From the NCBI GenBank assembly GCA_002839705.1, contig PGYO01000002.1, positions 1-64,000 on the forward strand: 64,000 nucleotides of DNA, written 5' to 3'. A program made the translations under genes and the position numbers. The DNA is from Methanobacteriales archaeon HGW-Methanobacteriales-1 (GTDB lineage Archaea; Methanobacteriota; Methanobacteria; Methanobacteriales; Methanobacteriaceae). A model generated the notes under the pieces. That model was not told where the DNA came from. It worked only from the letters and a program-made list of their open reading frames with translations, and ran no database searches. This document shows, one piece after another, positions 1 through 64,000 of the stretch; positions within the stretch are counted from its first letter, which is position 1; each line of letters starts with the position of its first letter.

Positions 1-2
1 TT

Positions 3-101
3 GTACTGGTAGTTCCTCTGGAATGGTTTGTTTATTATCTGGCCCATTTCAATGGAGAAGATCCGGGCAGTACCCGGCATATTGGGAAAGTTAGATATTA
101 A
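3..101 (+). CDS. C-terminal end of a SIS-domain (GlmS isomerase-like) protein, cut by the window edge
   Basis: The window opens inside a reading frame of 32 residues that ends in TAA at 99-101. The peptide has the look of the last helix and tail of a sugar isomerase (SIS) domain: a VPLEWF..YYLA helix, then a [15 protein letters not shown] tail. GlmS-type isomerase domains end similarly, with a Q/E..AYY.A helix followed by G.DPD.PR.L.K. Such proteins isomerise or bind phosphosugars. Only the tail is visible, so the exact family member cannot be decided. The assignment rests on pattern recall rather than an alignment. Confidence 0.5.
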
Positions 102-393
102 TTAATAAGTTTAGCAAAATTGATTAAAATATTCTTTTTATTATATTTATTATATAATAAAAATTCGTCATAATTCTTTTTTAAAAAATTACTTTTTTTA
201 TTCTAAATGAAATTAATTTGAATAAAAGAATTTTAATATTTCTTTTGGAATGAATCTCAGAAATAATAATTTTTTGGATTAAATCCATTTTAGCTTATTT
301 TAAAATAAATATTAATAATAACCATTTTTATACCATTTGATGGTTTTGCAATAAAAACCCCACTTCTAAATAATTAATGTGCTGAAACTAATT

Positions 394-875
394 TTAATCA
401 ATTTCAACATTAAATTTCTTTTTTTCTGCTTTAGGAAGATTTATGGTTAAAACACCGTTTTCGAAGTTAGCTTTGGCCTCTTCTACAATCACATTCCCGG
501 GCAGATTAACTGATCTTAGTGCTTCTCCGTATTTCCGCTCTTTTCTTAGGTATTTAACATCTTCAATTTCTATTTTTTCCTCAAATTTAGCACTAATTGT
601 TAAATTACTTTCAGAAAGTTCTATATTTATATCTTCTTTGTTAACCCCGGGAAGATCAGTTTTGACGGTTATTGTTTCCCCAGATTCAATAAGGTCAATA
701 TTGAGCTTAGAAGGACTTTTTTACCATATTCTGAGATTTTATTTTCTAAATCTACTTGCATTTCTTTAATGTTTTTAACCACGTCATCAATCATTTTCTC
801 AGTAGTGGGCTTTTTCTTTTCTACATTATCGTCCTGGTTTGTGGCCTTATTTTCTAATTTTATTTTATCATTCAC
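394..875 (-). pseudogene. Hsp20/alpha-crystallin small heat shock protein, frameshifted
   Basis: A small heat shock protein broken by a one-base frameshift. Translation starts at GTG 875, preceded by GGAGG with 6-nt spacing, and gives a charged 53-residue N-terminal region. The frame then slips at a run of six A (plus-strand T 717-722). One extra A would join it to the alpha-crystallin core, which reads SPSKLNIDLIESGETITV and continues through the DLPGV and GVLTINLPK motifs to TAA at 394-396. It overlaps the end of the upstream GTPase gene by 8 nt, so the two form an operon. As written, the product ends 15 residues after the slip. A paralogue at 48243-48866 is intact. The shift could be a true mutation, homopolymer sequencing error or programmed slippage. 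Confidence 0.85.
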
Positions 876-1848
876 TAAATTCCTCCAATCGAGTTATTAT
901 TTCTTCCACTCCAGTTCCATGAACTGCAGAAATTCGCAATGGATCTTCAAACTTATCCACATACGCGTCAAGGTACTTAACATTCTCAGCTAAGTCAATT
1001 TTGTTAAAAAGACATATGACTGGAGTTTTGAATACTCTTTGAATTTCTTGTAAAAGGTGATATTGGCTTCCTAATGGGTAACCACAAGTTTCTGAAGCAT
1101 CGAATATGAATAAAATAACATTAGCTAAATGTTCTAATGCTACCATGGCCCTTAGTTCTATGTCATTCATATCCAGAATGGGTCTATCTAAAAGTCCAGG
1201 AGTGTCAATAATCTGAATTTTTTTCCAATTTCTTTCTAAATGACCTATCTGGATCCCTTTAGTTGTAAATGGATAATCAGCTACTCTAGGCTCAGCAGTG
1301 GTCAATCTACGAAGAAGAGTTGATTTTCCAACATTTGGAAAACCAGCAATTACGACTGTAGTGGCCGCAAAATCTACTGTAGGCATATTCCTTAACTTGG
1401 CCTTGGCAAAGTCAAGAAAGTCCAAGTCCTTTTCAATTTTTTTTACAACAGATGCTATTCTACCAAAAGCCTGGCTTCTTAGGCTGGATGATTTATCTGG
1501 GGTAGATCTTCTTATACGAGAAGAATAATCTTTTTCTAACTGTGTTATTATGCCTATGGACCAGTTTAAAGCACCTAAAGATTGTTTCATTTGATCTACA
1601 CCTACTGCTACATCTATGTAGTCCTGATAAAACTCAGGCATTTTCTCAATCTCTGGTACTCTATCTAATATGAGTTGGATTCTATCTCTTATGACTTGGC
1701 AAGCGGTTTGAACTCTAGTTTCTTCTATACGTTTAGATTTCAAATTTCTAGGTATTTTAGAACTTCTTACTCTAGCAGCTGCTTTTTTAGCCCTTCTAAA
1801 ACCAGTATCAAGGAGTTCATCTGGTGTGGGGACGGTTGGTATTATCAT
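868..1848 (-). CDS. Nog1-like OBG/TrmE-class GTPase
   Basis: 326-residue GTPase of the archaeal Nog1 family, which in eukaryotes acts in large-subunit ribosome assembly. Residues 1-150 are a basic helical N-terminal domain typical of Nog1. The G domain follows: P-loop GFPNVGKST at 169-177, a PFTT switch I segment near 193-196, DTPG at 215-218 and NKID at 282-285. It ends soon after the G domain, so it lacks the long C-terminal extension of eukaryotic Nog1, as archaeal members do. The last codons overlap the GTG start of the frameshifted hsp20, suggesting joint transcription. The ribosomal role is inferred from the family. Confidence 0.88.
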
Positions 1849-2206
1849 GAAATCACACTTTGTAAATTTATATAGTATTATATATTAACTGTTGAATCTA
1901 TATTTTATAATTAATATTTTATTAGTCTTTAAATCCGATTTTAGCTTTTATGATCCTTTTTATAAAATTAAATCTTAAAATTAAAAACCTCTAAGATTAA
2001 TCTACTAAAATTAGTTTATTAAAAGCTTATGAGAATTAATTAAGAATATTTTATAATTTTAAAGTTTATTATAAAAGTTAGCTGTAAAAATTCATAAAAA
2101 CACGTCATTAAAAGTATTTCATTATAAATTATGTACTGAGTATATTAATAATTTTGTATTAAAATAAATCAGTTCATTAATTTGTTTCGTTTAATGTAAT
2201 TATGAA
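1849..2206. other. Intergenic, AT-rich
   Basis: 358 bases with no credible gene. The segment is very AT-rich with many short A and T runs. It holds the promoter of the Nog1-like gene near its left end (the minus-strand sequence around 1860-1890 contains TATATAAA-like stretches) and the 3' end of the AMMECR1 transcript at its right end. No tRNA, strong hairpin or conserved peptide was seen. Confidence 0.6.
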
Positions 2207-2791
2207 TTATTCTTTTTCATGGAATATTTGTGCCTGAAAATTGAATATTTTTGTATCTGCATCATACCAGCAGTCAGATGGTAGGCCTGCTTTCATACAA
2301 GTATTGCATAAAAACTCTTTTTCATCCCAATTCCACTCCACTGGAACTTGAGGCAAGAGAAGGCCTTTATAAAAGTTTTTTTCCACAATTAAACCATCTA
2401 ATCCCACTTTAATTTTTTTGAGATAATCTTTTGGATTTTCGACTTCTACCAGTTTTGGTTTACTTAAAACACTAATTTCCAGGCCTATTTCACTCATTTC
2501 TGACTCTTTAACTGGGGGAAAACGAGGATCTGAACTTGCTGCAGAAATAGCAACTTCAATAACTGCATTTACCAGTGGTTTAATTGGTTCACAGTATCCT
2601 ATGCATCCTCTTAATTCACCTTTTCCTCTATCAGTTCCCTTTTTATTTAAGGTTACAAAAGCACCCATAGTTTCTTTTAATGATTCTGGAGTCTCCTGTG
2701 GTGGTGAAATAATTTTCTTATCTTTAATATAACTGTTAATTGATTTTCTGGCCAATTTAAGTAAAAATTCTCCTTCGTCCTCAGAAAGCAT
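2207..2791 (-). CDS. AMMECR1-domain protein
   Basis: 194-residue protein of the AMMECR1 family (TIGR00296 type), conserved in archaea and eukaryotes and of unknown biochemical role. The diagnostic LRGCIGY motif is at about residues 59-65, followed by the SDPRFPPV segment near 86-93 that also marks the family. A C-terminal PQVPVEWNW segment and a [10 protein letters not shown] stretch complete the fold. The ATG at 2791-2789 directly follows the TAA stop of the tldD-type gene (2794-2792) with no gap, so the two are almost certainly cotranscribed. In other organisms AMMECR1 proteins neighbour radical SAM or MEMO genes, and neither is adjacent here. Confidence 0.9.
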
Positions 2792-4165
2792 TTACATGGC
2801 ACCCCCTACCATGGCATCAATAATCCTTACGTGCGGGCCACCATCTCCCACGGGAGCAGTCTGGCCTGATTTTCCACAGAATCCCATGCTCATTTTAAAG
2901 TCAGACCCAACACCATTAACCTTTTTTAAGGTTTCCATAATATCTCCGGATAGTGAAACATCTCTTAATGGAGTTTTAATTTCTCCATTTTCAATTTTAA
3001 ATGATTCGGCTGCATTGAACTGGAATATTCCTTTTCCAGTATCGACTTGTCCTCCGCGAGAACCTTTAAGATAAATTCCATCACTTATATCTTCTATAAG
3101 TTCATCAAATTTTAATTCACCTGGTTTAAGGTAGGTATTACTCATTCGAACTATAGGTTGCTCACTGATTATGGACCTGGCATTTCCAGAAGATTCAATA
3201 TTTAACTTAGATGCTGTTTCTCTAGAACTTAAAAGAGATTTGAGAATTCCGTTTTCCACGAGGATATTTTCTTTTGTTTTTGTTCCTTCTGCATCATAGG
3301 CATAGTATCCAAATGCGTCCATACTGGCATCATCAATTATAGTTACCATATCGGATCCTATTTGACTTCCCATTTTGTCTTTTAATATCGAATCATTTTG
3401 TAATATTAAATCTGCCTCAGCAGCATGGCCCAATGCTTCATGAATAAATACTCCGGTTAATTCACAATCAGTTACTACTGGAAACTTTCCAGACGGTGCT
3501 TTTTCTGCTGAAAGTAATCTAACGGCTTTTTCACCAATTTTTCTACCGAATTTTTCAATGTCAGTATTCTTTAATACTTCAAATCCGTTAGAACCACCCA
3601 TACTTCCATGACCAAACTGAATAACTTCTCCATCGGCAGCTACTGCATTTAAGAACATACCTACTCGAGATTCTTCCATGGTCACTCTAGAACCTTCTGA
3701 ACTTAAAAAAACACTGTTACTTTCACTGTCAACATAGTTTACAGTGGTACTAACTACCTGATCAACTGTAGCTGATTGATTGGCTTCTTTGATAATTTCC
3801 TTTTTTTCTTCAGTTGAAACATCAGCGGGTTTTATTTTGGCCGAAGATTTTACATTATCCACTGCGACATCAGATTTAGTTAATTGAACATCGCTGTTAA
3901 GAGATTTGGATAATTTAAGAGCATATTCTCCTATTTCACTTAATTTTGAAAGGTCTGTTGTAAAGGCAAATCCCCATGCTCCACCATTAAGGACCCTAAC
4001 TCGACCCCCATGGTCAAATCCAGATTTTATTTCTTGAACTTTACCATCTTTCATTAAAATGGATGTGCTGTTGCCACTACCTGCACGTATATCAACGTAA
4101 TCGACTTTATTTTCTAAATTTCGGATTATTTTTTCAAATGAATCTAAATCAAGAGTATTTTTCAT
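2792..4165 (-). CDS. tldD: TldD-type metalloprotease
   Basis: 457-residue TldD/PmbA-family protein. Members form heterodimeric zinc proteases that degrade or process peptides; the best-known case is TldD/TldE, which acts on microcin B17 precursor and CcdA. The zinc motif HEALGH is at residues 242-247, which marks this as the catalytic TldD subunit and not the inactive TldE/PmbA partner. The glycine-rich [12 protein letters not shown] segment near the C-terminus is also typical. Start ATG 4165 is preceded by GGGGATA. It lies immediately upstream of the AMMECR1 gene with zero spacing. No partner tldE is visible in the window, so the partner must be elsewhere or absent. Confidence 0.9.
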
Positions 4166-4435
4166 TAATATCCCCTTTTGCTATATAATCAATAAATTTT
4201 AATTTTAATAAAATTTTTAATTTCTTGTAAATCAATTGATTTCCCATTAAATTTATCCCATAAAATTTCATTGTATGGGCATTGATAGTTTTATTTTATT
4301 ATAATAACTTATCATATCAATTTATTTAAATATATATCAATTCTAAAGTAAAATATATTTATGATAAACTATTAAATCAATTAAAGTTTGCATTTATTTC
4401 TTTTAATTTTACTTATTAAAGCACCAGGTGGTAAT

Positions 4436-5992
4436 TTGAAAACAATTCAGGAGATAAACCAAAAAATAAAGAACGGCGACGCAGTTGTGGTAACTGCAGA
4501 TGAAATGACGAGTATTGTCGCCCAGAATGGGGCCCAGAAGGCGGCTGAAGAAATTGATGTGGTCACGACCGGTACATTTGGTGCTATGTGTTCTTCTGGA
4601 GCTTTCTTAAATTTCGGACATTCTGATCCACCAATTAAAATGTCTAAAACATTCCTTAATGGGGTGGAAGCATATTCTGGTCTGGCTTCTGTGGATGCTT
4701 ATTTAGGGGCGGCCCAGCCAAGCCAAAATCCAGACATTGGTTTTGATTACGGTGGATCTCACGTTATAGAGGATTTAATCCGTGGAAAAGAAGTGGAACT
4801 TATTGCAGATGCCTATGGTACGGACTGTTATCCATTGAAAAGAGTAGAAACTTCCATAAATTTGGATAAAATTAATCAAGCAACCATGGTAAATCCGAGG
4901 AATTGCTATCAAAATTATGCAGTGGCTATAAACTCAACTGATGAAACTCTTTATACTTATATGGGTACTTTACTCCCTAAATTTGGAAATGTAACTTATT
5001 CTAGTGCCGGAACGCTTTCTCCACTTATTAACGATCCTTATTTCAATACAATGGGGATGGGCACTAAAATATTTCTGGGCGGCGCTGAAGGATATATCCT
5101 ATCTGAGGGTACTCAACATTCTACCGAAAATGAAAGACGAAATGGGGTGCCTGTAAGTGCAGCGGGTACTTTAATGCTCCAGGGTGACATGAAGAAAATG
5201 AACCCGAAATACATTCGGGGCGCTACTATGCCTAAGTATGGTCCTACGCTTTATGTAGGGGCTGGAATACCTATACCTATTTTAAATGAGGAAGTCGCGG
5301 CTAGAACGGCTATCAGTGATGAAGAAATAATCTGTAAAATTATAGATTATGGTGTTCCTCGTCGAAGCAGGCCAGTAATAAGGGAAACTAATTATAAAGA
5401 ACTAAAAACTGGTAAAATTGAAATTGATGGAATTGAAGTTCCGACTTCTCCACTTTCATCATATAAACTGGCCAAAATGGTGGCGGTGGAATTGAAAGAA
5501 TGGATAGAAAAAGGAGATTTCTTATTGACAAATCCTGTAAAGCCATTGTCTTCCAAGGGAAACATAGTTAAACCTCTAGAAATAAGTAAACCGTCTGTCA
5601 TGGTTAAAGATATTGAAAGTAAACCAGTTATCATGGCCTATCCTGGCGAGAAAATAAATGATGTGGCCAAAAAATTAGTGGACAATAATATTAATCACTT
5701 GCCAGTTGTAGATAATGATGGAAAATTAAAGGGTATTGTAACTTCATGGGACATTGCCGATGGTGTGGCCAAAGGAAAATCTAAACTGGATGAATTAATG
5801 ACTCGAAAGGTCGTCATTGCACGTGAAGACGAATCTGTGGATATTATTGCCCGTAGAATTGATAAGCATAACATTTCTGGCCTACCTATTGTTGATAAGG
5901 AAAATATTGTTAAGGGAATGATTACGGCTGAAGATATTTCCCGATTGATTGGAGAAAATTTAAAAGATGAAAATGGGGGAGAGTCAATATGA
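4436..5992 (+). CDS. L-aspartate semialdehyde sulfurtransferase (DUF39) with C-terminal CBS pair
   Basis: 518 residues. The N-terminal ~360 residues are a DUF39 domain, the family of Methanosarcina MA1821, which with its ferredoxin partner MA1822 converts aspartate semialdehyde to homocysteine in methanogens. Visible family features include [20 protein letters not shown], an [13 protein letters not shown] stretch and [19 protein letters not shown]. Residues ~395-510 hold two CBS domains, a common ligand-sensing fusion. I chose TTG 4436 because AGGTGG lies 4 nt upstream; an in-frame ATG at 4388 adds a hydrophobic run with no ribosome binding site. The stop overlaps the ATG of the ferredoxin gene (ATGA), indicating translational coupling. 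Confidence 0.88.
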
Positions 5993-6375
5993 AAGCATGG
6001 TTAAGATTTTTACCCACTATTGTAAACAAAGCTATAATGTCTGATGCTATTAAGATATATGACATTGATTTTAACATTTTAAGAGCCCATATTAATCCTA
6101 GGGGTGGAAAAATGCTGGTAGAGATCAGCGGGCCTCAGGAAAATGAATGTATTCAATATATGGAAGAACAAGGTATTGAAGTAATTCCTATAATGAGAGT
6201 TGTTCAAAAAGACTCTGAAAAATGCTTTGATTGTGGGGCCTGTGTTTCCCTGTGCCCAGTGAAGGCTATATGTATCCAGGATGATTGGGAAGTGGAAATT
6301 GACAATCAAAAATGTATTGGTTGCGGTTTCTGTGTTAATTCCTGTCCAACCAAAGCTATCAGCTTAATGGAATGA
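5989..6375 (+). CDS. NIL-domain ferredoxin subunit of the homocysteine sulfurtransferase
   Basis: 128 residues. The N-terminal half is a NIL-type ligand-binding domain; the C-terminal half carries two [4Fe-4S] motifs, [12 protein letters not shown] and [12 protein letters not shown]. This matches the MA1822-type electron-transfer partner of the DUF39 enzyme. Its ATG lies inside the upstream stop codon (ATGA overlap), and a GGGGGAG ribosome binding site sits within the end of the upstream gene. The reductive sulfur-transfer role is known for the Methanosarcina pair and inferred here from synteny and domain content. Confidence 0.9.
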
Positions 6376-6591
6376 ATTAAATATTCTTTTCATTAATTCT
6401 TATTTTTAGCTTTTTATTAGCCTTTTTTTCTATGCTTTTTTCAAATTAAAAATTATTTAATTACTAATTCCAAAGATAGAATTAACTGGAAATTATAAAT
6501 TATTGATAGTTTAATTAAACAATATTTAATTAATCAATTTATTAATTTATAATGGAAACCTGAGTGCAAATAAATTTTAAAGGTGGTTTTA

Positions 6592-7800
6592 ATGGTTATT
6601 GTAGTAGGATCTGGTGCTGGTGGAGCAACTGTGGCCCGAGAACTGGCCTTAGCAGGAATTCCAGTAAAAATTATAGAAAAAGGACCAGCTATTCAATCTA
6701 AAAAAGCTTTTAATTATTATGATCCTTCTGAAGAAGGGATAGATCTTCTAAAAACATCCTGTGTTGGAGGATCCACATTAGTAGCTGTTGGAAATGGGGT
6801 TAGAGTTCTTGAAAATGAATTAAAAAATATGGGCCTGGATATTTCTCTAGAGCTTGACGAAATTGAAGAAGATCTTGAAATTGGCCCAATGCCAGATTCT
6901 CACATAGGAGATGGAACCAAATTACTCATGGAATCGGCCCAATCAATGGGTTTAAATATCCAAAAAATGCCTAAATTTATTAGAAGTAAAGATTGTAGTC
7001 CTTGTGGCCAATGTTCGTTTGGTTGTCCAAAAAATGCTAAATGGTCTGCTGCGGACTTTGTTTCTGAGGCTCAACAAGCTGGCGCGGAAATAATATCGGA
7101 AACTAAAGTAACAGACATTATTGTGGAAAATGGACGGATAATTGGAGTTAAAGCATTACAAAATTCTGAAGAAATCAACTTCCTATCAGAAATCGTAATT
7201 TTATCTTTGGGTGGTATTGAAACTCCCAGATTGCTTCAAAAAGCCGGAATTGAAGCTGGAGAAAACTTTTTCATGGATACATTCATCACTGTAGGGGGCT
7301 TACTTGAAAATGTAGGCTTTAAAGATGAAGTACAGATGAATGCACTTATTATTAAGGATAATTTTATTTTAGGCCCTCATTTTTCCACTTTTTTATCTGC
7401 ACAATTGAAAGAAAAAGGTGCTGCTGACAAAGATATTTTAGGCTTCATGGTTAAAATTGGAGATGAATCATCAGGTTATGTAGGTCCAGATCGTATTATT
7501 AAAAATAATACTCTAAGGGATGTTCGTTTTTTAGCTGAAGGTGCCGCACTGGCAGGTGCTATTTTAGTTGAAGCAGGAGTTAATCCGGATACAATCATTT
7601 CAACCCATCCCAGGGGTGCACATCCTGGTGGAACTGCAGCTATAGGGGATGTGGTCAATGAAAATTTGGAAACTTCTATAAAAAATCTTTTTGTGGCTGA
7701 TGCCAGTGTCCTACCTACTGCACCGGGTGCTCCCCCGTTACTAACAATAATGGCACTTTCCAAAAGACTAGCTAAACATGTAATTTCAGAATATAACTAA
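6592..7800 (+). CDS. GMC-like FAD-dependent oxidoreductase with a cysteine cluster
   Basis: 402-residue flavoprotein. An N-terminal Rossmann motif GSGAGGATVARELA binds FAD, and the C-terminal segment (HPRGAHPGGTAAIGDVV then LFVADASVLPTAPGAPP) is the conserved second half of GMC-type oxidoreductases. Near residue 140 there is a Cys cluster, CSPCGQCSFGCP, resembling an iron-sulfur site, seen in methanogen members of this family. The substrate is unknown. I chose ATG 6592 because AGGTGG lies just upstream at 6581-6586; the GTG at 6583 is part of that ribosome binding site. It stands alone, 217 bp after the ferredoxin gene. Confidence 0.75.
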   Translation: MVIVVGSGAGGATVARELALAGIPVKIIEKGPAIQSKKAFNYYDPSEEGIDLLKTSCVGGSTLVAVGNGVRVLENELKNMGLDISLELDEIEEDLEIGPMPDSHIGDGTKLLMESAQSMGLNIQKMPKFIRSKDCSPCGQCSFGCPKNAKWSAADFVSEAQQAGAEIISETKVTDIIVENGRIIGVKALQNSEEINFLSEIVILSLGGIETPRLLQKAGIEAGENFFMDTFITVGGLLENVGFKDEVQMNALIIKDNFILGPHFSTFLSAQLKEKGAADKDILGFMVKIGDESSGYVGPDRIIKNNTLRDVRFLAEGAALAGAILVEAGVNPDTIISTHPRGAHPGGTAAIGDVVNENLETSIKNLFVADASVLPTAPGAPPLLTIMALSKRLAKHVISEYN

Positions 7801-8149
7801 ATTAATGTCTTTGAAACTTTAATAAAGCTTATTTTATTCTATATTCTTTTTACATTTATTTTTGACTGAAAAAGTTAAGAAAAACCAATTAAACCATATT
7901 TGGTCATTTTTTTAAACTAATTTTATTTAAATAATAGTATATGCTTCTTTAATTTTAATTTAAAGTACTTAAAATTATTTTTCACTTTCACAAGATTTAT
8001 ATAAACATTTATATAAAATCTATAATTAGCCTTTATTTGACCTTTTTTACAAATTTATGGCTTAAAATATGTTCATTAAATAAATGAAATAATTGACAAT
8101 AAAATTATTTAGTGATTTTACCACAGGTATCAACTATAAGGTGAAAAAA
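7801..8149 (+). other. Intergenic with promoter
   Basis: 349 AT-rich bases between the flavoenzyme and the exported peptidase. The first part contains T-rich runs that may end the upstream transcript. The second part holds two TATA-like boxes, listed separately, so the leader of the peptidase mRNA would be about 110 nt. No gene or strong hairpin was seen in it. Confidence 0.6.
7996..8017 (+). promoter_or_regulatory. Tandem TATA boxes for the exported peptidase gene
   Basis: The 10-base string TTTATATAAA occurs twice, at 7996-8005 and 8008-8017, 12 bases apart. Each fits the archaeal TATA consensus. They may give two alternative start sites about 25 bases downstream. Confidence 0.55.
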
Positions 8150-8944
8150 ATGAATCAGAAAACCACGAAAGCATTGATTTGCTTTTTAGCTATATTAGTA
8201 GCATTTTCTACAGTTTCTGCTGCATCGGCAGTACAAATTCAAACAATTTATTCTGGAACTGGTGGAGACATTACTAAAAACAAATTGGTTTACAATAATA
8301 TTCCTAAAACTACAATTACTAAGCAAGTAATAGCATCAGCAAAAAAAGGAACCCCAATGGTCACATTTGGTGATGGAAGTGGCCCTAAAGTCATGATAGT
8401 GGCGGGAGTTCATGGGAACGAGTTACCTGCAACAATTGCTGCTATGAAACTCATAAATTATCTCAATGGAAAACATATAAAAGGAACAGTCTACATTGTG
8501 CCCTTTGTTTCCCCTTATTCCACTTCTAAATCCACAAGATATTGGAAAGGTAAAAATTTGAATAGTGTAGCTAATAAAGCAGGCACACCTACAAATAAGA
8601 TAATAACTCTGGCTAAAAAACTCAAAGTTAAATCTTTAGGGGATTTCCATTCTTCAAGACCGGGAGGAGTGCCTGGAAAGACCAGTATTCTATGTACTAA
8701 GTCTCCAACATACGGTAGTTATAAAATGGCATACTACATTAGTAAAAAATCAGGATCAGCTTTAATCTACGAATATAGGGCGGGTGTATCTTATCCTGGT
8801 GCGGTTGAAGACGTTTCTAATTTGGCTAGAATTCCAGCAGTAACTTGTGAGGTTAAATCTTCCCATGGAACTGTTGCTTCAGGGAGTGTAAGTAAATCTT
8901 ACAGTCAAATGTTGGCCTTTTTGAAGTATAATGGTGTTATATAA
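8150..8944 (+). CDS. Exported M14/AstE-like zinc peptidase or deacylase
   Basis: 264 residues with a Sec signal peptide (KK..., hydrophobic stretch at ~8-28, ASA cleavage region). The mature part has the M14-type zinc ligands: HGNE (HxxE) after a VMIVAGV strand, a DFHSSRPG histidine, and a CEVKSSHG glutamate near the C-terminus. A GKNLNSVAN segment resembles the substrate-binding NxNR element. Members are carboxypeptidases or succinylglutamate/aspartoacylase-like amidohydrolases. In a pseudomurein-walled methanogen an exported enzyme could trim wall peptides, which is inference. Start ATG 8150 has AAGGTG 6 nt upstream; the 19-residue extension to 8093 lacks a ribosome binding site and would hide the signal peptide. 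Confidence 0.7.
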   Translation: MNQKTTKALICFLAILVAFSTVSAASAVQIQTIYSGTGGDITKNKLVYNNIPKTTITKQVIASAKKGTPMVTFGDGSGPKVMIVAGVHGNELPATIAAMKLINYLNGKHIKGTVYIVPFVSPYSTSKSTRYWKGKNLNSVANKAGTPTNKIITLAKKLKVKSLGDFHSSRPGGVPGKTSILCTKSPTYGSYKMAYYISKKSGSALIYEYRAGVSYPGAVEDVSNLARIPAVTCEVKSSHGTVASGSVSKSYSQMLAFLKYNGVI

Positions 8945-9089
8945 ATAATATGGCGCCCATATTTCATATTCAATTTTTTATTTTTTTAAAATAGAATTTT
9001 TATTATTTTTTAGATTTTATTGGGTTATGCTCATTTTTTATTAACTAATTGATTTAATTAATATATTTAATAAAAAATTAATATTAGAA

Positions 9090-9113
9090 GAAAATAAAAA
9101 AATAAAAAAAAAC
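9090..9113 (-). terminator. Oligo-U terminator of the pseudomurein-binding gene
   Basis: On the minus strand, about 60 nt after the stop at 9171, there are two consecutive T runs (nine T, then seven T). This is the usual form of an archaeal intrinsic terminator. There is no strong hairpin. Confidence 0.5.
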
Positions 9114-9170
9114 GAATTAGTTATTGTGTATCTGTTTTTGAATTGAGTTCTTAAAGAATTATTTTTCAGT

Positions 9171-10970
9171 CTAACCCATTAAATTTTGTAGGTAATTAAT
9201 TGTATTGTCCAAAACAGATCCCTTTATGGTTACTGAGGCAGGGAAAGTCATATATTTCTTTTCAGTGTGTTTATAGATTATCTGAGCACACATTTTAGTG
9301 TAATCATTTATATTGATTGTTTTTCCTTTCACACTAACACTGCTAGGTACTTTTTTATTAGTTTTCATGAAGGCATAGACTCTCGCAGCAGCGTCTTTAT
9401 ATTCTGTTTTGTTTAATGTTCCTGAAAAAGTGCTGGCTGATGTAGGGGTGGAATCAGACATGAAAACAGTACTATTTTTAATGGGAAGCCCTGCGATGTA
9501 TTGGGAACTTAAATAAATCCAATTGGCCCGTTTCATGGTGGTATTTTGTCCATTAATTATTCTTTGAGCATCACCGGATAATGTGGTAGGGTTTATTTGG
9601 TGCTTAGCTATTAAGGCACTGGTTGTAGTAGAGTTGCTGGCACTTAAATGTTCTTTATTTGCATAATAAGCATTGTAAACCAAGTTTGAAGCAATTTTAC
9701 TCACTCTTTGATCTTCAGTGCTAGTTCCAACCCGTGGTTCGATTAAACTTATTCCTGAGGACTGAATATATTGGGCCGGGCTGTAAATTCCAGCAAAATA
9801 TACATTAGAGAAATTATCATCCCAAGAACGTCCTAAGTAGCTAGCAGTGCCCAGATTTGTTTTCCCATAATTGATGAAAACAATTCCTTTTAAATCAGAT
9901 GCATCACTTTTAAGATATCCTGTTTTCACTCCAGTAACAATATCATAAATTGTACCGGGGCATGCTGCAGCAATATAAGCTGCTATTCCACTAGGCGCAT
10001 TTTTAATTGCTCTTGCTGCTTCATTTGATCCTGGGGAGCTGGGATCAATTATAACATTGGCCGATCCAGCAATGGCATTTTTAATTTTTATCATCAATTC
10101 TTTGTCGGATGTAGTTCCAGTTATACTGTCTGAAGCAAGGTAAATATTTGGTAAATCGTGTTTAAAGTACTTATTCATAGCTATACTGGTAGTGGCGGTA
10201 TTTGGTGCCCATATTCCATTACCGCTAACGCTCACTTTATCGGAAATTTCAAATCGGGCACTCTTCCAGGTGGCCATTGCTACGGGCATGAGTGATTTAG
10301 GAGCAGTTACTTTAATATTATACGAATAAGATTTTTGAATTGTTTTAAAGGTTAGAACATCATTACTATACCATATTCTGGTTTTTTTGATGTTCTTTAA
10401 AGAACTCAGAGAAGAATCAGGTATGGATGTTTTTGATCCACATATTATTATTTTTTTTGCTTTTAATCGCTTAATTTCAGTTTTAGTTGCTGAAGGTAAT
10501 GTTTTTTCAGTAATAAGTATTGGTGCATTGTTTTTAATGGCTAAATAAGTCGCTGAAATATCATTACCTGTAGTTAAAATGACTACATTACTTGTAGACC
10601 AGTATCGAGACAGGGAAGATGTTCGAGCGGAAATTTTTGTTCCACTAATTTTCAAATCACCAACTACTATGGTATTTTGTCCAGTTAGATAATTTAAAAC
10701 GGACTTTTCAGGTGTAAGGGAGCTTAAAATCAACTGATTATTAGTATGGGCTGCTGCTGGAGCAGTCATTATTCCGTGTGAGGAATCAGTGACAAAAATA
10801 CCGGCAGCAACTGGAGATAATGTTATAAATGCAGTTATAACAAGAATTAATATTAATGAAAATTTTTTTATATGATTTGTTTTCACATTGCTAAGAATAG
10901 AATTTTCAGATTTAAGTTTTTCTAAAGCTTTTTTAGAGGATTTAAGTATTTTTTTAGAATTGAGATTCAA
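9171..10970 (-). CDS. Cell-surface protein with cell-wall-binding and pseudomurein-binding repeats
   Basis: 599 residues. A basic N-terminus is followed by a single hydrophobic segment (~37-57) acting as signal or anchor. Residues ~90-200 resemble cell wall-binding repeat 2: alternating VVIL, APILIT and KKIIICG elements. The C-terminal ~80 residues contain a pseudomurein-binding repeat ([17 protein letters not shown], then [17 protein letters not shown]), which anchors proteins to the Methanobacteriales wall. The start is TTG 10970, preceded by GAAGGAG, and it overlaps the end of pyrI by 17 nt. No catalytic motif was recognised, so it is probably structural or a wall modifier. Confidence 0.75.
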
Positions 10971-11418
10971 TTTCTCCTTCCTCCATTAACCTTTCACAAT
11001 AGTAACACCTTAAAATCACAGGCTCTTTGGTAATAACGTAAAATTTTCCAGCAACTGGCTCTATGGTATTGCTTATGCAGTTTGGATTTGGACAATTTAA
11101 AAGGCTTTTAATTTCATCTAAAAGACGAACTTTTCCTTTTCCAACTATTTCATAATCTCTTATAATGTTTATAGTTGCTTTAGGAGCAATAAGTGCTATT
11201 TGGTCAACTTCACTCGAGGCCAGTTCTCTGTTTTCGATTTTTACTATGTCTTTTTTTTTCATATGGGCAGACTGGACATTCATAGCTAGGGTAACCTTAC
11301 TTTCATCACTAGGTAGGCCTAAAATTTTCAGGACATTTAAAGATTTGTTAGCAGTGATATGATCAATTACAGTACCATTTTTAATAGGTTTTACCTTCAA
11401 TTCTTTTGGCTTCTTCAT
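10954..11418 (-). CDS. pyrI: Aspartate carbamoyltransferase regulatory chain
   Basis: 154 residues, the usual PyrI length. The allosteric domain begins with [18 protein letters not shown], which contains the nucleotide-binding residues. The C-terminal zinc domain has the four cysteines as CPNPNC and CYYC, which contact the catalytic PyrB subunit. The role is feedback control of pyrimidine synthesis by CTP/UTP/ATP. pyrB is not in the window. The coding end overlaps the start of the surface-protein gene by 17 nt, so the two share a transcript even though their functions are unrelated. Confidence 0.95.
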
Positions 11419-11759
11419 GAAACAACCCTTTACTTATTTAGATAAAATATTAATCTTAAATTTAGTGACTAATATTGTGTTATTTTTCATATAAATTATC
11501 TTTGTTAAAATAAATGATCTACAACAAATGCTTTAACAATTTTTTATAATTATCTTAAATACATTTTAAAATGAATAAATATGTCCCAGCCAAAATGGAA
11601 TCTTTAAAAATAATTCTTTTTAAGTAGTAATCTTAAATAGCTTTAAAATTAGTTTTTAGGCCTATAAATAAAATAAAATAAAAAAATGAGAAATGAATAG
11701 AAATAATTAAAAATTTAACTATTTAGTTTAAGTTAAATTATAATTATTTTGTTTAATCC
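11419..11759 (-). other. Intergenic: pyrI promoter region and secD 3' region
   Basis: 341 AT-rich bases. The pyrI promoter should lie at its left edge: on the minus strand a TTTATCTAAAT stretch at about 11434-11444 sits roughly 20-25 nt upstream of the ATG, so the leader would be very short. The right part contains the secD terminator. There is no coding signal. Confidence 0.5.
11669..11686 (-). terminator. Oligo-U terminator of secF-secD
   Basis: On the minus strand about 75 nt after the secD stop there is a run of seven T followed by two groups of four T. No hairpin precedes it. It is a plausible archaeal terminator. Confidence 0.4.
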
Positions 11760-12995
11760 TTAACTTGCTTTATCTGCTTCTCTTTCCATAAGAACTTCTA
11801 TGAACTTGGCGTAAACTGGCCTGGTTAGGAATACTCCCACCAATATTCCTAATATGGTGGTAAAAGCAAATCCAGATAAAACACCAATTCCTGTAGCTCC
11901 TCTTGCAAATCCTACGTATGCTAGAGGTAACATGGCTGCAATAAGAGTTCCTGCGGATGCAAAGATAATGAAGAAAGCATTTTTAATTTTGAATCTAGAT
12001 CTGCGGCTTCTTTTATCTTTAAGACTTTTTCCCTTAAGAACTTCATCAGTTATAATTATCTGATCGTCTACTCCAGTTCCAATGGCAGCAATAATCCCGG
12101 CAATGGCCGCTAAATCGATACTCCAGTGAATCAATGATGCTGTACCAAGAATTAGAATTAATTCTGCCAGCGTGGTGAAAATAATAGGTATTACCAACAT
12201 CGAATTGCGGTATCTAACCATTATGACTGCTGACATAGCTAAAATAGCTAATATTCCTGCAATAAAAGCTCCATCTGCAAATTGTTTACCTAATTCTGGA
12301 GAAACACTACTTACTCCAACAATTTTAACTTTAACAGGTAGTGCACCTGATTTGAGCAGTGTTTGGAGTTCTTTACCTTGAGCTTCTGCAGCTTCTTTTG
12401 AATCAGCCCCCCCGCTGATTTGAACTGATGTAGATGGATTTCCAGCAGCTAATTCTGCAGAAACTTCTGGAGAAGTTATAAGGCGATCGTCAAGATACAT
12501 ATTAACTGGTTGACCGGCTTTTCCTTTAGCTATTTTAGCAAATTTATCTGCTCCAGCTATACTTACTTTAAATGGAACTGCATACTGATTATCCGTGATT
12601 ATAGGCGCCTCCACACTAACAATGTCGGCTCCAGTTAGAGCGGTTTCATTGCCTATTTTGGCCACAAATTTACCCGGAGTACCTACAATTTTGGACACTT
12701 GGTCTGGTTGAACTCCCGCAATTTCAACTATGACATTTTGATTACCGCTGGATCTTACTTTTACATCTTTTACACCAAATATGTTCAGACGTTTATCCAA
12801 AACACTGGTAACTGTGTTCATGGTATCTTTATCAACTGGTTTTTCCAATTGGATTTGGATCAGGGATCCACCTTTTAAATCGAGCCCCTGCTGAATTCCA
12901 AAAGCAGAAATGGCCAGTAAACTGCCAATGACTAGAACAATTAGCAGTATGACTCTACGGTCTCTTATTAATCCTTTAAATCCTTTTTGCTTCAT
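11760..12995 (-). CDS. secD: Protein export membrane protein SecD
   Basis: 411 residues. With SecF it forms the SecDF complex that aids late steps of Sec-dependent export using the proton gradient. Visible features are one N-terminal membrane span (~12-32), the GLDLKGGS motif right after it, a large extracytoplasmic domain, then five spans with the [15 protein letters not shown] motif in the C-terminal half. The family is RND-type. Start ATG 12995 overlaps the secF stop (ATGA), with GGAGG 7 nt upstream; the GTG/ATG further upstream lies inside secF and is less likely. Translationally coupled to secF. Confidence 0.93.
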
Positions 12996-13828
12996 GTTCT
13001 TGCCTCCAAATACCATCTGAGTATTCCAAGGTTCATGAGCCAGGTAGCTATGATATCTGCGGCCAGACCAACTATAAGAACTGCAGCAATATTACTTAAA
13101 ACCACAGCTTGAGGTATTAAAAATATGGTAACCAAATATAAAGCTACCATTGAAGCTATTGCTGCTCCGGACATGGTTAAACCAGTCTTCATAGCATCAA
13201 GAGCTCTTTCTGTTAAACTACCTTCTTTTCCTTTTAGTAATCTGGTGGTTAATAGAATATCTGTATCTACACTGTATCCTATTAACATTAAAATGGCACC
13301 CACTGATGCCAGTGAGAGTGGAATTCCAAATAATGACATTCCTCCTAATGCAATTAAAATATCAGACAAAGCTGCTAAAATAACTGCTATGGATGGAACA
13401 ATCTCTCTGAAAACTATAAATACGGTTATAGACATGAATAAAAATGCAAATCCAACAGCCCAGTAAACTTGAGTAAGTGACTGTTGACTCAAAACCGGTC
13501 CTACAGAACTAAAACTGGAAATAGTAGCAGTTCCTTTCATCGTATTTGTTAATTGTACTACATCTGCAGTACTATCTATCTGAACAGTCGCCTTATTATT
13601 ATTTATAGAAAGAACACTGACTTCAGTTGCATTAAGCCCGTCTTCAATCATTACTTTTAAATCATTGGAGCTTATAGACTTTTCTAAGCTTAAAACGGCC
13701 AATGATCCTCCTTTAAGATCTATACCTTCATTTAAACCATGTGATGCCAATAATATTACAGATAGTAATGTGATAATTACTGGTATTGCAATCAATGGTT
13801 TATATGATTCCATTAGTTTTTTAAACAT
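12992..13828 (-). CDS. secF: Protein export membrane protein SecF
   Basis: 278 residues, six predicted membrane spans. The N-terminal span (~15-33) is followed by GIDLKGGSL, the SecF counterpart of the SecD motif. The second half carries the conserved [19 protein letters not shown] motif in the fourth span. It is an RND-type partner of SecD. Start ATG 13828 has GGTGA 4 nt upstream. It is first in a two-gene operon, and in archaea secF preceding secD is a common order. A minus-strand TATA-like stretch (TTATATTTT, about 13864-13872) sits about 40 nt upstream. Confidence 0.93.
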
Positions 13829-14366
13829 TGAATCACCGTTTGAACGAGATCATGATACTAAAATATAATCTGCTATTTTTTAATCAGGATTGCCTAAACA
13901 TAATTTAAATTAATAATCAAGTTTATTTCATGATAAATTATTCTGATTAAAATGGCTTTTTATTCTTTAATTTATATATTTTCCAGATTATTTTTTATTT
14001 TCTCGATTTCTCCATTAATTTTTTATAAATTTTATATATTAAGTATTCTTCAATTTTAATTATGTACTATATTATACTAAATATACTTATTTCACAAATG
14101 TTTTAAAAAATGAGAATTATTTACATTTTTTCACATTTTATTTTATTAAAAATATTTCATCACTAGCTAAAGGGATGAATTGAAATATTTTAATTAATAT
14201 TCATCTATTAAAATGAATCATACTTATGGTGTAAATTAATCAATAGATGATTCTTAAAGCTTTAAATGAAATATCTGGGATACAAATTTAATATTTAATA
14301 AAAAAATAAATCATATATTCTAATTTTTATGAATAATAAATAAATTATGGAATATTTTATAAAATA
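13829..14366. other. Long AT-rich intergenic region
   Basis: 538 bases without a gene, between the secF start and the flavodoxin stop (both minus strand). It is extremely AT-rich. The only structure I noted is a 9-bp inverted repeat, TCATCTATT at 14201-14209 and AATAGATGA at 14242-14250, separated by 32 bases, which could act as a weak 3' hairpin for the flavodoxin transcript. The right part also has long poly-A/T stretches. Confidence 0.5.
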
Positions 14367-14861
14367 TTAATTTCCATAGATTTTCAAATCTAATTCCTCT
14401 ATCTTTTTCCAGGTTTCTTCTTTGATTTCAATTAATTCTTTACCACTAGTTTTTATACTAAATGAATTAACCATTCGAGCCCCTCTGGCCTCAATTTTTT
14501 CTTGCATTCTTTTTATAACACTTTTGGCACCTTGATTCCCCATAGTTGCGAATAATATCACATCCTTTCCTTTCAAATCTGCTTTATCCACAAAGGTAAT
14601 TATTGCGGGAGAGGGTTTCCCGGCCCAAGTGGGAGAACCAAGATATATAATTCCATAATTGTCAAGATTTAAATTTTCAGGGGTGATTTTGGTCTTACTT
14701 TCCCTGAATGCATCCACTGAGGCGCCCAAATAATTCAATATTCCTGAACGCTCCTTCACATCTTTTATTTCTTGTAGATCTGCGGATAATTCTTCCGCCA
14801 GGGTTTCAGCAACAGCGGCAGTTTTTCTACTTCGGGAATAATATAAAACAATTGTTTTCAT
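14367..14861 (-). CDS. Flavodoxin
   Basis: 164-residue flavodoxin-family protein. It binds FMN through the N-terminal phosphate loop YYSRSRKTAAVAE; the middle part has YLGSPTWAGKPSPA (the aromatic loop over the flavin), and a FATMGNQGAKS loop follows. This combination matches the flavodoxin-4-type or archaeal flavodoxin subgroup. It probably carries low-potential electrons; the partner is unknown. ATG 14861 has AGGTG upstream. It stands alone with long flanking intergenic regions. Confidence 0.85.
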   Translation of the reverse strand: MKTIVLYYSRSRKTAAVAETLAEELSADLQEIKDVKERSGILNYLGASVDAFRESKTKITPENLNLDNYGIIYLGSPTWAGKPSPAIITFVDKADLKGKDVILFATMGNQGAKSVIKRMQEKIEARGARMVNSFSIKTSGKELIEIKEETWKKIEELDLKIYGN

Positions 14862-15183
14862 TTAAACACCTATTATCTTCTTAAAATTAAGATTGTCACG
14901 CTTTTTTAGTTCATATTTATCTATAAATCTTTAAATCATTAATAGGCTGATAAAATTGACTAATAGGTTTATAAATCATTAGAAATACACTTATCTGTAT
15001 TCCCAAATTCTTTATTTTAATTATTTTAATTTAAATTTTTTATATATTTTTTAACTATTAATCTTGTTGAATTATATTTTTTTTGGGATACTGTAAAATT
15101 TTCATATCTCTATTAATTCAATTATTTTTAAAAATGAAATTCAATAGATTATTTCCATCTTAAAAATGATTTAAAGAAATGGA
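14862..15183. other. Intergenic, AT-rich
   Basis: 322 bases between the flavodoxin start and the argC stop. It holds the flavodoxin promoter near its left end (AT-rich, no clear single TATA box) and the argC 3' region, with several T/A runs on the right. I see nothing else in it. Confidence 0.5.
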
Positions 15184-16206
15184 TTAAGGATGCATTCCCA
15201 GAAATTCTAGGGATTCATTTTCCTTAAATCCAAACATGAGATTCATATTATGGATGGCCTGACCAGAAGCGCCTTTCACTAGGTTGTCAATGGTAGATAC
15301 AATCACCACGCGGCCGTGGTGGTCGATCTGGAAACAACCGACATGTGCGAAGTTTGATCCACGAACTGCACTCAATCGAGGAATTTCTCCATTTTCTAAA
15401 ACCTTTACAAATGGCTCGCCATCATAAAACTCTTTATAAATTTCTTCCAAATATTCTGAACTTAAATCTTCTCTTATTCCTTCTTTTAAAAAGGTGTGTA
15501 CTGTAGTTAAAATTCCTCTAATAACTGGAACAAGGTGTGGGGTGAAGCAAACTTTAACTGAACCGTTTTGATTGAGTTTTTCATCTATTTCACTCATGTG
15601 GCGATGACTGGTTACATTATAAGGAACTACATTGTCACTACAATTTGGAAAATGAGTTGCAGGACTTGGGTTTATTCCAGCACCACTTATTCCAGTTTTA
15701 GCGTCAATAATCACGGTTTCTACAAGTTTCTCATTAATCAATGGCAAGCAGGCTAAAATTGATCCGGTAGGGAAGCATCCTGGATTGGCAACTAAATTAG
15801 CTTTTTTAATATCTTCTCGGTAAAGCTCTGGAAGCCCATAAACTGCATCTAAATGATGTGTGTGTTTTAGGTTGTACCATTTTTCATAAGTTTCTATATT
15901 ATCGTAACGATAATCTCCACTTAAATCAATAACCTTCGCTCCACTTTCTAATATCTCGGGGACAATATTCATGGAGGCCCCATGAGGTGTTGCTGTGAAA
16001 ACAAGATCTGCATCAATTTCAGACGCTTGAAGGTCCTGAAAAACTAAATTAGAGTCTCTTAGATGGGGATGTACTTTATAAACAGCTTCACCGGCGTACT
16101 GGCGTGAAGTTATGGCCGAAACTTCCACCTGAGAATGATTATGCAAAAAACGGAGTAATTCTCCACCAGTATATCCACTGGCACCTACTATACCTACTTT
16201 TATCAT
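15184..16206 (-). CDS. argC: N-acetyl-gamma-glutamyl-phosphate reductase
   Basis: 340 residues, the family's normal size. It catalyses the third step of arginine (ornithine) synthesis, reducing N-acetylglutamyl phosphate with NADPH. The N-terminal Rossmann motif is [15 protein letters not shown]; the catalytic cysteine lies in [11 protein letters not shown] near residue 145; and a conserved [14 protein letters not shown] segment follows. A GGTGA ribosome binding site sits 4 nt before ATG 16206. It is monocistronic here, and no other arg gene is visible in the window. Confidence 0.95.
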
Positions 16207-16672
16207 GTTTTCACCATTTTTTTGTTAAATTGATTATAAATTAGAATTTATTATGCTGGCTATTAATTAGTATTTTATTACAAATCAAATATTTATTTTG
16301 TTTTATACAAATCATTATATCTAACTTTTAATTTATATAACTCCTTAAATTATAATATAGGTTAATTAAATAGGATTGCTTATTTTAATTAATAAATTTC
16401 TTAAATCTTACCATTAATCTTATCAAATTCTTAATTTAAATTTAACAGGATTATAAATTCCGATTCTAGTTTTGGAGTATAATACTGGTTGAAATTAGAA
16501 TTGATAACTATTTGTTTTGATTTATTATTATTTAAGAATAAATATTCAAAAAATTGTTTTTCGAGCTAAAAGATTTATAATGGTTTAATTAAGCTGAATG
16601 CTTTTAAATTTCAATATTTAATAAAATAATCATTTATAATAACTTAAATTTAAATCAGTTCATAAAGTTTCT
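16207..16672. other. Intergenic upstream of argC
   Basis: 466 AT-rich bases. On the left it contains the argC promoter (minus strand). On the right it runs into the decayed transglutaminase gene, and more of that gene's 5' part may be hidden here beyond recognition. I found no tRNA, hairpin or intact small gene. Confidence 0.45.
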
Positions 16673-17384
16673 ACAAAAGCAGTTCCTGTGGATCCAAAAA
16701 TTACCTATACTTAACTAGGTAAAAGTTTCATACAAAGCTCAGGTCAAAGTTGCTTACTATAAGTCATATCGGGTGAAAGTCAAAGTTTTAGTTAAAAAAA
16801 GGTACTATTGGAATGGTAAATATCGAACAAAATATTATTATTCGTATAAATACGTTACCAAGTACAAAAAGTATTATAAATGGGTATACAAAACTAAATA
16901 CAAATCTGTTGCAAAAACAAGTTACAAATATTCTTCAGAATATTTGAAATCGACTAAAAACTGTCAGGTAACTGATTTAACTATAGTTGCACTTGCTAAT
17001 TAATTAACTAATGGTACGAATAGTTCTTAATGAAAAAGCGGTAATATTTTCAATTGGGTTAGGGATAATCTGGGCTATTCTTTATATTATAACACTAAAT
17101 ATGGTGCAGTGAAAACTTTGAAAGCAAAAGTTGGCAATTGTATGGATCATTCTCATTTATTAATTGCCTTGGCTAGAGCTGCTGGTATTCCAGCTAAATA
17201 TGCTCATGGAGATTGTGTTTTTAAAAGTGGAAACACTTATGGACACGTTTGGGTTCAGTTATATGGTGATGATAAATGGTATAGTGCTGATGCTACCAGT
17301 TCCAGTAACACTTTTGGAGTAATTAAAAGTTGGAATACCGCAACAGCGGTCATGGACGGTTATTATTCTGAAATATCATTTTAA
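16673..17384 (+). pseudogene. Decayed transglutaminase-like surface protein
   Basis: Remnant of an exported transglutaminase-like (papain-fold) protein of the Methanobacteriales type. A Lys/Tyr-rich linker (16773-16930, many YK and KY pairs) is followed by TDLTIVALAN, NIFNWVRDNLGYSLYYN, KAKVGNCMDHSHLL (catalytic Cys), YGHVWVQ (His) and YSADATSS (Asp). The frame from 16773 to 17384 is continuous except for in-frame stops at 17001, 17028 and 17031. Upstream, a fragment reading STKAVPVDPKITYT (16670-16711) lies in another frame and ends in a stop. So there are at least three nonsense codons plus one frameshift, and no start or signal peptide. The Cys-His-Asp triad survives in the C-terminal 91-codon fragment, which has a GTG at 17109. 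Confidence 0.82.
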
Positions 17385-17534
17385 TTTCTTTTTTTACTTT
17401 TTTAGACGAGAATTAGTAATTAATTAATTAATTTTAATCCTTTTATAATGCATTGTGATTTTAATTTTTTGTAATTAATTAATAAAATATTAACTAGTCA
17501 TTAAATATTAATAATAACTTTTTTAAAAATTATT

Positions 17535-17990
17535 TCAGCAATTCTTAAAAGCATTTTCATCAAATGTGCTGTTTTTAATCTTTTTTATGATTTTACAAGA
17601 ACTATCTAAATGGGATTTATGATATTTAGTAATTCTCTTCACTTTACAATCAAATCCTCTATTTTTCAGATCTTTTCTTAAATCATCCAGGTCAAATTTT
17701 TGATCAGGGCCAATAGCTATTATATCTGGTTTAATTTTTTCTACAACTTCAAACATATCTGTTTCACTGCCTAAAACTGCTTCATCAACTGGTTTTAAAA
17801 ATTTAACCATTTCCAACCTTTGGTTTTCGTTTATAATTGGAATTCTCTTCTTAGATCGCACTGTAGAATCCCTGGCCAGCACAACAACTAGTTTAACGTT
17901 TTCACCACCTAATTTTTTGGCTTCTTCCAGGAATAGGCCGTGTCCTGGGTGTATGAGATCAAAAGTGCCGGTTGCCATCACTATTTTCAT
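17535..17990 (-). CDS. ribL: Archaeal FAD synthase (RibL), nucleotidyltransferase fold
   Basis: 151 residues. It transfers AMP (or CMP) from the nucleotide to FMN to make FAD, as characterised for the Methanocaldococcus RibL protein. The cytidylyltransferase HxGH motif appears as [19 protein letters not shown] near the N-terminus, and a [14 protein letters not shown] segment and IGPDQKFD follow. I chose ATG 17990, which has AAGGTG 6 nt upstream; the GTG at 17999 is part of that ribosome binding site. A glycerol-3-phosphate cytidylyltransferase role is the alternative, but the length and cysteines near the C-terminus fit RibL. Confidence 0.85.
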
Positions 17991-18111
17991 GGTTTTCACC
18001 TTATAATTGGTATTAATTGGAGTATAAGTAATATAAAATTTTTAATTATTTTTTCAATATTTACATTTAATATTTTATCTTATTGATTTTTAAATTTAAT
18101 TTAGAAGAGTT

Positions 18112-18852
18112 TTAGATAATATTTTCATATTCAAGGGCTTTTTCAAAGTCAATTTTTCCTTTATAAATAGCAGAACCAATGACAACTCCCATAACTCCTG
18201 TTTTTTGTAGGGTTTTAATGTCTTCAAGAGAACTTATTCCTCCAGAATATACAATAGGAATATTAACTGCATTTACTAATTCCAGAACCGGATCTAGATT
18301 AAATCCATTTAATAGTCCTTCCACATCGACATTGGTGAATAAAATTCCGCCTGCACCGTTTTCTTCTAAAATTTGACCCATTTCTGGTGCTGTTTTAGAA
18401 GTTTTTTCGGTCCATCCTTTTATAACGACTTTGGAGTCTTTACTATCTAGTGAAACCATTATTCTTTCACACCCATATTCATCAGCGAGTTCCTGCACGA
18501 TCTTTGGATTTTCAATGGCCATAGTTCCTAGTATAATTCTTTCAATTCCCATATCCAGAAGTTCCTTAGCATATTCCTTAGTTCTTATACCTCCACCCAT
18601 CTGCATGGGGACAGAAACTGTATCTAAAATTTTTTTCACCAAAGAGATATTATTTTTTTCACCAAAGGCCCCATCAAGATCGATAACATGGATGTTGGTG
18701 GCATTTTTCTCTTCCCAGCTTCTTGCAACTTCTACAGGATTCTCAATTATTATTTGTTCAGTGCCGGGTTTTCCTTGAACCAGTTGGACACATTTTCCAT
18801 TCTTAATATCAACTGCAGGAATGATAAGCATTTTATTATCTTGAAACGACAT
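18112..18852 (-). CDS. hisA: Phosphoribosylformimino-AICAR isomerase (HisA)
   Basis: 246-residue (beta/alpha)8 barrel. It isomerises ProFAR to PRFAR in histidine synthesis. The first strand reads [18 protein letters not shown], with the catalytic Asp; the second key Asp lies in the NVDVEGLL segment; phosphate-binding loops are MGGGIRT and YSGGISS. ATG 18852 has AGGTG upstream. The N-terminus (MSFQDNK) is slightly longer than average. It is monocistronic, and other his genes are not nearby. Confidence 0.94.
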
Positions 18853-19208
18853 TTTTACACCTAGTAATCTGATTTTTATTAAATTGTATTATTTTAATTA
18901 GTAATTATAGCAATTATTTCCACTTATTTTAATGAAAATAGATTATAACATTAAATTAATTAATTTTAATTAGCTATATTCTAAAATTCTTCTAAAATTC
19001 ATGGAAAGTAATTTCATTTACAAATTAAATTTATAATATTGATTATGATTTTGAAATAATATAAAATTCTAAGAATTTTAAAATTAATTTATTTCTTATA
19101 AATCTTCTTAGTTTTTACAAACTTGTTAATCTTTCAAATATATAAAATAATTTTAAATAATTTTTTTGATTAAACCATAGCTGGGCATAAAAAATGGATG
19201 AAATAAAT
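18853..19208. other. Intergenic, AT-rich
   Basis: 356 bases between hisA and the EamA transporter, both on the minus strand. It includes the hisA promoter region at left and the 3' untranslated region of the transporter at right. There is no gene-like signal. Confidence 0.5.
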
Positions 19209-20129
19209 TTAAGACATTTTTTTCGGATTCCAATAGAGTATAAACACTCCTAAAAGCATTAATAATCCAAATAACAATTCTATTACAGTTAAAGGTTCTC
19301 CTAAAATTATAAATGCAAATATTGCTCCAAATAGGGATGATAATGGGAATATGGCCCCTACACGAGTAGATCCTAGTTCTCTTATAGCGAAATAAATTAG
19401 AATAAATGAACTACTGATACTAAAAATTGCCACAAAAAGAAGTAATGGCAACATTTCCCAGGGAGTTTTAAGACTTATTCCTAAAAATAATGTAGTCATT
19501 AATAGAAATATTCCGCCAATAGAACTTTTAAGTCCAGCTATCCATATTAAATCTCTTTTATTGCTCAAAAATTTGCTTAGTACTGTATCAACACTCCAAA
19601 AGAACGAAGCGGCAATAATCAGAAGACTACCTACAAAACTTTCTTTGAAGAAGATATCTGTTATTTCTCCTTTTGTAGCAAGATAAATGGCCCCCATTAT
19701 AAGAAGACCCATCCCTAAAATGTCCTTTTTCCTAAGAACTTCTTTAAATAAGATTAAACTCATACCTATGATGAAAAGTACTTCGACATTTAGTAAAAGT
19801 GAAGCATTCACTGCAGTTGTTTGATTTAAACCGTTTAAATAGAGTATGGGCGCTATAAAAGCAGTACATAAAGCAGTTACAATCAAGATTACATAATCTT
19901 TTCTATTAATAAAGTTTTCAGAGTTATTTTCTTTGTTTAAAATATTTAAGACTCTTTCTTTAAAGGGGGATTGTCGAATAGTGAATAAAAAGATTCCAGC
20001 AATGGTATAAGTCAAGGCAGCAATGGCTAGAGGATGCATTTCTTGTAGTAATATTTTGTCAAATGGGGTAGCTATACCAAAAAACACAGTGGCGGTAATT
20101 ACGCTTAAATATCCCCATAACCGTTTCAT
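19209..20129 (-). CDS. EamA/DMT family membrane transporter
   Basis: 306 residues with ten predicted membrane spans in two EamA repeats (~5-150 and ~165-300). Members export amino acids or other small metabolites; the substrate cannot be told from sequence. The second repeat shows the typical LGSTRVGAIFPLSSLFGAIF and LGEPLTVIELLFGLLMLLG segments. The start at ATG 20129 has TAGGAGAA upstream. It is divergent from truA, with 250 bp in between that must contain both promoters. Confidence 0.85.
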   Translation of the reverse strand: MKRLWGYLSVITATVFFGIATPFDKILLQEMHPLAIAALTYTIAGIFLFTIRQSPFKERVLNILNKENNSENFINRKDYVILIVTALCTAFIAPILYLNGLNQTTAVNASLLLNVEVLFIIGMSLILFKEVLRKKDILGMGLLIMGAIYLATKGEITDIFFKESFVGSLLIIAASFFWSVDTVLSKFLSNKRDLIWIAGLKSSIGGIFLLMTTLFLGISLKTPWEMLPLLLFVAIFSISSSFILIYFAIRELGSTRVGAIFPLSSLFGAIFAFIILGEPLTVIELLFGLLMLLGVFILYWNPKKMS

Positions 20130-20379
20130 TCAAGTTTCTCCTAAAATGTTCGTAATGTCCTTTAATTACAATTATGCCTTATTTTTTAGTCTTATTTTTT
20201 TATTAATCTTGCTCAGAATGTTAATTGATTCTGTTTATTTATATTAAACTAATAACATTTTTTAAGATAAATAATTAGTTAAATAAATTATATACTAGTT
20301 CCAAACTAATTCAAAATGAATTATAAACTATGATTTTTTCACAGATACATATTTATAAATTATTTAAGGTGTTTATTTC

Positions 20380-21240
20380 ATGAAAAAAGTCGCTTTAAAA
20401 GTTGCATATATTGGAACTAATTTTCACGGGTTTCAAAGGCAGCCTAATCATCGTACTGTTGAGGGAGAGCTAATTTACGCATTAAAGAAAGCAAATTTGG
20501 TTGAGGATCTGAAAAAATCTTATTTTTCTATTGCTGGCCGTACGGACCGGGGCGTTCATGCTTTAGGTAATGTAATATCTTTCATGAGTGAAAAAGAAGT
20601 TATTATAAATCAAATTAATGATCATCTTCCGGAAGACATTCAAATTTTGGCCAAGGCCCCGGTTCACTATGGTTTTAAGCCCAGATATGCCTTGAAACGC
20701 CACTATAAATACATAATTTCTGAGAATGCAAGCAGATATCCTCTTTTATGGGAACTTGATATTCCCTCAGAAAATGGGTTTAATTTGGAAAAAATGATAG
20801 AAGCAGCTTCATATTTTGAAGGCACTCATAATTTCATTAATTTCTCTAAAAGAAGTGAGAGAAATCCGTTGAGAACTGTGGATGAAGTCAAAGTTTCTAA
20901 AAATGGTGAAATAATAGTTATTGATGTTGTTGGAGAAAGTTTTCTGTGGAACATGGTTAGAAAAATGGTAAAAACAATTTTAGAAGCAGGCAATGGTAAA
21001 ATAAAACCTTCAGATATAATTGAGATGTTAAATCCAGAAAAAAATATTCCTTTAAAACCTATGGTGCCGGAAAATCTGATTTTAATGGATGTTACCTATA
21101 AAAATCTTAACTTTACTTATGATAATTATGCTTGCTACCGGTTCCAATCAACTCTAAAAGACGAATTATTCAAACATAAATCCGCAACCCTTTTAGAGGA
21201 AACAATGATTAATGATTTGGAATCTTTAAAACAACAATGA
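20380..21240 (+). CDS. truA: tRNA pseudouridine(38-40) synthase
   Basis: 286 residues. It modifies U38-U40 in tRNA anticodon stems. The catalytic Asp is in AGRTDRGVHALGNV, and the FLWNMVRKMV motif near residue 190 is the second TruA signature. The N-terminal YIGTNFHGFQRQ element is also typical. Start ATG 20380 has AAGGTG 8 nt upstream. The DUF460 gene follows after 290 bp. Confidence 0.94.
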   Translation: MKKVALKVAYIGTNFHGFQRQPNHRTVEGELIYALKKANLVEDLKKSYFSIAGRTDRGVHALGNVISFMSEKEVIINQINDHLPEDIQILAKAPVHYGFKPRYALKRHYKYIISENASRYPLLWELDIPSENGFNLEKMIEAASYFEGTHNFINFSKRSERNPLRTVDEVKVSKNGEIIVIDVVGESFLWNMVRKMVKTILEAGNGKIKPSDIIEMLNPEKNIPLKPMVPENLILMDVTYKNLNFTYDNYACYRFQSTLKDELFKHKSATLLEETMINDLESLKQQ

Positions 21241-21514
21241 ATTTTTGTTAAGGAACATATGGGACGTGTTCTAAATTTAAAAAACTTTGAACTAACAATT
21301 CACTTTTTTTTAATTATATGTTTTCTGTTTATTTATTCATTTTTAAGGTGCATTTGAAATTTTACTATTTTGTTTGATTAGATAAATAATAAATATCATT
21401 TTTATTCATATTACAATCAATAACTAAAACTTTGAACTTTATAAAATATATTAGTAATCTCTAAAAATGAGCTTTTTACAAATTAAAGTTTAAATAACCG
21501 CATTTATATTTTTC

Positions 21515-21521
21515 AAGGAGG
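21515..21521 (+). promoter_or_regulatory. Strong Shine-Dalgarno pointing to CTG 21530
   Basis: AAGGAGG is the strongest ribosome binding site in this part of the window. At 8-nt spacing the next in-frame codon is CTG at 21530. The first canonical start codon in the frame, TTG 21560, is 38 nt away with no site of its own. Confidence 0.6.
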
Positions 21522-21559
21522 AAATTTCTCTGTTTCACGAGAATTTTGAAGAAAACAAT

Positions 21560-23038
21560 TTGGAAAATTCTAAAGATACTAATAGAATAACTGAAAACTC
21601 TAAGGAGTATTATAGTTCTAATTCCATTTCCAAAACTGATTTTGATAATGATTCTAATTTTAAAAAGGATAATCCAAAAATTGAATATAAAAAAAGAACG
21701 ATAGTTGGTTTTGATCCGGGATTGACTGTTGGAATTGCAATACTTGATTTAAATGGCCATATTCTTTCATTAAAAAGCTTTAAAGAGGCCAAATATTCTG
21801 ATGTGGTTCGGGAAATAATTTCTCATGGTCGCGCAATTATAGTTGCCAGTGATGTTTATCCCGCTCCTAAAATGGTTAAAAAATTATCTGCTTCTTTAAA
21901 TACTAAAATAGATTCTCCTTCAAGCGTATTTACTGTTGGATCTAAAAAAGAAATGGTAGATGAGTTTTTAAAGGATATAAAATCTAATTTTTCCCCAAAT
22001 AATGCTCACCAGCGTGATGCTCTGGCAGCAGCAATTAAAACTTATAAAAATTATGAAAAAAAGTTCAATCAAATTGATAAAAGAGGAAAAGAGAAAAATT
22101 TATCATTTAAAGAGAGAGAAGAGGTTAAAACTCTTTTTATTAATGGAATGCCTATAACTAAAGCTTTAGATCTTATCAATGATTCAAAAGTCAATATAAA
22201 AGCTGAAAAATCAAATTTTGATAATATATTAGTTTCTGATTTAAAAACAGGAGTGTATTCCAATTCAGACTCAAATTTAAATTCTCAAAAAACATTAATA
22301 AAATTAAAAAGTCGCATAAAGCAACAAGAATCTCAAATTAAAAATCAAGAGGCCATAATAAAAAATTTGAGGGACAAAAATAAACTGCTTAAAAATAAAA
22401 TTAGAAAACAGAAGAAAAAATCATCTAAACTTAAATTCAAGTTGGAAAAGCTTCAACAGGATTACTCCAACGAAATTTTACTGGAAAAGAAGGTGTCTTC
22501 TAAAATAAATATCATTAAAAAACTTCAAATGAGTTATAATAATGAAAAAGTCTTAAGAGAGAAATTAGAAGAAAAATTAAAGACTTTTAATAAAATTAAA
22601 ACTATTGAAGTTTCAGATAAAGCAGTACCAGTTAAAATTATTAAATCCTTTACTCGGGACGGAATAAACGAATCATATCATCAAGGAGATTTAAAAAGTG
22701 GAGATGTGGTGTTTCTTTTAAATTCTCGTGGAGGAGGATCTCAAACTGCATCTTTACTTTCTAAATTATCTTTAAAGGCAGTTATTATTCTGGATAAAAT
22801 GCCACCACAAGCAAAGGAAGTTTTGGAAAATAATGATATTCCCATAATTAAATCTTCTAAAATTGGAATTAAAAAGGGTAAAGATTTTGCCATAGTTAAA
22901 TCAGAAATCTTGGATAAGGAAATTCAAATATGGAAACATAAAATTAAAAAACAAAGGAACCAAGACGAGAAAGAGAAATTATGGAATGTTATTGATGAGT
23001 ATAGGGCTAAAAGAAAGCGAGATTCTCATGAAAATTAA
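21560..23038 (+). CDS. DUF460 RNase H-fold protein with long coiled coil
   Basis: At least 492 residues. Residues ~45-175 form the archaeal DUF460 domain, related to RNase H/RuvC folds: GFDPGLTVGIAILD first strand, then an NAHQRDALAAAIKTY segment with the acidic residues of such folds. A lysine-rich coiled coil of ~90 residues follows (~250-345), then a C-terminal domain that contains LLNSRGGGSQTASLL. The biochemical role of DUF460 is not known to me. The coordinates use TTG 21560, the first canonical start. A better-supported start may be CTG 21530, which adds 10 residues and has AAGGAGG 8 nt upstream. It stands alone between truA and wecB. Confidence 0.8.
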   Translation: MENSKDTNRITENSKEYYSSNSISKTDFDNDSNFKKDNPKIEYKKRTIVGFDPGLTVGIAILDLNGHILSLKSFKEAKYSDVVREIISHGRAIIVASDVYPAPKMVKKLSASLNTKIDSPSSVFTVGSKKEMVDEFLKDIKSNFSPNNAHQRDALAAAIKTYKNYEKKFNQIDKRGKEKNLSFKEREEVKTLFINGMPITKALDLINDSKVNIKAEKSNFDNILVSDLKTGVYSNSDSNLNSQKTLIKLKSRIKQQESQIKNQEAIIKNLRDKNKLLKNKIRKQKKKSSKLKFKLEKLQQDYSNEILLEKKVSSKINIIKKLQMSYNNEKVLREKLEEKLKTFNKIKTIEVSDKAVPVKIIKSFTRDGINESYHQGDLKSGDVVFLLNSRGGGSQTASLLSKLSLKAVIILDKMPPQAKEVLENNDIPIIKSSKIGIKKGKDFAIVKSEILDKEIQIWKHKIKKQRNQDEKEKLWNVIDEYRAKRKRDSHEN

Positions 23039-23298
23039 TTTTAATCTTTTTCCTAAGTACATATTAGTATTCTACTATTGCAATGTATTTTCCGGATAAG
23101 ATTTAATTTAAATCGATGATACGAATATTAAATGAATTTAGAGATAATTTATAACATATATTTAGCTAAAATATTCTTATAATATAATTTTTATAACTAT
23201 ATTTGATTTTATTATAGTGAATGTTCAATTAAGAAATTAATTTTGAACTAATATAACAATTAATATAAATTTATAAAGCTGTAGACGAGGTATATGTC

Positions 23299-24609
23299 AT
23301 GAAAATAGCTATTGTAATCGGAACTCGGCCGGAAATAATTAAAATGGCCCCAGTAATTGATGAAATAATAAAAAAAAATCTTGATTATGTTTTAATTCAC
23401 ACCGGCCAGCACTATGATCATGAAATGTCTGATCAATTTTTCTCTGATCTTGAATTGTCGACTCCAGACTACAATATTGGTGTAGGTTCTGGATCGCATG
23501 GTGAACAAACTGCAGAAATGATGAAAGGTATTGAAAATGTTTTTGTGGAAGAAAAACCAGATATGGTGATGGTCCAGGGTGATACCAATGCCGTCCTCGC
23601 TGGGGCTATTGTAGCATCTAAGTTACATATTCCTGTGGGCCATGTAGAAGCGGGTCTCAGGTCTTTTGATAAAACCATGCCTGAAGAAATTAATCGTATG
23701 GTGGCAGATGTTTGCTCTCAGCTCTATTATGTTCCCACTGAGGAGTCAGCAGTAAATCTAATTGTAGAAGGTATAAATCCTAAAAATGTGATTATAACTG
23801 GTAATACTGTGGTAGATGCCTGTTTAAGAAACCTTAAAATTGCAGAAAATAACTCAAATATTCTTGATCAATTTGAAGGGGATGAAAAAATCCTCACTTT
23901 AACCATGCACCGGGCAGAAAATGTGGATAATCTAGAAAGACTCACACAAATCACGGATGCATTAATAGAGCTGGACGAATTAACCATTATTTTTCCAGTA
24001 CATCCGCGAACCTTAAAAAACTTGGAAAACTTCGGACTTCTCTCTAAACTGGTGGAAAAAGATAATATAAAACTCATAAAACCAATTGGTTATTTAGATT
24101 TCCTACTACTATTATCTAATTCTGATATGATTATGACTGACTCTGGAGGACTTCAAGAGGAGGCCATAACTCTGGATGTGCCTTGCATGACATTGAGATA
24201 TAATACGGAACGTCCTGAAACTGTTACTGCTGGGGGAAACATTTTGGTTGGTTCCAATAGAGATAAAATTATTGAAACGGCCCGACTTATTATGAATGAT
24301 CCAAAAACCAGGGAAACAATGAAAAAGGCTGTTAATCCATATGGTGATGGCACTGCATCTTCTAGAATTTTGAATGTTACTTTAAGTGATTATGAAAATG
24401 GTGATTTAGAAATAAAATCTCCAGAAAATATCATGAATCAATTTAAAAGAAAAATTGAATTGATAGAATTAAACATCACAGTTCGGGAATTTGAAAACAC
24501 TCAAAATGCTTTAATTAGAGTGGTTTATGATGATAATGAAGCAAGATTTCCTCATCAAGATCTTGATTTGAAAAACAAGTTTGTTTTATTTGATAAATAC
24601 ATTCATTAA
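23299..24609 (+). CDS. wecB: UDP-N-acetylglucosamine 2-epimerase
   Basis: 436 residues. It converts UDP-GlcNAc to UDP-ManNAc, the first step towards ManNAc-containing surface glycans. Family motifs are [13 protein letters not shown] at the N-terminus, [28 protein letters not shown] and [10 protein letters not shown]. The last ~60 residues form an extra tail (from about residue 375, beyond the usual ~375-residue core) without a recognised domain. wecC follows on the same strand, so UDP-ManNAcA is the likely product of the pair. Confidence 0.93.
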
Positions 24610-24874
24610 GTAATTTTATTCATTTAATCTTATTTTTCATGAATTGAATATTTTTTTTAAACTGGAATATTTTTAAGATTTTCCATCAAACATTTATAAA
24701 AACAGTTACATTTATTTAATTAATTCAATAGCTATATTTTATAAAGATTTTATTTACTAATTCTGCATTAGTGGAATCAAGTAATTTACAAGCAAGGATT
24801 CTTATGTTATCAATAACTTACAAATCAAATTAAAATTCAAATTATTATGTTTTATTTAAAAAACAGGAGATAAA

Positions 24875-26176
24875 ATGACTGAAGAAAGCTGTAACATAGC
24901 GATATTTGGTTTAGGCCATATAGGACTGCCAACTGCTTCACTTTTTGCAAAAAATGGTTTTAAAGTAGTGGGTGTTGACATAAATCAGAGTACTGTTGAA
25001 AATATTAATTCTGGTATTTCTCCCATAATGGAGCCGGGGTTAAATGAACTGGTAAATGAGGTGGTGGCTAGCGGTAATTTAATGGCTACTACTAATGCTT
25101 TAGAAGCTGTTAAGAATTCTAATGTGCTGATTGTTATTGTCCCTACTCCAGTAGATCAAAATAAATGTTCAGACCTATCTGCAGTAATATCTGCTTGTAA
25201 AATGATTTCTAATGGCCTTAAAAAAGGAGATCTGGTCATAATTGAAAGTACAATTCCACCCGGAACCTGTGAAAATGTGGTTATTCCACTTTTAGAGGAA
25301 AGTGGTCTTAATTCAATAAAAGACTTTAAAGTTGCTTATACTCCTGAAAGGGCTCTTCCTTATAACACATTATATGAAATGACTCATAATGCTCGAGTTA
25401 TTGGTGGTATTGACGCCGAAAGTTCAAAAAAAGCTGTTTTTTTGTATGAAAAAATCACGGAAGGCGAAGTTATCACGGTGAAGGATATAATAACTGCTGA
25501 AATGGTTAAATTAATGGAAAACACTTATCGGGATACAAATATTGCTTTGGCCAATGAACTAGCCATGGTTTGTGAGTCTGTGGGAATAGATGCTATTGAT
25601 GCTATTAAAGCAGCTAATTTCCATCCCCGAGTAGATATTCACACACCTGGGCCCGGTGTAGGTGGACATTGTCTTTCTATTGACCCTTATTTCATTGTAG
25701 AGATGGCAGAAGAAACGGATAATCCTTCGATGTTAATTAAAACAGCAAGAAATGTTAATGAATCTATGCCTCATCATGTGGTTCACATAATTGAAAAAGC
25801 ACTTCATGAAGTTAATAAAACACTAAATAATTCTACTATTGGTGTTTTAGGTGTTGCATATAAGGGAAATGTGGCTGATGCTCGGGAAACACCGGCTGAA
25901 CCACTTATTAGGGAATTATATTCTCAAAATGCTAGAGTCATGGCCCATGATCCCCATGTAAATTCTGAAATAATCATGGCCATGGGTGCAGAACCAGTTT
26001 CCTTAGAAGAAGCATTAAAATGTGACTGTGTTGTTTTAATCACAGATCATAAAGAGTACTTTGATATAAGTCCTGAAATGATTGAAAAATTAGTTTTTGT
26101 TTGTACTAGGCCTATTTTAGACCCGGAAAAGTTTAGAGAGGAGGGTGTTATTTTTAAGGGAGTTGGAAGGCCTTGA
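24875..26176 (+). CDS. wecC: UDP-N-acetyl-D-mannosamine dehydrogenase
   Basis: 433 residues. It oxidises UDP-ManNAc to UDP-ManNAcA with two NAD+. The N-terminal NAD motif is [15 protein letters not shown]; the middle has [13 protein letters not shown]; and the catalytic Cys lies in [14 protein letters not shown] near residue 268. The C-terminal UDP-binding domain holds [29 protein letters not shown] precedes the ATG. Its TGA overlaps the TTG start of mfnD (TTGA). Confidence 0.94.
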
Positions 26177-27309
26177 AAGTTCTTATTTTTGAATATGCAA
26201 CAGCTATGGGCCTGGAAGACCCTGAATTTTTATTTGAGGGTCGGGCCATGTTGGAAGGCCTTCTGGATGATTTTAATAAAATAGAACATTCAATAGAACC
26301 TTCCAGAACTTTCGAGGTCAGTTATTTAATTGCCGAAAAATTGCTAAAAAATGAATATTTACAAAAATGGGATGGCTGTAATCCTTTAAAAGTGAATTTT
26401 AATCCTGAAAATTCTTCTGACTTAGAAAATTGGTTGGAATCAAATATTTCTAACTTTGAAGCGTGCATATTTGTAGCGGCTGAAGAAGATCTGGAACTTT
26501 ATAAATTAACTAAAATAATTGAGAATAAAGGCGTATATGTGCTGGGATCAACTTCTAGTGCTGTTTTGAAATGTTCTGATAAATTAAAAACTTATGAATA
26601 TCTTAAAAGTCTGAAAAATAATGATAAAAACATAAATAACAATCTAAATCTCATAAATACTTATAAAATTGATTTATATGAATTAAAAGAAAAAAATCAT
26701 TTTAAATCATCAAATAAAATATCAGATAAATTCTCTAATTTATTTTCTAATAATAAGAAAATGCTTATTAAACCGGCTGATGGAGTTGCTTGCCAGGGAA
26801 TAAAAGTTTTAAATTCAATTGAAGAACTTTATGAATCGTTAAAATGTATGGAAACTTCACTTCCTCATGTTTTACTTCAAGATTTTGTGGAAGGTCAAGC
26901 CTGCAGTGTCAGCTTACTTTCTAATGGTGTTAAAGCCCTTCCCATTAGCTTGAATCTTCAAAAAATTGAATTTAATAATGATGGCCTAGAATATGGTGGC
27001 GGTGAAGTTCCATGGGATCACCCCTTAAAAAATGAGGCATTAGATATGGCTAAAAATATTGTGGAATCTATTGATGGCCTTAAGGGCTATGTGGGTGTTG
27101 ATATGATTATTGCAGATAAAATTTATTTTATAGAAATTAACTCTCGCCTTACTACGCCATATGTAGCTTTAAAAAATGTAATTGATATTAATATGGGGCT
27201 AGCAATTGTTGATTCAGCTATGGGAAATATTCCAGATGAGTTCAATCTTTCTGGATGTTTTGAATTCCAAAAAGGGACTGAAAAATTGAATATTAACAGT
27301 AAAAACTAA
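26173..27309 (+). CDS. mfnD: ATP-grasp ligase, tyramine-L-glutamate ligase type
   Basis: 378-residue ATP-grasp enzyme matching MfnD, which joins L-glutamate to tyramine in methanofuran synthesis. ATP-grasp features are [16 protein letters not shown] (nucleotide loop), [17 protein letters not shown], and the metal-binding [23 protein letters not shown] segment (quoted as GVDMIIADK...[11 protein letters not shown]). An Asn/Lys-rich insert of about 50 residues (near 155-205) makes it longer than the Methanocaldococcus protein. It starts at TTG 26173 inside the wecC stop. mfnF follows 100 bp later, which supports the methanofuran assignment. Confidence 0.82.
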
Positions 27310-27412
27310 TAAACAATCATGATTTTATTATAATTCTTAAACTCATTATAACCTATTATAACTTATTAAAAATATTTTAAAAAATATTTAAAACTTACTA
27401 AGGTGATATTTA

Positions 27413-28438
27413 ATGAAAATAGCAGGATTTGATATTGGTGGGGCCAATACCGACTTGGCCATTATTGATTTTGATCAGGGAGGAGATATCGAAAATATAA
27501 AAACCGATTTCAGATATCTCCCTATGTGGATGAAAAATGAAGAGCTGGGAGGATATTTGCTGGATTTAATTGGGGAAGAAATCGACCAATTAGATGCAGT
27601 GGGAGTCTCTATGACTGCAGAACTGGTTGACGCTTATGAGACCAAAAAAGATGGTGTTTTAGATATTGTTAAAAAAGTTGAGGATACATTTGATATTCCG
27701 GTGGCTTATGTTGGTCTTTCTGGAATGATGAATGCTTCTCAAGCAATTTCAGATCCACTTCAAGTGGCTGCAGCCAATTGGATTGCCACATCTCAGATAG
27801 CATCCATCATGTCCCAAAATTGTATTCTGGTTGATGTGGGAAGTACTACAACGGATATCATTCCTATTAAAAATGGTTTAGAATGTGCTCGTGGCAGATC
27901 GGACTTTGAAAGGTTAGGAACTGGAGAATTGGCTTATACTGGAACCCTAAGGACAAATGTAGCGGCCATAGTAGATAAAGTACCATTTGATGAGGGATGG
28001 TTTAGAGTATCTTCTGAGCTTTTTGCTATATCTGCTGATGTTCATCATGTTCTTGGCAACATCACCACAGAAGAATACAGCTGTGATACTCCTGATAGTG
28101 CGGGTAAAGAAAAAGAAGATTCTCTAAGGCGAATTTCAAGGGTACTTTGCGGAGATCTTGATTTATTAAGTACATCCGACATTGAATCAATTGGTGATTA
28201 TATTTATGCACAACAGTCCCTTAAGATTTCAGAGGCGATTTCAGAGGTTGCTGAGAGGGAATTTTTGGATGAAGTAATCACCACCGGATTGGGGAGAAAT
28301 ATTCTGGCTGCTCGTGCTGTTGAAATGGCCGGACTTGATTTTACAGGAATGGATGAATTTTTAACACCTGAAGAATGTGTAGTGGCCCCGGCTGTGGGAA
28401 CTGCTATCATGATGGAAGATTATTTGAGTGATGAGTAA
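27413..28438 (+). CDS. mfnF: Methanofuran biosynthesis protein MfnF (ASKHA fold, hydantoinase/oxoprolinase-like)
   Basis: 341 residues. It resembles the hydantoinase A/oxoprolinase-like family of one-carbon-pathway proteins; in methanogens MfnF couples gamma-glutamyltyramine to the phosphorylated aminomethylfuran. The phosphate loop is GFDIGGANTDLAIID and a second nucleotide loop is ILVDVGSTTTDIIPI. A conserved GRSDFERLGTGELAYTGTLR segment follows. AAGGTGATATTTA precedes ATG 27413. Adjacency to mfnD strengthens the call. Confidence 0.85.
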   Translation: MKIAGFDIGGANTDLAIIDFDQGGDIENIKTDFRYLPMWMKNEELGGYLLDLIGEEIDQLDAVGVSMTAELVDAYETKKDGVLDIVKKVEDTFDIPVAYVGLSGMMNASQAISDPLQVAAANWIATSQIASIMSQNCILVDVGSTTTDIIPIKNGLECARGRSDFERLGTGELAYTGTLRTNVAAIVDKVPFDEGWFRVSSELFAISADVHHVLGNITTEEYSCDTPDSAGKEKEDSLRRISRVLCGDLDLLSTSDIESIGDYIYAQQSLKISEAISEVAEREFLDEVITTGLGRNILAARAVEMAGLDFTGMDEFLTPEECVVAPAVGTAIMMEDYLSDE

Positions 28439-28511
28439 ATTAATTATCAACATTAATTACCTATTATATTATTTATCAAAGTGATATCGATATTTCACAG
28501 AGATTGATTAC

Positions 28512-29198
28512 ATGGAATTTAAAAACAGTTATATCGTAGCCATATTGATTATGGCCATCATATTAATACCACTGGTTCTGCTTAATTTGAGTACCCATTC
28601 CCAGATTGGTTCAGATGATAGGGGATATGTAACTAAGGATGTCTATGCACATTATGGTGATTCTAAAATTAAAATTGCCATAGTAACTGGCATTCATGCC
28701 CGTGAATCTATTGCCATTGCTCCAGAACAATGGGCGGCCCGGGTTTTTGCTCTTTTAACTCCTGTAGAAATAATCAATTATAATATTGTAGTTGAGAAAA
28801 ATCCTCAAGATTATTCTCAGGGCCGTAAAAACGGTGAAGGTTTGGCTGCCACATTTATACTTCCAGATGTGAAAAAATCGGATTATAATCTGGTTATTAT
28901 TTCCCATGCACACCAAACGGGCTATGGTGAAGGATATTATGTGGCCACACCTCAGATGGATAACCCTTCGGTGACTATTGCACAAAATATTAAATCCAGT
29001 GGCTTAAATTTCAATTATTATCCTGCAGCCAAAAATGCAAAATATAAAAGTTCTTCTGCAGTTCTATTTTCTAAACCATTGGCATTAGCGGGTTATCCTA
29101 CTTTGGTTTATGAGATACCCGAGAATATTACGTCTTTTGAATCGTTTTTAATGACTTATAAACTTCTAGAAAGCAGTTATGGCTTTTTGAATTCTTAA
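28512..29198 (+). CDS. Membrane-anchored M14-like protein of unknown substrate
   Basis: 228 residues: an N-terminal membrane span (~8-28), then a domain outside the cell. I see the pattern of M14-type zinc ligands: GIHARESIA (HxxE) after the IAIVT strand, a histidine in ISHAHQTGYGEGYY, and a glutamate in LVYEIPEN. It resembles the exported protein at 8150 in plan but has little sequence in common. A carboxypeptidase or amidase acting on cell-wall peptide is possible. No family name was recognised with certainty. It follows mfnF by 73 bp on the same strand. Confidence 0.5.
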   Translation: MEFKNSYIVAILIMAIILIPLVLLNLSTHSQIGSDDRGYVTKDVYAHYGDSKIKIAIVTGIHARESIAIAPEQWAARVFALLTPVEIINYNIVVEKNPQDYSQGRKNGEGLAATFILPDVKKSDYNLVIISHAHQTGYGEGYYVATPQMDNPSVTIAQNIKSSGLNFNYYPAAKNAKYKSSSAVLFSKPLALAGYPTLVYEIPENITSFESFLMTYKLLESSYGFLNS

Positions 29199-29205
29199 AT
29201 TAAGA

Positions 29206-29223
29206 AATAATAATAATAATAAT
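29206..29223 (+). repeat. (AAT)6 microsatellite
   Basis: Six tandem AAT units directly after the stop of the M14-like gene. Probably a neutral simple repeat in the 3' untranslated region. Confidence 0.8.
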
Positions 29224-29414
29224 AAGATTAAGCCCAATTAATAAGAGCCTATTTTCTTTATTTTTTTATATAATCTATTAATAATTATTTAATAGCCTAA
29301 ATATCCATTTAAATAATTTAAAATTAGAAAATGAGATTTTTTTGATTTATAGAATATATTAATCAAAAATCATCTTTATTAATTCATGAACTCTTTAAGA
29401 TGTTATTGATTAAT

Positions 29415-29933
29415 TCAGTACCAAACATCTTTCATTCCTAAAAGATATCCAATTGAATTTGCTGAAAGATGTAAAATAGGACTTATTATCAGGGCCATGG
29501 CAATTAACTCTAAACTAGGATTAAAGAATAATGATGAAAGTAATAATGCGCCTACTACGAAGTCTAATTGGTCTAAAATAGGGGCAGGCCTTCCTCGACC
29601 AATATTAATACGTCTTTTAATAAAACTACCTGCAGCATCACCTAGTAATGCTCCTAATCCTAAACTAAAACCCAATAATGCTCCGTAAAATATATCTCCG
29701 GCAATAATTCCCTGTAATATTCCGATGGCAGTTCCAACACCCGTTCCTATTATTGTCCCTCGCCAGGTGACTCCATCCCCTAAAATTCTCCGTCCGCCTC
29801 GAAACTCACGGCCAAAGTCAAGGGGAGTGCCTCCTCCAAAAGTTAATGCACTTACATTTGCAAGATATGCTGGTAGCATAAAGTATATTACATAGGCAGC
29901 CATATTTAAAACATTGATAATATCTGGATTCAT
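29415..29933 (-). CDS. carS: CDP-archaeol synthase
   Basis: 172-residue integral membrane enzyme, four to five spans. It activates the archaeal diether lipid DGGGP with CTP to give CDP-archaeol. The family signature is visible: YLANVSALTFGGGTPLDFGR, then GDGVTWRGTIIGT, and LGDAAGSFIKRR with LDQLDFVVGALL. ATG 29933 has AGAGGT upstream. It diverges from the tetraether-synthase-like gene across a 202-bp spacer with repeated elements. Confidence 0.93.
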   Translation of the reverse strand: MNPDIINVLNMAAYVIYFMLPAYLANVSALTFGGGTPLDFGREFRGGRRILGDGVTWRGTIIGTGVGTAIGILQGIIAGDIFYGALLGFSLGLGALLGDAAGSFIKRRINIGRGRPAPILDQLDFVVGALLLSSLFFNPSLELIAMALIISPILHLSANSIGYLLGMKDVWY

Positions 29934-29998
29934 CGTTTACCTCTAGATAATCATTATAATTGATGTAATTATCAAGCAATTGAAATAATTAGTTATAT

Positions 29999-30099
29999 TT
30001 TTAACATATTATGTTTTAACATATTGCATTGATATTCAAAGAAATCAGTTTATAAGAATTAGTTTATTAATAATTAATTTATAAGATTAGTTTATAAGA
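29999..30099 (+). repeat. Direct repeats in the carS-tes divergent spacer
   Basis: TTTTAACATATT occurs at 29999-30010 and 30014-30025. Further right, TTTATAAGA occurs three times (30049-30057, 30078-30086, 30091-30099), two of them preceded by AG. The spacing between the last two is 13 bases. These may be regulator sites or TATA-like elements, or chance repeats in AT-rich DNA. Confidence 0.4.
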
Positions 30100-30135
30100 T
30101 TTATAACTTTATATTAAATATATATGGGTGAAATT

Positions 30136-31611
30136 ATGGTTATCAAAAAGACAAAAAGCCTATGTCCTGAGTGCTTAAAACCTTTAGAAGCAGAAGTTTA
30201 TGAGGAACAGGGCAAAGTCATGATAAAAAAGGAATGCCCAGAACATGGTACTTTTGACAATGTTTATTGGAGCAGCAGTGATATTTATAACAAGGCTGAA
30301 GATTGTAACTATGGTGGATTGGGTGTTTCTAATCCTCAGACAGTCCAGGACAAAAATTGTCCGGAAGATTGTGGTATTTGTCCCGAACACGAAAGCCATA
30401 CAATTTTAGGACTCATCGATGTTACTAATCGATGTAATCTAAGATGTCCGGTTTGTTTTGCCAATGCAGCAGTTTCTAAAATGTTATATGAGCCTTCTTA
30501 TGAAGAAATAAGGAAAATGCTCCAAAACTTAAGGGCTAATCAACCAGTAGCTACTCCAGCTATTCAATATGCTGGAGGGGAGCCTACTGTAAGAAAGGAT
30601 ATAGTTGACTTAATAAAATTGGCTAAGGAAGAAGGTTTTAGTCACACTCAAATTGCTACTAATGGTCTGCGACTGGCTAGAAAACCTGAACTGGCTAAAG
30701 AACTTAAAGAAGCTGGTTTGAATACAATTTATCTCCAATTCGATGGGGTTACTGCAGAGCCTTATCTGGAAATAAGGAATAAGGATTTATTGCAGATTAA
30801 ATTGGATGCTATTGAAAACTGTAGGAAAGCAGATTTAGGTATTGTTCTGGTTCCAACTTTGGTAAAAGGAATAAATGATCATCAAATTGGAGATATAATT
30901 CAATTTGCCGTTGATAATATGGATATTATTCGAGGTATTAATTTCCAGCCGGTTTCATTTGCCGGAAGAACACCTGCCGACCAGGTAGAAGAACAACGTA
31001 TAACGATACCTGATTTCCAGAAATTCGTTGGTGAGCAAACCAATTCTCAGATAGAAATTAATGATTTTTATCCGGCATCATCTGTTAGGCCAATATCTGA
31101 ATTTGTAGAGGCTATTGAAGGTGTACCTCAGGTTGCTTTCACTTGTCACCAGCACTGTGGTACGGCTACTTATGTATTTGTAGAAGACGGAGATATAATC
31201 CCTATAAATAGATTTGTTGATGTTGATAAATTCTTTGAACTTTTGGATAAAAGTGCAGATGACATTAAAGATGGTGGATTAACTGGAAAAGCTAAAACTA
31301 TTGTTCGAGCTACTCTGGATCTTCCTAGAACTATTGATAGAAATAATTCTCCTAAAAGTGTAGACATTAAAGGCATATTGACTTCGGTGTTTAAAGACAG
31401 ATCTTACAGTTCTTTAGGAGATTTCCACCACAAGACCCTTTTAATATCCTGTATGCACTTCATGGATGCTTGGAATTTTGATGAAGACCGAGTAAAAAGA
31501 TGTGTTATTCATTATGCTATTCCGGATGGTAGAATAATTCCATTCTGCACTATGAATTCACTTTATCGTGAAGAAATTGAGAAAAAATTCGCTGTACCTT
31601 TAAAAAGCTAG
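30136..31611 (+). CDS. tes: Radical SAM protein, tetraether lipid synthase (Tes) family
   Basis: 491 residues. It belongs to the MJ0619-type radical SAM family; that protein was first linked to pterin methylation and later shown to be the tetraether synthase that joins two diether lipids. The SAM-cluster motif is CNLRCPVC (CxxxCxxC) near residue 100. N-terminal cysteines (CPECLK, CPEHG, CPEDCGICPEH) and C-terminal ones fit the extra iron-sulfur or metal sites of the family. I prefer ATG 30136 with GGTGA just upstream over ATG 30124. Its divergent partner carS makes the diether precursor, which supports a lipid role. Paralogues with other roles exist. Confidence 0.75.
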   Translation: MVIKKTKSLCPECLKPLEAEVYEEQGKVMIKKECPEHGTFDNVYWSSSDIYNKAEDCNYGGLGVSNPQTVQDKNCPEDCGICPEHESHTILGLIDVTNRCNLRCPVCFANAAVSKMLYEPSYEEIRKMLQNLRANQPVATPAIQYAGGEPTVRKDIVDLIKLAKEEGFSHTQIATNGLRLARKPELAKELKEAGLNTIYLQFDGVTAEPYLEIRNKDLLQIKLDAIENCRKADLGIVLVPTLVKGINDHQIGDIIQFAVDNMDIIRGINFQPVSFAGRTPADQVEEQRITIPDFQKFVGEQTNSQIEINDFYPASSVRPISEFVEAIEGVPQVAFTCHQHCGTATYVFVEDGDIIPINRFVDVDKFFELLDKSADDIKDGGLTGKAKTIVRATLDLPRTIDRNNSPKSVDIKGILTSVFKDRSYSSLGDFHHKTLLISCMHFMDAWNFDEDRVKRCVIHYAIPDGRIIPFCTMNSLYREEIEKKFAVPLKS

Positions 31612-31644
31612 AATAATGCTCTATTTAGAATCGAGGGTTTTGAA

Positions 31645-32646
31645 TTGATTATCAATACTCCTTCCCGACTACATCTCACTTTAATAGATCTAAATGGATC
31701 TTGCGGACGAATCGATGGTGGAGTGGGAATTACTATTCGCGACCCGGAACTAGTTCTAAGGGCAGAACCTTCTTTTGATAGGGATCAGGGAATTAATATT
31801 CATTTTAAAGATTCTAAAAATCTTTCTGAAGATTTAATTTCTGATTATTTTCAGAAAATTAAAAAATCGGCTATTAACACTTTAAAATATTTTAATATTG
31901 ATGGAGGATTTGATTTTTTTGTAGAAAAATCTTATCCTGCACATGCGGGCCTAGGATCAGGCACGCAACTTTCCTTAGCCACATCTAAACTCATAACGGA
32001 TTTGAATGATATCGAAGTACAAACTACTACTTTAGGCCGTATTGTTGGTCGTGGAGGAACCTCTGGAATTGGTGTTGAAGCATTTAACCATGGAGGTTTC
32101 ATAGTTGATGGAGGACACAGTAAAAATGAGAAATCAGACTTTTTACCTTCATCAGCATCTTCTGCATCCCCACCACCTGTATTGGCCCATTATGATTTCC
32201 CAGAAGATTGGAATATAATATTAACTATCCCTAAACTTAATAAAAGTGTTTCAGGAAAAAAGGAAGTCAATATTTTTCAAAAATACTGTCCTATTCCACT
32301 TCTAGAAGTACAGAAACTTTCACATTTAATTTTAATGAAAATGATGCCTGCGGTTCTGGAAAAAGATATTGATTCATTTGGTGATGCTTTAAATCAGATT
32401 CAAAGTACAGGATTCAAGAAAAGAGAGATGGATTTGCAAAATAAGTTAATCGGGGACATACTGGATAGCATGAGAGATGCAGGTGCTCCAGGAGCCGGCA
32501 TGAGTTCTTTTGGCCCGACTTTATTTGCAGTCACTAAAAAGAATCCTAAAACTATTTTAAATGCAGCAAAGGATACTATGGGGGATCATGAGGGCATTCA
32601 CATGATTACCAGTGCCCAAAATACAGGGGCCCAAATTAAAAGTTGA
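31645..32646 (+). CDS. Beta-ribofuranosylaminobenzene 5'-phosphate synthase
   Basis: 333 residues, GHMP-kinase-like fold. It condenses PRPP with 4-hydroxybenzoate or p-aminobenzoate in the first committed step of methanopterin synthesis. The N-terminus TPSRLHLTLIDLNG and the glycine-rich HAGLGSGTQLSLA and GRGGTSGIGVEAF motifs are typical. The start is TTG 31645, with GAGGG about 8 nt upstream; no ATG is available nearby. It follows the tes-type gene by 33 bp and is probably cotranscribed. Confidence 0.9.
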   Translation: MIINTPSRLHLTLIDLNGSCGRIDGGVGITIRDPELVLRAEPSFDRDQGINIHFKDSKNLSEDLISDYFQKIKKSAINTLKYFNIDGGFDFFVEKSYPAHAGLGSGTQLSLATSKLITDLNDIEVQTTTLGRIVGRGGTSGIGVEAFNHGGFIVDGGHSKNEKSDFLPSSASSASPPPVLAHYDFPEDWNIILTIPKLNKSVSGKKEVNIFQKYCPIPLLEVQKLSHLILMKMMPAVLEKDIDSFGDALNQIQSTGFKKREMDLQNKLIGDILDSMRDAGAPGAGMSSFGPTLFAVTKKNPKTILNAAKDTMGDHEGIHMITSAQNTGAQIKS

Positions 32647-32736
32647 TTGAATTATATTAAAATAAAATATTTAATAAACTGAGTATTTAATTAATAAACA
32701 AATTACACACTCTAAAATGAATTTGGGGCAAATACA

Positions 32737-33222
32737 ATGAAGGAAACCTTAGAAGGAAAAGTTTGGAAATTTGGAGATAATATTGACACGGATGTAATAA
32801 TACCTGGTAGATATCTCAGAACTTTCAGTCTGGATGACCTGGCTGCCCATGTAATGGAAGGAGTTAGTGCAGATTTTGCTAAAAATGTGGGTGAGGGAGA
32901 TATTATTGTGGCCGACTGGAATTTTGGGTGTGGATCTTCTAGAGAACAAGCACCAGTATCTTTAAAGCATGCTGGTATATCTGCTATCATTGCCCGATCT
33001 TTTGCCAGAATTTTCTATCGAAATGCTATAAATATAGGGCTACCAGTTATAGTAGCAGATATTGAAGTGGATGAGGGAGATGAACTGAGAATAAATCTGG
33101 AAGAAGGTATAATAGAGAATTTAAATACTGGGAAAACCTTTGTAATCGAACCCTTCAAAAAATTCATGCTTGAAATTTTAAAAGACGGTGGTTTAGTCGA
33201 TCATTATCTTAAACAAAAGTAG
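32737..33222 (+). CDS. hacB: Homoaconitase/isopropylmalate isomerase small subunit
   Basis: 161 residues, the small swivelling subunit of the aconitase superfamily. The N-terminus has DNIDTDVIIPGRYLRT. In methanogens the YLRT loop marks the homoaconitase HacB used for 2-oxosuberate (coenzyme B), while LeuD has other residues there. The conserved NFGCGSSREQAP motif is at ~65-76. The large subunit is not in the window. Assignment to HacB over LeuD rests on that loop only. Confidence 0.8.
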   Translation: MKETLEGKVWKFGDNIDTDVIIPGRYLRTFSLDDLAAHVMEGVSADFAKNVGEGDIIVADWNFGCGSSREQAPVSLKHAGISAIIARSFARIFYRNAINIGLPVIVADIEVDEGDELRINLEEGIIENLNTGKTFVIEPFKKFMLEILKDGGLVDHYLKQK

Positions 33223-33461
33223 AAAATTAAATAATTTTAAAAAATACTTAGAATATAATTAATTATATTTAATTTTATTTTAGATTTTTAATTTCAGATT
33301 CTATATCTATTAATATCTAGATAAAGATAAATTCAATAAACTACATATTCATATATCAATAATGTTGATTTAAATTTTGACTAACTTAAATTTATTAATT
33401 AACCTTACAATCTAATTCAATTGGAATTATTTTTAATAAAATTTTTTAAGAGGTAACAATT

Positions 33462-34145
33462 ATGAAATGTCCCACTTGTGGATCTAATTCTTTTGAAGTT
33501 TTAAAATCTAAAAAAGAGACTTCAAAAACTCAAGAAATAGAAAAACTTATTTTAAAATGTAATGAATGCCAAACGGTTTTTAGAGAAACTATAAGTTATG
33601 ATAAACCTGTTAATTTCAGAATAATAATCAGTGAACTCGATTCTTCCAGAAAGGATTTCATCAAGATTTATCCTGATGATATTTTGATTGTGGGAGATGT
33701 GCTGAGATTAAATGACGAAGCTCTAGAAGTCACTTCTTTAGAAAATAAAAATGGTAAGCGTGTGGACAAGAGCCCGGCTTCAGATTTGGTTACTATCTGG
33801 GCTGCTTCTCTCGATACACCGGCCCGAGTCGGAATTTCTATTGATTATCACGGAAGAATCATTTCTTACAAAGTAGATGTAGATAGAGACCTTTTATTTG
33901 CTATTGGTGATGTGATACGTGTAGATAACATCTTCTTTAAAATAAGTTCCATCAAAACTGAAGAAAAAAAGATGAGAAAAGGCGCAGTAATATCTACATT
34001 AGTGAGAAGGATTTATGGAAAGCCATTGCCTCATAAAGTCCCTTACAAATTTAATTTGACCAGTAAAGTAGTTAAGACATCTATGGATGAGAAAACAAGA
34101 ACTAAATTGTTAAATCGGATGGCCTTTACTAACTCCAAAAAATAA
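33462..34145 (+). CDS. HVO_0476-like zinc-finger protein
   Basis: 227 residues. An N-terminal zinc finger (CPTCGSNSFEVL then CNECQTVF, four Cys) is followed by two similar beta-rich segments of about 70 residues, each with an RIIISELD or GRIISYKVDVDRD element and a D(V/I)LRL/DVIRV strand. This is a conserved archaeal family of unknown role. AGAGGTAAC precedes ATG 33462. pcm follows on the same strand after 80 bp. Confidence 0.75.
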   Translation: MKCPTCGSNSFEVLKSKKETSKTQEIEKLILKCNECQTVFRETISYDKPVNFRIIISELDSSRKDFIKIYPDDILIVGDVLRLNDEALEVTSLENKNGKRVDKSPASDLVTIWAASLDTPARVGISIDYHGRIISYKVDVDRDLLFAIGDVIRVDNIFFKISSIKTEEKKMRKGAVISTLVRRIYGKPLPHKVPYKFNLTSKVVKTSMDEKTRTKLLNRMAFTNSKK

Positions 34146-34227
34146 TTAAATATTTCTCCGGTTATTATAATTGATTTTTTAAAAATTAGCCCATTATTAT
34201 TGGCCATAATTAGCGTTTTGTGATTTC

Positions 34228-34911
34228 ATGAGCAAATTTCCTGGGAATAAAAATAAATTTCAGAAACGATTACCAGAACGTCAAAAATTGGTTAAAAATC
34301 TTCTAAGCTCCGGCTATATTAAATCAGATAGTGTTAAACGGGCTATGGATCGAGTTCCTCGAGAAGAATTCTTACCAATTGAACAAAAGCCCTATGCCTA
34401 TATTGATAGGCCATTACCTATTGGTGAAGGCCAGACTATTTCCGCACCACATATGGTGGCCATTATATGTGAAATTCTTTCATTAAAAGGTGAAATGAAA
34501 GTTTTAGAGGTAGGGACTGGTTTTGGATATAATGCGGCAGTGGTGGCTGAAATATTGGGCGAAAATGGGCAATTATATTCTATCGAACGTGTGGAAAGCC
34601 TTTTCAAAATCGCAAAAGAGAACCTTAAAAGAACTGGTTATGAAAATGTTAAAGTAGTTTTAGGGGATGGATCTTTAGGTATTCCTGAGGCAGCTCCTTT
34701 TGACAGAATTTATTTGACTGCAGCAGCTCCAAAAATACCAAAAACTCTAAAAAAACAACTTGATGTGGGTGGAAAGATTTTGGCACCCATAGGCCAAATT
34801 GATCAATATCAAGAACTAATCCTAATGGAGAAACTTTCAAAAAACGAGTTTAAAACTTCTAATTTGGGAGGAGTTGCATTTGTACCTCTTATTGGTGAAC
34901 ATGGTTGGTAA
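34228..34911 (+). CDS. pcm: Protein-L-isoaspartate O-methyltransferase
   Basis: 227 residues. It repairs isoaspartyl residues in aged proteins using S-adenosylmethionine. The family motifs are visible: VPREEFLP, GEGQTISAPHMVA, the SAM loop VLEVGTGFGYNAAVVAE, and APFDRIYLTAAAPKIP. The length is typical. ATG 34228 has GTGAT upstream. Confidence 0.94.
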   Translation: MSKFPGNKNKFQKRLPERQKLVKNLLSSGYIKSDSVKRAMDRVPREEFLPIEQKPYAYIDRPLPIGEGQTISAPHMVAIICEILSLKGEMKVLEVGTGFGYNAAVVAEILGENGQLYSIERVESLFKIAKENLKRTGYENVKVVLGDGSLGIPEAAPFDRIYLTAAAPKIPKTLKKQLDVGGKILAPIGQIDQYQELILMEKLSKNEFKTSNLGGVAFVPLIGEHGW

Positions 34912-35238
34912 TGAGCTATTTGTTTTAATTCAGATCATATAATCTGATACTTATCTTTAATCTCAAATCAGTCAGAAATTATCATTGGAACTAAATTTTT
35001 TTGATTTGTACCACATTTATATATCATAATTTTGTAAACAATTGTTAATTGATAACATTTTAAAATTGAATTTGAATTTCTAATTCTATTACAATGGATA
35101 ATTAAATAATAACTTAGTTTAAAATACTTAGTAACTTTAGAACTATATTTTAAAATTTTATTATTCTAATTACTTTAATCAACTTAAAATAACTTTAATT
35201 TATATAATAAATCTTATAACTCATTAATTTGTGATAAA
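34912..35238 (+). other. Intergenic, AT-rich
   Basis: 327 bases between pcm and the methylthiotransferase. It should contain the pcm terminator on the left and the promoter of the next gene on the right (AT-rich stretch ending TTATATAATAAATC around 35200-35213). I see no gene or hairpin. Confidence 0.5.
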
Positions 35239-36507
35239 ATGAAAGTTTATATTGAAACTCTGGGATGCACCTTTAATCAGGCTGATTCTCAAATAATGGC
35301 CGGTTTACTTCTGGAAAATAATGCAGAGATTGTTAAAACAATTGAAGAAGCTGAAGTGGCCATTTTAAACACTTGTTATGTGAAACATCCAACTGAACAC
35401 AAGGTTATTAATAAAATAAAAAAATTTAACCAGGATTATCCTGATAAAAAGCTCATTGTAGCTGGATGTATGGTGGAAATAGAACCAGAAAAGCTGCACC
35501 AAATTGCACCTGAAGCAGGATGGATTGGCCCACATCAGATTAAAAAAGCTCCTGAAGCTGTTGAATCTGCATTGTGTGGGGAAAACCTCCGATTGACTGG
35601 GTTTTCCAGAGAAGAAAAGGTTGGCCTTCCTAAAATGCGTTTCAATCCATATATTCATATAATTCAAATTTGTGAAGGTTGCCTTGGAAAATGCAGTTAT
35701 TGCTGCACCAGATTTGCTAGAGGAGGATTGCAGAGCTATCCATCAGGAGCAATTAAAGAAGAAGCCTACCAGGCCCTAAAAGAAGGCTGTGTGGAAATTC
35801 AGCTCACTGCTCAAGATACTGCAGCCTATGGAAAAGAAACTGGAGAAAAACTGTCTGATCTTATAAAATCTATATCATCTCTGGAAGGCGATTTCAGGAT
35901 TCGTATTGGTATGATGCATCCTAAAAACATGATGGATAATGTGGATGGCCTAATTGAAGCTTTCAAATCAAAAAATGTTTATAAATTCCTCCATATTCCA
36001 ATTCAAAGTGGAAATGACCAGGTTCTCCATGATATGCACCGAGGCCACACCGTGGAAGAATTCAAGGAAATTATTGCTGTTTTTAGAAGAGAAATCCCTG
36101 AAATATCCATAGCCACGGATATTATTGTGGGTTATCCTACTGAAGATGAGGCGGCCTTTGATGATACTTGTGAGTTAATAAAGGATATAAAACCTAATTT
36201 TATTCACCTTTCTAAGTATAAGCATCGCCATCGGGCGGAATCTTGTGCTCTGGAGGAAATTCACTTCACAGAATTAAAAAGACGTTCTAAATTCATGGAA
36301 GGTATTAAAAATGATATAACTCGTGAAGATAACCAAAAACTAATTGGAACAACTCAGGAAGTTCTGGTAGTGGAAGAAGGTAGAAAAGGCGGGTTTATTG
36401 GAAGAACCAACTCTTACATACCTGTGGTTGTCCAAGATGCTGAAGTGGGGTCCTTTAAAACAGTTAAAATTACTGAGGCCACCAGTACTTACTTGAGGGC
36501 CAAGTAA
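35239..36507 (+). CDS. tRNA t6A37 methylthiotransferase (archaeal MtaB type)
   Basis: 422 residues, a radical SAM methylthiotransferase that converts t6A37 to ms2t6A37 in tRNA. N-terminal UPF0004 domain with three cysteines (ETLGCTFNQAD, NTCYVKHPTE, AGCM); radical SAM motif CEGCLGKCSYCCTRFARG near residue 146 (CxxxCxxC within it); and a C-terminal TRAM-like domain (~360-420). The order of domains and the C-terminal TRAM fit the archaeal/eukaryotic CDKAL1/MtaB group. GTGATAAA precedes the ATG. Confidence 0.92.
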   Translation: MKVYIETLGCTFNQADSQIMAGLLLENNAEIVKTIEEAEVAILNTCYVKHPTEHKVINKIKKFNQDYPDKKLIVAGCMVEIEPEKLHQIAPEAGWIGPHQIKKAPEAVESALCGENLRLTGFSREEKVGLPKMRFNPYIHIIQICEGCLGKCSYCCTRFARGGLQSYPSGAIKEEAYQALKEGCVEIQLTAQDTAAYGKETGEKLSDLIKSISSLEGDFRIRIGMMHPKNMMDNVDGLIEAFKSKNVYKFLHIPIQSGNDQVLHDMHRGHTVEEFKEIIAVFRREIPEISIATDIIVGYPTEDEAAFDDTCELIKDIKPNFIHLSKYKHRHRAESCALEEIHFTELKRRSKFMEGIKNDITREDNQKLIGTTQEVLVVEEGRKGGFIGRTNSYIPVVVQDAEVGSFKTVKITEATSTYLRAK

Positions 36508-36861
36508 TCACATTTATTTATTTTAATTCATTTATTAGCTACTTTAAATCATTTTAACTTTTTAAAAAAAGAATATAAATTTAATCAAATATACTTGAAA
36601 AATTAAAAGATGTATAGGATGATAGGTGTTTGCCATTCAGATGATTATGGTAAACAAAAATCCAATTTTATATTGCCATTAATAGTTTTCATGTAAAATG
36701 ATTTCATGCAATTATTCAACTCTCCAATGGATTACTATTGGTAATGGAGACTGAAAATATACGAATTTTAATTATCACAATCAAAAATAAAGCAAATAAA
36801 ACCAAATAAATATATATTACTTTGACAAAAAGATTCACATAAGAATTTTTTCGGTGATACG
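36508..36861 (+). other. Intergenic with two hairpins
   Basis: 354 bases. In the middle it is less AT-rich than its flanks and has two stem-loops: GTTTGCCAT 36628-36636 with ATGGTAAAC 36647-36655 (nine pairs, one G-T), and TCTCCA 36721-36726 with TGGAGA 36745-36750. An inner CCAAT/ATTGG pair competes in the second. It could be an untranslated leader or a small RNA. No C/D box pair with canonical sequence was found. Confidence 0.4.
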
Positions 36862-37641
36862 ATGCCTTTTTTAGAATGTGATAACTGCGGGGGATACTAT
36901 GAATTGGAAGATGGTGAATCCCTCGATGATTTTGATGTATGTCAATGTGGAGGAGAATTAAAATATTTTAATTCACTATCGAATTTTTTAGATGACCAAC
37001 CAGCTTTTTATCATCAAAATAATTCTGGCTCCAGGAAAAGCAGAGGCGGCTTTGGTTTTGGAAGTCTTGCAAGCAGTTATCATAAAAAGGAGCAGAATGA
37101 ATACAGTTTAGGGCCCAGTAGTTACAATAATAGTCTGAGTAGGAATGCCAGTAGCTTTGGTCAGAATAATCAAGAAAAAAGTCGCTCTAAAATATCAAAA
37201 CCAGGATTTTTAGGAAGAATCAGTTTTTTAGGCCTTTTTGCAGGATTATGCATTGTAATTTCAGGTTGTTTACTTTCTTATGTTTTATTCTTTGATTATC
37301 TATATTCCACGGCCATTAATGTTTTCAGTTCCACTGGAAATGTAATGACTACCATATCTGTACTGGGTTTTTTAATATATGGGATTTTATTTGTTATCGC
37401 TGTAAGTGCAAGTGCTGTGGCCACATTTATTGGTGGTAGTAGAAGTTATGGTGACGGCCTTCTAAATGGACTTTTATTTGGGTTGATAATTATTTTTTCA
37501 GCCGTGTTATATGTTAATCACCTTACTGGAATGTCATTGGCCTTAATGTCCACGTTTGTTCTAGGTTCGGTATTTGTTTCTTTAACATCCTTTGGAGGAT
37601 TTGTAGGAATAGCATTTAGAAAAATAATTTTCAGATCTTAA
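36862..37641 (+). CDS. Membrane protein with N-terminal zinc ribbon
   Basis: 259 residues, not recognised as a named family. It starts with a zinc-ribbon-like segment ([13 protein letters not shown], then [11 protein letters not shown]), followed by a polar Ser/Asn/Gly-rich linker (~50-115) and four hydrophobic spans between ~120 and 255. The linker and N-terminus should be on the cytoplasmic side. Proteins of this plan are common in Methanobacterium. Start ATG 36862 has GGTGA upstream. Confidence 0.65.
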
Positions 37642-37680
37642 TTTGATCTTATTTTGGTGGGGATCATTTCATTCCTATTA

Positions 37681-37878
37681 TCAAAATCTTCCCCTTAGAA
37701 GTTTTTTCTGGAGTTTTTCCATTTTTTTAGATTCTTTTAATTGTTTATTTGTTTTTGATGATTCTAAAACAAAACTTCCTTGATATCCACAGTTTTGACA
37801 CTTCCAGATTCCAGCTTCTGGATTAAACCATTTAATTTTCTTTGATCCACATTTTGGACATGAGGTAACACTCTTCAT
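37681..37878 (-). CDS. Small zinc-ribbon protein
   Basis: 65 residues. A four-cysteine zinc ribbon spans almost the first half (CPKCGSKK, then WKCQNCGYQGSF), followed by a lysine-rich tail. GGTGA lies 4 nt before ATG 37878. It converges with the preceding membrane-protein gene. Small proteins of this type often bind nucleic acid or a partner protein, but the role is unknown. Confidence 0.75.
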   Translation of the reverse strand: MKSVTSCPKCGSKKIKWFNPEAGIWKCQNCGYQGSFVLESSKTNKQLKESKKMEKLQKKLLRGRF

Positions 37879-38052
37879 GATTTCACCAAATAATATTTTA
37901 TATCTATTTCTTTATTTAGTTAGCTCAAATTAAATATTATCTAGTTTAATTTTTACAAAAATTTGATAAGAAAAGAGTAATCATTCTATAAAATTACGAA
38001 TAATAAAATTATTTTAAATTAAATCAAAAGTAGAAACAAAATTTTTAAAAAT

Positions 38053-38133
<81 letters not shown>

Positions 38134-38134
38134 A

Positions 38135-38206
<72 letters not shown>

Positions 38207-38239
38207 TAAGGAGCGTCCATCTTCAATATAGTTGTATTC

Positions 38240-38253
38240 CTATATAACCTTTT
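38240..38253 (-). promoter_or_regulatory. Promoter of the tRNA-Val/tRNA-Phe unit
   Basis: On the minus strand, AAAAGG followed by TTATATAGG looks like a BRE plus TATA box, about 35 nt upstream of the tRNA-Val 5' end. The expected start site is about 10 nt before the tRNA. Confidence 0.65.
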
Positions 38254-38451
38254 CTATAGAACTCTATTAATCTGCTTTTCTAAAAGGAATTATGATAAAC
38301 TTCTTAATAATTCCCTTGCTCAAAAAACATGATTTTTTATTATTTTTATCAGTTTTTTAGGAATGAAATAATTTATTAAAACTTCTAATACTTATTAATT
38401 AGTATCAACATATTATAAATTAACTTATTTTAATTTTTTAAGAGGATAAAA

Positions 38452-40593
<2,142 letters not shown>

Positions 40594-40711
40594 ACTTTTA
40601 ATTTTTAATTAAAGTTTAAACCTTCAATTAGATCTAAATCAATAAATTTTATAAATAAAAAATATAAAAAAAGTTAGAATACGATTTGTATCCTATTTAA
40701 CTATTAGATAT

Positions 40712-41203
40712 TTAATCAATTTTTATAAATTTTGAAGCTGGAACTCCACAAATCGGACATTTTTCAGGAGCTTCGTTTTCTACAGTGTTTCCACATATTT
40801 GGCATACGTAGTAGTCAACTTCTTCGTTTTTGGCCATATTTTCTAAAGCTTTTTTGTATAGGTCAGCATGAATCTTTTCTACAGCATTAGCATTTTCAAA
40901 GGTAATTACTGCAGCTTTATTATCTTCTGCTTTAGCTTCTTCAATGAAACCAGGATACATTTCTTTGAATTCTTCAGTTTCTCCTTCAATGGCTTCTTTA
41001 AGGTTTTCTTCAGTGCTACTGATTCCACCCATTACTCGAAGGTGGGCGTGAGCATGTACAGTTTCTGCATCGGCAGCAGCTCTGAATAATTTTGCAATTT
41101 GGCTGTGTCCTTCAGCGTCTGCTTTTTTAGCAAAGGCCAGATATTTTCTATTAGCTTGAGATTCGCCAGCAAAGGCTTCTTTTAAATTATCCATGGTACT
41201 CAT
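40712..41203 (-). CDS. Rubrerythrin
   Basis: 163 residues, a di-iron peroxidase for oxidative-stress defence in anaerobes. The ferritin-like four-helix domain has the iron-ligand motifs (GESQANRKY, ETVHAHAH, EGETEEFKEMYPGF, NAVEKIHADLY), and the C-terminal rubredoxin-like domain has CQICG and CPICGVP. GGAGAAG precedes ATG 41203. It is monocistronic and converges with the histidine kinase. Confidence 0.95.
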   Translation of the reverse strand: MSTMDNLKEAFAGESQANRKYLAFAKKADAEGHSQIAKLFRAAADAETVHAHAHLRVMGGISSTEENLKEAIEGETEEFKEMYPGFIEEAKAEDNKAAVITFENANAVEKIHADLYKKALENMAKNEEVDYYVCQICGNTVENEAPEKCPICGVPASKFIKID

Positions 41204-41401
41204 TTTAACTTCTCCTATTATGTATCATAACTATATTAATTTAGACATAATATTAATTTTTTCTATAAAATATGGGTATAAAATAAACTATGATTTAAAT
41301 ATGATAAAACAGCTATTTTTTCTATTAATTTATTAAGTTGTTCTAATTTCAGGTTATTAACTTAATATCTTAAAATAAAATAAACGATCTAATATTGCTT
41401 T

Positions 41402-41432
41402 AATAAAAAAATAAAAATGAAATAAAAAAAAT
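41402..41432 (-). terminator. Oligo-U terminator of the histone gene
   Basis: On the minus strand, about 25 nt after the histone stop, there is a T8 run followed by T5 and T7 runs. This fits a strong archaeal terminator. Confidence 0.55.
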
Positions 41433-41453
41433 TATCGTAATAGAAGCTTAAAC

Positions 41454-41657
41454 TTATTGTTTAGCTGCCATTTCTATATCATTAGCTTTGACGGTTTTTC
41501 TACCAGCGTGCTTTGCAAGCTCGACAGCTTTTCGGGAAATTTCTTCACCTTTCTCTTCGAGAGCTTTGGCTAAAGCCTCCTTTGCGTCGTCGCTTATTCT
41601 TTGTGCACCGGCATTTTTGATTATTCTGCCTACTGGTGCAATTGGTAATTCGGCCAT
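41454..41657 (-). CDS. Archaeal histone
   Basis: 67 residues, the normal size of HMf-type histones. The histone fold is complete: [19 protein letters not shown] first helix, [16 protein letters not shown] long helix, [16 protein letters not shown] third. It binds and wraps DNA as dimers/tetramers. ATG 41657 has GGAGGTGA 5 nt upstream and a strong TATA box, both consistent with high expression. Confidence 0.97.
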
Positions 41658-41690
41658 AATTTCACCTCCAGATTAACCTAGGACTCTAGT

Positions 41691-41703
41691 ATATTTAAAT
41701 TTA
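41691..41703 (-). promoter_or_regulatory. Histone gene promoter
   Basis: The minus-strand stretch CCGATAAATTTAAATATA combines a BRE-like purine part with a good TATA box. It lies about 35-45 nt before the histone ATG, so the leader should be short and just include the GGAGGTGA site. Confidence 0.65.
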
Positions 41704-41778
41704 TCGGTAATTATGATGTCTGGAACCACCAGTGAGGGCATACTGTATTGGGTGTTGAGATATTCATTAAACCAAAAC

Positions 41779-41790
41779 TTTTAAAGATAT
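41779..41790 (+). promoter_or_regulatory. cofH promoter, leaderless arrangement
   Basis: A TATA-like TTTTAAAGATAT box is centred about 27 nt before the cofH ATG. With the usual 25-nt TATA-to-start distance, transcription would begin at or very near the start codon, and no ribosome binding site is visible. Confidence 0.5.
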
Positions 41791-41810
41791 AGACTGAGAT
41801 ACTAAATCGC

Positions 41811-42926
41811 ATGTTTGGTAAGTTGAACATTAAAACCCGCACCGAGGAAATTTTGGAAGGAGCTTTTAAAGGACCAATTTCTGCTGAAGATGCATTATAT
41901 TTGATTAATACTACTGGAAATGATTTAAATGCATTATTAATCACAGCGGACCTTCTAAGACACGAATTGGTCGGTGACGAAGTGACATTTATTAAAAATT
42001 GGAACATCAACTTTACCAATATTTGCTCAGGAACTTGCGGGTTCTGTGCTTTTAAAAAGGATTCAGAAGACTCAGATTCTTATTTTTTAGAAATATCTGA
42101 ACTGGTAGCGCGGGCAAAGTCTGCAGCAGATAATGGTGCCCGAGAAATATGTATTCAAGGTGGCCTTCATCCGGAAGTGGATGCCTATTTTTATGAAAAA
42201 ATCTTAAAAGAGGTCAAGGCCAAACTTCCAGATATCCACATTCATGCTTTTTCCCCAATGGAAATTTATTCTGGTTCAAAAAAAGCGGGTTTATCATTAG
42301 AAGAAACTTTGAAAATGCTTAAAGATGCAGGTTTAGGGTCCATGCCTGGAACTGCAGCTGAAATTTTGAATGATGATGTTAGAGAAATTATCTGCCCTGG
42401 AAAGTTGAGTACTGCTCAGTGGATTGAAGTAGTGGAAACGGCTCATCGTGTGGGAGTTCCTACCACTTGCACCATGATGTATGGTCATGTAGAAACATTG
42501 GAACATAGAATAGAACATTTAGACATTTTAAGGAACATTCAAAAGAGAACTGGTGGATTCACGGAGTTCGTCCCCTTAACATTTATGCACCAGCACGCTC
42601 CAATTTATCAGGAAGGCATTTCTAGGCCAGGTACAACAGGGGCAGATGATTTAAAGCTTTATGCAGCGGCCCGGTTGATGTTCCACGATTCTATTAAAAA
42701 TATTCAGGTTTCCTGGGTTAAATTAGGATTTAAATTCGCCCAAATCTGTTTGATGGCAGGGGCCAATGACTTAGGAGGAACTTTGGGAGAAGAGAATATT
42801 TCAAGGTCTGCTGGGGCTTCACATGGTGTTAGAACAGAACCCAGTGAATTAGAAAGAATAATTTCTAATCTGGGTAGAATACCTGCAGAAAGGGATACAG
42901 TTTATAAAAATATTCGGAGAATTTAG
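41811..42926 (+). CDS. cofH: FO synthase subunit 2 (tyrosine:ribityldiaminouracil hydroxybenzyltransferase)
   Basis: 371 residues, radical SAM. With CofG it makes FO, the chromophore of coenzyme F420, from tyrosine and 5-amino-6-ribitylaminouracil. The cluster motif is [10 protein letters not shown] near residue 72 (CxxxCxxC). Other family segments are [35 protein letters not shown] and the C-terminal [19 protein letters not shown]. No Shine-Dalgarno site precedes ATG 41811. cofG is not adjacent. Confidence 0.94.
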
Positions 42927-42986
42927 ACTTAAATAATGGCTACTTTACCATACATCACTTTTTAGATCTTTTTTAGATCTTAATGA

Positions 42987-43127
42987 ATTCAGAGTTACAA
43001 AAGACAAATTGTTTTACTTACCGGGATTGATGGTACAGATGGATTTATTAAGGCATATTGGGAAGATAAGAATGTGTTTAATCGCAAGGAGTTTATATCA
43101 ACATTTGCTGTACTGAAAATTCAATAG
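42987..43127 (+). pseudogene. Short coding remnant, unrecognised
   Basis: An open frame of 46 codons with no start codon ends in TAG 43125-43127. It reads with normal protein-like composition (TGIDGTDGFIKAYWEDKN, then FNRKEFISTFAVL), unlike the AT-rich noise around it. Downstream bases to about 43240 give short broken frames. It may be the remnant of a gene lost between cofH and the GNAT gene. No family was recognised. Confidence 0.4.
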
Positions 43128-43251
43128 GGATTAAATAAACTCATGGATATCAAGTGGAGCATGGAGTAGGAAATATTGGAACTTGATTGCAAAATAAAGT
43201 TTGGATTTTTGGTATAAATTGTTTTCAAAAACTTAAACCGAAGTAGGAACA

Positions 43252-43692
43252 ATGAAAATAAGAAGGACGATTAAAGAGGATATATTGGAGTTAGCATTAC
43301 TGTATAAGCAGTTTTGGAATGAAGATTCCTCAATTGAACTAATGGAAATGAAGTTTATAGAGTTGCAGAAAAATTCTAACTACATTTTACTAAGTGCTTT
43401 GGAAGAAAATCATTTAATTGGGTCAGTTTTAGGTATTATATGTGAAGAACTGTATGGTGAATGTAAACCATTTTTGTTAATTGAGGATTTAATCGTTGAT
43501 CACAAATACAGAAGAAAAGGCATTGGGAAAGCACTAATGACTGAGATTGAGAAGTTAGCCCTTAAAAATGATTGTTATCAGATTTTATTAATCACTCATA
43601 ACGATAGAAAAGATGCTATTGCTTTTTATGAATCTTTAGGATTTAACCCTGACACACATAAAGGTTTTAAAAAAACTTTAAACGATAAATAA
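43252..43692 (+). CDS. GNAT family N-acetyltransferase
   Basis: 146 residues. The acetyl-CoA binding motif A reads VDHKYRRKGIGKALMTEIEK near residues 83-102, followed by the KNDCYQILLITH strand and AIAFYESLGF. The acceptor is unknown. TAGGA precedes ATG 43252. Upstream DNA is degenerate, so this gene may be a recent arrival or the survivor of a rearrangement. Confidence 0.88.
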   Translation: MKIRRTIKEDILELALLYKQFWNEDSSIELMEMKFIELQKNSNYILLSALEENHLIGSVLGIICEELYGECKPFLLIEDLIVDHKYRRKGIGKALMTEIEKLALKNDCYQILLITHNDRKDAIAFYESLGFNPDTHKGFKKTLNDK

Positions 43693-43772
43693 TATAAATT
43701 TATTAAAACATTTAATTTTCATTCTATTATAAAAAAATTCGTTATTTAGAAACCTTTGTCAGCAGAATATTT

Positions 43773-44123
43773 CTAGATTTTTCTTAAAATTATTCGATCT
43801 CCTTCATCTACCTTAAAAAAGAGTTCCAAATTCTCAGTAACCTGTCCAATGTGATTAACCTCGGAATAGGGCTGTGTATCTCCAAAAAAGATGCAAAAAG
43901 CATATCCTGGTGGCCAGTAGGAAATGTCTCCTATTTCTGCCAGTTTAGAAGGATTTTCTTCTTCTAAAGTAACTGGAATATCAAAATAAATCTCTTCTAA
44001 CCAAAGCAAGGCCTTATTTTCCAGGGGAAGATTATCATATATAGCTTGTGCTGATTGAGGGTTTCTATCATCTAGTTCTGCAATGGCCTTTCCTTTTCCT
44101 TCCACTTCAATTTCTATTTTCAA
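43773..44123 (-). CDS. Cyclophilin-like fold protein (DUF369/TM1367 type)
   Basis: 116 residues, all-beta. The pattern IEVEGKGKAIAELDDRNP, YFDIPVTLEEENP, ISYWPPGYAFCIFFGDTQP and HIGQVTENLE matches the TM1367-like group with a cyclophilin fold. The biochemical role is unknown. I chose TTG 44123: AGGTGA is placed correctly for it, and the GTG at 44132 is within that site. The gene ends next to the convergent GNAT gene, and deoC lies upstream on the same strand. Confidence 0.78.
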   Translation of the reverse strand: MKIEIEVEGKGKAIAELDDRNPQSAQAIYDNLPLENKALLWLEEIYFDIPVTLEEENPSKLAEIGDISYWPPGYAFCIFFGDTQPYSEVNHIGQVTENLELFFKVDEGDRIILRKI

Positions 44124-44193
44124 ATTTATCACCTAATAAATAGAATAAAAGAAAATATGAATAATATTTTATTTCCACATTTATTCATGGTTG

Positions 44194-44907
44194 TTATCTT
44201 TTAATCATTTCTTCAATGATTTGAACGCCGGTGGAAGTTCCTAATTTATCTGCCCCTGCTTCTATCATGGCCAGAGCTGTTTCAAGGTCCCTTATCCCAC
44301 CAGCTGCTTTAATTTTCATATCCGGACCAATAGTTTCTCTCATTAATCTAACATCTTCTATAGTAGCCCCAGATAGGCCACCATAAGCTGTTGATGTTTT
44401 AACATAATCTGCCCCTGATTTTTTAGCAATAACACAGGATACAACCTTTTCTTCATCAGTCAAAAGAGCAGTTTCCAGAATAACTTTCACTACTTTTCCT
44501 GAGGATGCTTCTACCACATCGGTAATGTCTTTTTCTAAAAGATCTTCCAGTCCGGATTTAATGGCCCCAATATTCATTACCATATCGATTTCATTTGCGC
44601 CATGTTTTATAGCTTCCTTAGTTTCAAAAGCCTTAGTTTCGGGTGTACTCACTCCTAAAGGAAATCCAACAACTGAACAGACTTTGACTGGACTGTCTTG
44701 AAGTATTTCACTGGCCAACTGAACGTTGGTGGCGGTAACCACAGCACTGGCAAAATTATACTTTATGGCTTCATTACAAAGTTTAATCACATCGGCCTGG
44801 GTGGTATCACCCTTAACATTGGTGTGGTCAATCATTTTGGCCAGATCCTGTGGTGATTTTATTTTAGAAAGTCTATCTGCCCCATATGTATTCTTATTTT
44901 CACTCAT
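44194..44907 (-). CDS. deoC: Deoxyribose-phosphate aldolase
   Basis: 237-residue class I aldolase barrel. It interconverts deoxyribose 5-phosphate with acetaldehyde and glyceraldehyde 3-phosphate. Visible family motifs are [63 protein letters not shown], the Schiff-base lysine in [11 protein letters not shown], and [27 protein letters not shown] precedes ATG 44907. Confidence 0.95.
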
Positions 44908-45102
44908 TATTTCACCCTACCCTTTATTTTAACTAATTTAACTATTCTAATTTTAAATTTGTTTTAATAAGTAAAAATTAAAAAATTTAAAGAGAATTTA
45001 AAATATTAAGTGGATTTTAATATATTCCAATATTTTTATCTCCAACATTTTTAAGAAATATTAAATAATGAATATAATTGCTCAAATCATTATATTTCTT
45101 AT

Positions 45103-46791
45103 TTAAATCAATTTTTTAGCCATATAAGGCCCTTCTCTTTCATATCCAAACTTACGGTAATAGTTTCGAGTTCCTATTCCACTTATTATGACCATTTTTT
45201 CTCGATTATATTTTTCTATTGCTATTTCTTCTGCTCGAGCCAGTAATTCTTCTCCATATCCCACGTGTTGGCCTACCACAGATTTTTTCTCTCCAATTGG
45301 AACTAAAGAACCATAAACATGGAGTTCTCTCACCAAAGCAGTTTTATCATCTATTTCTGGCCTATGAGCATTATTTGAAGGAATTCTAAGCCTTAAAAAC
45401 CCTGCCAGAACATCGGAAATGGGGTCTTCTTGGGAAATGAATATTTCTTCCCCACCCACTGAAGAATAAGTTTCTTCCATCAGTTGTATTTGGTCTAAAT
45501 CAGCTTTTATTCCTCTTGAAGCTTGATGGCCTACTTCCCTACACCTTATACATTGGCATTGGACTCCCTCTTCTTCTAAACGATTATAAACTAGCTCTCC
45601 TAAATTGGACTTTTGTACTCCGGCTTCTATTAATGGTGAAGGAATATCCCGTTGTATTCGCATGGTTCTAACCCATTTCGGGAGCATTTTTTTTATTTCT
45701 ACAATGAGATCAACGGCTTCTTCAGTGGTGTAAGGTTCATAATCCCCTCTTTCCCACATAGCATGCATTTCACTCCCTTTAGTTATTAAACATGGATATA
45801 TTTTCAGCATGTCTGGTTTAAATGATGAATCTGTGAATAAACGATTGAATATCCGCATATCTCGCTGGAAATCTGAGAATAATCCTGGCATGAGGTGCAT
45901 GGCTACTTTGACTCCTGAATCTCTCAGTACTCGATTGGATTCAATCACGTCCTTTACACTGTGCCCTCTTTTTATTCGTTGATATATGTAATTATAAATG
46001 GTTTGAACACCCAGCTCAACTCGTGTAACACCCATATTAAGCATACGATTCACATCTTCCACTTTACAGTAATCTGGGCGAGTTTCAAAGGTTATTCCCA
46101 CACATCTTATCTTTGATGATTCATTGGCCTTTTGGGCATCTTCCAGGAGCACGTATTTTTCCGAGCCATAATGGGTTATGGGTGAGTTTAAAATGGAATT
46201 GGGGGATGAATTATCATGGCTTTCTGGTATTTCATCCATATGCTCATGTTTCAAATTTATTTGAGATTCTTTTAAACCAAAGTCAACCATAGCTTCCAGG
46301 CATTTAGCCACAAACCATTCTTGATAACATAAAACGTGGGCAGGGAATGTTCCACCCATAATTATTAATTCCACCTTATCTAAGGCATGTCCGATGCTGT
46401 TCAATTGTCTTAAACGGTTGTAAACTTGGTCATAAGGATGGAACTTGTACATTCTGGCCCGGAGTGCTGCAGGTTCCTCTCCAGTGTAACTAGGGGGTGC
46501 ATTATCACTTTCTGGACAATATAAGCATCTTCCATGGGGACAATCTTGAGGTTGACACATCACGGCCACTATGGCCACTCCAGATATGGTTCTGGTGGGT
46601 TTTTTCACTAAAACATCACCCAGAATCTTTTTTTCACGGGGAGTGGCATATTTTAGAATAAGGGAATTACTCATGAATTCTTCCAATTTAAAGTCACGGC
46701 AGGCCTGACGCTTTGCTTTTTCCAGCTCTTGCTTTGAATTGATTTTTCCTTGAAGTATATGTTCAATTATGGTTCTGCAGGCATTTTCCAT
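45103..46791 (-). CDS. elp3: Archaeal Elp3: tRNA uridine-34 carboxymethyl-type modification enzyme
   Basis: 562 residues: radical SAM domain (cluster CPHGRCLYC, CxxxxCxxC, near residue 85) followed by a GNAT-type acetyltransferase domain in the last ~150 residues ([34 protein letters not shown]). It makes the cm5U-type modification at wobble U34 from acetyl-CoA. A segment near 195-215 ([20 protein letters not shown]) is Ser/Asn-rich and looks like a lineage-specific insertion. A GGGAG site lies 8 nt before ATG 46791. It is a single-subunit archaeal form, and no other Elongator genes are nearby. Confidence 0.94.
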
Positions 46792-46932
46792 GCATTATTC
46801 TCCCTATTTTAAATTTAGTAACATAAATATTAATAGATTTTATTGAATATCTGTATGAAAATAATAATAGTTTGATAATAGTAATCTGATTAACTATTGA
46901 TTATAATTATTTTACCTTATAATTAGATTTAT

Positions 46933-47979
46933 TTAGGCCTTATTCTTCATTAGATTTAAAATCTTTATAATATCTGTTTTTGATATAATTCCCACCAATT
47001 TATCATCTTTAACTACAGGTAAACGTCCTAAATTATGTTTTGTAAGTTTTTCCAGGGCAATTATAACTTCCTCATTTGGATTGGTGGTGATCAAATCTTT
47101 ACTCATCACATCAGACACTAATAAGTTTTTATTTTCTTTTTTAGCATTTGATAAATCATGAAAAGTTACTATACCTTCTAATTTTTCCTCACTCATAACA
47201 GGATAACCCATGTGTTTGTATTGAAACATCTTTTCAAGTGCTTCCTCTATACTTATCTGTGGCGAAAGTGTCATAACCTCGGAGGTCATGATATTTTCAA
47301 CCTTTAGGTCTCCTAAAAGTGAAGAGATTATGGTAGCTTTGTATTCCTGATCAGCTCCTATGTAAATAAACAGTGCAATTAATATAAGGAAAAAGTTCGG
47401 TAAAAATATTCCTGCTCCAGCCATTAGTATGGCAAAAATTTTCCCAATAGAAACTGATAATTCTGTGGCACGCACATACTTCATTCTTTCTGCTAAAATG
47501 GCCCTCAATACTCTTCCACCATCCATAGGAAATGCTGGTAGCAAATTAAACACTGCTAAAACAAGATTAACTAAGGCAAATTGCAGTATAAATGCAGAAA
47601 CAAATTGGGGTGATACTGATTCAGTAACTAAGAATAATATGTAGGAAAGTCCAGCAATTATCACATTGGCCATGGGCCCAACTGCAGCAATATAAAGCTC
47701 TTGCCGAGGCTCTTTAGGAATTTCTCCCATTTGAGCCACTCCACCAATAGGTAGGAGCACGATTCTTTCTATATCAACCCCATATCTCTGGGCAATATAC
47801 GAATGTGAAAGCTCGTGAATCACCACAGTGACGAAAACAAGGGTTATTAAAACTGCTAACTCTAATTGAATTATATTTAAAATAGCCATTAAATAAATGA
47901 ATAATATTAATAATAAAAATGAGATATCCAGTTCAATTGGAATTTCAAATACAGTGAGAATTCTCAGGGATGTTTTCAT
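46933..47979 (-). CDS. Site-2-type (M50) membrane protease with two CBS domains
   Basis: 348 residues. Six hydrophobic spans (~20-205) enclose the zinc site: VVIHELSHSYIA (HExxH) and AFPMDGGRVLRA. Two CBS domains follow (~230-345), with MTSEVMTLSP and MSKDLITTNP starts. Intramembrane proteases of this type often sense nucleotide ligands through CBS. Substrates are unknown. No good ribosome binding site is visible before ATG 47979. It is monocistronic, between elp3 and hsp20 on the same strand. Confidence 0.9.
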   Translation of the reverse strand: MKTSLRILTVFEIPIELDISFLLLILFIYLMAILNIIQLELAVLITLVFVTVVIHELSHSYIAQRYGVDIERIVLLPIGGVAQMGEIPKEPRQELYIAAVGPMANVIIAGLSYILFLVTESVSPQFVSAFILQFALVNLVLAVFNLLPAFPMDGGRVLRAILAERMKYVRATELSVSIGKIFAILMAGAGIFLPNFFLILIALFIYIGADQEYKATIISSLLGDLKVENIMTSEVMTLSPQISIEEALEKMFQYKHMGYPVMSEEKLEGIVTFHDLSNAKKENKNLLVSDVMSKDLITTNPNEEVIIALEKLTKHNLGRLPVVKDDKLVGIISKTDIIKILNLMKNKA

Positions 47980-48242
47980 GGAATTTATATTTGTTTCATT
48001 TACTCTAAATATTTTTAGAATTATTAATCATTTTTTTTAACTAAACTATTTAGCATAAATATTTTGGAAAATAGATTTAATTGTTTGATAAATAGGCATA
48101 ATTCGGATTATAAAATAAGTTATTAGAACTAACTAATTATTAAAATAAAAAAATTTTAGAAAATAATATAATGGATTAAAGTCATCATTTCATTTATTTT
48201 TCAAATACTAACTTTAAAACCGATTTTAAGATTCAATTTTAA

Positions 48243-48866
48243 TTAACTGATATCTACCTTAAATCGTGGTTCCTTTATTTTAGGAAGATCCACAATTAGC
48301 ACAGACCCTTCAAAGCGAGCTGCAACTTCTTCAATGTTTATTTGAACTGGAAGAGGTATTGATCGTTCTATTTTTCCTTTACTTCTCTCTTTCAGGATAT
48401 ATCTAACTTTAGGAGAGTTATCATCAGATTCTTCTTCTGCAGCTGCTTCTTTTACCATTTCTTCAATATCTTCTTCGAATTGAACAGCTATTTCCACACT
48501 TTCTTCAGTAACTTCTAAAATTACATCGTCTTTGCTGATATTTGGCAGGTCAACTTTTAATATTAAAGATTCATCGATTTCTAAGAGATCCACTAAAGGT
48601 TTTTCTGTAACCGTGGTATAATTGGAAATGGTCTTACCAAATTCTTCTTGTTTTCCTTTAAAGGTGCTTATAATATCATCCAGAACTTTTTCTGCGTGGG
48701 TCTGGATTTTTTCAGTGTTCTCTTTTATGCCATTTTTTAAATTGGAATCTTCCATTTTACCCTTATTTTCCTCTTGGGTTTCTTGGCTTTTTTCTTTTAC
48801 CTCAGTTTCAAGTTCAATACTTTTTTCTGATGCTTTTTCCTTTTTTGCTTTGGTTTTTCTTGCCAT
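48243..48866 (-). CDS. Hsp20/alpha-crystallin small heat shock protein, long N-terminus
   Basis: 207 residues. An unusually acidic/lysine-rich, probably disordered N-terminus (~1-80) precedes an alpha-crystallin domain: LLEIDESLILKVDLPNI, DVILEVTEESVEIAV, and SVLIVDLPKIKEPRFKV at the end. An acidic insert (EEMVKEAAAEEESDDNSP) lies in the middle of the domain. It is the intact paralogue of the frameshifted gene at 394-875, and the two share a charged N-terminus. GAGGGA lies about 12 nt before ATG 48866. Divergent from the PRC-barrel gene. Confidence 0.88.
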   Translation of the reverse strand: MARKTKAKKEKASEKSIELETEVKEKSQETQEENKGKMEDSNLKNGIKENTEKIQTHAEKVLDDIISTFKGKQEEFGKTISNYTTVTEKPLVDLLEIDESLILKVDLPNISKDDVILEVTEESVEIAVQFEEDIEEMVKEAAAEEESDDNSPKVRYILKERSKGKIERSIPLPVQINIEEVAARFEGSVLIVDLPKIKEPRFKVDIS

Positions 48867-49095
48867 TTTTGAAATCCCTCAATTTAAATTTTTATTCAGA
48901 ATTTATTCCATTTTATTTGTTTCTACCTATTCTCTTTTTAATTGATAAAAGAAAGGTTATTTTTAACTATATGCTTATTTATTATCTGTTTTTCAGTTTA
49001 TTTATATATTTTGTTTGTTAATTTTAAATTAAATGGTTCTATAGAATACCAAAGTTATAAGTTTTTAAACTAACATAATAAAAAATGGTGTTTTC

Positions 49096-49374
49096 ATGAA
49101 GGTAACTGAATTTTTAGGTAAAAAAGTTATAGATAAAAATGCAATGGAAATTGGAAAAATCTCTGATATGGAAATTGACCTTTCAAAAGGTTCTATAAAT
49201 ACTGTAACTATTTCTAAGAGTGATATCGCTTTAAAACAAAAGACTTTCATAGTTTCTGTTGAGGATATTGGGTCGGTAGGAGATTATGTTATTCTCGCAC
49301 TATCTGGTGAGGATGCAAATAATGATAAAGATTCTCCAGAACCCGAATCTATCTCTATTTCCATTGAAAAGTAA
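49096..49374 (+). CDS. PRC-barrel domain protein
   Basis: 92 residues. The PRC-barrel (VTEFLGKKVIDKNAMEIGKISD, here split as VTEFLGKKVIDKNAMEIGK then ISDMEIDL) spans the first ~75 residues; the rest is an acidic tail. Archaeal single-domain PRC proteins occur near cell-division genes (CdpB family) or RNA-processing genes; no such neighbour is here, so the role is open. GGTGT lies 6 nt before the ATG. Confidence 0.82.
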   Translation: MKVTEFLGKKVIDKNAMEIGKISDMEIDLSKGSINTVTISKSDIALKQKTFIVSVEDIGSVGDYVILALSGEDANNDKDSPEPESISISIEK

Positions 49375-49503
49375 GAATTATTTTTTCCATTTTCTAAATT
49401 CAAGAGCAATAAAAAATTAAAATAATGACTAATAAATAATACATAATTAGCTTTTAAATCAAACTAATTAATTAATCATTAATAAAATCTGGGAGATTAA
49501 TAT

Positions 49504-49809
49504 ATGCAAATTATTGACGGCCGTGGAAAGCAAGTAAATGTAGGTTTAACTGTTAGATACGGAGGAACTGGAACTACTGGAGAAGTTTCTGCTGTTAAAG
49601 TAGAAGAAGATGAAGGATGGGTTCAAATTGATCATTCTGAAATGTGGTATAATAGCGAATCCCTTGAAGTTCGGGCTGAAAATAATATTAAACCCAAGAA
49701 AAATTCTTCTAAAGAGTTCAATGCTGCAAAAGCATTAGAAAAATCTAAGAATAAAAACGATTTGGCCGACGTATCCATGGGCACTGGGACCTGTGATGGT
49801 GGTGGATGA
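49504..49809 (+). CDS. DUF2098 family protein
   Basis: 101 residues. The N-terminal ~60 residues match the methanogen DUF2098 family: GRGKQVNVGLTVRYGGTGTTG, given here as VGLTVRYGGTGTTGEV, then EGWVQIDHSEMWYNSESLEV. A lysine-rich tail ends in GTGTCDGGG. Function is unknown. GGGAGATTAATAT precedes the ATG. It follows the PRC-barrel gene by 130 bp on the same strand. Confidence 0.8.
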   Translation: MQIIDGRGKQVNVGLTVRYGGTGTTGEVSAVKVEEDEGWVQIDHSEMWYNSESLEVRAENNIKPKKNSSKEFNAAKALEKSKNKNDLADVSMGTGTCDGGG

Positions 49810-49993
49810 TTAAATTTTTTATTCTATATTTCTATTACTTTTTTACAATTTTATTAATATAACTTGTATTAGCTTATTTAAACAAATAAATCATTTTCTA
49901 CTTACCTATTTAATAAAAACTTTTTTATAATCTGTTAATAAAATAATTTTATTAATAGAATAAAATGAATTTAAAAAATTTTACAGGTTTTTC

Positions 49994-51016
49994 ATGACAG
50001 AATACAATGCTCAAATTTTAGAGTCAGACAATATTTGGAAATACGTTTTCGATGCCCTACCAGATCTTATAGCCATTCTTGACACAAATCATAGGGTTGT
50101 AAAGATTAATAAAGCCATGGCCAATCGTTTAGGTGTTTCTCCTGACGCAGGTGTTGGATTAAATTGCTATGAAGTTGTACATCATACTGATTCACCTATA
50201 TTAGAATGTCCTCACTCTAAACTCCTTCAAGATGGCCTTGAACACACGCAAGAAGTTCAGGAAGATAATCTAGGTGGCTATTTTTTGGTAACGGCCTCTC
50301 CTATTGTGAACCCTGATGGTGAACTTCTGGGAAGTGTTCATATTGCCCGGGACATAACTGAACGTAGGAAAATGGAGAAAAAACTGGAAAAAGCTTTAGT
50401 GGATAAGGAAATTCTGATGAAAGAAATTCACCATAGGGTGAAAAACAATTTGATGATGATTTCCAGCCTTTTAAATATTCAATCTCACTATATTAATGAT
50501 CCTGATGTAAAGGATCTCTTTACTGAAAGTCAGAATCGGGCAAGATCTATGGCTCTTTTACATAAGGAGTTGTATGAATCAGGAGATATGAAAGATATTG
50601 AGCTTTCTGAATACTTAAGTACTCTTTCTAAAGAAATTATGCATAGTTATAATTCCCGGGATTTAAATGTTGATTTAGGCCTGGATTTGCAAAAAGGAAC
50701 CATTGATGTGGATCGTGCTATTCCTTTAGGTTTAATAGCTACAGAAACAATTATAAACAGTTTTAAACATGCTTTCCCCAATGGAAAAGGAAAAATAAAT
50801 ATTAAACTTTATAAAGATGATGATTCATTTGTATTAATAATTTCAGACGATGGTGTAGGGTTTCCTGAAGATTTAGATTTTAGATCTCAGGGTAATATGG
50901 GAATGATGCTTATCAATGGATTAATTAATCAAATTGACGGTTCAATTAATATGAAACGTGAAAATGGAACTCAATTCATCATTAAATTTAATGATGAAGA
51001 ACCTATTGATAAATAA
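49994..51016 (+). CDS. PAS sensor histidine kinase (HisKA_2), soluble
   Basis: 340 residues without a membrane span. One PAS domain (~10-130) with ILDTNHRVVKINKAMANRLG, then a HisKA_2 domain with EIHHRVKNNLMMISSLLNIQ (~150-169) and a HATPase domain (TETIINSFKHAF, ISDDGVGFPEDLDF). The PAS contains CYEVVHHTDSPILECPHSKL, a cysteine-bearing segment that recurs in PAS domains of methanogen kinases and may bind a metal or haem (inference). No response regulator is adjacent. The EFR1 gene follows after 75 bp. Confidence 0.9.
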   Translation: MTEYNAQILESDNIWKYVFDALPDLIAILDTNHRVVKINKAMANRLGVSPDAGVGLNCYEVVHHTDSPILECPHSKLLQDGLEHTQEVQEDNLGGYFLVTASPIVNPDGELLGSVHIARDITERRKMEKKLEKALVDKEILMKEIHHRVKNNLMMISSLLNIQSHYINDPDVKDLFTESQNRARSMALLHKELYESGDMKDIELSEYLSTLSKEIMHSYNSRDLNVDLGLDLQKGTIDVDRAIPLGLIATETIINSFKHAFPNGKGKINIKLYKDDDSFVLIISDDGVGFPEDLDFRSQGNMGMMLINGLINQIDGSINMKRENGTQFIIKFNDEEPIDK

Positions 51017-51091
51017 TATTTGCTTTTTTATTTACTTTATTTAAAATTTAATTCTCACTTTATCTAATCATTATTAATCGAAATAAAACTG

Positions 51092-51889
51092 GTGATAACT
51101 ATTAAATCTAAAAACATTGATTTTTACTATTTTTCTGGTACTGGAAACACTTTGCTAGTAGTTAACAAGATGAAAGAAGTATTTCAAGGGAAAGGATACT
51201 CTGTGGAACTTAAACCCATAGAAAAACACGATGCCCGTAAGGTCAATACTAAAAATACCATTGGATTGGCCTTTCCGGTGGCTATTTTCTCCACCTACAA
51301 TTTGGTCTGGGATTTTATTAGAAATCTTCCAGAAGCTAATGGAACTGAAATATTTATGGTTGATACTTTAGCTGGTTATTCTGGAGGTATAGTGGGGCCT
51401 TTGAGAACTATTGTCGAAAAGAAAGGTTATACTCCCATAGGGGCCCGTGAAATAATCATGCCAGGTAATATATTTTTCATTGCTAAAGATAAGGAAAACG
51501 ATAAAAAAGTTAGAAAAGGAATCAAACACGCAAAAAAATATGCTAAGGCCCTTATTAAAGGTAAAGCAAAATGGGGGAAGGTAGCTGTACTTCCAGATAT
51601 TATGAATGTAGTCTCTCGTGGTGGTTTGTGGTTAACTGGGGTTAATCTACATCAGAAATATCTAAAATTCAAGGTTAAAGAATCAAAATGCAGTAAATGT
51701 GCCCTTTGTGTGGATCTATGTCCCGTCTCCAATATTAAAATGGAGGAATATCCGGTTACAGGGAATGAATGTGAATATTGTATGAGATGTGTTTCATTCT
51801 GTCCTAAAAAGGCCATACCTTGTGTTTTTAATTACAAAGGGAAAATTTATAGCGCAGTTAAGGCTAAAAAGTTGTTAAAGGATGATTAA
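51092..51889 (+). CDS. EFR1-type flavodoxin-ferredoxin fusion
   Basis: 265 residues. The first ~180 residues are a flavodoxin-like domain starting with [15 protein letters not shown] (FMN phosphate loop). The C-terminal ~80 residues carry two [4Fe-4S] motifs, CSKCALCVDLCP and CEYCMRCVSFCP. The EFR1 family is common in anaerobes and presumably moves electrons between flavin and ferredoxin. The start is unclear: GTG 51092 has no ribosome binding site, while GGTGA at 51091-51095 is correctly spaced for ATT 51101. A paralogue at 57058 is frameshifted. The two share over half of their motifs by eye. Confidence 0.88.
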   Translation: MITIKSKNIDFYYFSGTGNTLLVVNKMKEVFQGKGYSVELKPIEKHDARKVNTKNTIGLAFPVAIFSTYNLVWDFIRNLPEANGTEIFMVDTLAGYSGGIVGPLRTIVEKKGYTPIGAREIIMPGNIFFIAKDKENDKKVRKGIKHAKKYAKALIKGKAKWGKVAVLPDIMNVVSRGGLWLTGVNLHQKYLKFKVKESKCSKCALCVDLCPVSNIKMEEYPVTGNECEYCMRCVSFCPKKAIPCVFNYKGKIYSAVKAKKLLKDD

Positions 51890-52110
51890 CTATTTTTTAG
51901 AAATTTTATGGCATTTTTATTTATTTATATATTAATTTTATTTATTCATTTTTTCTTTATTTTTTCTTATTTTTCATTTAATTTTTTATTTCTAATTCTG
52001 CAATATTTTTTTATAAACGGCTCTAAGTACTAAACATGAGAATCTGATTTTAATCGAGAATTAAATGATTATAATTAAAATAGGAGAAATGACCAAATAA
52101 TAATAAATAT

Positions 52111-52120
52111 TAAGAGGGGC
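52111..52120 (+). repeat. Left arm of a 10-bp inverted repeat flanking DUF308
   Basis: TAAGAGGGGC lies in the leader just before the GGAGGTGA site of the DUF308 gene. Its exact reverse complement is at 52684-52693, 27 nt after the stop. The arms would let leader and trailer of the mRNA pair. Confidence 0.6.
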
Positions 52121-52141
52121 ACATATTGGAGGTGAGATTTG

Positions 52142-52657
52142 ATGACCAATAATTCTCTTTTAGGTATTTTAGCTATAATTTTAGGTATTTTAGTCATGGT
52201 ATTTCCATTGTTTTCAGTATTCACGGTCAGTGTGCTTGCTGGATTAACCGTATTATTAATCGGTATTTGGTTGCTTTCTTTAGGTTTCCATGCTTGGGGA
52301 GCAAGCAAAGGAATGGGTATTGCCTATTTAATATTGGGTATTCTAGCAATTTTTGTAGGAATAGCTTTATTTGGTAATATTATAGCTTTAAGCTTCTTAG
52401 CAAGCTTCTGGTTCTACTTCGGTGGTTTCTTCTTGATTATTGCAGGTATCATGGGATTTTTTGCCCGTGAACACACAGTACATAAAGGATCAAACGCCTT
52501 ACTAGTAGTAATGGGTATTCTTTACATTATTTTAGGTGCTTACGCACTAAATCCATACTATTTGGCCATTATTATTGGTATTGGTCTGGTTATTGATGGA
52601 GTTGTATTATTATTTGTAAATCCAGCAGATGTTGTTGAAGTAGCTGCATCTGAATAA
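52142..52657 (+). CDS. DUF308/HdeD-like membrane protein
   Basis: 171 residues with six hydrophobic spans in three hairpin-like repeats (GILAIILGILVMVFPLFS, then AYLILGILAIFVGIALFG, then VVMGILYIILGAYALNP). Such DUF308 proteins are often linked to acid stress (HdeD) in bacteria; the role in methanogens is unknown. GGAGGTGA lies 6 nt before ATG 52142. The leader and trailer carry a perfect 10-bp inverted repeat (see adjacent repeat entries). Confidence 0.82.
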   Translation: MTNNSLLGILAIILGILVMVFPLFSVFTVSVLAGLTVLLIGIWLLSLGFHAWGASKGMGIAYLILGILAIFVGIALFGNIIALSFLASFWFYFGGFFLIIAGIMGFFAREHTVHKGSNALLVVMGILYIILGAYALNPYYLAIIIGIGLVIDGVVLLFVNPADVVEVAASE

Positions 52658-52683
52658 ATAATAGATAAATAAACATAAATAAG

Positions 52684-52693
52684 GCCCCTCTTA
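52684..52693 (+). repeat. Right arm of the 10-bp inverted repeat flanking DUF308
   Basis: GCCCCTCTTA, the reverse complement of the left arm at 52111-52120. It is one of the few GC-rich strings in this intergenic region, followed by TTTATTTTAA, which could serve as a terminator tail. Confidence 0.6.
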
Positions 52694-52840
52694 TTTATTT
52701 TAATTCATATGCTTGATTTATTTAATTTATTTATTCATTTATTTTATATGAAAAGTAAAAAAAGAAATAATTATCCATATTTGCTTGTTTTATTAGCTTT
52801 TATAATGGAATAATAATTAAGAAAAAATGAATTATGTAAT

Positions 52841-53920
52841 TTAAGTAAATTGGGCTTTCTTAACAAAGAATGAACTTTTAATTGAATTTTTATATGTACT
52901 TAAAGCACTTTTAGATGAATCAAGTCTTAAACGAGACATACTTCCATCAGAATTCTCCCAGTTTTCATGCCAGTAACTTATGGCCTTAATTCGAGGATAT
53001 TTTCCTTTTTTAATGGAAGCAAGTGCATCACTTATCCATTTAGCTTTTTTAGTTCCCCTTTCAGTAACTCCAAACTCCAAAACAGCCAGTGGCTTTTTAG
53101 AGGATATTTTGGTAAGTTGAGGATAGGAACTGCCCATAACCTGATTAAAAGTTTCCCAATCTTCTGAAGGAGTTTGTGCTCCGTAAACACTGACCCCTAT
53201 CCAATCAATATAAGTGTCACCAGGATAATAGGCTTTATAATTGTTCCATGACTTTTCAGGCGTGTTATAGGCATCCACATGGAACACCCAGGTAATCTTG
53301 CTGGCCTTTTCCTGTCTAAATATGGTTATTATATGTCGGTAAGCATCCCTGTATTTTTCAGGTCCATCAACCAGATTAGGGTTTCCATATTTATTTTTAG
53401 TTCCTGCCCCATTGAGTTTTCCACTCCAAGGGAACCAGTCACCATTCATTTCCGGAGCAAAATCAATAATCAGAGGAATGTTAGAATTTTTAGCATCTCG
53501 GGCCCATTTTCTAAGTTGTGGGTCAAATTTCCCATTTATAATATTGTCCAAGCTATAAACTCGGTCTGGTTTTGAATAAGAATCTTCTAATGTGCTTCGG
53601 GGCATTAAACGGATGTAAGGAGTTATTCCTGCCTGGTGAATGGTCTTAACTGCCTTGGATGGGAAAATAATCTTACTTTTTCCCCAGTTATCTGAGAAGG
53701 CGGCCCAAACTATGGTCTGGCCAGTGAGTTTCTTAAAGGCCGTAATTCTTTTGGCAGTCACTGCATTTTCGGGACCTCCAAAATCTGGGAAAGCTGCTAA
53801 ATAAATTCCTTTGGTAGGTGCCTTGAGTTTTATGATTTGAGTGGAATCACTGGCCGAAACACAGCCGTTAGCTATTAGAATGAGGATAATAAGCGTTAAA
53901 ATTATTATAATTTTTTTCAT
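52841..53920 (-). CDS. Exported GH26-like glycoside hydrolase
   Basis: 359 residues. The N-terminus is a signal peptide (KKIIIILTLIILILIANGC), with Cys at a lipobox-like position. The rest resembles glycoside hydrolase family 26 (beta-mannanase and related endo-glycanases). The presumed acid/base Glu is in IIDFAPEMNGDWFPW and the nucleophile Glu in LAVLEFGVTERG; SYWHENWENSDG lines the cleft. Endo-acting beta-glycosidases are unusual in hydrogenotrophic methanogens and might act on its own exopolysaccharide or on host or biofilm glycans (inference). There is only a weak ribosome binding site before ATG 53920. Confidence 0.8.
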   Translation of the reverse strand: MKKIIIILTLIILILIANGCVSASDSTQIIKLKAPTKGIYLAAFPDFGGPENAVTAKRITAFKKLTGQTIVWAAFSDNWGKSKIIFPSKAVKTIHQAGITPYIRLMPRSTLEDSYSKPDRVYSLDNIINGKFDPQLRKWARDAKNSNIPLIIDFAPEMNGDWFPWSGKLNGAGTKNKYGNPNLVDGPEKYRDAYRHIITIFRQEKASKITWVFHVDAYNTPEKSWNNYKAYYPGDTYIDWIGVSVYGAQTPSEDWETFNQVMGSSYPQLTKISSKKPLAVLEFGVTERGTKKAKWISDALASIKKGKYPRIKAISYWHENWENSDGSMSRLRLDSSKSALSTYKNSIKSSFFVKKAQFT

Positions 53921-54120
53921 AAATATACCAATTAAATTTATAAATATAATTTTTCTATTTTCATTATTAAATACAATGATTTTTTAAAAAAATATATTTT
54001 CAAATAAAATGATTAATAAAATGCTTAGTCCATAGAACGAATCTATAAAATATTTCTTAAAATAAGTTATTTTATCAATATTAAAACCAATTAATGTAAA
54101 AAACTCCAAATGAAAAAATA

Positions 54121-54150
54121 CTCAAAAAATAAAATAATAAAAAAAATAAA
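54121..54150 (-). terminator. Oligo-U terminator of the PQQ-propeller gene
   Basis: On the minus strand, starting 35 nt after the stop codon, there are T8 and T6 runs interrupted by single A. A plausible archaeal terminator. Confidence 0.45.
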
Positions 54151-54184
54151 GGAATATTTGGCGTTTTTATTCCTTTTGAATAGG

Positions 54185-56023
54185 TTATTTCCTCTTTTTA
54201 GAACTAACTATCCCACCTAAAACCATTAAAAATGCTACAATTGCTGCTCCTATTGGAACCCCAGTATGCTGCATTCCCACATCATCAGTACTGTTGTTAC
54301 TGGCTGCTTGAGCACTAACAATAATACTTTGGGTGCTGCTGGCTAAATTTGGATCATAGGTTAGTGTAGATAGAACTGGAGATATGGCATAAGTGCCTTT
54401 AGCCAGAACTTTAGTCCACACATTGAGATAGGGGTCAATTACTCCTAAATCTCCCAGATACCAGGTTATAGTGCTGGTGGATGCGTCGTAAGTGAAAGTT
54501 CCACTTTGAGCCAGGGCCTTAATGAATTGCAGTCCTTTTGGTATTTTTAAGGTCATAGTGGTGTTGTAAGCAGTTCCAGGACCATTATTTCCCACTTTAA
54601 AAGTGATTTTAATGGTGTCCCCTACTTTAGGATTTTTATTGTCCACTAAAGTTTTGAGATACAGGTCTGATTGCTGGCCAGCTATGGCGTGTAATGAAGC
54701 TGTTGAATTTGCTTCAAAACCCCAAATACCAATGTAAAGGGTTCCGTCCTTGTTAATTGAAGGTATTCCATAAACTGAGTAGTCGTATTTCCATTTTTCG
54801 GTTCCATTAGGGTTAAGAGCTATCAAAGGACTTCCTAAAGATGCCAGATAGATAGTACCATCTGTTCCTATGACTTGGCTGGTGAATCCTTCGCCCATTG
54901 TCGGTTGGGTGTAGTTCCATAGTTTGGTTCCATTCGGGCTGAATGCATGTAGATTATTAAATGCGTCTTTTTCAGAAGGCCCGAACATGGTACTTAGATA
55001 GACCACGCCGTTGGAAGCTACTGAGGGAAGACTGATCACATAATTATAGGCTCCATCACTAATGGTTTGCATCCATTTAACTGTTCCTGTGGGATTGAAA
55101 GCATATAAATGTACGGTATTATTTGTTTTGTTTTGTGAGGTTACGGCAGAGTATATAGTTCCATCAGGCCCTATTGCTGATCCCCAACTTGCTGATCCTA
55201 TTCCCCAAGACTTATAAAGATCTTCAGTAAAGGTATAGTTCCATTTTAAGCTTCCGTCAGGATTAATTGCATTGAGAACACCGTAGTAATCTTCCTCATC
55301 GTTTTCAAAGTAGGATCCCACAAAAAGGGTTCCATCTTGACTTACTGAATTGAAAAATGTGTATATGACATCTTCTACTCCTCTATTGATTTTGTAAGTC
55401 CATTTAAGGGTTCCGTCAGGGTTTATAGAATATATTTTGGCAAAATCATTGTCATCGTCATAGATGTTTAGTCCTACATTGATGCTACCATCTTTTCCAA
55501 TAATTGGATAGGACGCTAAACTAGATTCATATTCGTTAAACGTGTATTGCCAGCGTATAGTTCCATCAGGATTAATTGCTGTTAGAGTCGGGTCGTCATA
55601 GCCATTTATTATGTATATGAGGCCATTATCACCTATAGTTGGAGCAACTGAACTTTCCAGGTTTTCAAAGGTCAGATTCCATTTCATGGTTCCATCAGGA
55701 TTGAGAGCATATACTGTGCCGTTATCATTTGATGTACTGGTGAAATATATGGTTCCATCAGCACCTATGGTCTGACCACCAATTCCATTATCTCCACTGG
55801 TATTAAAAACCCACTTAGTAGTATTGTTTTGAGGTCCCAGATTTTTGGATTGGCCATTACTTTGGTTATTGGCAAAGATGTCGGGCCAGATAGGGTCTGA
55901 CTTGGTTAAAGTGTAATTAGTGTTATTGTAGGTTGTGTTACTTTCATTTCCTGGTGCGGGCGTGGCCATGGTAGGAGATAATGAAACAGTACATATTATG
56001 AAAATCAGAGCAAAAATTGCCAT
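54185..56023 (-). CDS. Surface protein with PQQ-like beta-propeller and DUF11-type domain
   Basis: At least 612 residues, exported. Residues ~65-450 hold about eight PQQ-like repeats (IGADGTIYFTS, LNPDGTMKWN, and variants such as IGPDGTIYSA), which fold as a beta-propeller. Then comes a DUF11/CARDB-like domain (~465-565: DLYLKTLVDNKNPKVGDTI, then FKVGNNGPGTAYNTT) and a C-terminal membrane anchor ending KKRK. This plan is frequent in Methanobacterium adhesin-like proteins. The coordinates use ATG 56023, but GGAGGTGA lies 31 nt further up and points to ATA 56050. The extra residues IDKKTTAQK would supply the positive n-region missing from the signal peptide. Confidence 0.82.
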   Translation of the reverse strand: MAIFALIFIICTVSLSPTMATPAPGNESNTTYNNTNYTLTKSDPIWPDIFANNQSNGQSKNLGPQNNTTKWVFNTSGDNGIGGQTIGADGTIYFTSTSNDNGTVYALNPDGTMKWNLTFENLESSVAPTIGDNGLIYIINGYDDPTLTAINPDGTIRWQYTFNEYESSLASYPIIGKDGSINVGLNIYDDDNDFAKIYSINPDGTLKWTYKINRGVEDVIYTFFNSVSQDGTLFVGSYFENDEEDYYGVLNAINPDGSLKWNYTFTEDLYKSWGIGSASWGSAIGPDGTIYSAVTSQNKTNNTVHLYAFNPTGTVKWMQTISDGAYNYVISLPSVASNGVVYLSTMFGPSEKDAFNNLHAFSPNGTKLWNYTQPTMGEGFTSQVIGTDGTIYLASLGSPLIALNPNGTEKWKYDYSVYGIPSINKDGTLYIGIWGFEANSTASLHAIAGQQSDLYLKTLVDNKNPKVGDTIKITFKVGNNGPGTAYNTTMTLKIPKGLQFIKALAQSGTFTYDASTSTITWYLGDLGVIDPYLNVWTKVLAKGTYAISPVLSTLTYDPNLASSTQSIIVSAQAASNNSTDDVGMQHTGVPIGAAIVAFLMVLGGIVSSKKRK

Positions 56024-56054
56024 CTTTTGGGCTGTTGTTTTTTTGTCTATATTT

Positions 56055-56062
56055 TCACCTCC
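56055..56062 (-). promoter_or_regulatory. Shine-Dalgarno of the PQQ-propeller gene, pointing to ATA 56050
   Basis: GGAGGTGA is complete and 4 nt before ATA 56050-56048, the spacing used by most genes here for ATG. The first ATG is 31 nt from the site, too far to be served by it. Confidence 0.6.
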
Positions 56063-56401
56063 TTTTTTTTAATCATTTTTTATAATAATCAGGAGATTTA
56101 ATTAAAAAACAGTTGTAATGTTTAACCAATTATTGATTAACTAGAAGGCTGATGGCCTTAGAAGAAACAGTGATTAAACCCCCCATTATTATATTGTAGT
56201 TTGTAATGTTAATTAATATATAATTTTTGAAATGATTTTGAAAAAATTATAAGTTTTTTGATTTTTTTCGGTGTTTTATGCATTAATTACGCCTTAAATA
56301 CAATTTAATAGTTAATTCAAATTTTTTTTAAATGATAATATTTATATACGAAATCTACATTACTATTAAATACCGACCGTCGGTTTTTAAGGAAGATTAT
56401 T
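56063..56401. other. Divergent intergenic region between the surface protein and TetR
   Basis: 339 bases holding both promoters. A small hairpin AAGGC-TGATG-GCCTT sits at about 56146-56160. Right of centre it is almost pure A/T. A TATA box (ATATTTATATA, about 56338-56348) and the TetR operator (separate entry) lie just before tetR. No gene was seen. Confidence 0.55.
56372..56384 (+). promoter_or_regulatory. Palindromic TetR operator
   Basis: ACCGAC-C-GTCGGT is a perfect 6-bp inverted repeat with a 1-base centre, GC-rich in otherwise AT-rich DNA. It lies 18 nt before the ATG and about 25-35 nt after the TATA box, that is, over or just after the transcription start. Autorepression by the TetR product is the obvious reading. 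Confidence 0.75.
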
Positions 56402-56992
56402 ATGTCTAAAAGAAAACCTAAAGAAAAGCGTATTAATGAAATTACCCAAGCAGCTATGGATGTTTTTTTAAAAAAAGGATACGAAGGTACCACTATGGAA
56501 GCCATAGCACAGGAAGCAGGAATTAGTAAAGGAGGCCTCTATCATCATTTTCAAAGTAAATACATGGTTTTGATGGCGGTTAATGAAAAAATGAGTGAGA
56601 AAATGGGGGAAATAATACTTGAAGCCTCACAATGCAGTTCAGTTAAGGAGGGGATACTATACTATATAAAAAACTACATTCTCTTCTGGATAGAACACCC
56701 TAAGGAGACCAGCTTTCTCTTTTTATCACTGGCCAAGGTTCTGGACAATCAAAAGCTTTTAAATTATTACCATGATTACACAGTTGATTATATGAACTAT
56801 TTTGAGGAAGCATTTACTATGGGGATCCAATCTGGTGAATTCATCCCGCACAATGTTAAAACAAGTGCCATAACATTGATGGCTGCTTTGGATGGAATTT
56901 TGAGTTACATGATTTTTGATAATAGTCTGCAACTGGATGAAGTTGTGAAACATTTTGAAGAGAAATTTATAAGTCCTGTTGAAGTGAATTAA
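56402..56992 (+). CDS. TetR family transcriptional regulator
   Basis: 196 residues. The N-terminal TetR helix-turn-helix is complete: ITQAAMDVFLKKGYEGTTME, AIAQEAGISKGGLYHHFQSK. The C-terminal ligand-binding domain is not specific enough to name an inducer. AAGGAAG precedes the ATG. A palindrome over its promoter suggests autoregulation, and the downstream EFR1 gene (66 bp, same strand) may be in the same operon and so a target. Confidence 0.92.
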   Translation: MSKRKPKEKRINEITQAAMDVFLKKGYEGTTMEAIAQEAGISKGGLYHHFQSKYMVLMAVNEKMSEKMGEIILEASQCSSVKEGILYYIKNYILFWIEHPKETSFLFLSLAKVLDNQKLLNYYHDYTVDYMNYFEEAFTMGIQSGEFIPHNVKTSAITLMAALDGILSYMIFDNSLQLDEVVKHFEEKFISPVEVN

Positions 56993-57057
56993 GATTTTAA
57001 TTGGAGTTATTATGGATTAAAAGTGATTAAAAATTAATTAAATTAAGAAGTGATAAA

Positions 57058-57860
57058 ATGTCCACGGAATTAACAAAAAATGAGAATATTGATCTTTATT
57101 ATTTTTCAGGAACCGGAAATACGCTTTTAGTGGCCAAAAAGATGGTGGAAACTTTCAATGATAATGGAATTAAAGCCAATTTATTAAAAATAGAGGATTC
57201 AAATCCAGATGAGGTGAATTTAGAACATACATTGGTTTAGGATTTCCAGTGGCAGAATTATCCACTTATGAATTTGTTTGGGATTTTATTAAATCACTTC
57301 CACCGGCTGAGGGAACTAATATTTTCATGGTGGATACTCTAGCGGGAGTTTCCGGAGGAATAGTTGGGCCTTTAAGAGAGATTGTCAAAAAGAAAGGATA
57401 TAATCCAATTGGGGCCCAAGAAATTATCATGCCCCCTAACATCTTCTACATCCAGGAAGAGGCCATCAATAAAAAGAAAGTGAATGAAGGAATTATTGAA
57501 GCGGAAAAATATGCTTTATCTATAATTAATGGAGAATCTAAATGGGGGAGAGTCCCATTACTTTCGGACATGGTTTATTATACTTCTATTATTGGTTTAA
57601 AAATAACTCACTCGAATTTAAATCAAAAATACTTTCACTTGGCCGTTGACGTGGAAAAATGTAATAAATGTGGCCAGTGTGTTAAACTGTGCCCCATAGA
57701 TAACATAAGCATGGAAGAAGGGGAATTTCCAGTTAATTTGCGAGAATGCGTTTATTGTTCAAGATGCACTTCATTTTGCTCTAAACAGGCTATTACTGCT
57801 CCTTTTAATTATAAGGGAAAGACCTATCGGGCGGTGAAGGCCAGGGAAATACTGGAATAA
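57058..57860 (+). pseudogene. EFR1-type flavodoxin-ferredoxin, frameshifted
   Basis: Second EFR1 copy, broken by one missing base. The first frame (57058-57240) gives 60 residues with [18 protein letters not shown], ending HTLV-stop. The second frame resumes at 57234 with [18 protein letters not shown], matching the intact paralogue (GLAFPVAIFSTYNLVWDF), and goes on to two [4Fe-4S] motifs, CNKCGQCVKLCP and CVYCSRCTSFCS. In the second motif the last cysteine is followed by Ser in place of Pro. One base added between 57231 and 57234 would restore about 267 residues. Apart from the shift nothing is damaged, so a sequencing error or very recent mutation is likely. GTGATAAA precedes the ATG. Confidence 0.85.
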
Positions 57861-57905
57861 TGGAGTTTCTTTTATTTTTCTTTTTAAAATTTTGAATTAA
57901 TAAAT

Positions 57906-58688
57906 TTAATCATCAAAAATATAGGCTCCCATACCTAAATCTCCAGCATACCAACTTTTATGGGCCACTTTACCTTCTTTATTATCAGCAGCACCAAAAA
58001 CAGTTAAAAGTGGCATGAAATGGTCTGGATACGGATGGGCCCTCTCAGAATAAGGTGATATTCTCCGGTAATTTAAAAGAGAATCCTCATCACCACTAGT
58101 AACGGCCTTAGTCAACCAGGCCTCAAAATCAATGGCCCACTGATCAGGCTCTGCCCCAACTCTAAAGGAAGCATAACCTAAAGGATGCACGGCTCCACCA
58201 CTACCCAGAATAAGTATTCCTTCATTTTTTAATTCACTAATAGCATTTCCTAAATTCATATGCCTGGCAGGATTCATGTGGTGTTGTATAGATAGTTGAA
58301 TGATAGGAACATCAGCTTCGGGAAACATTAAGTTCATGGGAACCCAGGCCCCATGATCGAATCCCCGGTCATGGTTTTTCAAAGCTTCCAATCCGGCGTT
58401 CTCTATTAGGTTGTAGGTCTTTCTTGCTAATTCTGGAGAACCAGGGGCCCAGTATTTGATTTCATAGAGTTCTTCAGGAAATCCATAAAAGTCGTGTATG
58501 GTATTGGGTGAAGGATTGGTGGTCACCTCGGGTACTGAAGTTTCCCAATGGGCCGAGATACATAAAACGGCCTTAACATTTTTATATATTACTCCCAGCT
58601 CTTTAAGGAATGTTCTGGCCGGAATGTCTTTTAAGGTCAGGTTAGGGGCCCCGTGTGATATGAATATGGGTGGGATTGGTTTGGACAT
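57906..58688 (-). CDS. DODA-type (class III extradiol) dioxygenase family protein
   Basis: 260 residues of the 4,5-DOPA dioxygenase/YgiD-like family. Metal-ligand histidines appear in FISHGAPNLT, ISAHWETS and near HPLGYASF, and the HDRGFDHGAWVPMNLMFP and HPYPDHFMPLLTVFGA segments are typical. Known members cleave catechols with O2, which a strict anaerobe lacks, so the methanogen protein may do something else. GAGTGA lies upstream of ATG 58688. It converges with the frameshifted EFR1 gene. Confidence 0.85.
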   Translation of the reverse strand: MSKPIPPIFISHGAPNLTLKDIPARTFLKELGVIYKNVKAVLCISAHWETSVPEVTTNPSPNTIHDFYGFPEELYEIKYWAPGSPELARKTYNLIENAGLEALKNHDRGFDHGAWVPMNLMFPEADVPIIQLSIQHHMNPARHMNLGNAISELKNEGILILGSGGAVHPLGYASFRVGAEPDQWAIDFEAWLTKAVTSGDEDSLLNYRRISPYSERAHPYPDHFMPLLTVFGAADNKEGKVAHKSWYAGDLGMGAYIFDD

Positions 58689-59078
58689 GATTTCACTCGA
58701 CTTTATTGTTATTATATTTGTTTATCATGTCTAAAATATCTAATTAAATCTCACTTTTTCATTCAAAATAAATTCATTTTTCACTAAATTTTAATTTTAA
58801 GACTTCATTTTCCTATCTTCAATACATTAAGGATATAGGACTTATTAGAAGAAAATTTTAAATGAATAAAACGAAATTATATATTATTCTAATTTAAATG
58901 AAATAATAGAAGAAATTTATTCCATTGAATCAAGTTATAAAAAATTTTAAAAGTTCATTTTTCTTATAAACAATAATTTTAGGAATAAATTTTTATATGA
59001 ACAATATTAAAGGTTATCACAATATTTTATCAATTTATCAAGTATTTAATGAGATTTGCATTAATGTGGGTTATTTAA
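58689..59078. other. Divergent intergenic region
   Basis: 390 AT-rich bases between the dioxygenase and hsdS. It holds both promoters (for example TTTTTATATGAAC at about 58988-59000 for hsdS). Nothing that looks like hsdM or hsdR, or a remnant of them, was seen. Confidence 0.5.
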
Positions 59079-60266
59079 ATGAGCAATGAATATACTTCAG
59101 CAGCAGAATGGGAAGAGGTAAATCTTTTCAAATATATGACCATGGTCAAATCTGGTGTTGTGAAATTCAGTGGATTTAAAAAATACATATCTACTTATTC
59201 ATCTGCAACATCCAGAATAACTGATCATTTTGAGGTCACTTATGATTCCCGGCCTAATAAGGCCAATATGGAATTTGAAGAAAATGACATTATATTTGCT
59301 AAGGCCAAAAATAATGCCCATGTTAATTTAATTGATTCTGATTCCAGTGATAATTTGTATTCAACTGGATTTTTTGGTTTAAGAATTAAAAATAATGATA
59401 AAATACTGCCAAAATTTGTATTTTACTGGCTACGGAGCAATCTATTTCAAAAAGAAAAGGATAAAAATTGTAAAGGAATAATTAAGGAATCTATTAATTA
59501 CTCAGCATTAAAAAATTTTGTAATTCCCCTTCCACCCATGGAAACCCAAAAAGAAATTGTGGAAATCCTTGAAAGAGCTGAAAAATTAAAGGAATGGCGC
59601 CCTAAAGCGGACAAATTATCTGCTGACTATTTGGAGAGTGTATTCCTGGAGATGTTTGGTGATCCTTTTACAAATCCAAATATCTGGGAAGAAAAAACAT
59701 TGGATGAGGCCTGTTATACCATCAAAAATGGATTAAATACAGTCCGCTATAGGGATGAAGGAATTCCTTTTATTTTTGCTAAGGATATTATAAATGGACC
59801 TGATGATTTTGAAAACAATGGTCATAGTAAATATATTGGTCTGGCAGATTATCTAAAATTTATAAATAAATGCCGTCCTGAAAAGGGTGATGTTCTTTAT
59901 ACGAAAGGGTTTAAAACTGGATTTGCTAAATATGTTGATAATGATCGTGATTTTTCCATTTGTGAGCACTTAGCAGTTTTAAAATTTGATGTGAATCAAA
60001 TTAATGGCATTTTTTTAGAGTATATGTTAAATTCAGATTACTGCTATAATCAATCTAGGATATTTACTCGAGATGCATTTAATCAAAATCTGGTAATTGC
60101 TCAGATGAAAAGAATAAAGATATTGATCCCACCAATAGATCTTCAAAACCAATTCGCAGAGTTTGTTCAGGAAATAGAAATTCAAAAATCTCAACAAGCT
60201 GAATCCAAAAAAGAGATTGATGGGATATTTGATAATGTTCTGGAAAGTGTATTTGAATGGGAATAA
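59079..60266 (+). CDS. hsdS: Orphan type I restriction-modification specificity subunit (HsdS)
   Basis: 395 residues. Two target-recognition domains are arranged as usual: TRD1 (~1-150), first conserved helix (IPLPPMETQKEIVEILERAE then EKLKEW), TRD2 (~195-345), second helix (IPPIDLQNQFAEFVQEIEIQ). HsdS chooses the DNA sequence methylated or cut by HsdM/HsdR, neither of which is within 4 kb on either side. It may serve a complex encoded elsewhere or be a remnant. TRD1 begins without the usual preceding sequence and may be slightly short. GTGGG precedes the ATG. Confidence 0.88.
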   Translation: MSNEYTSAAEWEEVNLFKYMTMVKSGVVKFSGFKKYISTYSSATSRITDHFEVTYDSRPNKANMEFEENDIIFAKAKNNAHVNLIDSDSSDNLYSTGFFGLRIKNNDKILPKFVFYWLRSNLFQKEKDKNCKGIIKESINYSALKNFVIPLPPMETQKEIVEILERAEKLKEWRPKADKLSADYLESVFLEMFGDPFTNPNIWEEKTLDEACYTIKNGLNTVRYRDEGIPFIFAKDIINGPDDFENNGHSKYIGLADYLKFINKCRPEKGDVLYTKGFKTGFAKYVDNDRDFSICEHLAVLKFDVNQINGIFLEYMLNSDYCYNQSRIFTRDAFNQNLVIAQMKRIKILIPPIDLQNQFAEFVQEIEIQKSQQAESKKEIDGIFDNVLESVFEWE

Positions 60267-60401
60267 TTGGTTTTTATTAGTTTGAATTAAATGGATAATG
60301 TATTGAAAATAAAATTCAAATTATTTTAATTGATTATTATTTTCTCAATTTTTAATCAATAGGTAATTTTATAAACTTTGAAAACAATCTTCTATTTCAG
60401 G

Positions 60402-60474
60402 TAATTCCTGGGGGCCTGCACCCTATTTGGCTGCACACGAGCTCACGTTCCGAAGGCCCTCGGGTACTGAATTA
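60402..60474 (+). ncRNA. GC-rich structured RNA candidate upstream of the lipid prenyltransferase
   Basis: A compact GC-rich island in AT-rich DNA. An 11-bp stem joins 60407-60417 (CCTGGGGGCCT) with 60454-60464 (AGGCCCTCGGG), all paired with two G-T wobbles. It is extended outside by TAATT 60402-60406 with AATTA 60470-60474 across a 5-nt bulge. Inside are a 5-bp hairpin (GCACC 60418-60422 with GG 60429-60430 and TGC 60432-60434, one bulge) and a weak 3-bp one. It does not match tRNA, SRP or RNase P RNA as I know them. It lies 36 nt before the ubiA-type ATG, so it may be a leader element of that gene. Confidence 0.5.
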
Positions 60475-60510
60475 TACTTATTCTATTTTAAAAACTAAAT
60501 TAAGATTCTA

Positions 60511-61368
60511 ATGTCAGCCATTCCTAAAATAAAAGCCATTATTCAATTATTCAGGCCAGATTTATCACTAGCTGCAGGAATCTGTGTGGTGGTAGGTGAA
60601 TTACTAGCTCTGGGCCATTTTCCTCAATTTCAAGAAATAATTCTTGGTTTTGCAGTCGGATTTTTTATTTCCGGTTCCACCCTAATTTTAAATGACTATT
60701 TTGATTTGGAAACTGATAAAATAAATGCTCCTAATAGGCCATTGCCATCAGGAATGATTAAACCAGCTCATGTGATTTTTTTATCCATTATTACTGCATT
60801 AATTGGCTTACTGGCCTCTTTTATTATTAGTTTCTTGGCTTTAGCTGTGGCCATAGTTTTATGGACTATAGGATTTTTATACAACTGGAAATTAAAAAGA
60901 ACAGGATTGCTGGGTAATCTGCTGGTAAGTTCATCAGTGGCCATTACTTTTATTTTCGGGGCAATTGTGGTGGGAAACCCCTGGATTATAGTAGTTTGGG
61001 TTTTTAGTGCCATAGCATTTTTCATAGATCTGGGAGAAGAGATTGCTGCTGATGCTCTGGATATGGAAGGAGATAAAAAGATAAACTCCCAATCTCTGGC
61101 CTTGAAACATGGTCAAAATAATGCACTTAAAATTTCAGCAGTTATATTTGCATTAGTAGTTTTAATAAGCCTTATTCCTTTTATTCTAGGGTGGTTGGGG
61201 ATTACTTATCTTCTTATGATATTATTCATGGATTCTATAATTGTTTATTCTACTTTTAAATTATTAAAAAGTGAGATTATAGATGAAAAAAGAAAATATG
61301 CTCGGTTTATTTACTTAGGGGCCACTTTGGGATTGGTGGCTTTTGTCATTGGTCAAATATTGATTTAA
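60511..61368 (+). CDS. Digeranylgeranylglyceryl phosphate synthase (UbiA family)
   Basis: 285 residues, eight to nine membrane spans. It adds the second geranylgeranyl chain in archaeal lipid synthesis. Both aspartate-rich motifs of UbiA are present: NDYFDLETDKINAPNRPLPS near residue 67, and the DGGGP-type second motif DLGEEIAADALDMEGDK near 171. No clear Shine-Dalgarno site precedes ATG 60511, but the strong RNA structure at 60402-60474 does. Together with carS and the tes-type gene it makes three ether-lipid steps in the window. Confidence 0.9.
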   Translation: MSAIPKIKAIIQLFRPDLSLAAGICVVVGELLALGHFPQFQEIILGFAVGFFISGSTLILNDYFDLETDKINAPNRPLPSGMIKPAHVIFLSIITALIGLLASFIISFLALAVAIVLWTIGFLYNWKLKRTGLLGNLLVSSSVAITFIFGAIVVGNPWIIVVWVFSAIAFFIDLGEEIAADALDMEGDKKINSQSLALKHGQNNALKISAVIFALVVLISLIPFILGWLGITYLLMILFMDSIIVYSTFKLLKSEIIDEKRKYARFIYLGATLGLVAFVIGQILI

Positions 61369-61401
61369 CCAAATTTTAATAAAATTTCATTAATAATTAA
61401 T

Positions 61402-61929
61402 CTAAAAACCATCATCCTGCACACTTACACAGAAGCGACACAGTGCACTAGGAGTATTGATTTGTTTTTCCTTAACTGGACAGTAATAAACACTATTTTC
61501 ATATCTTAAAACAAAACCACCAGGAAACTTAGTTCCCACCGGGTGAATGGACTCTTCTCTGACAAAAGCAGTGTAGGTGGCCACAATACGAGCAATCTTG
61601 TGAAAGCAAAGCTCATGGTGGCTCCGGGACTCATCTTTTTGCATTTCCATCACCTGCAAAAAATCATTTAACTTTTTATTATTTACCAAACCCTCGTAGT
61701 GGGCCTTATCTTCTTTAATATCTTTTATTCTAATGAAAAAGGCCCGAGTAAATCTTTCAATATATTCTTTTTGCTCTTTTATAGGCATAAACTTAGCATC
61801 TTCCTTCAAATACCCACTTGCATCCATAATTTCTTTAATATGGATATTACGAGCCTCTTTTTTTAGAATCTCTAGAAGATCCATTTTACTAAGGGGAATT
61901 GTAAAATCAATATTATCAATTTTTAACAT
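61402..61929 (-). CDS. DUF2115 (UPF0305) family protein, copy 1
   Basis: 175 residues. It matches a methanogen family of unknown role, by its C-terminal signature: [20 protein letters not shown], then YYCPVKEK, and CRFCVSVQD, which leaves three cysteines for metal binding. The helical N-terminal part begins MLKIDN. I chose ATG 61929 because it aligns with the start of the paralogue and has GTGA upstream; GTG 61938 is in that site. It is a tandem duplicate with the gene at 62020. Confidence 0.75.
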
Positions 61930-62019
61930 ATAATTCACGTAATTAATGATTTTTGATGATTAAAAGTGCTTATTTACTTTTTAAGATTTTTTCTAATTAA
62001 TGAATTTAAATAACCTTTT

Positions 62020-62544
62020 TTAAACACTTTCATCCTGTTCTGCAATACAAAAACCACATACTGCTCCTGGATTGTCCTTTTGGCTTTCTTTAACCGGGCA
62101 AAAGTAGGTTTCACCCTCTAATTTAACCTCAAAACCTCCAGGAAATGGTGTTCCAGTGGGATGGATGGGTTCATCCAGGACAAAAGTGGTGTAAACTGAT
62201 ATTATCATGTAAATTTTAAAAAATGAATGATTGAAATCCTCATTTATATCATTATTTGCTTTTTGCTCTTTTAATAAATCAAGAGCGGATTTAAACTCTT
62301 CAAAGTCTAATTCTCCGGAATATTGGCCCTTATCATTTTTTAAATCAGTTATTCGTATGATAAAACCATCCACATAAGCTTTCACAAACTTTTTCCGGTA
62401 ATCGGCCTGTATATAAATGGCATCTTCATGAATAAAATTACTGGCAGAGATAATATCAGATATACCTATGGGACGGGCCTTTTTTTGCAGGATTTTTAAT
62501 AATTCCTGTTTAGATAATTCTTTTTCCCAGTTTAAATCCAGCAT
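62020..62544 (-). CDS. DUF2115 (UPF0305) family protein, copy 2
   Basis: 174 residues, paralogous to the preceding gene: the same ELLKILQKKAR start helix (ELL.IL.K.AR in both), HPTGTPFPGGFEVKLEG, YFCPVKES and CGFCIAEQDES with the three cysteines in register. It lies upstream of copy 1 on the same strand, with 90 bp in between. AAGTGA precedes ATG 62544. It sits 73 bp after the stop of the helicase gene. Confidence 0.75.
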   Translation of the reverse strand: MLDLNWEKELSKQELLKILQKKARPIGISDIISASNFIHEDAIYIQADYRKKFVKAYVDGFIIRITDLKNDKGQYSGELDFEEFKSALDLLKEQKANNDINEDFNHSFFKIYMIISVYTTFVLDEPIHPTGTPFPGGFEVKLEGETYFCPVKESQKDNPGAVCGFCIAEQDESV

Positions 62545-62617
62545 AAAATCACTTTTATTTACTTTTTTATTTTTAGAATAAAATAAATTATAATTCTATT
62601 TAATAAAATTTAACGAA

Positions 62618-64000
62618 TTATTCTCCACGAGCGAATCTTACAACAGCCTCTGATAATTTAGGCCCAATACCATCAACTTTTTGAAGTTCTTTTTCGGTAA
62701 ATGGTCTTAAATCTTCTCCAAAGGTTTTAACCAAAGCACGGGCCCGTTTTCTTCCCAATCTCTTAACTCCCAGTACCAGAGGAATAAGCTCGTCTTTTAC
62801 TCCATAATACAAACGTGCAGATAGTATTTCTAAATCCCGGGAATGTGCATAAATTCCAGAAACTTCGCAGATGTTCTTAAAGAACTTCACCATTAGTGAG
62901 GCCTCATAGGCTGCCCTTCTGGTGGTGGCAGCATAAACATGGAATGCGTTTTCAATCTCATATTCATTACGCTCATCAATCCACTCCATAAGGGATGCTG
63001 TAGTGGCCTCCTGGTTACGCATATCCACGGCAAAGATTCCCTTAACAGATAGCTTCTCCCGAACAGGATCTTTGCTTTTACGGCCTTTAAATGATATTAA
63101 TGGCATGTCTGGAGTGCGGCACATCTGGTAAATCAACTGATTGAGGTCCAACTCTTCCATCTGAGCAGCATATTCTTTTAATTTCACTGCGGTTTCCACG
63201 GTGTAATTGGATTTTGCTATGAGTAAACCATAAGCAGTGGCCTTCAGTCCTTCGGGGGTGGCCTGCAATATTCCGTTTTGCATTAAAAAATTTACGGCTT
63301 CATTAATTTCAAATTCCAGACTATCCGCAGCGAAAGCACTCATATATGGGTTGTGTTGCATCTGGTAGCCATAAAATGTTTTAGTAAAGAATTCTTGAAT
63401 TTCTACAGGATTTTTGGCCAGAGTAGAGGCTACCTGGGCAATAATCTGCCTATAAACAGCGTCTTTATTTTCTATGAGCTTGGAATTAGTTGCTTCTACT
63501 TCTCCATTAACATAGAACTCCTGCAGGTTTTGAGCTTCATCCAGGGTCTTGGCAATCAAATAAGAATATCCCACATCGTCGTACTGGGGCCGACCGGCAC
63601 GCCCAGACATCTGTTCATAGTCAAATACTGGAATGTTTTGCGGGCCTTGAGATGTCCAGCGGGTATAATCTCTAATAACCACACTTCGGGATGGTAAATT
63701 AACTCCGTACATCAAACTAGGGGTGGCAGTAATCATTAATAAATTCCCTAAACGGAATTCGTCTTCAATGATTTCTTTTTGTTCATTGAAAAGGCCGGCA
63801 TGGTGAAAAGCCACTCCGTTTTCCGCACTCTCGGCTAACTTAAGGCAGATAGATGTGGGACGGGTTCCTTTCTTTTTAGGAACTTCCAGAATCTTGTCTG
63901 CAACTTCTCTAAAAGCTTTTTTCTTTTCTCGGGGAACTTTACGTTTTATTTTACCAGAAACGAATTTAGCCAATGATTCAGTAAAAAGACGGGTAGAAAC
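62618..64000 (-). CDS. hel308: Hel308 DNA helicase, C-terminal part, cut by the window edge
   Basis: About 460 residues of the C-terminal two thirds are present and the frame stays open to the window end, so the N-terminal motor domain lies beyond it. Visible: VAFHHAGLFNEQKEIIEDEF and TATPSLMYGVNLPSR (helicase motifs IV-V), YEQMSGRAGRPQYDD (motif VI), the ratchet domain, and a C-terminal helix-hairpin-helix (VDGIGPKLSEAVVRFAR). Hel308 unwinds stalled forks 3' to 5'. The minus-strand ATG/TTG at 63973 is internal and not the start. Confidence 0.93.
   Translation of the reverse strand, partial: VSTRLFTESLAKFVSGKIKRKVPREKKKAFREVADKILEVPKKKGTRPTSICLKLAESAENGVAFHHAGLFNEQKEIIEDEFRLGNLLMITATPSLMYGVNLPSRSVVIRDYTRWTSQGPQNIPVFDYEQMSGRAGRPQYDDVGYSYLIAKTLDEAQNLQEFYVNGEVEATNSKLIENKDAVYRQIIAQVASTLAKNPVEIQEFFTKTFYGYQMQHNPYMSAFAADSLEFEINEAVNFLMQNGILQATPEGLKATAYGLLIAKSNYTVETAVKLKEYAAQMEELDLNQLIYQMCRTPDMPLISFKGRKSKDPVREKLSVKGIFAVDMRNQEATTASLMEWIDERNEYEIENAFHVYAATTRRAAYEASLMVKFFKNICEVSGIYAHSRDLEILSARLYYGVKDELIPLVLGVKRLGRKRARALVKTFGEDLRPFTEKELQKVDGIGPKLSEAVVRFARGE

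Follow-up and report, generated by a model that had tools for sequence, protein, structure and literature searches.

An RNA element beside a UbiA-family gene probably represents a new Methanobacteriaceae family of structured RNAs

We analyzed a stretch of 64,000 nucleotides of DNA (the window) from Methanobacteriales archaeon HGW-Methanobacteriales-1, referred to below as genome G000. In this window, a type I restriction specificity gene (HsdS, 59079-60266) is located between a LigB-like gene and a short folded element, which is followed by a gene encoding a UbiA-family prenyltransferase and by two tandem adjacent DUF2115 genes (61402-61938 and 62020-62544) that are conserved in relatives. HsdM was not seen among the ORFs listed around HsdS (57.5 to 64 kb), and HsdS itself is missing at the corresponding site in genomes G013 and G010.

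The initial annotation had described the element as a GC-rich island in AT-rich DNA, and indeed its G+C content is about 50%, compared to 11 to 35% across most of the flanks. The 11-bp stem reported at that time proved exact when read from the sequence (60407-60417 pairs with 60454-60464, including two G-U wobbles), and the same was true for an outer 5-bp extension (TTCAG at 60396-60400 with CTGAA at 60467-60471). The suggested three-way junction was borne out by the predicted fold, in which there are two inner hairpins, P3 and P4. The strand thus starts with P1 on the outside, followed by a GUAAUU/UA internal loop, the 11-bp P2 and the junction with its two hairpins (Table 1). Within the basal loop, U60402-A60466 and A60403-U60465 could also pair. 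The predicted fold of 131 nt has an energy of -33.4 kcal/mol (z = -3.0), and only 1 of 200 dinucleotide shuffles was as stable. Beyond what had been annotated, a TATA-like box and the motif GAAAACAATCTT lie upstream; the RNA unit begins 5' of the stretch originally delimited and probably ends near 60489.

Table 1. Features of the RNA locus in the window (subtypes A and B are described in the text)
Feature	Coordinates	Strand	Remarks
TATA-like box TTTATAAA	60368-60375	+	About 30 nt 5' of the first family-wide paired base; putative promoter
Upstream motif GAAAACAATCTT	60380-60391	+	Common to subtypes A and B (alignment)
P1, 5' strand TTCAG	60396-60400	+	Innermost three pairs CAG/CTG kept in 9/9 family sequences
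Asymmetric internal loop, GUAAWW opposite UR	60401-60406	+	GTAA in 8/9 members, ATAA in the ninth
P2 main stem, 5' strand	60407-60417	+	Three double compensatory pairs in subtype A; recovered unprompted by RNAalifold over A + B
P3 hairpin of the three-way junction	60418-60434	+	A single wobble change, no other variation
Invariant core GCACACGAGCTCACGTTCCGA including hairpin P4 (60439-60450)	60433-60453	+	Same in 5/5 subtype-A copies
P2 main stem, 3' strand	60454-60464	+	Same covariation as 5' strand
P1, 3' strand CTGAA	60467-60471	+	Sequence, alignment
U-rich candidate terminator TTCTATTTT	60481-60489	+	Similar run 3' of subtype-B copies; putative termination
UbiA-family prenyltransferase gene, accessory	60511-61368	+	PF01040; neighbor, probably outside the RNA unit

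Among the checks proposed in the initial annotation were whether the stem is conserved in relatives and whether its 11 bp show compensatory changes. The stem is kept in five genomes from three genera of the Methanobacteriaceae: besides the window, we found the element in G001 and G002 (same genus, 99 to 100% identity), G013 (91%) and G010 (83%). We named these copies subtype A. They harbor three double compensatory pairs in P2, as exemplified by CCTGGAAGCCC/GGGCTTCCAGG in G010 versus CCTGGGGGCCT/AGGCCCTCGGG in the window; this covariation comes from five genomes but three distinct sequences. P2 was paired in 100% of the alignment cells, compared to 20 to 51% for slid versions of the whole structure. 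Allowing up to 3 mismatches, the core GCACACGAGCTCACGTTCCGA was absent from 139 family genomes outside the five subtype-A copies.

The RNA stretch 60393-60480 is 99 to 100% identical in G001 and G002, and the rest of the locus is 88 to 93% identical. By our own estimate, 88 identical bases would be unlikely to arise by chance (about 0.002 for G002 at 93%). Directly upstream, the block 60361-60392 shows 97% identity in both genomes, and the DNA immediately 5' of this block shows 49 to 59%. The conserved island thus begins at the TATA-like box.

ARAGORN found no tRNA at the element, in agreement with the initial annotation, and a cmscan search against Rfam, which had been recommended there, gave no match at either gathering or permissive thresholds. 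The Rfam covariance models for SRP RNA, RNase P RNA and known riboswitches thus did not match. At E values up to 5 to 10, Rfam also gave no match for the window copy, one copy of the second subtype, the G001 locus or the plasmid RNA described below, and its archaeal guide RNAs did not match the window copy. As judged by eye, the 3' side of the basal loop, at 2 nt, leaves no room for a guide pocket, and a C box is absent; we rejected an H/ACA or C/D guide RNA. A small peptide was likewise rejected because the reading frames across the RNA are neither long nor shared. As for a virus origin, neither the subtype-A core nor two subtype-B patterns had a match in IMG/VR; a short 16-mer had 67 matches in the virus search, which we judged to be due to chance, and 0 were confirmed by the covariance model. 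A phage search for the RNA gave no match.

One of the two roles initially suggested was a cis-acting leader of the downstream membrane-lipid gene. We considered this role as a leader or riboswitch folding around the ribosome-binding or start region of UbiA. The arrangement is suggestive: the RNA precedes an intact UbiA gene in G000, G013 and G010, with the gene starting about 36 nt downstream in these three genera; UbiA has no clear ribosome-binding site; and the gap between RNA and UbiA is 80 to 93% identical in G001, G002 and G013. However, this gap is just 47% identical in G010, and we saw no switching element that reaches the start codon. Moreover, a leader would always be located 5' of the gene it regulates and would be lost with it. 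In G002, UbiA is reduced to approximately its first 30 codons and in G001 to two internal fragments, yet the RNA is retained almost unchanged in both. Furthermore, a UbiA relative in G028 (65% identical) has no such RNA upstream, and the subtype-B copies are not located 5' of UbiA. Like riboswitches and other metabolite-sensing leaders, the element has a compact conserved fold close to a biosynthetic gene, but unlike them, it outlives the loss of this gene, shows no expression platform and has relatives elsewhere. Because the RNA is retained where the gene has been lost, we rejected this reading: the RNA is probably not a UbiA leader, and a cis-acting switch around the UbiA start appears quite improbable.

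The UbiA gene itself has a patchy distribution and is decayed in the two sister genomes. A second UbiA is encoded in G000 (C14:22146-22955), sharing 29% identity with the window UbiA. Since this second type was found in 13/13 genomes tested, the window UbiA is an accessory paralog.

A covariance model built on subtype A only retrieved G014:C28 (E value of 3e-4) and a locus in G000 (C9:179391; E value of 0.05), and a joint model of these and subtype A added copies in G001, G002 (two) and G010. We refer to them as subtype B. When 152 genomes across the phylum were scanned with models that expect short inserts and may therefore have missed long-arm relatives, no further carrier genome came up; the host genomes are mostly draft assemblies. 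Weak matches in G028, G008 and G111 were taken as chance. Each carrier genome harbors one to three family copies. The two subtypes have CAGGTAAAACCTGG...CCAGGTRCTG in common, but the apical hairpin of subtype B differs (GTGTACC TTGA GGTGCAC).

In the alignment of nine distinct sequences of both subtypes, the structure was paired in 97% of the cells, compared to 24 to 49% for slid versions. Three pairs, comprising seven cells, were doubly changed, and 0 of 500 shuffles reached seven cells, a count that is not a probability since the nine sequences are related. RNAalifold found P1 and P2 unprompted, again with three doubly changed pairs. This support comes from nine short sequences only, among which hairpin P4 shows no variation. 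As judged from these alignments, P2 displays the compensatory changes expected of a structured RNA. Additionally, the TATA-like box and GAAAACAATCTT were found at a near-constant distance from the RNA in both subtypes. Exact matches to the 14-base form RAAAACAATCTTNA number 6 in six genomes, and 3 of them lie immediately 5' of subtype-B RNAs; its single exact match in the window is upstream of the RNA. Since GAAAACAATCTT played no part in the covariance models by which subtype B was found, its presence in both subtypes gives independent support to their homology. Covariation, a private motif at promoter position and paralogs elsewhere thus support the part of the initial interpretation that proposed a separate small RNA, while the leader part did not stand. 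We conclude that the element is very likely an RNA gene of a new Methanobacteriaceae family.

For subtype B, an alternative fold with two hairpins is equally compatible, and this is the ViennaRNA minimum-energy fold in most copies. Both folds being feasible in models of six sequences, subtype B may act as a bistable switch.

Subtype A is syntenic, occupying one chromosomal site in three genera. Subtype-B loci are mostly found within type I restriction or toxin-antitoxin islands, where their neighbors include type I restriction genes, MNT/HepT, DUF2283, DUF1802 and DUF3800. Subtype-A copies likewise stand beside such genes, namely, HsdS in the window and ParE/YafQ-type genes in G001, G002 and G010. 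In a tree of the neighboring helicase, the subtype-A genomes are close together and G014 is distant, indicating that subtype B was either transferred or else repeatedly lost; a branch with weak support places one other genome, G016, among the subtype-A genomes. The G001 RNA and its convergent DUF3800 gene together span about 850 bp, which are missing from G002:C4 although the two flanking genes are the same. The stretch thus behaves as a cassette.

Several subtype-B loci had further features. In G002:C1 (locus L080), two diverged RNAs (7918-7989 and 8596-8668) flank a DUF2283 gene; one of the two has lost two P2 pairs and gained pairs in the alternative fold. In G014:C28, tandem TTAGGTTTCTGA-like 12-mers (L062, 1550-1694) adjoin the RNA. 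At G014 locus L084, 7 nt separate the end of the subtype-B RNA (1042-1111) from the stop codon of a convergent gene (391-1035), which has no Pfam or NCBIfam match and, by eye, is possibly a PIN-type nuclease.

The islands raise the question of whether the RNA could be a component (decoy, antitoxin or regulator) of MNT/HepT or ParE/YafQ toxin-antitoxin modules. The second L080 RNA is followed after 19 nt by an MNT nucleotidyltransferase gene, the region directly 5' of the subtype-A RNA in G013 holds MNT and HepT in decayed form (L083, 14162-14613; about 75 nt away), and ParE-type genes are divergent and upstream of the RNA in G001, G002 and G010. Nevertheless, the partner varies by locus, the orientation is inconstant, and, as described in PMC7641770, a protein already serves as the antitoxin of HepT, so that we regard such a role as very unlikely. 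Even less probable, to the point of being hardly credible, is an untranscribed DNA-level element such as a transposon end or a hairpin recombination site. The element is an imperfect palindrome and subtype B behaves as a moving cassette, as such a site might, but synteny holds for subtype A across three genera, the asymmetric loop has been preserved, the motif at promoter position is shared, there are only one to three copies per genome, and no transposase was recognized among the listed neighbors.

Two subtype-B copies, in G001 and on a Methanobacterium congolense plasmid, are convergent with a DUF3800 gene, and at the third locus, in the window's own genome (G000:C9), the RNA is followed by a DUF3800 remnant. 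RNA and DUF3800 are thus arranged end to end in three loci (two genes and one remnant). The plasmid copy was the only plasmid match (plasmid II, NZ_LT607757.1, 2454-2407, minus strand, 96% identity to subtype B). The DUF3800 gene lies at 1663-2259 on the plus strand, and the 3' half of the RNA, AGTACTTCCAGGTGCTGG, is located within a few bases of its stop codon; an extra arm of about 110 nt separates the matching halves. The whole RNA-like stretch, about 190 nt and unannotated (L190, 2262-2449), abuts the gene convergently, and the complete 199-nt RNA folds as P2, P3 and a long third arm (-56 kcal/mol, z = -2.7). The plasmid and G001 DUF3800 proteins are 54% identical. No DUF3800 gene was found near the subtype-A copies, including that of the window, nor near 4 of the 6 chromosomal subtype-B copies (G010, G014 and both in G002). 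A Methanosphaera plasmid encoding a 39% identical DUF3800 protein showed no family RNA in the 6.6 kb examined, and searches of viral contigs and of phages yielded no DUF3800 relatives.

DUF3800 has been described as an RNase H-fold domain that occurs with CRISPR effectors and was earlier linked to putative noncoding RNAs (PMC10910872, PMC12669027). DUF3800 RNA motifs are present in Rfam (PMC11701678), for example, RF02969 (DUF3800-I) and RF02968 (DUF3800-IX) (Weinberg et al. 2017, as cited in PMC10910872). Like these motifs, subtype B consists of structured RNAs adjoining DUF3800 genes. However, cmscan with permissive filters gave no DUF3800 family for the window, G000:C9 and G010 copies, the plasmid RNA or the G001 locus; several family members, besides the window copy, lack a DUF3800 neighbor; and the new family has so far been seen only in Methanobacteriaceae. 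By sequence comparison, it therefore falls outside the Rfam DUF3800 motif families but resembles them in gene neighborhood.

Could the proximity of subtype B to DUF3800 be a mere coincidence of residence in defense islands? The RNA would then be unconnected with DUF3800 and would act in trans as an antisense small RNA, regulating mRNAs by means of its invariant core GCACACGAGCUCACGUUCCGA. The perfect conservation of this core across three genera and the existence of solo copies in both subtypes are consistent with this idea. On the other hand, the convergence recurs on a plasmid and a chromosome with DUF3800 proteins that are 54% identical, and no long antisense match to the core was found in 139 family genomes, in a search for matches longer than short seeds. 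We therefore consider this explanation rather unlikely.

We thus favor, with some reserve, an independently transcribed RNA family in which subtype A is the solo form and the mobile members are found with DUF3800. The stretch 60396-60471 would be the folded body of a small RNA of about 75 to 100 nt, with its own putative promoter (TATA near 60368), starting near 60398 and ending near 60489. Family members share a conserved basal stem with the asymmetric GUAAWW/UR loop and the main stem, and they vary in the apical part. Subtype A, including the window copy, is the solo form fixed at a single chromosomal site, and subtype B is a mobile form whose copies are found on a plasmid as well as in islands of restriction and toxin-antitoxin genes. 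As the likeliest mechanism, the conserved fold may be that of a protein-binding RNA, which originally could have formed a ribonucleoprotein with the RNase H-fold DUF3800 protein in a mobile or defense module, and solo copies such as the window RNA would act in trans. A partnership with DUF3800 as the ancestral role is a tentative suggestion, somewhat doubtful in our view. The further proposal, that RNA and DUF3800 form a two-part mobile RNA-dependent nuclease whose solo chromosomal RNAs were domesticated, e.g., for immunity or control, is speculative and unlikely.

With archaeal trans-acting small RNAs, the element has in common that it is short and intergenic, with a structured body and a putative promoter of its own; its three-way junction, asymmetric basal loop and paralogs in defense islands set it apart. 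Type III toxin-antitoxin RNAs and the omega RNAs of IS605-orfB elements are structured RNAs located beside a nuclease gene on mobile DNA, and in this sense, they might work like the new family. However, the order here is convergent, there are no tandem repeats, neither a toxin of this type nor TnpB was recognized, and Rfam gave no match.

To our knowledge, the structured RNAs described from methanogens are few, and some of these methane-making archaea very probably carry an RNA family that was previously unlisted. Our analysis corrects the tempting but poorly supported reading of a lipid-gene riboswitch. With a conserved archaeal fold and a convergent DUF3800 gene on a small plasmid of a named isolate (M. 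congolense Buetzberg), the family offers a compact case for studying the role of DUF3800-adjacent RNAs. That solo copies are kept without the neighboring genes suggests a function of the RNA itself.
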